Source: Paralichthys olivaceus
Lineage: Eukaryota; Chordata; Actinopteri; Pleuronectiformes; Paralichthyidae
Reading direction: 5' to 3'
NCBI RefSeq assembly: GCF_024713975.1
Contig: NC_091104.1
Location: 13,101,580 to 13,165,579, forward strand
Length of the DNA: 64,000 nucleotides
Positions 1 to 64,000 of this stretch are shown in pieces (the first letter of the stretch is position 1; every line of letters starts with the position of its first letter). The notes beneath the pieces were generated by a model. That model had not been told where the DNA came from, did not search any database, and worked only from the letters and a program-made list of their open reading frames with translations. The translations under genes and the position numbers were made by a program.

Positions 1-165
1 AGCAAAGTGACAATGTGTCATTCGTGCTTGCTCTGTCCTGTCAGTATTACTATCAAACAAAACGTACCCCTATAGGAGTCCCCCGGAAATCCAGCCTGCA
101 ACGTTCAATATTGCACAGCAAGCTGCTTGGTAGTTGGAAAATATCCCCCAAGGGCCTTGGGAGTA

Positions 166-167
<2 letters not shown>

Positions 168-204
<37 letters not shown>
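168..204. repeat. (TG)n microsatellite
   Basis: Uninterrupted TG dinucleotide run of about 18 units. It creates spurious Cys-Val reading frames on the + strand. Confidence 0.95.
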
Positions 205-205
<1 letters not shown>

Positions 206-2045
206 TGTGTTTGCAACATGACAGTCCTGTTTCTGTCATTAATGTCACATCAGTGCACACAATGTGCCGCTGCGTTCTCCAAGCTGGAATACATTAACAC
301 CTCGGTTTATCAAGTCATCGTGCACCTTCAGGGGGTGATGTGGGGGTGGGATTACTCTGAGCAACATTTCTTCATGTTTTTGTGAAGCACGGTGGTTTGT
401 GATTGAACGTAGCTCCATTCTAATCTTGAGAGCAAGTTAACAAAAATACTCTTTTCAATGTCAGGTTTTGTGCAGGTGAATTATGTTATAAATCAGCTAC
501 TTTAGAAAAGTAATCCGCATTTTCATAGACATGCACTGAACTCAAATGTCCGAATCTGTTGCTCAGGACAGTTGCACCCAAGTCAAATGTTCAGAAAATG
601 TATGCGTGAAACCATGTGTGAGTGAGTGGGTGTGTTGATGAAGTGTCTAACACACCAGAAATCCAAACTGAAGAAGAAACCCAAAAAGAATACAAGAAAA
701 AAGATGTCTTACATGTAGATGACACCAAAGAAGATGTTAATTGGAAAGACAGTGATATCTTTCTGAGAGCTTTTAGTTTTTATTTACGTTATTCAACTTA
801 CTTAATTAAATTATCTTTTCAAAGAATTCAAATGAATGAATTGTATATTCTAATTTAAGTCTTTTTCTCCTCCTAGACGAAATACTTCAGAATCACCTTG
901 AACAGCAGTCTCCATCTGTAGGATTCTGAACCTTCTAAAGAAACATTGTACTTTTCTTAAAGCAATTGAGAAGCAAGTAGATAGTGTTTGCAAAGATTAA
1001 ATCAATGCTAACACATCAACTGTGAGAATAACTGCTGTGTAAAATGTGGAGAGCACAAAATACAATGGAGGATTTGAGAAAAACGATGTTGAAGTGCCAC
1101 ACATCTGCAAAACATCAAAGCGATGACTGCAGAATGAAAATGTCTTGTCTAGATTTGTGTTTGAACTGAACAAAATTCCACCGTCTTCTGGCTGAGCTGC
1201 ATTTTCTCTTCTGTCCTCCCGAAAAGTCCACACAGCTGCACTCAGTGCTTCAAAGGAAGCCCTGCTGCTGCGCTGCCCTTTCTTTGTCTGACAGCACTGA
1301 AAAGGCTGCTGTCTCCCCCCATAACATCAGCCTTTGTGGGCAGTGTGCTGAACAGTGGGAGTACGAGTCGTCCCTCGAACCACAGATGAGCCACAATCAG
1401 CAGGGTGTGTGCAAAGTGCAGATTCGAAAATGTTCCTGAGTTGTTGTGCTGGATGCTCTTTTCATGATCACAACAAATTAATCTGTTTCCGATAAGAACA
1501 GGAGCTCTGGTATGAGAATAGAAATGCTTAATCCTCACGTGTATGACATTTCTTGTTGAATACATTTCTTTTAAATCTGTCAGTGAGGGGTTAAAGTGAG
1601 AAAAACATTGTGCAGCCCAAGGACAGTTGCACATTGAGCAGACAACAATTTACTTAGCTTTTTATACGACCCACGTGTGTTGTATTTACACTTTTTGCTC
1701 TGTGAGCTTGATTCACTCTGTGAGTTCCTGAGGGACAGGATTAATTTCAGTTTTCTGCTCCAGAGGAGGGAAGAGAACACCTCCCTCTCTTGTACCTCTC
1801 TAACCCTAACCCTCCAGCTTTGATAATTAAGGAGCAGCAACCATTTAAATAAAACATAGACTGTGATGATGCTGAGCGACCGGCCGGCAAAATGTCTGCA
1901 GGGAGAACAGAGATCAAGAGAGGCTCAGTGTTTCTCAGCCTGCTCAACATTTCAGGGGAGCAGGAGGAGAAAGTGTTGTGTCAGAATAGACCTGCCCACA
2001 GTTAGACCTGACAATGTGATAATGCTCCTGGATTAGAAACTAGCA

Positions 2046-2200
2046 GATAAAGAACAGCCTCTCAGACTTTATTTTTCACACAAGTCTTTATAATGTGAAA
2101 CCAAAACTAACCGGATTAAATGTAAACAAGGTAACGAAGACTTGGTTTGAACTCTCAGGTGTGAAAACGCCCTAAAACATGTATTAATGTCTGCGATTAT
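2046..2200 (+). repeat. Dispersed repeat, copy A (MITE-like)
   Basis: This segment matches the reverse complement of 5145-5285 over about 140 bp, with few differences. Shared landmarks are a GTCTTTATAATGTGAAACC block, a GACTTGGTTT block and a CTCAGGTGTGAAAA block followed by CGCCCTAAAACATGTATT. The short length, lack of coding sequence and AT-rich interior suggest a non-autonomous DNA transposon. The family name is not known to me. Confidence 0.7.
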
Positions 2201-2374
2201 GTGGAAAAACCATAATACTATTTGCAATACTCTAATTCAGATTAGAGTATTATAAAGAGTATTATAGTTAATGCCTGTGTTTTCTTAGATGGAGAGCACC
2301 ACTTCACTCACTTTGAGCTAACGTGCTCAAAATGCCAACATGTTGATATTTACCTTAGATATATTTAGATTAGC

Positions 2375-2800
2375 ATAGATTGTATAAAGATCGACCACAA
2401 GCTGGCTCTCCAAAAGTGAAGCCAAGCATCTTGATCACCACCTGGTGGCTGGCTGCAGTATAGGTCATAAACTCCTCCTTGTTAGTGGATGGGATATGCA
2501 CCAAATTAAAAAGTCAAAGTACACGTCAAATACATTTTTCCCTAAAGATGGTTTCCATCGCTTTTGGTGGTTCTTATCTAATCTTTAATCAAGTCTTACA
2601 AATTCCAGTAAGTTTGGTTTAGATTCATTATTTGATCCTGGAAGATGAAATGTCATGATTGACAGCTGACACAATATGACAGCGTTAGTATCCAAGATAT
2701 TTTGGCTTCATTTCTGGACAGTGAGGAAGTGAGGACTTCTTTAAGCTTACATGCTGACAATGCTACTGGTGATATGTTGGTATTTAGCAGATTGGTTACA
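2375..2800. repeat. Dispersed repeat common in percomorph fish
   Basis: It contains the CACCTGGTGGCTGGCTGCAG block followed by TATAGGTCATAAACTCC, a GTTAGTGGATGGGAT block, a later CATGATTGACAGCTGA block and a GTGAGGACTTC end. I recognise this string of blocks as a high-copy percomorph repeat. The copy is decayed and non-coding. Class (SINE or MITE) is uncertain. Confidence 0.6.
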
Positions 2801-3904
2801 CTACACTAGTTTTAACTAACTAATTAGTAGGTAAGGTACATTTGAGGTGGATGAAAATAGCAATTAGTTTTGCAGGTATTAGAATTGGACACATTCATAT
2901 TTTGATCTGAAGGTTGAGAGAACATTCCTCAGCAAAGGCCAATGCCCTATCCTTCCATGCTGAAGAAAGTGAAAGGAAAATTCTTGGACTCACATGTTTA
3001 TCTGGATCCGCTCCTAAATGAATGGATTCTTCTTAGGTTCATATACCTCTCCATGGTTCAAACGTTATGGAAATCTTTTCAGTCGTTTTGGATTAACCCT
3101 GCTGCCAGACAAACAAACGGTAATGAAATCATGATCTACCTGGCAGAGGCAATAAAGAGCAGCTAGTCATCATTAAAGATCTTACACATCATCTTCAGGG
3201 GAGCATGAACGCATATATGGAAAAAAATTTGACTGGCTATTTATATAAAGGTTGACCAGACAATGTGTTTACCTTCAAATAAGATGAAATTCAGAGTCAT
3301 TTTGTGCCTAAATTCATACAGTCTACATACATTTCAAGGCTAATAAATAATGCATGTCCCGCTGTGTGATGCCTGTGCTCTCTCTTTCTCTCTCTCTTCC
3401 TCTATGTGTCGCTCCATCTTGAACCAGCCGACATGTCAGGGAGAAAGCTCGAGTGTTAATTGGAGGCCCTCCCATGGGAACTCGTGGGCGTCTTCCTCGT
3501 CCTCTGTGTTTATCAGCTAATGTGATTGTCACGGCTCTCTCAGATTCATAGCTGCCCCTGAATAATGAACATACTTAATATTCACTTCAGACTCTTGCTA
3601 CCTGTTGTGCATAAATAACACTTTAGCTTCCTTAACGAAAATACAAAAACTGGATTTTTTTCTACAACAAACAGGCAGAGTTGGCAGTGTTGTGTCTGTG
3701 ATGGCTGCTCGGTTGCGGGGTTAAATGAACTCTTCTCTGACACTTGTAGGGTGTTAATGATTTCATCTCTTCCACCGGGTGAATTCTGTATGTTTAACTC
3801 TTCAGGTTCAACATTACGTGAACATGGTTTGTTGATGGGGCCTGCATAAAGAGGTGGTAGAAACTTGTAGGTTACTCTCCGTATGGTAATTATAACACTG
3901 TTGA

Positions 3905-3945
3905 CAGCAGCTGGTTAGCTTAGCTTAGCATGAAGACTGCAAAAA
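3905..3945. repeat. Fragment of a GTTAGCTTAGCTTAGCAT repeat
   Basis: The sequence GGTTAGCTTAGCTTAGCATG followed by AAGACTG is a fragment of another abundant teleost interspersed repeat, recognised from memory. Only about 40 bp is preserved. Confidence 0.45.
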
Positions 3946-4314
3946 TACAGATATGGAATACACGAACGAAATGTAAAAGTGTTAATCAGGCTGCTTTCAG
4001 ACATGTGCTGAGATCTGGACATTGTCCAGAAATGTGCCTGTGTGGGCTGTATGTCAGAACGCAAATCTCAGAGTCAGTTGATCGAGACATTTTCCAAAAT
4101 ATCCTAGCCAGCCATGTTGTGACAGATTTAACGATACAGAGTATATCCATCCCTTCAGAAGAAAGCAAATATTATATTAGAATATCATATTTTCCAAAAT
4201 CTCAAACTATTCGAATAGATGTGTTTCATCTGTTACTGATGATCTTGACACACTGGTAAGCACAGGACTGATATTTGAGATGGGATTCACTTTCATTCTC
4301 CACTCGCATCAAAA

Positions 4315-4317
4315 CAC

Positions 4318-4349
<32 letters not shown>
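4315..4349. repeat. (CA)n microsatellite
   Basis: CA dinucleotide run with one CG interruption near its 5' end. Confidence 0.9.
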
Positions 4350-5144
4350 GTCTATAAAGTGTGAAAATGTGCACTGTTGAAATTGCTTCTGTCTAATTAG
4401 ATTTTGCAGAAGCTTCCATCACAAGAAGCTAATCCCTCTCATCCTTTTTTTTCTTTTCTAATTTGTTTTGATCTCACATTTGACGGAGATTACACACGGC
4501 CTGATGTGTGTGACTCATATGATGTTTCAACTGAGAAATATTGTAGATCTTATTATTATTCTACGGGCTCTTGTTTATTCAAACAATATCATTAATCAGA
4601 CAGACCATAATAGTATGCACTCCACATCACTGTTTTCACTTCACAAACATGCTATAAGTATCATACCTTAATTGGATGTCCCTATATGCTCTCGTTAGGC
4701 TCCATCCATAGAAAAGTAGTGAGAGCCGGAATAAAGATTTGAATCCCTGCAGTATAATTATGGATAATTTGTCACTATTATAATTGTTTTACATGGTTCA
4801 TGACGCTGTTAATAAATGCAGATCATTTACATACACATGAAGTGATTAGTATAATAGACTGAGCCTCAAACAATCAGATAGTCGTCATTCAGGATGTGAA
4901 GACAGACAGAGTAACTCACCACAGGACGCCTCTCACAACCTGATTAAATGAGAATCAAGCAACAGTGTCAAATATGGAGCCTATTGTGAAAAATGTTCCC
5001 TGTTTTGGGGAAATCACTGTTTAAAAACTGTGACAAAAACATTACAGAATCCTAACAGCTTGATTACAAAATGAATTGTCCAGTAAAACCCTCAGATCTG
5101 ATGTTTGGTCATGATGTCGGGCTTTGGCTCATTTATCTTTGCAG

Positions 5145-5430
5145 ACGTAAATACATGTTTTAGGGCATTTTCACACCTGAGAGTTAAAACCAAGTCTTTG
5201 TTCCCTTATTTACATTTAATCTGATCAGTTTTGGTTTCACATTATAAAGACTTTTGTACGTCCTGTCATCTTTATCTATGAGGGCTGTCTCTACCTACAC
5301 TTGACATTTACTGGTTCGTAGACTGGCTTGTAGCGTGAACTGGACCATGGTTCAGTTTGATCCTGACCGAGATCTCCTCTTTTGGTCTTTTGTGATGTTT
5401 TTAATGTGTATTTGTTCTTTGTTGCACACA
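5145..5430 (-). repeat. Dispersed repeat, copy B (MITE-like)
   Basis: The first ~140 bp are the inverted counterpart of 2046-2200. This copy extends further to the right, through a GGACCATGGTTCAG block and a TTTGGTCTTTTGTGATG block typical of teleost hAT-like non-autonomous elements with 'CACACCTG' motifs. The right boundary is approximate. Assignment to hAT is an inference. Confidence 0.55.
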
Positions 5431-6277
5431 TAGTTTGGCTTCCTTCCAGACCACAGCTGAGCTAACTTTGCTCATCTAAAGCCTGCACCTCTATTACATT
5501 ATGTAGAACAAAAGAAATCATGTTGTTTGTGCTGTGGACTGAAGATTGTCGAGTTGTTTTTTCTTGTTTTTCAGACAATTTCCTCTGGTTTTGCATTTTA
5601 AGGGGGATGCTTTGCTTTTTTTCTTCTTTTTCTTGTTTGCTTTCAGCTTCAAGGTCGTGCAAACTGCAGTCACAAAAGAGAGATAAGCCCGACAAAAAAG
5701 AATGTTTCATTCAACTCCAACATTCAAGCTCCTGCCACTCCATCTCGAGCTCCCCTGTGTTTATCTCCTCCCAATTCCACTGTGGTTATTTCTTCAGATT
5801 GAAAGATCGGTGTGCTCCTCTTGGGAGTCAGCACCTGTCGTGCTGCATGAAAGTTTGTATTTTGCTGCCACAAAAATAAAAAAACCTCTCCAGGAATCAA
5901 TAGAAATACAAACACTGTTGGTGTTGGTACAAGTTGTATGAAAGTCTCATGGACACAAATAAAATATGACTGAGAACTTTTTTAAGTCTTTGCAGGTAAA
6001 ATGATTTTGTCTCTGATATTTTGAAGGACACTTTCATATTATGATGCTAATGTTAGCACGCTAACCCAGAACCAGATGGCTGTTTTAAACTATCAGACCT
6101 CAAAGACGAGATGAAAAATGAATCATTGCTAATTAGTTTGCAGTTTCCATCAAGACTTCACATGAATTCCATTTTCTACTGATTATGGTCAACTTTGATA
6201 ATATAGTATTTAATCGTTTGGCCCAAAATCCCAGAGCTCATAAATCAAAGATATAATTGAAACACCTTCTCTGATGC

Positions 6278-6306
<29 letters not shown>
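6278..6306. repeat. (AC)n microsatellite
   Basis: AC dinucleotide run of about 14 units. Confidence 0.9.
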
Positions 6307-6308
<2 letters not shown>

Positions 6309-7059
6309 CAAAACAAACTGAGATACGCACAGAACGCATCTCCTTCAGCGACTCTGAAATGGAAATGATCAACGACGAACAGGATAATATGTTGATTTCA
6401 TTGTGGGAACAGGTGTTGTTGGGTGACACGTCATTAATCAATCAAAACTTAACAATGAACTCCTGCCTCTGCCGGTCATGACCTTTGACCTCGTGCATCT
6501 GAGACAGACCGATGAGGGTCGGACCTGCGTTAACACAAAACTGAATCAGACCAGTTATGGCCTGAAGAAAACCAGAGAATCAGAACAATGATTCATACAA
6601 TTCATTTAATAGTTGATGCCAACATTGACACATTTTATTAAATGTAATGTATTTATATACATTTTATTTATTTGCAGTTGTGTGTTTGCATTCATGTTTT
6701 CCATCAATACACTTGTTTGAGAAAAGAAATTTGCCATTTTCACATATCGTAATATTATGTGACAAGAGGTTGAACTCTGGAGAAACAGACAGAAATAAAA
6801 TGTTGCACCGGAGTCGTTCGAGGATAATAGAGGTTGAGAATACACTGAAAAAAATCAGTCTCTGCTAAATAAAGGTAGGAAGGGCTGTTTGGATAAGAGA
6901 CCGACTGGCAGACGTCATCAGAGAAAAGCAATCTGCCCTGAAGGATCACAACAATCCTGACATGATAATGGCTGCAAATAACAACACAACCTGAAAATGA
7001 TGCATTCGTCCATGCACACTCATCAGACCAACTGTGGACCTTTTATTCTTTCCGAGAGA

Positions 7060-7081
7060 CACACACACACACACACACACA
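7060..7081. repeat. (AC)n microsatellite
   Basis: AC dinucleotide run of 11 units. Confidence 0.9.
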
Positions 7082-7354
7082 GAGCCATGTAATCCAGGCG
7101 ACCTTGAGCAGTTATGGCACAGCAGGGTCTCTATGGTGATGCACCTGAAATGCTAACACTGACAAGTTGCAGCTTCTATGGTCCCCTCAGCTTGAAAGAG
7201 CGAAATGAGACTGATAATTGTTCTTGTCTCAACACAAAAGACGTCTGCAGAGCTTCTCTGTTAATACCTGAGGGGATCGATGACAAATAAATACATATTG
7301 TAATACAGACGGTTGAGTGGGAAGAATAGATGCAAAAGGAAAGAAAAGAGAAAA

Positions 7355-7388
<34 letters not shown>
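7355..7388. repeat. Poly-G tract, 34 G
   Basis: An uninterrupted run of 34 guanines after an A/G-rich stretch. Such a run can form G-quadruplex DNA. It is also a place where read length and assembly are unreliable, so the exact count should not be trusted. Confidence 0.9.
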
Positions 7389-7390
<2 letters not shown>

Positions 7391-7837
7391 CATGGGTTCA
7401 TCACTGGTAGCTGAGGCAGATGACTGTTGTTTTTTTCTGAGAGGGGGTCATGTGATAGGACCCTGACCAATCAGCGAAGGCCACATTGTCACCAAAAAGA
7501 CCCAATCAGTAAGTCTACATCATCATATCGCTTCTAAACATCAGTTTCTTACTGTCTAGACTAAAACGCAGCCCCAGAGTTTTCAAACTAAGCAGCTCTA
7601 AAACTCCTCAGTAGTGTGGACGAAACACGTCGTAGTACTGATGTAGCTTAAGTGAATAGATAAATGATGACATACTGGATTAAATCATTTCTAAAACAAA
7701 TTAAGGAGTGGTTTCTTTACAGATGTGTCTCAGTGAGTGGTTATCCACAGGTGATGTAAAGTTGAATCCACGTACCTGAGCCTGAAATCAATCAGACTCT
7801 GAACTGTGAAATGATAAAAGTGTGTCTGGGTTTTTTT

Positions 7838-8030
7838 ATAGGTGTAAAGTGAAGGAATCATCTGTGTTCCCCAAGTTCAGCGCGAAGGCTGGCGGCCGGC
7901 TGCCAGCAGGGTTATTTATGCTCCGCAGCCATCGATCTATTTTCCAGCCCAGATGGCTGCGATTACTTCAGGAGGGGAAAGATGAGCTCGATCTGACAGG
8001 GATTAGAGTCAAATCTGTCCTCGTGTTTTA
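7838..8030. promoter_or_regulatory. Candidate conserved noncoding element upstream of cnr1
   Basis: A block of higher GC content and complexity than its AT-rich, repeat-laden surroundings. It has a GGCGGCCGGCTGCCAGCAGG segment, an ATCGAT palindrome and a TTATTTATG segment, and no microsatellite. An open + frame covers it, but has no splice sites or recognisable domain. The regulatory role is inferred from composition and position only. Confidence 0.25.
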
Positions 8031-9712
8031 TTAAAATCAAAATCTCACATCTTTAATGACACTTCACTGATGTACACAGTTATCATGCTTTAGCCAGAAT
8101 TAGCTCATGTCCACATGTTGACCCTGCAACGCTGTGTGGAAATGAAAAGCTGCCTTTTTTTTAAATGTCTCAATAAGCTATCTTTAAATCGCCAGTTTCG
8201 CTGTACGCTCCTGCAGCTTTACCTGTGGTACTGCAATAAACCAGGAGTATCAGAGCATCAGTAAATCACATGCAGATGTATTCAACATAGATGTGTTTTA
8301 AACTGGGACTGCAAAACAAACAAGACATGTTTTTATTTACAGGTGAACACTGACGATGCTGTGGATGTTAGATCACCCATCCTGTAGTGCTATACTTTAT
8401 TGTAAGGGTTCATAAATTCTTAATAATATTTATTTGTAAAGAACAAAATGTAACGGCTTGAAACACTACAAGAGTCAGATGAGAGATACATTTATCAAGG
8501 GAGCAAAAAATGAATCATAGCCTAGAAGGAAATGAAAGATTGTGACTGATAATTACACAATTCTTTCTGTCCACTCGTAGGTTTGAAGTCGATTCCATCT
8601 CTCTTGTCCCGACGCACACATTTTTTTAATCAATCTTAATGACATATTTTGCAAAATTTCATTGCACTTGATGTGAAAAGTTGTTGAAACTTGCCTCCAA
8701 ATTATTAGCTGCTTATTCACGTTTGATGCTGAACTCGCACCGTCCATTTTAAGGTGGTGAGTGAACACATGTTAATGCCAATGTTGTCATTGCAGCGATA
8801 GAAAAACTCACAAATAGCTCATTCAAACGTCGCATTTCCACTTCCTTTCGATATCCAGGAAGGAAGCCAATACATCCCAAATATCAACGCCGCTGTCTTT
8901 TGCATTTGGAGCCACAGTCTGCGCAGTAGCGATCAGGAGGCAGAGCATAGTGAAGTCCACACTTACTTAATTGCCTGGAGCACATACAGTGCTTCAATTA
9001 AATATGAAAAGAATATTGTATTAACACAAAATGTGTGTGTATCACACAAGGGGAGAGGCGAAGAGAAACATCAGGAGAAAGAGTAAAAGAAGGAAGATGA
9101 CATTAATGTCTCCATCAGTTTTTTTCCCAGATGTCAATTTTGGTTTTGTTGTCTCGACGCTGATGATTTCACACAGAACCCACATCTGACCAACGGTCAA
9201 CACTAATGCTTCATTTGCAGAAAATGTTTCATGGTCACTTATGTTGTCTGACAAAATGAGTCAATCGCTCTGTACAGCTCACCACAGAAGCATTTTGTCT
9301 GACAGTAAAGACGTTGTGTTTTAGACACTTTCACTTTTCTCTTTCTCTTCTCCCTCTCTGCTGTGACCAAGAAACCAGAGGAAAACAAATCTCCAACCAA
9401 TTTTAAACAGTTGTGTCTTTAATGTCATTCACAGCAGAATCTCTTCATCTCGTGATAAAACTAAAAGCTGATGCACAAAGAGTCCCTGGGATGATGAAAC
9501 AACTCTTCTGGGGATGTGAGAGCACTCTGATATTGTGAGCTGGATGCATCTGCCAGTAATGGGTGAATAAACATGATGGAGTGAGCAGAATGAGAATGGA
9601 TAAGTGCTGCCGCGGTGATGACATGTTTTCATGGACACACGATGTAGGAAATCAAGCTCACACTGTGATACCTTTACAAACAGCGGTGATAGAAAGTCCC
9701 TATGCATTTATT

Positions 9713-9715
<3 letters not shown>

Positions 9716-9756
<41 letters not shown>
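9716..9756. repeat. (TG)n microsatellite
   Basis: TG dinucleotide run of about 20 units. It underlies two spurious Val-Cys-rich frames. Confidence 0.95.
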
Positions 9757-9757
<1 letters not shown>

Positions 9758-10859
9758 CAGATGCACAGATTTATACCCAATGCTGGTATATGCATTTTAA
9801 AGGTTTCTCTGCGTCCTATACAACACAACCTGAAGGTTATATAAATCGAAAAATGTTTATGATCATGTGGTGGGAATTATGTCATCATGACATCACTATG
9901 AGGTCAGATAATTACATCATACTGTCAGTGTAGAGACATGATATACCGCTTATTTAAATTAAAGAATAATTGATCATCGTATGGTATAAATGGCATCATG
10001 ATGACATCACCATGAAGAAAATAGCTTTTCCTGTTAGTGGTATATGCATCAGCCCCTCTGATGAGTTATTTTATCTGACATGAGGCGCATACCTCCCCCG
10101 TCCCAGTCCCCTTGAATTCAATCAAGCAGCACCAAATTTTACACACTCATAGATACCAGTGTTCTAAATATTCCAGATTTGTTTATCAAGATCCACGAGT
10201 TATTCCCTGGGAAAACGTTCAAAATGTTGAAAACTGTGCTTGCAATGATAAAGAAAGTAAAAAAGAGGAAATCCTGGATCAGCCTCCTGACCCGGATCTG
10301 CACCAAAAAGGTTTTGGGGAAAATCCACTGTTTTTGACAATCTCGCCCACATAGCTTTGTTTTCAGATGTTTCCAGCTAAAAGAAGCTTGACTCAAAGTG
10401 AAGTTTATCATATCACTGAGCAACTTGCAGCCTGGTGTGATTATGCAGTACAAATCTGAATGGGGAACAACAAGAAGAATGGGTAAAAATAATTACAATT
10501 TCACAACCGCTCTTCTTCCTGACAGAAGTGGGCCATTTGATTACAGGTAACGTGTCATGGCAGTCAGGTTCATTCGGCGTTCTCGTCTGTCAGCGAAGCT
10601 CTGCAGCCATATTTAGGTCGGATGAATTATTCTTTGGCTGTGATTGTACTGTGGCTCTTTGGTCATGATGAGGAAACATGAGCCGTTTTTGGACATGAAC
10701 TCCTGAGAACAGGGCTGGGCTTTCTCCAGAGTTTGCCTTTTCTACACAAAAACACAGAAATCTCAGGAGTGTTCAGATGAGGGCACTGCTTTTTCATCCA
10801 GAGATATTTCTATTATTGATTTTTTTCTAGTTTTGCGTCTGTCACGTGTTAGAAACATC

Positions 10860-11095
10860 ATCAACACGCCCACTCGCTTGCGATGAATCCTCCGGAGGAT
10901 CCCCTGCAGTTCTCACTAGGGGCTGCCAGGAGAAAGTCCCTCGCCACTAAATCAGATATTTGCGATCTCACATTCAGTCCCTTTGGAGAAAGGCAGGAGA
11001 TTCTCCGGAGTTCAGTGCATGTCTGTAAGCAGGAAGAGTTACCTCGTGCTGCTGCATATGTGCTGGTCTGAATCACATGTGAACCAGGAGAGATA
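10860..11095. promoter_or_regulatory. Candidate conserved noncoding element upstream of cnr1
   Basis: A GC-richer, non-repetitive block carrying the palindrome TCCTCCGGAGGA and, about 110 bp further on, TTCTCCGGAG. Both strands are open for 60-80 codons, but neither frame shows a recognisable protein or splice signals. Position about 2.5 kb upstream of the cnr1 first exon makes an enhancer plausible. Confidence 0.25.
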
Positions 11096-13397
11096 AAGTT
11101 CAACTGAGCTGCGATTTGACGCTTTGCTGCCGCTTGAGAGACTCATCTGGGCTCGGAGCATTTATTTGCATCATGTTTCCAGCGTTCACTGAACCACCTG
11201 CTAAGTCTTTGTGATTACCACTGTGTTCTGCTGAGATAAAAAAAGGTCTGTACGAAACTTAATGGTGCATGAAGGGGATTCTGCCCACTGACCATTATGC
11301 TGTTTATTTCCTGTGCACCAAGAAAATCCAGCATTTCTGTAGCATGGCAACTCATCATTTAGGCATCCACTGAATTACAGTGGTATTTTATTTATTGAGT
11401 CTTTATTTTCTTCAATTTTTTTTCATCCAGGGAGAAATTCAGACACAGAAGGCGCAGAGTCACAACTTTTTCATACTTTGCACTGAGCTGTTGATCCCTG
11501 TGAGGGAGATCTGTGCAGATTCTGACACAAGAGAGGAACATGACAGGGAACTTTCACACTTCATTTCTCCCTGTTTATTTCTCCGACAATGTTCCCTGAG
11601 AGCGGAGCTGTTTGTTCAATTAAAAGCTGATCAACAAACACCTTTGATTTGCCCAGTGAAGCCACGTATGCACATATAATTGCTTGAGGAAGTGAATTAT
11701 GAGGATGCAGACAGCTGATGACGGAAGGTAGGTGATGATGCACATGTGCTAAATATTCAAATCAATAATATATATATCAAATAATATTTGGGCATTTTCT
11801 CTTTGCTCTGCAGTGTCAGTCTGCGTCTCCAGCCTCAAGAGAGAAACAGAATATGGAAGTGGCAGATTAGGGAACGGTTAAGAGCTGTCATTGTTCGCCC
11901 GCAACTTCTCTCCTCTGTTTATGCATCATTCCTCCTCAGCCACCCTCCCCTCCTTCCCCACACACTCTGCCATCTACCAACACCTTGACACGAACACATC
12001 AGAGACAGACAGCCTGCTGCACAGAGTCTTGTCTGGAAACTATGTCCATGTATTCAGTATATATTTCAAGATGGATGAACATCTCTGACTTTGGACATGC
12101 AACCAAATATAACAGTATTGTTTGAAAGTTTCAATTTTTGCACGACAAGAGCCAGTGTCTCCTGCGACTGATGATTCCATAACAGCCACTGAACTATGGA
12201 AGGGGAAGGATCAATCGTGAATGACATGCATTGTGTTGTTTTTCATGAATCAATCAGTCTAAATCAACAGTGAAGACAGATGGACATGCAGCAATGCAAT
12301 GCACACACAATGCAGCAGCAGCCGCCCATTACTGCTCGGTCCACACAGCGGAAGATGATTTAGGGGAACTGAACGTCTACATGTGGTTGTGACACACAGA
12401 GGCCTTCCCTTCGTCTGTGAAATCTCTCCCTCACTGGAGCTGTGTCCACAACGACAATGAAATAATGTCGATGATCTTTGTCATGCATGTGGATTGCAAC
12501 ACTCTTTCAGGACTAAACCCCAAACTTTATCAAAAAGAAAACAGAGAGCCGCGATCAGACGCCACTTTACATATATCTGAATCCTTTACAGATGATGCCT
12601 AAGACATCTCACTTACAGTGTCTGTGTAAACGTCTTCATAAAAAGGACATATTGGATGTACTGCTCTGCCACAAATGATCAATGGCTGTTTGAACGTGCT
12701 TCAAGTGCAGCATAACAAGTGTGCAATAATTAGTTGGATGACTCTACAGCCTCCTCTGTTCTGCCAAAACTGGAGGCACTGGCATTATGTGCCGCGCCTT
12801 TCATTGTTTTCCCATGATGTTGCATCGCCAAATGTCATGTATTTTCCACAACAAGATACATGTAATTTGGGAGAGAGCTCCTCTGGGAGAGCGTAGTGGA
12901 AATAATTGTGCAGCTGTGGAGGATGAGAAGAGGACTCAGACCACATGGTGTGTGTACTGCAGTAAATAAATAGATGAAGAGTGGAGGTGCTCAGGGTGGA
13001 CTTTTAGTCACACTTTAAAATGGCACCAAAATATAGGCCTATGTTTCATCTCTTTATCAATATGAAAATAACGTTCATGTCTTTTACTAAGTGAAGAATG
13101 GCAATATTATAATGTGAAATGACTGTGTTGTATGCCAAATGTTATATGCAGAATGGTCCGCTGTGCAGTCACACACACACCAACGCACACATGTATATAT
13201 GTATAAAACATATATACAGAGAGAGAGACAGAGAGAGCGAGAGAGAGAGATAGAGGTTCATATCTATCATCCAAATAATAATAATATAAATAATACAATT
13301 GACATAACAATATGATATATTCATATATGTAGTAATATAAAATCTTAAATAATAGCTAGTCATGCTGTGTATATGCCATACTTACACACACACACGT

Positions 13398-13398
<1 letters not shown>

Positions 13399-13449
<51 letters not shown>
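13399..13449. repeat. (TA)n microsatellite
   Basis: Perfect TA run of about 25 units followed by a short ATT run. It lies about 150 bp upstream of the cnr1 promoter elements. Confidence 0.95.
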
Positions 13450-13453
<4 letters not shown>

Positions 13454-13584
13454 ATTATTGTTATTTTTTAATTGCAGCAGTTGTTCTGTTCTCAAATGAA
13501 TCAATATATGAATTCATAAACTAATTAATTAATTAATTAATAGGTGTAGACGATGCTGAGCTTCCTCCTGCGCTCCAACACCTC

Positions 13585-13660
13585 GGACCACGTGACCAGC
13601 AGGCGCACAAAGCCTTATAACCGCTCACACACACACACACACACACACGCACGCACTCCT
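13585..13660 (+). promoter_or_regulatory. cnr1: Putative cnr1 core promoter
   Basis: A palindromic E-box CACGTG lies at 13589-13594 and a TATA-like TTATAA at 13615-13620. A CA-rich run at 13626-13648 follows. The leader downstream ends at a good splice donor (AAG|GTACGT at 13874), so transcription probably starts around 13640-13660. The TATA assignment is by eye. Confidence 0.45.
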
Positions 13661-13873
13661 TCACACACACACCGGCTGCCTGTCCGCTTCCTAGTTGACA
13701 CTGACAGTCTCTGGTTTGTCATCATCTGATGATTCCTCCTGAAAAGCATCTAAAAAACAACAAGTGTAGCTGCTGCATTTGAATTGGAGCCGCTGGGACT
13801 GGACACTGGTTCACTCCCACTTCAACAGCTTTTCCTCGCGTCGTGGATCGATGTTTGTACTGAGGGAATCAAG
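13650..13873 (+). other. cnr1: cnr1 noncoding exon 1 (5' UTR)
   Basis: The 3' end is fixed by the donor AAG|GTACGT at 13874. The matching acceptor is TTCTTCTTAG|ATG at 14576, just upstream of the coding exon. A 5' UTR exon separated by an intron from a single coding exon is the usual CB1 gene layout. The 5' end is approximate. Confidence 0.5.
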
Positions 13874-14576
13874 GTACGTTTCTTATTACTACTTTTCACT
13901 CAGTGTCTCCTTTTTATATTTTTCACTTCTGTTTTAATTTTGCGTCTTTTTCATTGGTTGTTGCTCCAGATTGTGCGTGCAGCTTTTAATTGAGGAACCA
14001 TGAAACCTGTTTTATTTGTATTTTAAACTTAAACATGTTTCGTCCTTCAGCTTTTTAATTGAGAAACAACACTGTTGTCTTCTTCAAAATTAAACATCTT
14101 GTTCCACCCCCCATCCCTTTAAAAACACTTAATTAATTCGTTAATATCATAATTAAATGGATCATTGGGCAGACTGTATGTACACTCTCTGTTTAGTTTC
14201 TCCCTTGATGCTTCATTATTCCAATGATTATTGAATTAAAAAAGTAATGACCTACTTTAATTAATAAGAAAGCCCTGGCTGTCCTACATACTTAATGCAG
14301 TGATTTCCCCTGAGGCTGCACAGGTTTGTCATCAACTGTTCACTTTCCCACTATTGTCTGGGATGCATCTGCTCTGGAGTCAGCTGGTTGATACACAGAT
14401 TCCCATCATGTCTGCCAGCAACAAATTCATTCTCCACCGTATTTATCATCCATAAATATTAATGGATCTCAAAGTAATCTGATTTATATATATTTAAATT
14501 TTAAATATATCTGGGTGTGTTTATTTTTGACTGAAGCCTTCATGGAAATATTTTTTGTTCATTTTTTTCTTCTTAG

Positions 14577-14627
14577 ATGTCCCGTTGCTCGGCTCTAATG
14601 CGGTTTGACCACACACGTCTCCACTGA
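14577..14627 (+). other. Upstream ORF in the cnr1 leader
   Basis: The first three bases of the cnr1 coding exon are ATG, opening a 16-codon frame with a second in-frame ATG at 14598 that ends TGA at 14625-14627. The cnr1 start at 14653 follows 25 nt later in another frame. If the acceptor at 14576 is used, this uORF is in every mRNA made from that exon. Confidence 0.5.
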
Positions 14628-14652
14628 GCATCTCTGCAGCTACAAACCAGTC

Positions 14653-16083
14653 ATGAAGTTGGCTTTGCACAGGATAGCAGGCACCACCATGAGCACGTTA
14701 ACAACAGGTGTCCAGTATCTCGGCTCCAACGACGCCAGCTATGACGACCCCTCCCTTGACTCGACCCTGATCAAGAGCAAGTTCCACTTTGAGAAACCTC
14801 AACCCGCCTCCATCGGCCACTCGCTCTCTGGACTTGTCTCTGGAAATAAGGAGGTCCTCTACAGAGGTCTCTCTGCCATCTTCCCCACCAACGTATCAGA
14901 CCTTTTACCTGCTAATGGCACGTCTGTGGATAGCGGTGGAGCGGCACAGTGTGGAGAGGACTTTGCCGATAACATGGAGTGCTTTATGATTTTGACTCCT
15001 GGTCAGCAGCTCGCTGTCGCCATCTTGGCACTCACCCTGGGCACGTTCACGGTGCTGGAGAACCTCATGGTGCTGTGCGTGATCCTGCACTCTCAGACGC
15101 TCCGGTCGCGGCCTTCATACCACTTCATAGCCAGTCTGGCTGTGGCTGATCTGATCGGAAGCATCATTTTTGTCTACAGCTTCCTGGATTTCCATGTGCT
15201 CCACAGGAAGGACAGCCCCAATATCTTCCTCTTCAAGCTGGCAGGGGTCATCGCCTCCTTCACCGCCTCTGTAGGAAGTTTGTTTCTCACCGCAATCGAC
15301 CGATACATTTCCATCCACAGGCCCATGTCGTACAAGCGCATTGTCACAAAGACTAAAGCAATCGTTGCCTTCAGTATGATGTGGATGATCTCCATTGTCA
15401 TCTCGCTGCTGCCGCTGCTGGGCTGGAACTGCAAGCGTCTCAACTCCGTCTGCTCTCACATCTTCCCTCTCATCGACAAGAAGTACCTTATGTTCTGGAT
15501 CAGCATGACGACCATCTTGGTGCTGTTCATCATCTACGCCTACATGTTCATCCTCTGGAAGTCCCACCACCACGCTGTCCGCATGCTGAGCCGCAGCTCT
15601 CAGAGGAGTGTGATTGTCTACACCGCGGAGGGGACGAAAGTTCAGACAATGAGGCCCGAGCAAGCCCGCATGGACCTCCGCCTGGCCAAAACCCTGGTTC
15701 TTATCCTGGTGGCCCTCATCATCTGCTGGGGCCCGCTGCTCACCATCATGGTCTACGACCTCTTTGGGAAGGTGAACGACTTCATCAAGACCGTGTTTGC
15801 CTTTTGCAGCATGCTGTGCCTGCTCAACTCCACCATCAACCCTGTAATCTACGCCATGAGGAGCAAGGACCTGCGCAGGGCCTTCCTCAACATCTGCCAT
15901 ATGTGCTGGGGAGCGACGCAGCCCCTGGACAACAGCGCTGAGAGCGACTGGAACAGCAGGAGCATGAGAGGCACAGCAGGCGGGGCGGGGAAAGATGGAG
16001 CCGGCTGTGGAAACACCCAAGTGAAAGTAGCCCGGGTTACTGTTTCTGGAGTGACGGAGGCTCACACTGCAGAGGCTGTTTGA
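14653..16083 (+). CDS. cnr1: Cannabinoid receptor type 1 (CB1), class A GPCR
   Basis: A 476-aa seven-helix receptor for endocannabinoids. In vertebrates it couples mainly to Gi/o at presynaptic membranes and dampens transmitter release. The start at [12 protein letters not shown] is the first in-frame ATG after an upstream stop, and it aligns with the human start MKSILDGLADTT. Visible hallmarks: the long extracellular N-terminus with NVS and NGT glycosylation sites; helix 1 from about residue 119; a D-R-Y motif at 216-218; the CWGP motif of helix 6 at 358-361; NPVIY of helix 7 at 396-400; and a cytoplasmic tail ending TAEAV. Numbering runs about three residues ahead of human CB1 (472 aa). All coding sequence is in one exon, as in other CB1 genes. 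Some fish have two CB1 genes, and I cannot tell from this window which copy this is. A polyadenylation-like AATAAA sits at 16117-16122, but CB1 3' UTRs are usually long. Confidence 0.97.
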
Positions 16084-16139
16084 GAGACGAGCTGCTCTGC
16101 TCTGCTACAAGTGTGAAATAAAGATGGTGTAGAACAGCC

Positions 16140-16993
16140 CCGACCCTCTAGTGCACTCTCTGTGACTGTGAAATGTGCCAAAACATGAGAAACAGACTTG
16201 TTATCGCTTTAAATCTGTGATATTAACACAAAACTGTTTTCCTCTGTCGTTACTACTGAGACGTGGTTTGTTAGGTCGCACAAGACTGAGAAAAAAAGGC
16301 CAACTTGATTATTTCATTCAGGAAATAATACAATCGTATTCCCAACTACTATGTCCAACAACATGTTCTGTAATGTTTAATGTAGTTTGACTTTCTTTTT
16401 ACAGATTTCAGCTTAAAGGTAGAATTTGTAATTTAATTTTTGTACTTTAGGTTTTTTCACATTCTATCACACTAATATTGTGGCAGTAATGCAAACAGAA
16501 ACTGTGTCAGCCGTCATGCAACGATAGCTTGTAAGTAAGATTAGCATCCCATTAGTGATTTGAAATCAGCTACTGATGATTTTGTAAAACCATGATATTG
16601 TGAAATCTAGCATTCTATTGAGTTTTACTTTAGTTTTTCTTTACTGTGCTTAGCAAAGCAAAAATATTGAGTCATACTGAAACCTAAATGTCTTTTTGAT
16701 CAAATCAGAACTTCAGTGACTTGGGAATGTTACATAGCTGCTTATTACTCGTGCTTATAATACAGTTAGCATTTTGTGTGAAGCTTCACTGCCATGTTCT
16801 TGTGAGGTGTCCATTGTGCCACTGTGTTCCTTAAAGGTGTGTATAAGCCAAAACATGAGTTCCACGAATATATGACATTTGTCTATTTTTGTCGTAAGTG
16901 TTTTCAGCATTCCTGGTTCTTTTCATTAAAAAATGTGAAAAATGACAAACCCACACAAAACCGCCTGCAGCTGATTTTATTGATAAGATAAGA

Positions 16994-17025
<32 letters not shown>

Positions 17026-17800
17026 ACCCCTCGTCAACGGCTCTGGTTTTACTGATGGGACATGAGTTATGAGTAATTCAGTGAAGGGGGACAATGCAGC
17101 AACATTAAATTTGACAAATGAATGGTTTCACAACAATGAAGCTAAATTAAAGTGAGCGTATTTTCGGTTGTATTTATATTGCTTGAGGGGAGTTAAGAGC
17201 ATGAAGCCAAGCTATATGCACTTTGTCCACATGTTTTTATTCTGAGATCATTTTAAGCACATTTTAAAACATATATTGACAAAGGAACGTCATTTTGTAT
17301 AATGTAGAAGGAAAATCATTTTTGGGGGGGTTTATATATTTCTTGTGGTGACATTATTTTGTGTCATATAAATATAAGTTGAAATATAAGTATATTGAGT
17401 TTTCTCAACATTGAGGCAAAATTAAAATGAACATGATTTGTTTAAGGTTATATATTTCTTGAGGTGAGGTATGAGCAGGATGTTGCTGAGACTTTTTGTT
17501 CAAACCACATTTTTTTGTTCTTACGTCATTTCAGCCTTGAAAATATTTTTTAGTGCAACAACTTTACATAACTGTCATAGAAATATAGATATCACTAGTT
17601 TATCTGTATTATATGTGTGACACTGCCCTCCTGTGGGGACAAGAACACATTATCATTATTATTATTGATTCATTATTCTCAATGTATTGATCCTGCTGGT
17701 GGCAAATAATATCAATGGTTGTAAATTAAATTAATTAATTCAATCTAAACTGTGAACTTCATATTTTCTACGACGTCAAACTTTAATTCCCCTCGACTGT
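16140..17800. other. cnr1 3' flank / intergenic to akirin2
   Basis: AT-rich sequence without exons. Part of it is probably cnr1 3' UTR. It contains a (TG)n run at 16994-17019 and a short TTAATTAATTAAT stretch near 17730. Confidence 0.5.
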
Positions 17801-17810
17801 CTCGCTGTGG

Positions 17811-17850
17811 GACCCAGTATGCATTGCGGTGGGTTTCACACGTGACGTCA
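17811..17850 (+). promoter_or_regulatory. akirin2: akirin2 promoter elements: ZNF143-like site and CRE
   Basis: CCCAGTATGCATTGCG at 17813-17828 resembles the ZNF143/SBS consensus (CCCA..ATGCATTGCG). A full palindromic CRE, TGACGTCA, lies at 17843-17850. Both are typical of CpG-rich housekeeping promoters. They precede a probable 5' UTR exon ending at a strong donor (CAG|GTAAGA at 18061). Confidence 0.5.
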
Positions 17851-18428
17851 CAGAGCGGAGAAGCCGACAGCCCCGTATGAAAAACAAGCAGCAGGAGTTG
17901 TGTTAGCTAGCCCCGCTATCTCTAGCTAGCTCCGCTATCTAACAGCGAACTGTCGGCCCGCAGCTGGCGGCTCGTCGCTGCAACTTTTGGAACGCAACTT
18001 TCACAACAACCCGAGGGGTCGGCCGCTGTGGAACGGAATAGTTTCTCCCTCCAGCGACAGGTAAGAAGCGGCTTTATTTACAAACGTGCAGCGCAGCGCA
18101 GGGTCCGAGCGGCGGCGGCCAGAGCTAACGTTAGCTTTGTTTTCTTTTTGATTGTTGGCTAGCGAGCGCGGCTAGCGTTAGCCTGCTAGCAGACATCTAA
18201 AGCCTCAGCTGCGCAGTATTCCTGGCGTGTGCTCCTCCGCGGAACGATCTGACCCCAGCGGGACAATTCGCGTCGGAACCGGCTCAACACATTAAAAAGG
18301 AGCCGCGACTAACAGCTCTGTGCGATCACCCGTGTTGTCACTTCATTATTGTCTTGTTTCGGTATTTTTGCACCCCCCTTTCCTCTCCCTCCTCCTCCTC
18401 CTCCTCCTCCCTTTAACAAACTAAAGTC

Positions 18429-20192
18429 ATGGCGTGTGGAGCCACCCTGAAGAGGACCATGGATTTCGACCCACTGATGAGTCCCGCTTCACCCAAACGA
18501 CGAAGATGCATCCCCGTGGCCCCGTCGTCCTCGTCCCCTAGGAAGTATCTTAGCATGGAGCCCTCGCCATTTGGGGAGTCATCGTCCAGACTTAGTGCAG
18601 GTATGGTGTTGGCCTGCTGGCTGAAAGGCTTTAGCAACATGTTGAGCCTCACTACCACTAACCAGAAGACAGCTATGCTTCCCTGTGATAATGTGAATCC
18701 TTTATTGTCTTCACTGATGCACTTATTGTGTTGATTGTGTTCGTTTGTCCTTCCAGAACAAATCCTCAACAGCATCAAGCAGGAGTACAAACGCATTCAA
18801 AAGAGGAAGCATCTAGATGGAGGCTACCAACAGTCAGAGTGCTGCTATTCTCCAGAGTCCCCACCCCAGTCGTCTACTATGAATGTTTCCAGCATGCCAG
18901 GTTAGCAGGTTAAACACCATGCCTATAGCTGACACTGTTACTGTGACACGTAATGACTTGATCACAAACGCTACACACTCACAGTGATTCTCAGGGTCTT
19001 TGCTCGATTTGTGCAGGAACGTCCTCCGGAGGTGTTTCTCCCACTAGAAAAGAACAGCCGTTATTCACCCTCAGACAAGTTGGAATGATCTGTGAACGCC
19101 TGCTGAAAGAAAGGGAAGAGAAGGTGCGGGAAGAATACGAGGAGACCATGACCTCGAAACTGGCAGGTTTGTATGTTCAGAGTAAGAAAACATTCATCAG
19201 AGAAACCCAGTTACAAGGTAACACACTTAGTTTTACTTCCTCATAGTTAAATTAGAGGATGTTAATAAGGTTTTTCATGAAGACAATTAATAACTGAAGC
19301 ACTTCCTCTGTCTCCTACACCTGATAGTGATCGGGAACGAGGGTTCATTTAATTTATATTGTAGTCACAAATGTAAGTAAACTAAGTTCATTATATAATC
19401 TATTTAAAATGATGACTATAACGTCACCAAAATCCATATTCATATGTTAAACTAGTGACTGTAAACTGTCTGATAGGTTGTCAAAATATAAACGTCTGAA
19501 ATCTAGACATTCTCTCAATGTGTTGTAGTAACAAGCAAATATGGATGTAATGTGATAGTGTATGTTATGGATCAAGTCACTAATGCCGGTAAACTAAATT
19601 CATTCCTTTATTGGAAACAACGATAATATCTAAGTTTTCAAAGTGTATTTCTTAAACAGATTGCCTGACAGTTTGATAAAAACCCAAAAGCTGTAAAATC
19701 AAAATATTCTGTCGATATTCTCTTTAACAAGCAAATATTTCGTTTTCATTATAAAAGTCTATGAATCTATGAAAATTGTCTTCCTGTTCGTGGCCTTATA
19801 AATCTTTTTTCAAATTAGGATGGATTAAGAGTCATTGGTGAACTGGGCTGTTGTTTTTAAATTAGTTTCTGAGAACATTTTAAGATTGAACACGATTCAA
19901 TGATGGAAGTTGCGTTTAAGTCTTAACATGTTGATTTCCTGTGATTTTCAGAACAATATGACACCTTTGTGAAGTTCACACATGATCAGTTAATGCGACG
20001 ATTCGGGGAGCAACCTGCGAGCTGTGAGTTATTTTCATTACGTCAGAGTTTGACAGGCTCGTGTTTCGTGTAATGACTAAACGTGACAAAGCATCAGGTC
20101 TCAGTGTGAGCTCCGTCTCTTTGAAGTTTAAAAGTAACAAATGTGGTTTTTCTGTTTTTGTCTCATCTCCCTCCGCTCCAGATGTTTCCTGA
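18429..20192 (+). CDS. akirin2: Akirin-2, nuclear cofactor
   Basis: A 182-aa nuclear protein. The family bridges transcription factors such as NF-kB to SWI/SNF chromatin remodelling, and in mammals akirin-2 also guides nuclear import of proteasomes. Coding exons: 18429-18600, 18757-18900, 19017-19166, 19952-20023 and 20182-20192, all GT-AG, 549 nt in total. The N-terminus [20 protein letters not shown] and the nuclear localisation signal SPKRRRCIP are nearly identical to human. The C-terminal half, with [20 protein letters not shown] and a KVREEYEE helix, ends in PASYVS as in human AKIRIN2. The protein is about 20 residues shorter than human (203 aa) because the Ala/Ser-rich linker after the NLS is reduced. 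A 5' UTR intron (donor 18061, acceptor near 18426) is possible. The 3' UTR probably ends after AATAAA at 20775-20780. The gene converges on orc3. Confidence 0.96.
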
Positions 20193-20774
20193 GTGGGACA
20201 CAGAAAAGTCTGCAAGACGGCCTCCTCTTGCTGCAAGCTGTCATGTGATATTTCAAGAAAGAAAGAAAAAAATGCTCATCATTGTAAGAGATTCAGTTTA
20301 GCTAGTTTAAATCAAACTTTTCTTACTGTGCCATATTTCTGTCTTTGGGCAAAGGTTTATATGAAGCTGTTGTCAGTTGTTACCACTCTGTTGTAAGCAA
20401 CTAGGTCCTAATGTAAATGAATGGACCCTATCTCTACCAGTGGCCTATGTTCCTCCTGCTGTACGTATCTACAGTTATCTCACTTTTGTAATGATTCCCA
20501 GCATTCCAGGCTTTGTCACTTGTTTCTCTTTGTTACATGTAAATACGATAAAGCAGCGCAGAGTTTAAAACAAGGTTTGCTGGTCAATCTGAAAGGAAGT
20601 GGAAGAAACGCGACTGAACAGGGAGAATGTTTGCAGTTCGTCCTCTGTTCATCGCTTTTTAAATTGAGAATAACGTGGGCAAATTTTTTTTCTCTCCCTA
20701 CCAGTGTTTTATTTATTTTGACATTTGTTTTGCTGGTATCATTTTGAAACCAATGTACTTATTGGGAAAAAAAC

Positions 20775-20780
20775 AATAAA
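20775..20780 (+). terminator. akirin2: akirin2 polyadenylation signal
   Basis: Canonical AATAAA about 580 nt after the stop codon, in an A-rich context. No competing canonical signal is obvious between it and the stop. Confidence 0.6.
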
Positions 20781-20799
20781 TCTTTTAAGAGTTCAGAAT

Positions 20800-21745
20800 C
20801 ATAGTGGTGCATGATCAATACCTGAAATGGTTTTATTTCTTTGTAAGGTGCTTTCACAACCAAGCTTCTCCTTAGGATGGTACTTGTTAAAGCTCGTCCC
20901 CTCATGTAATCTGTTACCACTGAACTGTAGGAAAACTTTTCCCGATTGCAATGATCAGTTTTCCAATTAACTGTAGACTTTGCACATGTATTCAAGCTGC
21001 ACCTCCTATAGAATAAGGGAAATGCTGAATTCAGATTTCCTCCAGTATGATGGAGTATAACAGCCACTTAAAGGGGGAAAACTGGGATTTAGAGGTTGGT
21101 ATTTTGTGAAAATAAAATTGTAATACTGTAAGATATAACATTATAAAAAAGTAACCATTTTATAGAGGGACCATCAGATCAGTCTGTTGCCTGCATCAAA
21201 ATGAGGAACTTGAAGCATAAGTTATTCTTAAGTATAAGTTTGACAAATAACAAAATACTTAATCTTTTGACTCATCAGCACATTAGCAGAAATAGGACTC
21301 TACAAATGCTGTCTAGACTTTGTCTAGTCTGTAGAAAGAACCACAATGACTTGGAGGAAATTGCATCCTTTGCTGAGGAAATGTTTGGTGGTGGTTGACC
21401 GAGGTTGGCGTTGGTTATTCAAAAGTAGTTTCTCAAGAAACTATGAAATCAGGAATAATTAGAATCCAGGGGTGGAACGCCTGTGAGCACGAGTTCAGCT
21501 TATTTCCTGAAAGTAATATGTAATGTGTAACATGTAACGTTACGACTATGTTCTCGGAATGTCCGAATTCCTTTTTCTTAATACGGCGACCTACTTCCAG
21601 ACACCTCAAGTAAGATGGAACTATATTCCCTTCTTTTGGACACAGAATATAAGATCTGAATCCTAAGATATAAAAGGAGCATTTAGTTAGAGGTTATTTC
21701 TCCCAAAGTTATAAATACAAATATTCATAGACATTCACCACATAT
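20800..21745. other. Convergent intergenic gap between akirin2 and orc3
   Basis: About 950 bp between the 3' ends of two convergent genes. The frames here are short and resemble no protein, and I see no RNA gene. Confidence 0.55.
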
Positions 21746-21747
21746 CT

Positions 21748-21753
21748 TTTATT
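21748..21753 (-). terminator. orc3: orc3 polyadenylation signal
   Basis: TTTATT on the + strand reads AATAAA on the - strand, about 107 nt after the orc3 stop codon. This gives a short 3' UTR. Confidence 0.6.
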
Positions 21754-21859
21754 ATCAGAAAAAAAACATTATGAAAGACGGATCCAACTCCCACTTGATA
21801 AGAGCTCGAGCAAACAGAAACAGCATCCACAGACGCTCAGGACTTTTCTTTCAGAGTGG

Positions 21860-27917
<6,058 letters not shown>

Positions 27918-27999
27918 GTCACTTTGAAATCAGAGCTCGACGCTGGAAGATCACGAGGAAACAAAATGTTGATTTAAAATGACGGCAGCTGCCACTTCC

Positions 28000-28025
28000 C
28001 GCCAACGTGACGTCACCGGAAGAGG
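28000..28025 (-). promoter_or_regulatory. orc3: orc3 promoter: CRE next to an ETS-type site
   Basis: TGACGTCA at 28008-28015 directly abuts CCGGAAG at 28017-28023, an ETS core. The pair lies about 90 bp upstream of the orc3 start codon, a usual distance for a TATA-less housekeeping promoter. Confidence 0.5.
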
Positions 28026-28029
28026 CTGT

Positions 28030-28840
28030 GTTCAGCTGCGAACGGCTGCTGCGGTGTGTTCATAAGTTTGACTTCATCACAGATTGTTTTTATCGCTCGT
28101 GATAAAGTAAATTTAATGTTATAGCCATGTTAAACAGTATAACCTGACACGTGACTTTGAGCTTAATGTTTATTATAAGTAGAATCTCTTTACTTTTAGA
28201 AGCTGTAGTTTTTGTTTTGCTGATCTTGAACACCCTCCACTCATTCATATCCATAGATGATCCAAAAAATGTAAAGATGATGCTCCCACATACCTGTAAT
28301 ATATTTATATTAATATAAAACATATTTTAAAAAGCTTCATCGTTTTATTTCATTGTATTAAGTGCAATTTGTACAGACGAAATGTTTTTGTTGGTATTTA
28401 TTTAGCAGCATCTGTCAACATTTCATTCTAATGCACTGTATATTATATCTGAGGTCTCATGAAACACGCAAGGAAAAACAGACCTGTCAGTATTTTATTT
28501 AGTTCTCTTAAAGTTTATTGAGATAAATATTTATTATACAACTTTATTGTAGTTTGCTGTGTATAAGTGAATTATGCACTTAATATGCATAATTAAGAGT
28601 AGTAAATGTGTGCTTTGTGTAAAAAAACTCTGCAGACATGGTAATTGTAAGATTTCTCATATGCCCTGCCAGAAATTTAGCAATGATCCATTTTTAAACA
28701 ATCATATAAGAGGGACAGTGTATTAATGTAAGTATCCTGATGTAATGTAATATTTTGTAATCTATGTCTGTAGGACATCAGAAAAAAATATTTGCTGACA
28801 ATATTTTACAAAAAGAAAAAGTAACATTTTAAAAAGTAAC
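28030..28840. other. Gap between orc3 promoter and znf292 3' end
   Basis: AT-rich sequence with no exons. Five genes that separate ORC3 from ZNF292 in human (RARS2, SLC35A1, CFAP206, SMIM8, GJB7) leave no visible trace here. Confidence 0.55.
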
Positions 28841-28842
28841 AT

Positions 28843-28848
28843 TTTATT
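28843..28848 (-). terminator. znf292: znf292 polyadenylation signal
   Basis: TTTATT on the + strand, AATAAA on the - strand, about 400 nt after the znf292 stop. Confidence 0.5.
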
Positions 28849-29250
28849 GAACACTTTGTGGAAGACATGTAAATATTACAGATAGGTCTACTAGTGTTGA
28901 AAAAGGATAAAATAAATACAAACAGAACTTGAAATCCCATAGGGATATATAAAAACATAGTTTTTCTTTAAAAGTCTCCATTTAGCAAAAGAAAAAAAAA
29001 CATCTTCAGTACTAAGCATAAATACAAACAAGTTTCTAAAATCTATGCCCTAAAGATTACCTGGTTATTATATCTAACATACATACTTAAAATCATCCAA
29101 GACATTTTTTCTTTAAGTACAAAATAGGCCGTCTCGTTGTAATCTGTGACCATGAGTGTGAACAACTGGAAATCTGGTGCATTAACAAATCATTCTGCAG
29201 CATAACTTCTCAAATCCTGAGTGAGATTGAGTTGAGAACAAAGTACCGGG

Positions 29251-32200
29251 CTATGATCCACTGTAAAGCCACTTTTTAATCATGACCATGGGCTTCATGT
29301 CTTGTAGCTGCTTTAGCAAAAGATCAGCACCGTCTGAAAATGTTTTATCCATGACTATCTTGACATTGTTTACGGATTTTAGATTTAGTGGATTTCTGAA
29401 GTCTACGAGATTTTCACAGCCTCTAAATTCATCAGTTATTCTACTCTTCATTGCAGATCTCTGTTTGTGAGTTTGCTGTCTTTTGGACGGCAGCTCGGCA
29501 CCAGGTTTGTCACTTGATTTCCGTTTGGAAGAGTGGGTTGACTCTGAAGTTTCCAAGAACTTAAGGAAGGAGTCCTCAAGTCCTAAAGGCTTGAAAGACC
29601 CTGACATAACCACATCGTCATGTTGTTCTTGGGCTGTGGGGGTACCAGGATTTGAGTTCTCTCTTGAACTGTTAACAGTCAAACGATTCCTAAGGGTCTG
29701 CATCCTCTCCGGACAGGCTGGTGTTGGACGTGCAGGTTTTCTGGGACGGCCTCTTTTCGCTCCGCCTTCTGTCCCAGTGGAAGCTTGAGATTCTGCACTA
29801 TCGTCGTTGGAAAGCTTGCTGTCTTCTTGGCTTGATCTGTCCACCAGCTCATCTGTTTTCTCGTCACTGGGCTTTTCCGCCTCTTCTGGCTCCGTCTCCT
29901 CAGAGGACGAACTTGATGCGCCCTCTGATTTATTTGCGTCTTTGAATCTGGCGCGTGAGTACTTTTTGCAGAAAATGAACTGACTCCTCTGGTCTTCGAT
30001 GTATCTCTCTGTGAGGCCATGAGTGGTGTAATGCTTAAATATATTCCTCTCCGCCCGCTCAACTGCATCACAGCCTATGATCATGCACGGGTACTGCAGC
30101 GCGGACTTCTTGGTGCACATAGCTGATGCCTCCTCGTGTGATTTTAGTGTTGGTTTACCGAAACTAGTCCAATGTTCAATGGACTTCCCTTCTTTCTTTT
30201 TAGAGTTTTTCTTCTTCATTTTGAATTTGTTTTCTACATTCTCTTTCCCATTAACCTCTGGGAAAAGACCTAATGATTTAGTCCTTCTTCCGTCACTTGT
30301 TTTGGGATCATAAACATATTCATGCTTTTTGATCAGGTGGCGGAGGAGGTTTGATTTTGTAGTGTAAATGCGATCGCATCCATCATATTCGCACCTGAAA
30401 GTTGGATCAACTGAGCCGCTCTCAGAGATGGCGATTTCCTTGTGGTAATTCTTAATGTGCTCGATGTACTTTTCCACAGAGGTGAAGGGCAGATCGCACT
30501 CTGGCCGGTCACAGTTAAAAGTCGCTATGGTCATGCTGGCCATCATGGCCGTAGCTTTGTCTCGGGTGAACTTGTGAAGTAAGAGGTAATGCTGCACTAA
30601 CCGTGTGATTCCCATGAACACCCTAGAGCAGTTTTTCACTTGACACCTGACTTCATTGTCTTTTCCTATGCTCGGACTGCTCTCTTGGCCATTGTCAACA
30701 CTGGTCTTTTCAGGCTCAGTCTCTGGTTTGGTGACGGGCAGCGATGCCTGATGCATGGCTCTGTAATGGAGAATCAGATTTTGCTGAATGGTGAACGCAG
30801 CGGTGCATCCTTCGTGGACACAGCGATATGGTCTATATGGACTGTACGCGTCTGTTGTCTCACACATTTTGAGGCTCAGCTTTTTCTGAAGTTTCTCTTT
30901 CCTCTGGGCTTCGTCCTTAGTTGGTGTGTTTTTGGAGCTGCTGGGTTTCTCTGGGGAGGAAGAGGCAGATGCAGTGGGAGAGCTGGACTTTGGCTCTCTC
31001 ACTTTGCTCAATGCTGGATCAAATTTTCCTCGCTGCTCCTTTGCTTTGCCAAGTGGACTGAGTTTCTCTTTTAAATTAGATTTATGTTTCACATCTGGAC
31101 TCTGGTTTACAGCGGCCACTTTAAGTTGCTCTGGGGTATGTTCAGGGACTGGTGCCACCTCGCTGAAGGATCCCTCGTTCAAATAGTCCTGAGGTGATGG
31201 CAGTCTTGTAACCGTTAACACATCAGGTGTGACGCCCTCTTTTACTGCAACTCCTGGTGAAGTGATGTGATGAACTTCAGGATAGTTTTCACTGTCTATT
31301 TGAGGTGCAATTGCAATGTCAAGCGGCTCCTGTTTAATAGCAGGTATTATGGGTGCAGACTGTGACGTGGAGCTGGTGTTGGCATCAGTGGTTGCGCAGC
31401 TACCTATGGCATCATCTTTGTTAATTCTAAATACACGCCTGTTTCGAGCACTGATCTTCAGCTTCTGCATTTCTGTCTTTGACAATCGATGGACTTTTTC
31501 ATAGTGAATTCTCAACCCTGTGGTTCTGGTGAACGTTTTGGGGCAAATCTGACAAGGGTACGGAGACAGTTTGGATGGTGTTCTTTTAAGTTCCTCTATC
31601 ATTTCATTTGAGTAATCGTGCATTTTACACAAGTGTTTGAATAGCGCCTCCTTTGTCATGAAGGAACACTCACAATCTTCCTGGTCACATTTAAAAGGTT
31701 TTGGCATCTTTTCAGGGGGCTTGTCATCACTTTTACTCAGGATTTTACTTTTTTCTCTGTCAGCGGCTTTGTCACAATGGCTGACTTTTTGCTCTGAGGA
31801 CAGTGCATTCCGCATCTTCTCTTGAGCAGCCTCAATCAAATCCAACCTTTGAAAGGCATGTGAGATTTCCATCAGGTGATCCTCTTGATAAGGTACAGCG
31901 AGGGCTGGATTAGTCATCTCTGCAGCCTTCTCTTGCTGGTTTTCAGGGGGGAAGGAGTTGGAGTACTCCATTATATTTGTAGTTTGGGGCTCCTGTTTCA
32001 ACACTATAGGTGAAGTCAAAGTTGTCAAGCTACAGGATTCCTGTGAGAAATCCCCATTGTTATATGTTGCTCCATTAGTGTCAGGGACATGCGGGTCATT
32101 GAGGAAATCAAGAAATGAAGTGGGCAGATCAGCCGTCAGGTCGATCTCATCTACGGGTCTGCACTGCGAGCGTTTCGACAGGTGACCTCCAAGAGATTTG

Positions 32201-35200
32201 GTGCTGGAGAACTCCCTAAAGCATCTCCTGCAAATGACTTTGCCATCCTTGATGATAGCAGGCCATTTGGTTCGCTTGCTCAACCTGCTGCGCTTTCCTT
32301 TCTGCGTGTCGGGGTCGCTGCTCTTTTCGTCTGCTGGTAGGACATCACATTCAGCACTAGGACAGTCCTCATCGTAAGGGAAATCTGTGTTGATGACACT
32401 CTGTGGACTGAGCATGCCATCCCCAGAATTGTCCATCTGATCATAACCAGGGGTTGATATATTCTCTTTTTTAACAATGTCAAGTGTGGGTTTTAATGCA
32501 ACCTGGGCCTCTGGGCTGAGACATTTCATGGGAATACTGACTGATGAACTTTGAGCATGACATGAGTTTTCACTCTGAGCATATGGAGTGTGGTAACTTC
32601 CTTCTGAGAGGCTGTCAATTGTTGAGATACTATTTCCGTTATCTAACTGTGCTGTCAAACTTGCACTGGTTTTCCTCATATCTACAGTGTCTCCGCTACC
32701 TTCAGGATGCATGAGTCCATACTGATTCCCTCCGTTATGCATTTGCCCTCCGTTATCAAGCATCAGAGAACTAGACACATACTGAGACATCAAACTGGAA
32801 TCTGAAGGAGCCTGTGACATAGTGGGACCAATATTAGCTGCCATTGACTGATCTCTATCAGACGGAATTGATGCTGTGGTCTGATAAGGGTCTGCCTGCC
32901 ACTGAGGATAGCTGCGGGCGGGGTAGTCATTCATGTTAAAGCCGTCTGGATAGCAGTTATTCACAGGAGGTGAAGACCATGACTGGGACATGTCGGACTG
33001 CATCATTCCACTGGGATTGTTTGAGCTCCCCCATGATGGGTACAGTGTGGGGTTCACCATTGGAGTGATTGGCACAGGCTCCATTGATCCAGGATAACAT
33101 TGGGCAGGTGACGTTGAACATCCCACTGGGTAATCCATTTGCTGCATCGTGGGTTTATTGCATAGTACTCCTGGCTGGTTTGACGGCCTGTTTCCCAGGT
33201 TCTGAGACATGTTTGGTGAAGCTGGTCCACTTGGGATCTTTTTTGCTGTGATTTTGGCCACTTTGTTATATTTCTTTGCCAACTTCCAGTCTTCAAATAT
33301 TTGAGGGTGTTGCTTCTTCACATGCCTAGAAAGACTTTTGTTGGTACTATACGCCCTTGTGCATTCACTATATGGGCAGCAATGCAGGTTCTCCTCACTG
33401 CTGGCAGTAACAACAGGAGTGCTGGAAGGATATCCCTGCAGCGAGCTGGGAATTTCTGTCTTGATTTGACTCGGAGAAATGATCTGTGGTATCGCTTTTG
33501 GTAATTCATTACCTTGTACATTATTATTGTGACCCTCTCCCTGCTGACATGCCACAGGGTTTGCTGCAGCGGGGACAGGATATTCAGAAGGAATCTCACC
33601 TTCGCCTGGCACCTTTTGTTGTACACATGGAGCCTCCGGTGGAAGTTTTGCATCAGCTGGTGCTGTGTGAGGTTTTGTCAGCGGAGTGAAGCATTTCTCT
33701 GGTTCTTTCATTTCATAATCCGCCACCTGATTCAGCATACTTTCGATGGAGTGTTTCACTCTAACAGGAGTGGCATCATTACTGACCTCTGGTGATCTGC
33801 ACGGTGATGCGTTTGCATTTGATGGTTCCTTCACGTAAGCTTCTGCGCTAATCCTTTCAAGGCAAACAACAGCCGAACATGCGTCTTCTTTGCTCGGAGT
33901 GCTCTGTGGGGACGATTGCACGTTTGGAGTGACAGGCGTGTTTTGATTTGTGACAGGTATATTGTTCATTGTGTCATTTGTACAATGATTCTCTTGGTGC
34001 GACAAGAACTGAGACTGTGAGTAAAATATTTTCCCACAGTTGTCTGTTTGGCAGGTGTAGGTAAGATAATGCTGAGCCTCATGATCATACAACAAATACG
34101 CCTCATTGAAAACTTTGCCACAGTTAGGGAACATGCACTGAGCCTTAAATTCTGGGTGAGTTTTTCTATGCATGAGGAGCTCAGAGTTGGAGTTAAAGTT
34201 GGCCTTACAATCCAACTGTATGCAGATGTATGGTTTGCTGCCACAGTGCATCTGCAAATGATCATTAAGATGTCTGACATTAACAAACTGGCGTCTGCAG
34301 TACTGGCACACCACTTTCTGTTTTTGTATCTCTAAAAATCTCATGGCCTCCTCGTCATCCTTGTGAGATCTTACGTGAGCCATGAGGTTACGGAAAAACT
34401 TGAAAGCCTTGGAACAGTTTTTGACGGGACAGAAACAGTCTTGACTTATCTGCGTGTCAGATGTAGTTTGTTCTAACTTAACAGGAGATGCCAATTGGTC
34501 CCCAACATGAGAGTCAATTTTAACAGGACTCATGCTTGTCTTGGCGGCAACCTTTGAGTTTTTTGCTGGACTTTTAGGGGACTGAGGTGTTTTGGTTACC
34601 TTTCTTGCGGCTTTCATTGCAGCGAGTCTCTCTTTACAAGACTGCTTTACATGCGATGCTACATGTGGCTCTAGAACCTCCCTACTTTCAAAACTGTCAG
34701 CACAAATCGGACACAGGTACACTCCATCTTTGAAATGCTTCTGAGCGTGGCGAACAATTCTGTGACCCAGGAACTCCTTATCACACAAAACACAATACTG
34801 CATGTAGGCTCGCCAGTTTCTGAAGCGAGCCGACACAAAACCCTGCTCCCGAAGTTTTTTAGCCTCTCGGTTTTTCTCTCTTTCATCTGTGATTTCATTG
34901 AGTTCATTTGTAGTGGTTAACAGGAAATCCTCCAGGTCTCTGTATTCAGGGAGCTTGCCAAGTGCACTTTCCACTTCTTGTTCGTCTGTGTCATTAAGTG
35001 TGTCAATAGATGACACAATAGCTGCCTCCTCTCCCATCAGTGCCAAGCAGTTGCGTTTCAGTGTTTTCCAGTCCAAGAACTCTGGATCAAAAGGCCACTG
35101 TGTCTTCAAGGCCAGCAGTAACTCGCAGCGTAAAGAGTTGGGTACGCGTAGACTCCCATCCTCTTCTGGCTTTTGGTCGGGTTCGTTGTACAGTGACTCC

Positions 35201-38200
35201 ACAGCATAATAAGAGTCGACGGTAGGCTGGAGGAGGAACTCTGTCAGCTGGCATGCACGCTTAACCTCTAGATCGGTTGGCAAGATGCAAGAAATAGTCT
35301 TGCAGATGGTAGACTTGCTGTCCTTATGGTCACTGGAGGTCATTTTCAGAGCTTGAATGCACATTTCCACACACACTGGAAGCCCCACCTCTCCAACCTA
35401 TAGGAAAAAGAATGTAACATGAATGCAACAAGTAAGATTTTACGGGCATGTTAAAAGAAGCAGCCGACTATGTCGCTGAGAGTAGTGACGTCTCTGTCTT
35501 ACTTGAAGTTCCAGTGTGTGAGATTTAGGTGAAAGGGAACTATTGGTAGAAATTTAATGTTGAATAATCCTCATGATGTTTCCACTGGTTTGTTTCATCT
35601 AAATTGTATGAATTGTAGCTGTAACTGTTCTTTACCTCAGAAAAGGCCCTTTATATTTAAATACTTAAATATTTACATCGAGGGTACCCTCTCTACAGAG
35701 GCAGCCATGTTTTTTACAGTAGTCCAGACTGGACAAACTCTACAACTTTTGAGTTTTTTATGACAACTGAAGCTACCACAGGTTCTTTTTCATGTTTGGA
35801 AGGAGAGGGTGAGGTGAGGGGTATTCAGCTGCAACAAGCACTTTCAACACTAGATGTCACTAAATTCTACACACTGTACCTTTAAATCTACAAATGTGGA
35901 GACTATTTTCTTACCTCATTTTGGATGACTTTGATGAGAAACAGAATGTGACAGACACTTCTGCAAAGAAGAGCCATCTCTTTGCCTTGCCCGAGAAAAG
36001 TCTCAGCAGATGACTCTGAACGCATGAGAAGCTTACTCCAGAACAGTGTGAGTTCCCTGGAAAACATCACAAACATAAAAACCTTTAGAAACTTTATCAA
36101 AAATGATTTTGTGATTAGTGATTTGGTCTATAAAATATTAAAATATGCAATGAAATATTCCATCACAATTAAATCCCAATTCCTTATATCTTCTTTGTAG
36201 GAAGAATAACCCAAAACCACAAAATATTAAATTAACTATAATATCTTCTCATCATCTTACAACCTGGAACCTTCTATTGTCTTCCTAAATAGCCTAAATG
36301 ACTGTTGTAGCTCTATTTCAGATGAAAAAGTTAATGTGTCCAGGTTACAGATCACCACAAATCTAAAAGAGCACTCTTCTGTTTTAACCAGACAGTTGCT
36401 GATACAAAAAAGTCAAGTGTTTGAGACAGCAAGTCATTTATATCCTCACTAATTCAGAGATTCACTCTGGGCCAATCTTCACACAAATATTAGACACTGA
36501 GATATATTCAAATTTACAGAGAGCAGGAGGAGATCTTTCTGCACATATTTATCACAGAGATCGCTTTGATTTGGAAAAACAAATGTGTGCCAGGACGACT
36601 GTATTACCAAGTGTTCTAATAACAAATGTGTGACCAACACTTACCAGGCACAGTAAACTTCTCCTTGAAGGAGCTGTCGCTTGAGAAAAGCAGAACATAA
36701 GCAGAGAGCTCCTTTCTCGTCTCCCTCTGACTCCAAGTTGCAGATCATTTCAAGAGCATCTTTACAGTCTATTGATGCAATCTATGAGAGAAAGAGAGAA
36801 GAAAAACATTTCACAATACTGTTGGGACATCTTATTAATAACCATCTGAGAGTACTGAGTGATCAGTGAGTGTTGGTTGTGAGATTTGGCAAATAATCGT
36901 CCGTTTTTAGTGAAACAGAATATTTGTTTGAATTAATTGGTTAATTTAAAACAATTATATCAAACAAATGACTTTTTGAAATTTAGGATCACGCATCGAT
37001 CAGTTGTTCAAATGTTAAACTTGATGTCTCTGAGTTGCTGTGTCGTTTCTTCACCTCTTCCATTAGCTGCTCCTGATTCTTTGTCATGCAGACACAAAGC
37101 AAGTAGGTTTGTTTGAAGTTCCCTTTTCCTTCATATCCCGGATACTCTGAGCACATCTTTGCAAGGACAGCAGCCTTATCAATGCTGTCCACTTTGATTA
37201 GGTGCTTTATTCGCATGTTCAGCAGCGTGGGACCTTCCAACTCAAGATACTCGTGAACTAAGGGACAGATAGTGGAGAAGACAGAAACAAGATCTGAGAA
37301 ACGAAAGAGGCAAGACACACTAAACTATTTAAATTTCATTAAATTACAACACGAAAAATTAGTTTGGTGCATCTTCAAGGCCCATATGCATCTTAGGAAG
37401 TGAGAACTAACCTTGCTCTGTTTGAGGGTTTTGATTGGATAGGATGCCGCTAAGCGTGGTGTTGGACCAGACGCCATCCTGCTGTGCCAGAACTGCGAGC
37501 AGGCGAAGCTGTGTGCTCCCACTTTCTTGCAAAAGGCTGTGTGCCAACTGCAGCATGAGACAAATAGATATGTAGTTACAGAATTACTAAGGTGTCAGTG
37601 ACAATTACTTAAAATATCACAGCATTCATGAGTCGGAAATCATTTTTACAGCAGGTTTACTGAAGTGAATTTGCATCAAATAAGTTGCAAGTCATTCTTA
37701 TACAGTAAAGAGGACATACAGACCCCTATATTTCAACCAATGTGTTTTTATTACCTCAACACTGAGACAAACCATATCCACGCTAATTACTAAACAACAT
37801 TTCTTTGCTTATCACTGGAAAGATAAGCCTCAGAGAAGTGTGCTTACAGCGGCCGGGATACTGACCTTCATGGAGGACTGAAACTCCTCCCATAAGGCAC
37901 CAGGGACATGGTGGGGCAGTAAGAGCAGCAGCTCCGCACAGCTCCTGTGAATCCAACACGGTCGTTTGTTAAAGCCACATATGGGTCAAGGATACACACT
38001 TCACGAAGTTAGGGGAACCATGCAAAAATAGATGCTGCACTGTAGAGTCAATATAAAAGAGGATGATGAACAGGAGAAATGGGGGGTTAGAAATCATCAA
38101 CAGCGGGAGTGATACACATATGTTAAATTAGATCTCTCAGTGTTGGTATGAGTTCAATATTAAATAGCTATTACAGTTAGAAATCCTGTTAGTAATGAAG

Positions 38201-41200
38201 AACGACAATATGAATAATCAACAAAAAAAACCAAAATCAGCATTTATAATCGATAACTAATGAAGTTACACCGTTTAAATTACTGGCTGTCTGTCTATCT
38301 ACACTCTGTGTGTGTGCTTTGCCTTCATTCTCAAACTTTACTCCGCAGCTCAGCCCAAATATGTCAAAGCTCCCCATGAGGTCGCCTACATTTCCATTCT
38401 GCAGAACAGCCTCAAGGTCTTGGCCTTCATCTGAGCAAATAGCTGAGTAGTTCTTTTAGACTGTTTGCAGAGTATTTAAAAAACTTTTCATATCGGAATT
38501 TCCTTTGGGATTAGGGCGTGTTTTGTTTTATTCTTTCTGTCAAATAATGTCTCCATAAAATTAAGGATTTAAACAGATTACAGTCTATCTGAGGGGCGGC
38601 TCTGCTCGAAGACACAACTACAGCCGCGGAACTGCAAAGCAAACAATGTTATGTCTGATGTTACACCATCGTACCAAACCCTGCTCTCATTAAACACTCA
38701 AACTACAACTTTTAAGATGTTTATGTGAATGATGTATAACACATGTTACAGAAATGTTCATGGGAGGGATGTTGTTTAAAGAATCCAACAATAATTTATT
38801 GTTTAAACATTTCCACTCACAGTGCTAACTTTTCAAGTAGGAGTGGCACGTTTTCACATTCGGAGGAGAGACAGGAGGCCGCCTTAGCGAAGCTGAGGAT
38901 GGCCACAGTGTAGACCTCCAGCAAAGGCAGTGGATCTTCATCAGTCTTCCATCGGCCGGCATGTTCCACCAGGACCTGGAAGAGCATTTAGATAGAAAGA
39001 TGAGAAAGACTGATTCTGCACAATAAAACAGCAAAAACTTTGGGTTTTTAAAACCTTTTATCAAAATGAGCCTTTTCTCAGTTTTATATCGTGTTTAAAT
39101 GAATCTCTATCTGCTCTTCTGTGATGACTAAAACAACCAATTTCCAGATGTTGCCTTAGACTGTGCAATTGTGACTATTTTTAACTGTGAAGACTAAATG
39201 AATCAATTAACCTAAAAAATGTATAGATGTGTAGATATGTAGATTTATCATAATAAATGACTGTTTATGAACTGTTATTTAATTTAGTTTTTCAATGAGA
39301 CTTAACTGCTCTTTCCATTGGTCACTGAGCTAAAGGAAACAGCTGTAATTGCATATATACAAATTATGCTTCGTAATTTCATCTCTTACAATAACAGAAA
39401 ATTGCAGGCTTCACACTTGTGGCTGCTGACAGGACTAGAATCAAAGTTTCTCAAAGGTGAGAAAGAACAAAAGATGTAACGCCTCTGCATTACAATTGAG
39501 GAGAAACGCTTAACGGCAATCTAGGATGAATGTAACTACTGGATCTGTATTTATCTTTAATTTCAAAAAGCCACAACTAACTTTGATGTGAAAATGTCAT
39601 AGAGTCATATCTAAGTTTGATAAAAATGTCTTTCCTGACTCACGCCGCATCTTTCCATCAAATTTCATTGACATCAGTTCAGTTGTTTCTGAGGATCTCT
39701 TGCTTACAGACAAAAGAACAAACAAACCAACAAACAAATTGACAGGGGTGCCACAGCATTTACATGGAGGTAAAATACCAAATACTGTAATACAAATGTA
39801 AGTGTTGATGACTTTTCTACTTTATGACATCCTGCTTGGCTGCATTGTTGCAGTGAACACAGAGCATCCTCAGCCAGGAAGCCAGGACTGCAGGCTGCCA
39901 GAGGATGAGCAGCAGTGCCATGTTATTACATCCTAACTATTAAAGTTGCACACAAAGTTTTTAATCACTCAACAAAGAGAAATACCTAAACTCCTGGCAG
40001 AAATCCAATAAGGCTTCATAAACTACTAATTTTGATAAATACATATTATGTTACTACATCCTGATTATATTAATTAAACAGCATGTTCTCCTATCAAGTT
40101 TCATGGAAATCCAACAGGGAGGATAACGCACCCCCCTGGGCGGAGGTAAAAAGACACAGCTTGTACATGAAGACAGAATGCTAAATCGTCATAAGCTATA
40201 TAATTACCTCCAAATTATATAAGATACACAGCATGTAAAATAACATGCATCAACTTTTTGTGCCCCCCCCCCATCACTCAACAAAGACTAAACCTACACA
40301 GAAATCCAACGAGTCTCCAAAAACTACCAGAAGAAGTTATGACCTCCTTATTATATAAGCTACACAGCGTGTACAACAACTAAGTAAATCAAGCTTTACT
40401 GGGTTCCTTCCTCACACAGGCCACATCCCTCCAAACAAATCAGTTCAGTTGTTTTGGTGAAAGCTTGCTAACAAACAAACAAACAAACAAAGAGGGGGGG
40501 GTCATGATGAAATCTCCCTGGTGTAGGTAAAACACGACAGCTTTTGGATGAAGACAAAATGCTTTGTTGTAGTAGTCATTGGATAAATATACATGCACAA
40601 TGTTATTACATCCTAATTGTATAAGTAGCACCGCATATAAAACAACAAAGGCATCAAAGTTTTGTGTCTTCCTGCAAAAAAAAGCCTTTTTTAGGCCCCA
40701 AACTGCATCAGTGAAAAATCCCTCCACATCCATTTCACCCTGGATCCCTGCTCTCTTCCCTCACAAATCTCTAATCCTGACCGAACTGCAGAAAACTTCC
40801 ACTCTTCCTGCCGCTGCTCTCTTCTTTTCCCTCCGATAACTTTCCAGCCCCCCTCCCCTCCACCTCCCCAGTGTTCGCTCATGTGGAACAGAAAACGAAG
40901 CCACGACAATAATAACAGAACAATAAAAAGATCTGCGCTGCATCGCAGGTAAATGGAGACCTCGCGTGATATGGACGTGGTCGGGGCAAATTAATGAAGG
41001 AGGATGCGTAATGGAGTCAGTGACCACTGCCACACTCTCCCTTTGAAATCACTGTCGCAGGCAGCTGCACACTGCTCGCTCGCTTTTAGCATCAATATCG
41101 CATCTTTGCTCCGTGGGGCTGGTTATAAAACTGTAATAATAACACTAATAACGATCACATCCGCCTCTCCTCGTGTGGTTAGCCGGATTAATTAGTGCAA

Positions 41201-41938
41201 AAGGCCTGAGCTAGCACCTTGGAGGAATCATTGATCTCTCGCTACAATGAGCTTCACCAAACTAACCCATTTTCACACCAAACTCAACCCGGAGCTGCGG
41301 TGGAATAACGCCGGAGTCATGTTTCCCACAGTGAATCACTCCTTTTATTCTGTGCACATCAATGCAATCGCACAGCAAAATCTCGCTAACGTTGCTATCC
41401 GGTTTTTTTTTTTTTTTTGCACAGCATGACCACTGCACAGGACAGGGGGGGACCCTGCATACCAGCTAGCAACATTCATCCGCTGCTAGCTGCCTGGCCT
41501 GGAAAATACGAGTAATACGTGCACGGTGCGCGTACATTTGTGGGACTCGTCGCCCCACGGACAGTCAGACTTCACACACAAGCACATGTCGCGGGTAAAC
41601 ATCGCAGAGAGCGCGACGGAAAACCACGGAGGAGTTTTTTTTCCTCCCCACTCATCTCGAGACGCTAGCTAGGAGCAGCTAGCCGCTTAGCTACATTGTT
41701 GTAGCGAGCGTAGACGCGCATCCTCGGCCAGGAAGCCAGAGGGGCTGCAGGGCTGCCCGGGGATGAGCAGGCGGGAGAGCGGGCTAACCTGGCAGAAGTC
41801 CTGGCAGAAATGCAGCGAGGCTTCCGGCGGCGACTGCGGGCTCTCCTCCAGGGCCGCGCTCAGGCCCTGGAAGCGCTCTCGGAGCTGCTCGATGGCTTTC
41901 CGTGTGTCATATTCCTTCTCTGTCTCCCCCTCCGCCAT
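29251..41938 (-). CDS. znf292: Zinc finger protein 292
   Basis: A 2382-aa nuclear C2H2 protein of the ZNF292/RLF/ZNF654 family, thought to act as a transcription regulator; human ZNF292 is about 2720 aa. Coding exons on the - strand: 41938-41789, 38975-38821, 37944-37866, 37547-37412, 37257-37055, 36781-36645, 36056-35915 and a final 35397-29251. They sum to 7149 nt, with all phases agreeing. The N-terminal 480 residues are a helical, finger-free region, with EGPTLLNMRIKHLIK, ICKTISCILP and SLRCELLLALKTQWPFDPEF nearly as in human. About 16 C2H2 or C2HC fingers follow, near residues 480-540, 605-755, 955, 1345 (GGHLSKRSQC), 1520-1580, 1807, 1870, 1917, 1955 and 2060. An AT-hook (KRGRPRKPAR) lies near 2165, and the end has NNVKIVMDKTF and LLKQLQDMKP as in ZNF292. 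Synteny with cga and orc3 supports ZNF292 over RLF. Having all fingers in one 6.1-kb last exon is the family pattern. Confidence 0.96.
35503..35885. repeat. Percomorph MITE in znf292 intron 7
   Basis: A 383-bp element with imperfect terminal inverted repeats of about 25 bp: TTGAAGTTCCAGTGTGTGAG at the left, and the complement of ...TCTACACACTGTACCTTTAA at the right. Inside are a GGCCCTTTATATTTAAATAC block, a GGCAGCCATGTTTTTTACAG block and a GGTGAGGTGAGGGGTATTCA block. I recognise it as a very abundant percomorph repeat. No coding capacity. The inverted ends point to a non-autonomous DNA transposon. Confidence 0.75.
39549..40660. repeat. Cluster of decayed repeats in znf292 intron 1
   Basis: It contains LINE-tail-like segments near 39640-39765 and 40420-40530: a 'CATTTC/CATCCCTCC...AAATTTCATTGACATC...TTCAGTTGTTT' block then a run of CAAA units. 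Interleaved with these are four or five degenerate copies of a unit with ATGTTATTACATCCTAA, TATATAAG.TACACAGC, ATCACTCAACAAAGA and CAGAAATCCAA, starting near 39917, 40045, 40200, 40341 and 40598. The tail resembles the 3' end of RTE-type LINEs in fish. No reverse transcriptase frame is present. Confidence 0.5.
39839..39906. repeat. Partial duplicate of the znf292 exon-1 flank
   Basis: This segment matches 41693-41771, the DNA just beside the first coding exon of znf292, at roughly 75% by eye. Shared blocks include GCATTGTTG.AG, GCATCCTC.GCCAGGAAGCCAG, CTGCAGG and GGATGAGCAG. Both copies are in the same orientation, about 1.85 kb apart, in intron 1. Confidence 0.6.
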
Positions 41939-42060
41939 CTTCACAACAATCACGACCGCGTACGCACAGATGTTACGCTGCCAGACTCGCACACGCGCGC
42001 GCACGCAGGGGTGTTGGGGGGGCGGGGAGTGTGTTTGTGTGTGTGGGGGGGGGGGACCAG
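41460..42060 (-). promoter_or_regulatory. znf292: znf292 promoter region / CpG-rich first exon
   Basis: CpG-rich DNA around the first coding exon (41789-41938), with GCTAGC/CTAGC words at 41464-41490 and 41660-41690. The interval 41990-42060 upstream of the start codon is low complexity, with a CGCGCA run and two G-tracts. No TATA box is evident. Confidence 0.45.
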
Positions 42061-43500
42061 CACACACTAACACATGCATGTGCATGTACACCCCTGATGT
42101 CACCAAAACATCCATGACCTTATTCACTCCTTGCACACACTGTAGTTTCATGCGTGGGTCATTTTTGCTGCGTTTTCCAGGAACATTCCATGTTACAGGG
42201 TCCATGTTGAGACACTGCAGGGCGAGCTGTGACATCCAGGCTCCCAGCATCATCACACACCATGCACCAAAGAATTCTCACAAAATCTATATTGCAAGAA
42301 GCTGCACATGTTGTACAGTGTATATTACAAATAAAGAACAATTGCACAATAACAACATTTAATATATTGCACATTTTGAAAAAGAACAGCCTTGTATATG
42401 CGGTTTCATTCCCACTTTTATTGTATGTTGTATTTCTATTCTTGTTTGGTTATTCACATTTTTATTTCTTACTACATTTTCCCCTTGTGCTGCTACTTCC
42501 TTGTACTGTCATGTCATTTGTGATTTTTTTCAACAGAGGATCAGTAAGGTACATCTTATATATCTTACACTCTCAAAACAGATGTTAAAAGTAACAGAAC
42601 ATGTGTTGAAATTGTAATAACACAAAAAGTGTTGGATTTTAACACACCACTTTCTGAGAGTCATATCTCATCTGATCGTAGCTTTTTATATCTTATCTCA
42701 AAAGTATCCACAGTGTTAATGTCCTCATCCCTTCACAATGGTCAGAGTGCAGGGTCGTCCTCACCACTGCCCTGATTCACTTTGACTTGCTCACTGGTGC
42801 TTCGGGGAGGGGGGGGGCAGATGTTCACAATCAGGGGTCAGTCATCTGAAAAACTCTCCATCCAAAGGGCAGCATGTTACTCTGTCAGTGTCGTAACACT
42901 GTCAGGATTATGTTTCTGAAATATGGACAGAGTGTGGTGTGGTTAGTGTACATCATGCTAAATTATAGCCTCAGAAGACGGATCGATTATCTCTGCACAT
43001 CACAGACAACAGATAGATGCGTTTACTACTTTCTTTGCTCAGTTATCATGAAATTGCAGTTTTTAATTGGGTCCCACTTCTGAATTGCTGAATTTTTCTC
43101 ACCTGTTGTTTCCTGTGTTACTATTGATTTAGCAGGTGTGACTTACTCACACACAGACACACACACAGGTTTGCACAGCTATCCTTATTATGACTTGACA
43201 TTGGTTTGGATTCATTGTGGACAGGCTAACCAAAACTTTATCCATAACCTTAACAATGACGTCAGAAATTACGTTTTGCCTGATTGGGACCGGGCTTTGG
43301 TCCCCATGAGGTCTACTCCTAACTGCTTTATGCTGAAAAAGTTCCCTAAAGAGGCAACATAAACGAGTACACACACAAACACACAGGCATAGTGCAAAAT
43401 GCCTTCACCTTCCCAAAATGTCCTCACTCTGTACGGTCTGTGCTCAAAATTGGCCAGAGAAATGCACACACACACACACACACTGATAGCAATGCATGAG
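42060..43500. other. Intergenic between znf292 promoter and cga 3' end
   Basis: Mostly AT-rich unique sequence without exons, apart from the dispersed repeat at 43139-43490. A short G-tract lies near 42805. Confidence 0.5.
43139..43490. repeat. Dispersed teleost repeat with CA-rich ends
   Basis: It opens with CACACACAGGTTTGCACAGC followed by TATCCTTATTATGA. It continues through a CCATAACCTTAAC segment and a GGGCTTTGGTCCCCATGAGG block, and ends after ACACAGGCATAGTGC and a CA run. I recognise this order from other fish genomes. The family is unnamed to me, and no protein is encoded. Confidence 0.55.
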
Positions 43501-43523
43501 TTCATCAACACCTGGGTGCATAT

Positions 43524-43529
43524 TTTAAT
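43524..43529 (-). terminator. cga: Possible cga polyadenylation signal
   Basis: TTTAAT on the + strand gives ATTAAA, a common variant signal, about 195 nt after the cga stop. No AATAAA was seen nearer. Confidence 0.3.
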
Positions 43530-43722
43530 TGCTTTTCAATATACAGTACATCTATCAATGCAAAATCGAAGGATAATTACACAACACAGGCACAGGATTG
43601 CTACAAAATATTATCTTTCAACTCAAGAACATGCATTTTAAAATGACGAGCTTTTGCCTATTAAAAGAAACACAATTTGTTGGCAAGCTGAGAGCAGCAG
43701 GACGGCCTCCACTTCTCATCGG

Positions 43723-45390
43723 TCATATCTTGTGATAATAGCAGGTGTGGCAGTGGCACTCCGTGTGGTTCTTCAACCTGATGCCGGCCACCTCGATCTG
43801 AAAGAGGAACAGATGACCGTGAACACTAACAGAGTCACATCAAGGTACAGCAGCAAGTAAATGTACAACGTGTGTATGATCAAATCCTCCTGTGAGCATC
43901 TGCTCCTCATGCACTTCTTAACATCTGTTAACAGAAACCAGAATTGAAACAAGAGTGAAACTAAAACCAAACATCAGTGAGAATACCATCGGTGGAGGAG
44001 GTAACCAGATCCTTTACTCAAGTACTTCAATGCAAGTTAACAGTTAAAGTGTCAGTTATATGTAATTCAAATACCGAAAGTAAACTACTAATTCTAGATA
44101 AATCAGGCCCCCCTTAAAATTATGATTTATCACATTTCTTTCAAATAATATATGAGGACGGAGAGGAAAGAAAAAAATACAAGCTCTTCTCCTGTTTTCA
44201 TTTTTCGCATAAACTCCGCTCTTTGTTTTTGGTTTGTTTCTTTTGTGAGATGTTTGAGAATGTGACCTCTTTGGACCTTGAACAATTGCTTAAATGAAAC
44301 CATCTGAGTTTGAGGGAAATGCTTCTTTGATGCAACTGCTAATAACACACAGACGTCTTAAAATGTGACAACAGGCCCCAGACTGGACACTGCAGAAGGA
44401 TCACAAGCTAATAACACAGGACACCACTGGTTTAATCTCAAACAACACATTGCATGTCAGTGGTTTATCACATAGTTTTTTTTAATGTGGAACAATACTA
44501 AGAAATTACAGCTGTAATTCATTCATCTGAAGTCTGGTGGTAAAGTTGAAAGTAGCATTACATGGAATTCTAAGTATAAGCAGCAGCAGCAGTGAAGAAT
44601 GCAACAAAATATCCCCAAGACTAAACTCAATATAAGATAAAACATCAAAAGAATAAACCTTAACCTAAAAATAATTCAATTCTGTAATAACCATTTTATC
44701 TTTTTTTAAGATATTGTGCCATTTTACCTTTGTGGTAGCAGTAGTTGACAGACATGAATAGGGGATGAGTGCATTCCCATATTTAAACCAGGGGTGCTGC
44801 ACTGAAACTTTAGGCAGCTTTACCATGAGGTGACCAGCCTCATCTCCAACCTTAATGTACTGTAACCTCAGTAATGTAGATTAAATAGGCACAAATCAAC
44901 CATGCCTGACATGTGCTTTGTCTGTACCTCGTAGCTGTGCTTTGCGACACAGCATGTTGCCTCCGAGGTGATGTTCTTAGGGGTCGCCATCGTCTTCATT
45001 GCCTTCAGAGGCGTCGGGTATGCTTGGGAGAAGCAGCAGCCCATGCACTGGAAGACTGGCCGATCCCTGGAGAAATAAGTGTTCCTCTTCAGCGTGCACT
45101 CCTCGCAGCCAGCTGGAGAAAGATGACAGCGGTCTCACAAGCAGAGCAAAACAACTGGGGGTGACATTCAGCAACATTTGACATCTGAGATAAAAATCAC
45201 AATGTACAATCTTTGAGAGTAGAGATGAGTACATTACATTCACATGTGATTAATGACGGTAAGACAGCAGAGGTAAATATTGTGAAAGAACCTTACTGTT
45301 TGATAAGTCAGTGTTTGGATAAGAATCAGCTATGTAAAGAAAAAAAGACAAGAGAATAAGAGACAGTCCCGCTGATCTCACAGAGCCCAT
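43723..45390 (-). CDS. cga: Glycoprotein hormone alpha subunit
   Basis: A 117-aa secreted precursor of the common alpha subunit that pairs with the beta subunits of FSH, LH and TSH in the pituitary. Coding exons on the - strand: 45390-45297, 45112-44928 and 43797-43723; total 354 nt. A hydrophobic signal peptide ([19 protein letters not shown]) ends just before [10 protein letters not shown]. The mature cystine-knot chain has [38 protein letters not shown] and [15 protein letters not shown]. All ten expected cysteines and both N-glycosylation sites (NIT, NHT) are present. A noncoding first exon is likely: there is an acceptor 18 bp upstream of the start codon, a donor AACATG|GTAATA near 45491, and a TATA box further up. 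The location beside znf292 matches human CGA at 6q14.3. Confidence 0.97.
43990..44110. repeat. Fragment of a 'CAGATCCTTTACTCAAGTA' repeat in cga intron 2
   Basis: GTAACCAGATCCTTTACTCAAGTACTT and the following AT-rich block are the start of a common teleost interspersed repeat, recalled from other fish sequences. It is truncated and decayed. Confidence 0.45.
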
Positions 45391-45537
45391 TGAGGTTGTG
45401 GCAGTTACCTGGAGAAAAAAGAAAATCATCAGTTTCAAATATCTGTTTAATCAGATATATAAGTCATGGATGTTGATTATTGGAGTATTACCATGTTGAT
45501 AGAAAGTTTCCCCTTCATGCTGCCTCTGTACAGAATC

Positions 45538-45546
45538 CTTTATATT
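45538..45546 (-). promoter_or_regulatory. cga: cga TATA box
   Basis: The - strand reads ATATAAAGG, about 45 bp upstream of the noncoding exon's donor. A tight TATA promoter fits a hormone gene transcribed at a high level in one cell type. A GATA-like TGATAAGG (- strand) lies about 70 bp further upstream. Confidence 0.55.
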
Positions 45547-45549
45547 GAG

Positions 45550-48500
45550 CACCTCTGCTTCAGTCCATGAGTTTTTATACTACTGTCGCCACCAACTTCC
45601 TGGATTGGATGAAACCTTATCAATGATCTCACCAACTCATTGGCCTCCTCTCCTCCTCATAATCCCTATGTAGCACAAAATGATAAGAACAACCCACACA
45701 AAGTCAAAGCATATTTCCATCATCTCACCGTTCTGACTAAGGATGATACATGTAATCCCCGGGTTTTTGTAGCCTAGTAACTGAGCGTTGTTATTATTTG
45801 TCGCGTCATGGCGGGAAAGGGTCATTGGTTTAGAGTTTCTTGATCATTTTAGTTAACTGCTTTTGGAACATTTGCAACATGTTTACCTCTGAACGTGGCC
45901 TGAGAGCATAATAGAAATTATGTTATAAATAATGGAAAGAATAATTATGTATGAAATGTCATCATTCTAAAAGTCTCAGATAGGGTAAAACACTTTATGC
46001 ATCCATTTAAAAAATAATAATAAAGGAATAGCACATAATAAAAGCAATTCTCCAAAATAAAAATAGGAAAAACACAAAAATAACAAAAACAAATAAATAC
46101 ACAGGACAAGTAGTGAATAAATAATAATAAATAAATAATGAAATATGTGTGAACGATATTTAACCATGACCACTATAAAGATATCAAAAACTAGAATTAG
46201 GTAAAATCAGGCAATGTAGTATGATAAAGTTATGTGTTACACTTTCATTCACAGGAAGCTACAGACACAGACTGTCTATTCCATCATCCAGATAGAATCA
46301 CGTTAAATTTTAAATGATATTACAATTTTTAATTGAGGGTCTAAATTTCCATCCCCTTTCGATCATGCATTCAAAACAATGTAATTAAATAGTATGTCTA
46401 GATATTCAGTTCTGATTCGGTTCTGATCTTACAGCACAATGAAGGGGGAGATGAAACAAGATTTTGCCTAAATGTGATTTAAAATAAATGACATCAGATC
46501 TTTACAACAGTCCGGAAAAGATATAGGAAATATTCATCTGCATCATTGATAATGGTTTCTTCAGCAGTAGCATTGAATCAATCTGTACATGCAATTTATA
46601 CCAAATTAATGTAATTACTGTCTTACACTACTCTCAGACAATATGGTTCCAAAAGCTGTACAGTATACTGAAAACTGTATGTCATGTAAAAACTACAAAC
46701 TTATGATAGTGAATCTACTAAAACTTATATTTTAGGGGTGTGTAGTTCTTTCTCCTCAACTATTCACTGTAAATCGAAGCAAAACTAATTGTCTCAGTGC
46801 GATGGCACCTAGAATATTCAATAGCTGTGAAGGAGTACCCATCTGTTATCTTCTGATATCTGAAATGTCAAGGATGAATATTAATTAATTCTGTATTTCA
46901 CCTGAGTGTTTACTTAGTGTAAGTTTCCCTGTCCTGCGTCCTTGGTTGTGCTGGTGATAAATCCTTGGCTTAAGCCATGTAATTCAATAAGTACGGAGGA
47001 AAGCATGTTAAATCACCGAGATTTGAAATGGGTTTGTTTTGGTCTTTTTATTTTAGCTAATGTCATTGCACTTAGAACATTGTCTAAACCTTATAATACG
47101 TGGTAGTAATTTCAATCCGGTTGGAATGATTAAGATCGTAGCATCATGCTTCGGATATTTCCCCCCATGTAACTTTATTGACAAATTGTCCCATAATCAA
47201 CTGTAACAATCACGTTTGCAACATTATTTGAATTAAGTCCCACATATTCATTTTCATACTTCATGAAAAACAAATTGTTTACCTCGTAAGGACACCTCAA
47301 ACATCAGCTGATCAATATTAAAAGTTACAATCACAAGCTCCATCTTATGCTCATTAGTCTGAGCTCGTAATGTCACACGTGTCTATTTGCATCAGCATCT
47401 AAAATAAATAATTGTGGAGAGGGCTGATGGGTGAAATGCTGTATCTGAGCTGGGTGAGTAGTGGAGATGTGCAGGAGATGTTTGAGATAACTGGTAGGAA
47501 ATCTGAAGGGAGGGCTGTACACGACATAAGAGCAGCTCATAGAATCAAAGTCAACCAGCTGAGAATGAAAGTATCGAGGATTAGTCTTTAGATGTGCAGC
47601 TTTTCCTCTTTCTCAATGTGCTAAAGCAAAACATATTGCTGTGTTATGTAGCTTCTGCAGATACGCTATAGCAAGGTATAGGTGTTCGGACAAATGAGAT
47701 GTGAAAGCAGACGTGGTGTGTTCGTCTTATTTTAGCTCTATCTTTGTATTGATCTGAAAGTAAGAGGATGGGATGTACAGCTTCAGGTGTAGAGCAAACC
47801 ATGTGGCGGTCATGCTCGATGAAACAAATATCTGATTTGTTCTCAGGGGCTCTGGTGTCGTGATAGAGCCATGGTGGGTGTCATGGTGAGGTTAGCAGAT
47901 CATGTCTATTCTCTGCAGCCAGACTCTGATCAGCTCAAAGCCAACGTGCTCTGGATGTCTAAGGCCATGCACAACAAGTCTGTGACACCTGAGAGCAAAT
48001 GAAGTTGTTAGCTGCAAAATTGTTTTGGCCCACATATCGCATGGAATGATGGCACTTGACACTCCTGTTTTCCAGATCTAGGCCACAAGTAAGCCACAGC
48101 AGTACCAACCAAAGGTCAATCAAAGGTGGCCCGATTTAGTTTTGTGCTGGGCCATAGTCACCATTTTGCATATAAGACACTTTATGTTCATATGCGGATT
48201 ACGTCTTGCCTAGAGCACAGAATGTTTGCCAAAAGAAGGATATTGTTTTGGGATATTTAGGCTCACAAATGTGCAGCTTTAGGCTCACGTTCAATTTGTC
48301 TGTGCCACAAGTGAAGTGCCAACATCATTGTCTGTATTGGTCCACATCCTTATGCTATCAGGTCTGTAATTGTCTCGGTAATTAATCTAATGATTCCAAT
48401 ATTTAGTGAAGTGGTAAAGATGATGATGATTGAAAATGAGTTTGAAACCCATCAAGTCCGTGCAGGCTCACTGCAGCTCAATGTGGCGAAACCAGGGAAG

Positions 48501-51250
48501 AATTTCAAGTGGCTGAGACAACATGAAACAAGGAAGTCACACCACACTTTTGGTTTCCCTTTTTGTAGGTAAACATTTCAGTTGCTGCTCATTTTCCCAG
48601 GGAAGAGTCATATTTTGAAGTGGACAACCCAGAAGTTGTGTGTGTGCTGTGGGTCCAGGATCATCATTTTTTCTTTAAATTATTATCAATATAATGGGAA
48701 ATGCAATACAATGCATAGAGGACACAGACACAGAAACGTGCTGTGTGTCTTCAGCATCAGTTTAAGAGCAGAGCAATTCTAAAAGGAACACACACAACTG
48801 AAAGTGAAAAAACAGAGGTTCTGCTAAAATGCTCAGGAGCCATTTGATTGATGAGGACACACAGAGATGCTCTCACCACATGGTGCCATGAAAGAAATGT
48901 AATATAGGAATAGTTATGGGCCTCCAGAGCACATGCTGGTCATCAGAGGCAGTTGTACTGTGGTACAAAAATAAAGCATTTATGTTTTCATGAGAATGGA
49001 TATCCAAGGAAATACATACAACAACAAATCTATTCAGAGTTTCATATCAAGTACTATATTTAGTCTGGGTTAAAGTTGTAATTTGATACCACTGATCAAC
49101 ATTTCCTCTCCACCAGTTGAAACCTAAATAATAATCTTTATCCTGGAGCCCTGTTTACTTGAGGGTCTAATTATCATTATCTCTTAAAATAAGTGGAAGA
49201 AGCCTCTTGAAACAATGAACAGTGTTTTTGTCATTCCATCCATTTTGCTGTCATCTATATTTTAGGAACTATACCTACATTAATATGATTCTGGCTCCAG
49301 ACACTGCACATCATTTGACTTTTTAAGATAAAATAAAAAAATGTGTTGCTCTAAAATTACATGAAGAAAGCAGATTTTATCCATTAGCCTATGAAAAGTG
49401 TTAGACACTTATGTGATGACTTTTATGTCATTTTGTGCCTTTTAGGCTGGCACCTGCTATACTACGAGTTCAGCATGCCAGCTCTTTTTATTTGAGGAGT
49501 CCTTTTATAGCTTGAGCACAAATTCTGCAGACATGACTTTGGCTAATGCCCAAAACCCTGCAGTAGACCTCTTTTACAGTCTTGGCACCTTCTCTTCATT
49601 ATTTTTAGAGCTGAATGCAAAGGTATTTACTTTTCCAAATATATTTCCTGCAGAAGAATATCTGCCTGTTTGAGGTATATTCTCCAAGGAGTCACTAAAA
49701 GACACGAGAAGTCAAATTCGGAATAGATGCTATTGTGAATTCCACCGATTCCACCTGTAGAGCTAAAGTTTTTAAGTATCTGTTTATTTTTCTTTGCAAC
49801 ATATATTCATTGGCATTTGTCTTGGTAATATTTTGCAATCCTATATAGTTATTTTTAAGAATGCCACGTCTGTCATATGTACTGATTGAGAGAATGAGCC
49901 AAAAACCCAAAGGAAATCATTCCGCAGCTCCATTCCTCAACACCTGCGTAAGGTTTTCCCCCGAACTTCTCCAGCCATCATCATCCAGCTGTTAATGCTC
50001 TATAACTGTGGGGGTTGTTGGAGTGGGTTACCTGTTAAAGTTTTATCATCTCAGCCATGAGCCAAACATTAAGATTCACTTTAGTTGTGATGGGGATAGC
50101 AGATAACCCCAATCTCATATAGAACTGTGTGGTAATGTCACAGCAAAGTAACTCTATTGTAAAGGATTCTCAAGGATCAACACTGACACCTGACAAACCA
50201 TAAGCAAACAATAATTATTTCTAGAGCCCAGAAAATGTTGTTCAAAAAGGTTTACTTGCAATTTGCAGTTGACAAACCAACATCAAGTATCATAGTACAC
50301 AATATAATGATAGAAAGTCAAGCAACAAACTTTGTTCAGTGTTATTGTGATTTTAATATAAATTTGCTTCAGCAAAAACAGGCATTTAAAAAAGGTCAGG
50401 TTTGTTATGCATGCTCAATTGACAGATAATCTTTTACCAAATCTGTAAAAAATTGTTTTAATTTTGCATAAATAAATTCTCAGTAGGTAATCATTGTGCC
50501 TTGTCATGTATTTATTGAATCAAATAAATAATATTCTGGAAAACACTCATACTCTTCACATATTCTTTTGTTCACGTAGCAGCTGGGTGTGTTTTATAGC
50601 CATAAGAAGAGTGACACAGTGTGGTGGGAAGTGGGACCTACTGCTCTACCTCCAGTAAAACAGTCTGCTAGATACTGTCAATACTAAAGTACATATTAAA
50701 TCAAAGTGCTTATTTAATAAGAGCCTGTATATCAGTGTTGGTTGGATTATAATTTTAAACACATGTGGACTGGCATTTGACAACACATGTGAGATTAGTG
50801 ACAATAGTCAAAAAATATATTATTACGCATGCAGTATAAGTGGCAGATTGCTGCACATTGAGAAGCGGCGTTCAGTTTAAATTGCTCCACATTTGTGGAT
50901 AAAGTAGCAGTGCAGGGGAAAATATGGTAAGAATAAAAATATTTGAAAAAAAATTTGATTAATCGAGATTCGAAAAGATATAGGAAATAATCATCTGTTC
51001 ACTAGATGATAATGGAAGCAATCAGCAGCAGTCTTGACAATTATATCATAGTCATTTAATTACTGACTTATATCTGCACGGCAGCCACTGGTAATATTAG
51101 ATTTAAAAAGAAAATTTCACTTAGAAAAAATACAAAATAAAACAATTTGTCTTTCTCCTTAAAGTGTGTTAACCGCCTTACATTTGTTTCCAATATCCAA
51201 TTATTTAGAATATGAAAACAAATAGAAATGCTTTATACAATAAAGTAGGA
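45550..51250. other. Gene-poor region between cga and syncrip
   Basis: About 5.7 kb of AT-rich DNA. HTR1E lies in this interval in human, but I see no serotonin-receptor frame here. The only coding-like signal is the short segment at 47847-48002. The rest shows small random frames and A/T-rich runs. Confidence 0.55.
47847..48002 (+). pseudogene. Orphan exon-like segment of unknown origin
   Basis: After an acceptor-like TTGTTCTCAG at 47846, a frame of 51 codons reads to TGA at 48000-48002. It has a coding-like residue mix: RDRAMVGVMVRLADHVYS, then DQLKANVLWMSKAMHNKSV and PESK. An internal CTCTGCAG could be a second acceptor. I do not recognise the protein and found no partner exons nearby, so a relic of a lost gene, a lone terminal exon or chance are all open. 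Confidence 0.25.
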
Positions 51251-51273
51251 ATAGTACACCAAATACAAGGCTG

Positions 51274-51294
51274 CCCCCCCCCCCCCCCCCCCCC
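51274..51294. repeat. Poly-C tract, 21 C
   Basis: Uninterrupted C run near the upstream edge of the syncrip promoter region. Its length may be unreliable. Confidence 0.9.
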
Positions 51295-51399
51295 AAAGAA
51301 AGACAATATAAATATATACAAAAATGTGCAGTATAAATATACAGTATACAAGTACAATGTGTCCATTATTTGTAAAATACAGTGAAGTAATATGTGTTT

Positions 51400-52960
51400 A
51401 ATGAGCACAACAGCTGCAGAGGTTCCATAAACCGAGCGGAGTGATGGTGAACCAGGTCACACGGTGATGATGGTGTCTGATGGTGTTCGATGCTGACCCG
51501 CTGCTGCCTCAGTGCCTCCGTCTCTACTGTACAATGCATACAAGGCAAGCCCGTGCGGGACTGTCCAAGAAACCCCATCGACGAGACAAAACTCGAGGCG
51601 TGAACGTGGCAGCCATTTTACATCATCAAGAGTGAATGACTGGAGCCGGACCAGTGCCGGGAGTTTTACACTTTTTCTGTCTTTTCAATATCACATTTAT
51701 CTTCCTAAACAATCAGCACCATACGCGTTGGTGAGCCGGCGGCAGGTAGGGCGAATGCTTCTAACTGGTCACGTCATTGTTGCTGCATTGATTGCTGAAA
51801 AGTCCGAAACCGTGCGGTGCTGTTTCAAACAATGTGGAAACTGGTGGTGGTTGGGAACGAGTTCTCCAGACCGGCTTTTTGAAAATGGACTCTTCCTATG
51901 TGGCGGCACGTTGACTAACCACGCACCCAGCGGGCTAAAGGCTCCGGCTCTTTAGGCCCCGGTGGCTCTGGTTTAATCTAAAAGCTGCGGTGTGTTAATT
52001 AGCTAAGTCTATACCGACAAATGATGGTGTAACAATGGCCTCGCTGAAAATCCGTTCGCATTAGCATGCTAGCTCACGTTAGCCTATTTTGACAGATCGC
52101 GGAGTTGACATGCTCATTGTCATTGTATGCTAGCAGGCAGTTAGCTGGCAAAAGCCACTTTTCTTAGCAATCGCGTGTCGCTGCCGTGCTAGCTGTCATT
52201 CTTCTCGCAGACTGAAACAACAGGCACAGAAGTATTCGTGTAAAGTGCAAATTAGCGCATCGTGTTATTGTCTCCACGAAGGTCCCCGGTTAGCATGGCT
52301 GCTGTAATGTTAGCTGGGCAAACTAGCCAGCTAGCCAGCTAGCTAGCCTCAACGTGTGCGAGTCAGTCCCTCCCCGCTAAATCAAACGTTGTCATATTCG
52401 TCACGTAAAATAATTAAATGAAATAAATATGTGGGAGTTACTGATTGAACAATCAAGTTCGATATATCAGATGTTTTAACCTTTACTTTTAACGCTGTAG
52501 AAATGTTTTAACCACAGAAAGCACGTGCTTACCGATATAACGTGATCGATTAGCAGGCACTACACGGTATCGGTGGCATGATATCTTTAAGCTAATATTA
52601 GCTACAGGTAACGTTAGCTGAGGCAACGTTAGGCCGAAACAGAAGTTTGCCGTCCACGTTTTGCTGAGTCCAGCGTTGCCGGATCCAGTAATGGGAGCAG
52701 AGATCAGTGGGATTGCTGCTCTGCACGAGTTCTTGCCTCAGTGTGTATCAGCACAAACAGGATGGAAGTAACGACTGGGTTAGTTCTGTGCGTGATTGTG
52801 GTTGGAGTATTAATTTTAATATCACAGTCCGTGCTGTCAAAGTGTCAATAAACAAAATGGGTGCACGATCACTGGTCAGCCACCGGAAACCGGGGCTCAC
52901 TCTGTGATGGAGCACGTGTATCGGCTATCTAGCCTGTGCTGAAGTCAGCAGCGAGAAGGT
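51400..52960 (+). promoter_or_regulatory. syncrip: syncrip CpG-rich promoter and 5' UTR region
   Basis: CpG-rich, repeat-free DNA with several candidate leader donors: GGCAG|GTAGGG near 51746 and the stronger GAAG|GTAAGC at 52959. These would splice to the acceptor ACACAG at 53546, 12 nt before the start codon. Many GCTAGC and GTTAGC words occur at 52065-52350 and 52590-52620. No TATA box was noted. Which leader is used cannot be told from sequence. Confidence 0.45.
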
Positions 52961-53558
52961 AAGCTAACATGTAATTTAGAGGCCAAAGCAAACAAGGCTC
53001 CTGCAGCAGCAGCAGCAGCAGCCATCGAGGGCGCAGAGATTCAGGAGTTAGCAAATGAACGTTGCTCAGTTTGCTAATTTCTGAACCCAGAACAAACCGC
53101 AAGTAGAAAGCACCGCCACATGGACACAAACTCAGTAGTGAAACTGTTTATGACATGTCATTTATTAGATTTCTGTTGGGGATTTGGTTTGTGCAATGTC
53201 TGCTTTTTGTGCAATGTTAAAACATTTGTGTCCACTGCCTATATGAAGGTTTTTGGGTTTCTACCTCATGCAAGCTGAGAGCTGCAAATGTGAGTCAGGA
53301 CAGTGAAAAGTCTCTAGATGGTATAGGACCAAATGGCCATGTTAACTTGTGCAATCTTCCCATATTTCATAATTTGTGGATAATAATTTGTCAGACACCC
53401 TGTTCAAAGATCATAAATGGTCAAGTCTTTATTTGTATACATTTTGAAATTATTCACCTGTCATGTCTGAGACTTCACACTCTCCTGAACACATCCCAAG
53501 TCTTGCCCTTGACCCAGGATTAATTTGGCTCATTGCATTCACACAGATTTCTGGAGAC

Positions 53559-56500
53559 ATGGCCACAGAACATATTAATGGAAATGGTCCAGAAGAACCA
53601 ATGGACACCTCTGCTGCAGTTACCCATTCTGAGCACTTCCAGACTTTATTAGAAGCTGGTTTACCACAGAAAGTTGCTGAAAAACTAGATGAAATTTACA
53701 TAGCAGGTAAGGCACAATGAATATACTTGCATATTGAAATATGCAAATTTTTGTTTATCAATTTCTTGCATGTACTGTCATTTATCACCTTTTTGAATGG
53801 GGGAATTGGGATCCTGAAGCAACTTTTTGTGGTTTCCTACCAAAATGGGTACTGCAGTGCTACAAAATATTAAATTACACATTCCTAGTGAAAATGTGTA
53901 CATGATTGCAGCATTTGCATTCCCAACATGGTTGCATGATCACTGGTGTCAGGGTGAATGAATTGTCATTAAGTTTCTTGGTGAGCCTGTCCAATCTCTG
54001 TTAATTTCTATGTAATTTCCTCACATCCCATACAATTACTGCAGACGGATGAATAGATGTAATTATGATCTCAGTGACAGCCTGCTTTTACCAGATCTTA
54101 AGAAGTTTGTGTAGAGACGAGCTCCAGGGCCAAACATTCGGGGGGTCATTTTAGGACTTGTTTGGTCGGTCAGATCTAGAAAAGTACTAGTCTGGCCTTT
54201 TCAGCCAGATGGGACCGAGGCAGGAACAATGGCAGCAGCTGTCTGGTGTGTGGCTGCCTGGGACAGGTGACGGCCCCTCCACAGAGGAGAATGCAGCCCG
54301 GCTCATTAGAAACTCTTAGCCACAGTGTAGAGTGCAGTGGCGTATCAAGTTGCACTGTCACATCTGTTGTGATTAGTTCTGCAAAGACATGCTGTTTGGA
54401 GAGTAAAGTGCACCCTGACTACTGAACATAACTTTGATTTGGCTTGTCCCCCTCCTCTCCTCAATGTAGTTTATATGTATCCATTACTTTTTTATTAAAT
54501 AAGACATAACACTAAGTGGCTCCCTTGTAATTTAAAAAAATCCTTTAGTTGTACTCTATTTTCTGTCTTTGAATGACTCTTACTGTACCTCATCATTTCT
54601 CCCTTTGCATTTGTCTCTCTTCCTCCAGGTTTGGTGTCACACAGTGACTTAGATGATCGAGCGATTGAGGCTCTGAAAGAGTTCAACGAGGAAGGTGCTC
54701 TGCAAGTCCTTTTGCAATTCAAGGACAGCGACCTCTCACATGTTCAGGTATGCATGTAGAACTGCTGTGTTGTTTGGTTCACTTCTGATGCTGTGATACA
54801 AAGTGGTGTAATGACCTACAAGATGGACTTATTCTTTTTGTGTTGAACAGATAATGTGATCGTAATTATGATTATTATTGTTTGATCATACTTTCTTTTC
54901 TTTTCAGAACAAAAGTGCCTTTCTTTGTGGCGTGATGAAGACGTACAGACAGAGAGAGAAACAAGGGACCAAAGTCTCAGACACCAATAAAGGACCAGAT
55001 GAAGCCAAAATCAAAGTGAGAACTGATATAGAATCTTATGTTGTGCTTTACATGTGTGAATGCTGAAGCAGTTTGAATATAGAACACATTTTTAATTAAA
55101 CATTATCCTTTTAAATTCGCCATGTTTTTTTTACGTCAGGCTTTGCTGGAGAGAACTAGCTACACGCTTGATGTGACAACAGGCCAGAGGAAGTATGGGG
55201 GTCCTCCACCAGAGTCCGCCCACTCAGGGGCGCAGCCCACCATTGGTACAGAGGTACAAAATAACCTTACTTAACACTTGTCAATCACTCCACTTCTTTT
55301 AACTTTGTTGGTTGTTAATCCTTTTCAAATGATGGTGTCCAAATGATGAAACTTGAATATCTTCTGTAGTGACCATGGTTACACTGATAGTTTACCGCTA
55401 AGAGCTGACTGGATACCCTTTACCTAAATGCAGTCCTTCTCTTGTCTTAACATTTCAGATGAAGGAGTTTATTTCATGCACCATTATTTTTGCTCTCAAC
55501 CTTATAGATATTTGTAGGCAAAATCCCCAGAGACCTTTTTGAGGATGAGCTGGTTCCACTGTTTGAGAAAGCTGGCCCCATCTGGGACCTGCGCCTGATG
55601 ATGGATCCTCTCAGTGGCCTGAACAGAGGCTATGCCTTTGTCACTTTCTGCACTAAAGAAGCTGCACAGCAGGCTGTCAAATTGGTACGTTTACATGACT
55701 GTTATTATTCCCAGAAAGGGAGAGGGTCTGATGGAGTTTGGTAAAAACACACATCGGGTAAAATTACGTCAAGAAAACAAAGTTTTTTTTATCACTTAAT
55801 GTGCTAATGACATTTATATCCATAAAGAGTGTGAAATAGCAAGTACATCAAGTTGGTATAGGCTCCATTGTTCACTCCTCTGCTTTTTTTTTTAACCATT
55901 ACTTAAACTATCCTCCATCTTTCCACAGTGCAACAACAATGAAATCCGACCGGGTAAACATATCGGCGTGTGCATCTCTGTGGCCAATAATAGACTGTTC
56001 GTTGGCTCCATCCCCAAGAGTAAAACAAAAGAGCAGATTGTTGAAGAATTTGCAAAAGTTACAGGTAAGTCAGTGCCATCCTTAGATTTTCATGATTTGT
56101 TAAACATCATCATACCCACAATAAAGATTAGGTTCATTCTACGTTCAAGATTTGTTATGCAAGAATCAGTGGGTGATGCTTTGTGAATGTCCAAATGATG
56201 AACTTCTTACAATCCCAGAGTAACTTATGTTACTATGACGATTTACCGCTAAGATCTGACTGGACACTAGATGTAGCTGAGCTTGTTTTTCACCCTCGTG
56301 GTTAGGTATCTGATGAAGGGATAACTTGGTCTTAATTTCTCCATGTCTGATTACCACTATGAAACCACTTTGTTCATTAGTTTTTTATTCAAACCTTTAA
56401 TTTCACAGTTTATCTTAAATTGTGTCAATAGTTTGTTGGTAGGTTATTGATGTGAATTGATTTTAATCAGTGATGCCACTTAACCACCTTCTGTTGTTTT

Positions 56501-58258
56501 TTTTCTCCACCCATCTCTTTCTGTTTCCAGAGGGTCTAAATGATGTCATATTGTACCACCAGCCAGATGATAAGAAGAAGAATAGAGGCTTTTGCTTCCT
56601 GGAGTATGAAGACCACAAGACGGCAGCTCAGGCTCGTCGCCGTCTGATGAGTGGCAAGGTGAAGGTGTGGGGAAATGTGGTCACTGTAGAATGGGCTGAC
56701 CCTATCGAGGATCCGGATCCAGAGGTCATGGCCAAGGTAAGGCACAAGGCTGGGGTCATCAGTTGCTGTTCAGTGTGTAAGTGGCCAACATAAGTTTTCT
56801 GTCACCTAAACCTGAACCATGTTGTTCTTGTCCCAGGTCAAGGTGCTGTTTGTGAGGAACCTAGCAAGCACTGTTACAGAGGAGATACTTGAAAAGACCT
56901 TCAGTCAATTTGGCAAGTTGGAGCGGGTGAAAAAATTGAAAGACTATGCCTTCATCCACTTCGAGGAAAGAGATGGTGCTGTGAAGGTATGACAGTCTTT
57001 GCAAAGACACTAATGTTTCTGACCTAAACTTGTCATTGCTGTGAGATTGATCCTAGAATCTTGTCTTTTGAAATTGCCAGGCGTTGGCTGATCTCCACGA
57101 AAAAGTACTTGAAGGAGAGCGCATCGAAATTGTCTTCGCCAAACCCCCTGACCAGAAGAGGAAAGAGCGTAAAGCCCAGAGACAAGCTGCCAAAACACAG
57201 ATGTAAGCTTGAACAATGCAACCCGAATCTATGACCTTTTAGATATGCTGTTAGCAAATTTATATGTTGATATAAAGCAAGAAGCCATATTCATGTCGAG
57301 CCTGTGTATCTCCCCAGGTATGATGAATACTATTACTATGGGCCTCCCCACATGCCACCACCCACAAGAGGCAGAGGCCGAGGAGGGCGAGGAGGTTATT
57401 CTTACCCTCCAGATTATTATGGCTATGAAGACTACTATGATTACTATGGATACGATTACCACAACTACCGGGGTGGCTACGATGACCCGTACTATGGCTA
57501 CGAGGACTTCCAAGGGTCCGGCAGAGGACGAGGAGCAAGGGGTGGAGTCCGTGGAGGTGCCAGTCAGACCAGAGGCCGCGGTGCTGTCACAGCGAGGGGC
57601 CGTCTGGGCTTCTCCCAGCGAGGAGGCCCTGGAACAAGCAGAGGTAAATGAAATTAGTTTTAAAGTGTGACTAATAAAGCTTGATTTTTCTGTTCCAGGT
57701 AATTACTGTTAATTAGGGAAAGAAGTTGTTAAATGGCTTGTTCAGTCAGTGGTTTTTAGAAGTCTTGAAAAGTGATTGCTGTGCTCAGTCTCTGTATATT
57801 TCCAATGCTGAGTGTCAGTTATCAGAGAACAAAGTTCAGGGGAAAGACAGAGCGCTGTAGTAAATGAAAGCAGCTCTAGTTAAGGAAAGGAATATATTGA
57901 TTATGTTGAAATGATCCTACAAAATATCAGAAACCTGTACAAAAAATACTCACGTTGCCATTAAAAAAAGATACGCCTGCTTATATGCATCATAACTAAT
58001 CCCTGACAGGTGTCAACTTTCAGACCAGCTTGTCAACTTGTTGCTGCCAGCAGAGCAAGGTCATTCACAGCATACTATGTTTTTAAGGACAGTTGAATCA
58101 CTCCAGTAGTTGAATGCTGGCTTTAGTCTTCATTTTGTCTAATTTCATTAAATTGCTAGCATGCTGATTAATGGAGAATGCATATGGATCCCTCCATACT
58201 AATTTTATATTTCCTCTCGTTGGTCCCAGCAGGGAAACGGGGTCGAGGGCGGTCCTGA
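53559..58258 (+). CDS. syncrip: hnRNP Q (SYNCRIP), RNA-binding protein
   Basis: A 543-aa RNA-binding protein of mRNP granules, acting in mRNA transport, translation and stability. Coding exons: 53559-53706, 54629-54747, 54908-55015, 55140-55253, 55508-55684, 55929-56064, 56531-56736, 56837-56986, 57081-57202, 57318-57643 and 58233-58258; total 1632 nt. The acidic N-terminal domain ([25 protein letters not shown]) spans about residues 1-160. RRM1 starts at 164 ([15 protein letters not shown]), RRM2 near 244 ([15 protein letters not shown]) and RRM3 near 339 ([14 protein letters not shown]). The C-terminus is an RGG and Tyr-Gly-rich tail ([20 protein letters not shown]). It ends GKRGRGRS, without the KRKADGYNQPDSKRRQ nuclear signal of the long human isoform (623 aa). 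If the last intron is retained, the protein instead ends SRGK at 57651. Introns 4 and 6 each contain a snoRNA-like element. Confidence 0.95.
55334..55417 (+). ncRNA. Candidate C/D-box snoRNA in syncrip intron 4
   Basis: An 84-nt element with C box ATGATGA at 55343-55349 and D box CTGA at 55405-55408. A perfect 8-bp terminal stem (one G-U pair) joins GGTGTCCA at 55334-55341 to TGGATACC at 55410-55417. In the middle, GTGACC-AT-GGTTAC forms a hairpin between possible D' (CTGT) and C' (TGATAG) boxes. The guide before the D box, TTTACCGCTAAGAG, is complementary for 11 nt (ACCGCTAAGAG) to CUCUUAGCGGU at 5.8S rRNA nucleotides 4-14. By the box D+5 rule it would direct 2'-O-methylation of U8. Intronic placement on the host's sense strand is the normal vertebrate layout. 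Confidence 0.75.
56188..56266 (+). ncRNA. Candidate C/D-box snoRNA in syncrip intron 6 (paralogue)
   Basis: A 79-nt relative of the element in intron 4. C box ATGATGA is at 56195-56201 and D box CTGA at 56256-56259. The terminal stem pairs TGTCCA at 56188-56193 with TGGACA at 56261-56266. The internal hairpin is GTAAC-TTAT-GTTAC, whose arms differ from the first copy but still pair. The guide is TTTACCGCTAAGAT, the same except for its last base. The stretch between C box and hairpin differs from the first copy, so any D' guide is different. Confidence 0.75.
57673..57678 (+). terminator. syncrip: Intronic AATAAA after the alternative syncrip stop
   Basis: AATAAA begins 22 nt after the TGA that ends the unspliced form of exon 10. 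It could serve a short isoform made by intronic polyadenylation. The downstream GT-rich element was not assessed. Confidence 0.3.
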
Positions 58259-59760
58259 CCTGTGACAGTGGATACTGACTTGATGTGTGGGGTTAACACC
58301 GTAAGCTGCAATGGATGTTGAAATGAAAAAGAGCACGACAAAAAGGTCCAATGATATTCCAGCCTTACAGAAGAAGCATCGCCCCTCCCCCCCATGTTTT
58401 TATTTTCAATTCTTTCTGAAACTGCCACCTTAAAAAGATGACGGAGGATTCTGAATACTCGCCACAGCCTCTTTGTCCTGAATCCCTGAACCCAGCCCTG
58501 AAAAAATATGGCTCTATGTATTGCCCTTACAATCTACCCCTTCCCTGTCCCTGATCATGCCATTTTTTAAATAATTATTGAAGAATTTGCACTTTTTTAA
58601 GTTCTTAGGTTTGAAGTGGCTCAAAGGAGCTTGATGCTATTGTATATTTTTGTGCTAATCGCAATTTTTATTGTCGGAATATCCATGTTAATCTTAATCG
58701 TTTGATCTGGATGTTTGAAAGAAAACATTTGCAGGTTTTTAGGGTGTACCCACCTGGCATGGATAAGTCAGGCATTCCAGGAAAGTGGTTCTTTTCAGAA
58801 CTTGTCTTTAAAGGGTTGGTTGACTACCTCAGTACAGAGGACTAAACTACCCGGCCTGTACTGTAAATAGGGAAACTATATTGATGAAAGCAGGGCTTGT
58901 TTTCATACAAAATATGCACAAGAGCTGCAGCGCAAAAACGATGTACTTAATGTAATATAGTCATTTTTGCTGCAGCTCTGACACTGCAAACAGTCAAACT
59001 GGGCATGCAAAACAATCTCATATGATGAGTCTGAACAAGCCCTGCTTTTATCCTATTTTGAACTGAATTAGCCGCCTTGCTTCTTCAGAGTATGTAGTTA
59101 CTGGTTGTATAGTTTTTCGGATAAAAATGTTACTTTTGTAAAGGCTTCATCATCACAGGCATCCAACTGCCTTTGATAAAAAAAAAATTAAGAACAAAAA
59201 TAAAGCCCTGCAGTGTCCCTTTTGTGCCACTGTATTATTCCAGTGGGTTTGTTTTTATATGGATAACACATTTTCAAACAACTTCAAGATCATGTTTAAC
59301 AACCTAATCCAATCATTCATCACATAAGATCATGTAAATCTTGAATGATCCCTTCCCAGCTCCGAAGACGGCAACCATCTACAAGATCTTTTGAGTTCAT
59401 CTTAATGGATGACTGAATTGCCCTGTTGCCCAGCCTGTGAGCATGCGTGTCTCATGCTGGCTGCTGCGATCTGGCGAGGGATCATAGTCACATAGTGGTG
59501 GCAAGGGATACTGCAGTGAACGATTTCTATTTCCAGGTATAGCAAAAAGGAAACTGTGCTATTCAATCCCAGTTTTCTATACAGTTAACTCCCTCAATAA
59601 ACTTGTAACAACCACCTTTTGAAAAAAAGATGTTAGCAGTTTTAAACTATTGTTGGTGGCCAACAACGTTTTTTGCATTCCTGCAAATAAATTGTTTTAT
59701 ACTGTAAAATGGAGGTGAGTGTAACTTATTTTTGTAATAAAGTTTTTGATTTCTATCTGT
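58259..59760 (+). other. syncrip: syncrip 3' UTR
   Basis: About 1.5 kb of AT-rich sequence after the stop. Polyadenylation signals AATAAA lie at 59199-59204, 59596-59601 and 59736-59741, so several 3' ends are possible. I saw no other gene in the interval. Confidence 0.5.
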
Positions 59761-59764
59761 GTCT

Positions 59765-60650
59765 TACTCTTTTGGGTAAAGGACTCTTGAGTTGGACGTG
59801 CTCTGCTATTAACTGGTTTGCATGTGGTTCAGTTTGGCCACAGGTCTGTCATTGTTTACAGTGTAACCTTAGGGACACCAGGAATAAGATGGAAAGTACG
59901 ATTTGTTAACGACAGATTAAAGCCTGCGAAAGGACATTGCTCAGAAACGTAGGTAAGAGAGTTTGAAGAACTTAACAGATGAGCATGCTCTTTCTAATGT
60001 TAGAACTTCTGTTTAATCTTATGGCTTGGTGTGAATGCCACAGGAAGGAAATACATTGCACATCTTTTACCACAACGCTGAGTCATTGTTGCAGGCAGAA
60101 CTAAATTGATTATATCTACTAATTGTGCTTCAGTATGAGAGTAGGGAAAGGGTCTAAAACACAATTCAGGAAAATGATGACTTCCACTCCTCTTGTAAGT
60201 GGACAAGTATAGCTGAATAAATAGTAATCTGGGCCTCGAACCTTTGACCGGAGACCATGCTGATGAAGTTAAGCAACAGTTTAGTCACAGTAAGTCTCCA
60301 TGAGCATAAACAACTTGTGATAACTACAGTTGCACATGTGACCTCGCTGTGTGAATCATCAGCTGTCCCGGAAGTTTCCGGTCTCAAACGATTGATCACT
60401 TCTAAATCTGCGTGTAACCATAGGAACAGCAGCGATGTGGGTGGCCACTCAAGCGGAACTAATTAATAGGCGGTTATGTTTCCAATGTTTTGTTCCGTGT
60501 CAGCAAACACACAAAACAAGCAGCAACACGATGAAAGGTTTACATGTGTATGACTCTGTTAACCTCAGTGAACTGTCGCGGTGAGCTGTTAACCGCACTC
60601 TGATATTTACACTGCGAGTTATTTAAGAAAGAAACACAAATGAAAAATGG
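59765..60650. other. Intergenic between syncrip and snx14
   Basis: About 0.9 kb of sequence without exons. I see nothing else in it that I can support. Confidence 0.5.
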
Positions 60651-61035
60651 CGGCAGGACGCTGACTCCGTCTCCTCAATGTGTGGGACCCTTCGCCGTGG
60701 CCTGAATGTAGCTGAGACCGTTGTTTGCGTGTAAAACTACCGGAGCGAGCGCAGCGGAGGTGACATCACACGCAGGCGGCCCCGGGACCCGACCCCCCTC
60801 GGCGGACAGAGCTGACAGCTGGAGCGGCCGCTAGCCGAACACGCGCTAATATCCACCGGAGAGCCCGAGTGTGCGCAATTACTCCTAATCCAGCGGTGGT
60901 TCCCAGCTGTTCCCTGCACCTCCACCTATATCCTACACTGGATTACACTGACACGCATTTATTCTGCTCATTCACGATGGTGTCGCTGCTGGACGACGGC
61001 GGAAAATGGCCCGTAGCGTCCACCGTAGTCGCACA
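60640..61035 (+). promoter_or_regulatory. snx14: snx14 promoter and noncoding exon 1
   Basis: CpG-rich DNA with no TATA box. The leader exon ends at the donor ACA|GTAAGT at 61036, which pairs with the acceptor GTTTCAG at 61177. Exon 1 carries an ATG at 60977. After splicing it opens a 23-codon uORF that stops at TAG 61188-61190, 21 nt before the main start. Confidence 0.5.
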
Positions 61036-61211
61036 GTAAGTAAAGGGCTGCGGTCCGCGGATGACAACAACACAGCCTGCCTGAAGCAGGAGAGTCGCTC
61101 TGGATGACATGTGAGGCGTTGCTGCTGCACGCCATCGTTTGTTACATTCAGACACTCGCTCCCTCTTCATGTTTCAGTAACCTGCAGTAGGCTGCACATG
61201 CACTGGCGAGG

Positions 61212-63901
61212 ATGGGATGCATCAGTGCTTTTCTGCAGAAGATCCGCAGCAGGATCAAGCTGGACCGGGTCAGAGAGCTGGGCAGACAGTACCCAGTCTT
61301 CTGCTTCCTGCTGCTGCTCCTGCTGCTGTGCACTGTGCTGCTAAACAGGTAAAGTACTCTGTAAATACCATAGACTGTGGATAAAAAGGTAAATACACCA
61401 CTCTATCCATGCTACTGCATGTGTTTTCTTGTAATCCAAATGCTTATTATGATTTTGTGCAGGAGACAGTGCAGGATACCTCACGGTAGATACAGTACGA
61501 CTTGCTGCCAGCATAAAGGAAGATAAACTAAAATCAAACAATGAACACTAGGAATAAATGCCATTAATTAGCATATACATTTAATTATAGGCTCAGCTTT
61601 ACATGAAGCCAGAAGTGGTCCAATGTCTCAGTTACATTTCCCCCATTTCCCCATCTGTATCAATATAATAAAGTCTTAATCGTTTCATTGATCCATTCTT
61701 TTGCTGTGGGACGCATAGAATGCTTCTAGTTTTTCAACAGGACTCTTGCTGCCGTGATAAGACCAACATTAGTCAATGGGTTTTAATGGTAAAGCTGATC
61801 TTAGCCAGTCCCCCAATACCTGATGTTTCACACCAGAAAGGTTGAACCAAGGAACGCTCCCAGATTTCCAACATTGATTGTTAACTGCAGTACATGTCTT
61901 CTCTCTGCACAGATATATTCACATCATAATAGTGTTTTGGTCCTTCCTGGCCGGAGTTGCCACTTTTTACTGCTCTCTGGGCCCAGAGTCTCTGCTGCCC
62001 AACATCTTTGTCTCCATCAAACCAAAGACCAAGGTAGGTCAGAGACAGAGGCTTCCCATAAATTCCCTATGATTTAGTCACCTTCGCTGCCAGAGTGAAT
62101 GATGGGCAGGATCACCATAATTACTGTTTTTTATTTCTCTTGCAGTCGTACCAACAGGAGCTTTTTCCACTGGGACACAGCTGTGCTGTTTGTGGAAAAA
62201 TCAAGTGCAAAAGGCACAGGTGAGTTATGGTGCAGCACAGTGGAGCTTTAGAAGATGTTTGTTTATGTTTATTTAATTAAAAGAGGAAAATACACATTGA
62301 TTAATATGCCTACTTAAGTCCAACATGTAATTGCGCCAGAATTAACCATGCAGGCCAGTTTTCACCTGCAGTCCCTGGCAGGGTGATGAGAAAAAAAACC
62401 CTGTAACATAACATAAAGACAGACATATGTATAAAACTTATTTGGAAGAGAACAGGACATAAAACTGACAAAAGAGTCACTTCGATTCACTGTGAGGTGC
62501 TTAAACAATTTCACTCGAATTTCCAGCATTCAGTTTGACAACATTCATTCTGTGTCATAACACTGGAAAATGTTACACCACCCCCTAGTGGTCAGGCAGG
62601 ATTCCAACGCTTTTCTCTTTGTGTAATTTGGGGATTTTAGACCGACCTTATTACTGGAAAACTATCAGCCATGGCTTGACCTGAAAGTTCCCTCGAAGGT
62701 TGATGCTTCTCTTTCAGAGGTAACGCATGCACAGATCAAACTTTGTTAAAGTTGAATGTAAAATTACTTAAATTGTTTATTATTAATTTTTCCCTGATGT
62801 TTTTTCTCCAAGATTCTAGAGCTTGTTCTGGAAAACTTTGTATATCCTTGGTATAGGTAAGCCATTTTCTCTGTTCTGTTTTCCATCCATTTCCATGTTG
62901 TATGTGGACACTGAAGTGACAGTAAAGTTTTCTCTTTCAGAGACATCACCGATGATGAGGCCTTTGTTGACGAGCTGAGAGTGACTTTGCGTTTCTTCGC
63001 AGCTGTCTTAGTGCGACGAACCCAGAAGGTAAAAAACTAGACCGTATGCAGTCAGAATCTTTGGCTGCTGATTCACAGAACTATTTTTTATCAATTTTTT
63101 TCTCCCTCAGGTGGATGTAGCATCCCTCATCACACAAAAGCTTCTTAAAGTTTCCATGAAGCATATTGAAATCATAAGCAAAGCCAGGCAGAAAGGTATT
63201 GCCAACTTCCATCACCCACTGACTCCTCTTCTTTGTGTTCACCATAAAAAGGCTAACTCTTTCCCACCCGCTCTCCTCTGTAGTAAAGAACACAGAGCAC
63301 CTTCAACAAGCTGCTCTGGAGGAATACGGTCCCGACCTCCATGTAGCCCTTCGCAGTCGCAGAGATGAGCTCCTCTACCTCAGGAAGCTGACGGAGATGC
63401 TCTTCCCCTACATCCTGCCACCGAAGGCTACAGACTGCAGGTAACTCACAGCTGTGACAGTATAGGACATGCAGTGTCCTCAGATATTTCACAAAATGAG
63501 TTACAAATAATCCCACCATCCGCAGACTTAACTGTTCTTTATAAACGTAGTTTAGGATCATTCTTTACTCTTTCACTCTCTTATTTCCTGCTGCATTATC
63601 TCTTCGCTCCTCTCAGATCTCTTACTCTCCTAATAAGAGAAGTCTTGGCTGGTTCTGTCTTCCTTCCTTCACTGGACTACTTGGCTGATCCTGTGAGTGC
63701 ACTGTAGACCCACTACGGGCTCAATTTGATTTATTCTATGTAGCAAGAATGTTAATCAATGTTCATCATGAGCATGTAAATTGTAGACAAAGATGGTCTT
63801 TGTTCGAACACCAGAAATAGCGACAGTGTTCTGCATGATTTCTGTTTTTATTTCAGGACACAGTAAATCATTTGCTTTTGATATTCATCGACAACTCCCC
63901 T
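61212..63901 (+). CDS. snx14: Sorting nexin-14, N-terminal part (runs off the window)
   Basis: The first 302 codons of snx14, an ER-anchored sorting nexin that acts at ER-lipid droplet and endolysosomal contacts. Coding exons: 61212-61348, 61913-62033, 62146-62219, 62641-62719, 62813-62856, 62941-63028, 63111-63195, 63284-63440, 63617-63692 and 63857-63901; all phases agree. An in-frame TAG at 61188 fixes the start at [20 protein letters not shown]. The human N-terminus (MVPWVRTMGQK...) differs here. Two membrane helices follow at about residues 28-45 ([15 protein letters not shown]) and 49-66 ([18 protein letters not shown]). A Cys/His-rich [15 protein letters not shown] comes next. The PXA domain begins near residue 130, with [30 protein letters not shown] and [12 protein letters not shown]. 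The RGS, PX and C-terminal nexin domains lie beyond position 64000. Confidence 0.95.
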
Positions 63902-64000
63902 GTAAGTATACGTTGATATTTCAACTCATAATTTCATTTATATATCAGCTACATTTTTTTCGAAATTGTAACGATTCCAAACCCTAATGTCAAAGAAATG

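Follow-up and report, generated by a model that had tools for sequence, protein, structure and literature searches.

Two introns of a syncrip gene in the window (the whole 64-kb stretch of DNA that was analysed) carry what are probably two new intronic box C/D snoRNAs with an unusual target, termed snoRNA A and snoRNA B. The boxes, the terminal stem, the duplication and a 15-bp match to mammalian 5.8S rRNA in the right register were computed. The preferred reading, to which we give a probability of about 0.75, is that A and B are duplicated snoRNAs that bind the 5´ end of 5.8S rRNA and guide methylation of U8. A and B would be freed from the spliced syncrip introns, the guide 5´ of box D in each copy would base-pair to the start of 5.8S rRNA, and fibrillarin would methylate U8, the nucleotide opposite guide position −5 counted from box D. 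We infer that the fish 5.8S rRNA is the same as the mammalian one at the guide site, and that the two RNAs are transcribed, assembled into snoRNPs and active in U8 methylation.

Two C/D units in the introns of the host gene

A and B are ~80 nt each and lie on the sense strand of an hnRNP Q/R gene, with one C/D unit per intron. The distance from the end of box D to the 3´ splice site is 99 nt for A and 271 nt for B. The features, in window coordinates, are as follows.

55254–55507, + strand: host intron of snoRNA A, 254 nt, immediately 5´ of the syncrip RRM1 exon
55334–55417, + strand: snoRNA A, whole C/D unit including the terminal stem
55334–55341 with 55410–55417, + strand: snoRNA A terminal stem, 8 bp, one G-U
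55343–55349, + strand: snoRNA A box C (ATGATGA), exact
55364–55367, + strand: snoRNA A putative box D´ (CTGT), degenerate, assigned by eye
55369–55382, + strand: snoRNA A D´-C´ hairpin, 5 bp, one G-U
55384–55390, + strand: snoRNA A putative box C´ (CTGATAG), degenerate, read off the sequence
55390–55404, + strand: snoRNA A guide, antisense to 5.8S rRNA nt 4–18, 15 contiguous pairs, 3 G-U
55405–55408, + strand: snoRNA A box D (CTGA), exact
56065–56530, + strand: host intron of snoRNA B, 466 nt, within syncrip RRM2
56188–56266, + strand: snoRNA B, whole C/D unit including the terminal stem
56188–56193 with 56261–56266, + strand: snoRNA B terminal stem, 6 bp, perfect, no G-U
56195–56201, + strand: snoRNA B box C (ATGATGA), exact
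56216–56219, + strand: snoRNA B putative box D´ (CAGA), degenerate, assigned by eye
56220–56233, + strand: snoRNA B D´-C´ hairpin, 5 bp
56235–56241, + strand: snoRNA B putative box C´ (ATGACGA), degenerate, read off the sequence
56240–56254, + strand: snoRNA B guide, antisense to 5.8S rRNA nt 5–19, 15 contiguous pairs, 2 G-U
56256–56259, + strand: snoRNA B box D (CTGA), exact

The host exons, at ~54.9–57.7 kb of the window, encode a member of the hnRNP Q/R family (NCBIfam TIGR01648, 519.6 bits). Solved structures point both ways between Q and R: RRM2-3 best matches hnRNP Q, and the N-terminal part best matches hnRNP R. The window also contains a long ORF resembling a cannabinoid receptor (14605–16083, + strand) and a large one for a zinc-finger protein (29251–35388, − strand), which we take to be cnr1-like and znf292-like, respectively. 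CNR1 and ZNF292 lie near human SYNCRIP at 6q14-q15, which fits a syncrip identity of the host.

Both units contain RUGAUGA and a CUGA near a terminal stem, which strongly suggests that they are box C/D snoRNAs. When both strands were searched for RTGATGA and CTGA with a stem of 5 bp or more, counting G-U pairs, five matches were obtained, and the guide is common to A and B only. Its 13-nt core, TTTACCGCTAAGA, is identical in the two copies (55391–55403 in A and 56242–56254 in B). Local alignment of the two host introns gives a score of 32, compared with a mean of 12.1 (sd 1.6, maximum 23) for 1000 dinucleotide shuffles. Between box C and the guide the copies have largely diverged, whereas the boxes, the inner stem and the guide are unchanged. 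The original prediction of a paralogous C/D pair in syncrip introns, with both boxes, a terminal stem and a 13-nt guide in common, is therefore well supported by the boxes, stems, guide and intron alignment.

Two structural details of that prediction are revised. It had described the hairpin arms as changed together under selection on RNA structure; the 3´ arm, GTTAC, is in fact identical in A and B, and the 5´ arms differ by one base (GTGAC/GTAAC), exchanging a G-U for an A-U pair. Over the 11 pairs of the stems and hairpin, nine are invariant and two carry one-sided changes: one hairpin pair is G-U/A-U and one stem pair is G-U/G-C. None is altered on both sides, which rules out covariation as proof of RNA structure. 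The assignment of the perfect outer stem had been reversed: it is the 6 bp of B that are perfect, and the 8 bp of A include one G-U. Folded alone, B is more stable than its shuffles (z = −3.11; 1 of 200 as good). In contrast, 193 of 200 shuffles of A fold equally well or better (z = +1.42), and its minimum-energy fold differs from the C/D fold. Folding energy thus backs one copy only.

Predicted pairing of the guides with 5.8S rRNA

The 25 contigs (588 Mb) of this genome yielded no intact 5.8S 5´ end, only one truncated and one degenerate copy of 5.8S; the pairing was consequently assessed on the 155-nt mammalian sequence printed in PMC3834078. A search with the 5´ 22 nt at up to three mismatches returned one place, at three mismatches, versus one for the backward control. 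The truncated copy, on contig C8 (L007, 1501–1618), shares 97% identity with the mammalian 5.8S across query positions 49–155, which suggests that the fish 5.8S 5´ end may also be conserved. The degenerate copy lies on C19 (L008, 1501–1626). Public contigs yielded no eukaryotic 5.8S sequence (0 in viral_contigs and 0 in genome_contigs).

The guide of A pairs with the mammalian 5.8S from −1 to −15 relative to box D (15 pairs, 3 G-U) and that of B from −2 to −16 (15 pairs, 2 G-U). Both runs include the 13 nt that are identical between the copies, and both exceed the 10 complementary nt, ending beside box D or D´, that characterize a guide. Among the 740 CTGA sites that the window has on its two strands, runs starting from −1 to −3 reach 15 only in A and B, and the next-best run is 12 (one site). 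The duplex energies are −23.0 kcal/mol for A and −24.1 kcal/mol for B, with none of 2000 shuffled guides as good for either copy. In 7200-nt Markov-random targets, whose letters were modelled on provisional rRNA sequences, 14 contiguous pairs appeared in 13 of 3000 trials for A and 7 of 3000 for B. Given the mammalian sequence, these values argue strongly that the 5´ end of 5.8S rRNA, a target absent from the original prediction, is the likely one. At their outer ends the duplexes run into the putative C´ boxes. Compared with the mammalian sequence, the Rfam 5.8S consensus for eukaryotes as a whole has two differences within nt 4–18, one of which would break a pair.

The remaining targets comprised provisional sequences of 18S, snRNAs and pieces of 28S (2912 letters, more than 2000 nt short of the whole 28S). 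The D´ guides have no convincing target in the 5.8S or in this set. Their longest runs are 11 pairs with 4 G-U for A (28S) and, for B, 12 pairs with 5 G-U (28S) and 10 pairs with 2 G-U (snRNA); none of these begins within 5 nt of the D´ box, and the shorter, nearer runs have at most 8 pairs. Since the D´ guides have also diverged, A and B probably work through the box D guide alone, and the two copies are probably redundant.

The 5.8S numbering was set so that the known Um14 is the U of GCGGU, with two nucleotides ahead of the printed sequence. Read from nt 4, this gives C4 U5 C6 U7 U8 A9 G10 C11 G12 G13 U14, which places U8 opposite guide position −5. By the D+5 rule, U8 is the nucleotide that A and B would have methylated. 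A site in Dictyostelium is apparently guided from +6, as was earlier found in zebrafish (PMC8817022), a precedent that makes A9 an alternative to U8.

The same duplexes might serve another end, with A and B acting as RNA chaperones on the 5´ end of 5.8S rRNA, in pre-rRNA folding or 5.8S-28S joining, and with little or no methylation. Together they span nt 4–19, a stretch that contains Um14, which lies at the 5.8S-28S junction (PMC12288042), and a duplex so long would occlude the region during processing. We regard the chaperone function as unlikely: A and B have the boxes and the guide register that are usual for snoRNAs guiding methylation, and no sequence feature calls for a role in processing.

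Known families and other places in the genome

No Rfam family matched the 64-kb window at gathering. At E up to 10, 12 matches were obtained over 55250–56350. A is matched by SNORD24 (24.2 bits, E 0.25) and, in a shifted position, SNORD78 (21.6 bits, E 0.5), and B by plasmodium_snoR24 (22.6 bits, E 4.9), snoZ101 (18.1 bits, E 4.3), snoR122 and SECIS_5. None of them appears in the window-wide scan at E up to 1. The Rfam C/D comparison proposed with the original prediction has accordingly given sub-threshold matches on both copies and none at gathering. Elsewhere in the window, a sub-threshold SCARNA7 match lies at 4274–4460 on the − strand (32.5 bits, E 0.00074, gathering 65), spanning little over half of the model length.

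Given this best match to A, the pair might be divergent relatives of SNORD24, with the SNORD24 region of 28S as their real target. In the provisional 28S pieces, that region also gives the longest runs outside 5.8S within the target set, with 12 pairs for A and 13 for B (3 G-U each); a second site in these pieces pairs with A over 11 nt (2 G-U), starting from −6. The match to A is ~17 bits below the gathering score of 41, B gave no SNORD24 match in the scan of 55250–56350 at E up to 10, and the 28S duplexes (−16.2 kcal/mol for A and −16.8 kcal/mol for B) are ~6–7 kcal/mol weaker than those with 5.8S. In the provisional 28S sequence, moreover, the methylated position would be two nucleotides off that of SNORD24. 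Membership of SNORD24 (RF00069) is excluded by the score and the weaker duplex, and a SNORD24-like role in 28S methylation appears very improbable.

The genome was also searched for further copies of the guide. RTGATGA followed after 36–60 nt by ACCGCTAAGA occurs in three places: A, B and a site on C19 that has no box D. These two syncrip introns are thus the only places found in this genome where ACCGCTAAGA stands intact between an exact C box and a D box. With up to one mismatch, YYYACCGCTAAGANCTGA occurs in eight places. Apart from A and B these are six sites, of which five lack a C box (up to one mismatch) 36–110 nt upstream; the sixth has two C boxes with stems of at most 2 bp. A covariance model built from A and B, applied to 82,842 bases (the window and six loci, some overlapping), recovered A, B and one match with E 2.4. 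It matched neither the locus of a syncrip-like paralogue on C19 nor that of an hnRNP R-like gene on C20 (3.1–3.2 kb searched in each). These two genes were told apart by their translations, using family signatures. The exact-core, one-mismatch and model searches are all of a kind that would miss copies with a more diverged guide.

That A and/or B are non-expressed remnants or chance C/D look-alikes is suggested by the unremarkable predicted fold of A, but is barely credible given the retention of boxes, inner stem and guide across a diverged intervening stretch and a 5.8S match clear of the background at 740 CTGA sites.

A pattern search of this genome for a guide to Um14 returned three places, compared with one in the backward control. 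One of them, C19:20292292–20292337 on the − strand (L025), has TGATCCACCG-T-CTGA after GTGATGA in a register that fits 5.8S U14; it is without a clear terminal stem and has no Rfam match at E up to 5. It is possibly the Um14 guide of this fish, as a weak lead. The SNORD71 model found no match in the genome, and its control was equally silent.

Lineage and relation to known snoRNAs

Under the preferred reading of A and B as U8 guides, the modification would join a short list, as few 2´-O-methyls are mapped in 5.8S rRNA. Human 5.8S carries Um14 (SNORD71) and Gm75 (SNORD96A/B) (PMC5597630), and two sites are given for Xenopus laevis (PMC8797249). Three are given for zebrafish in a review (PMC8393311), which leaves room for a fish site. 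Um8 is a candidate for the extra zebrafish site reported there, although that third site may differ from U8. Our literature search returned no Um8 in 5.8S with a snoRNA guide and no small nucleolar RNA in teleost syncrip; either may have been mentioned before in the zebrafish map of Ramachandran et al. 2020.

The original prediction had also suggested that the pair is a fish-lineage addition. The main text of a chicken snoRNA survey contains no mention of 'syncrip' or 'hnrnp', with which this guess is compatible. A tentative extension, which we consider possible at somewhat less than even chances, is that Um8 is a fish-only mark at the 5.8S-28S junction, that the pair arose or survived in one of two syncrip genes, that tetrapods have neither the guide nor the mark, and that this explains the third zebrafish site. 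If so, Um8 would be a lineage-specific ribosome modification, a second fish mark six nucleotides from Um14, with the guide genes already in hand. It would provide a clean test case for such modification at the junction, where Um14 itself sits and where its loss is reported to alter translation (PMC12288042).

Three known snoRNA systems invite comparison. Like A and B, SNORD50A/B are two C/D snoRNAs in introns at or near SYNCRIP; their host differs and is SNHG5, next to human SYNCRIP. The expectation that the new pair is unlike SNORD50A/B is borne out by the scans, which gave no SNORD50 match in the window at gathering or at E up to 1, or in 55250–56350 at E up to 10; the family is presumably present in the Rfam library. 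SNORD24 (U24) is the best sub-threshold match to A, and the guide of A and B can pair with its region of the provisional 28S sequence; it differs in the score deficit and weaker duplex noted above and in a shifted register. SNORD71 (HBII-239, RF00576), which is not among the 12 matches over 55250–56350 at E up to 10, resembles A and B as a box C/D snoRNA directed at the same 5´ end of 5.8S rRNA. According to the chicken survey, the chicken homolog is hosted by AP1G1 and has a 13-nt 5´ antisense element, which we read as a D´ guide, targeting U14. In contrast to SNORD71, which is aimed at U14, A and B use a box D guide, and the register from box D would direct them to U8.
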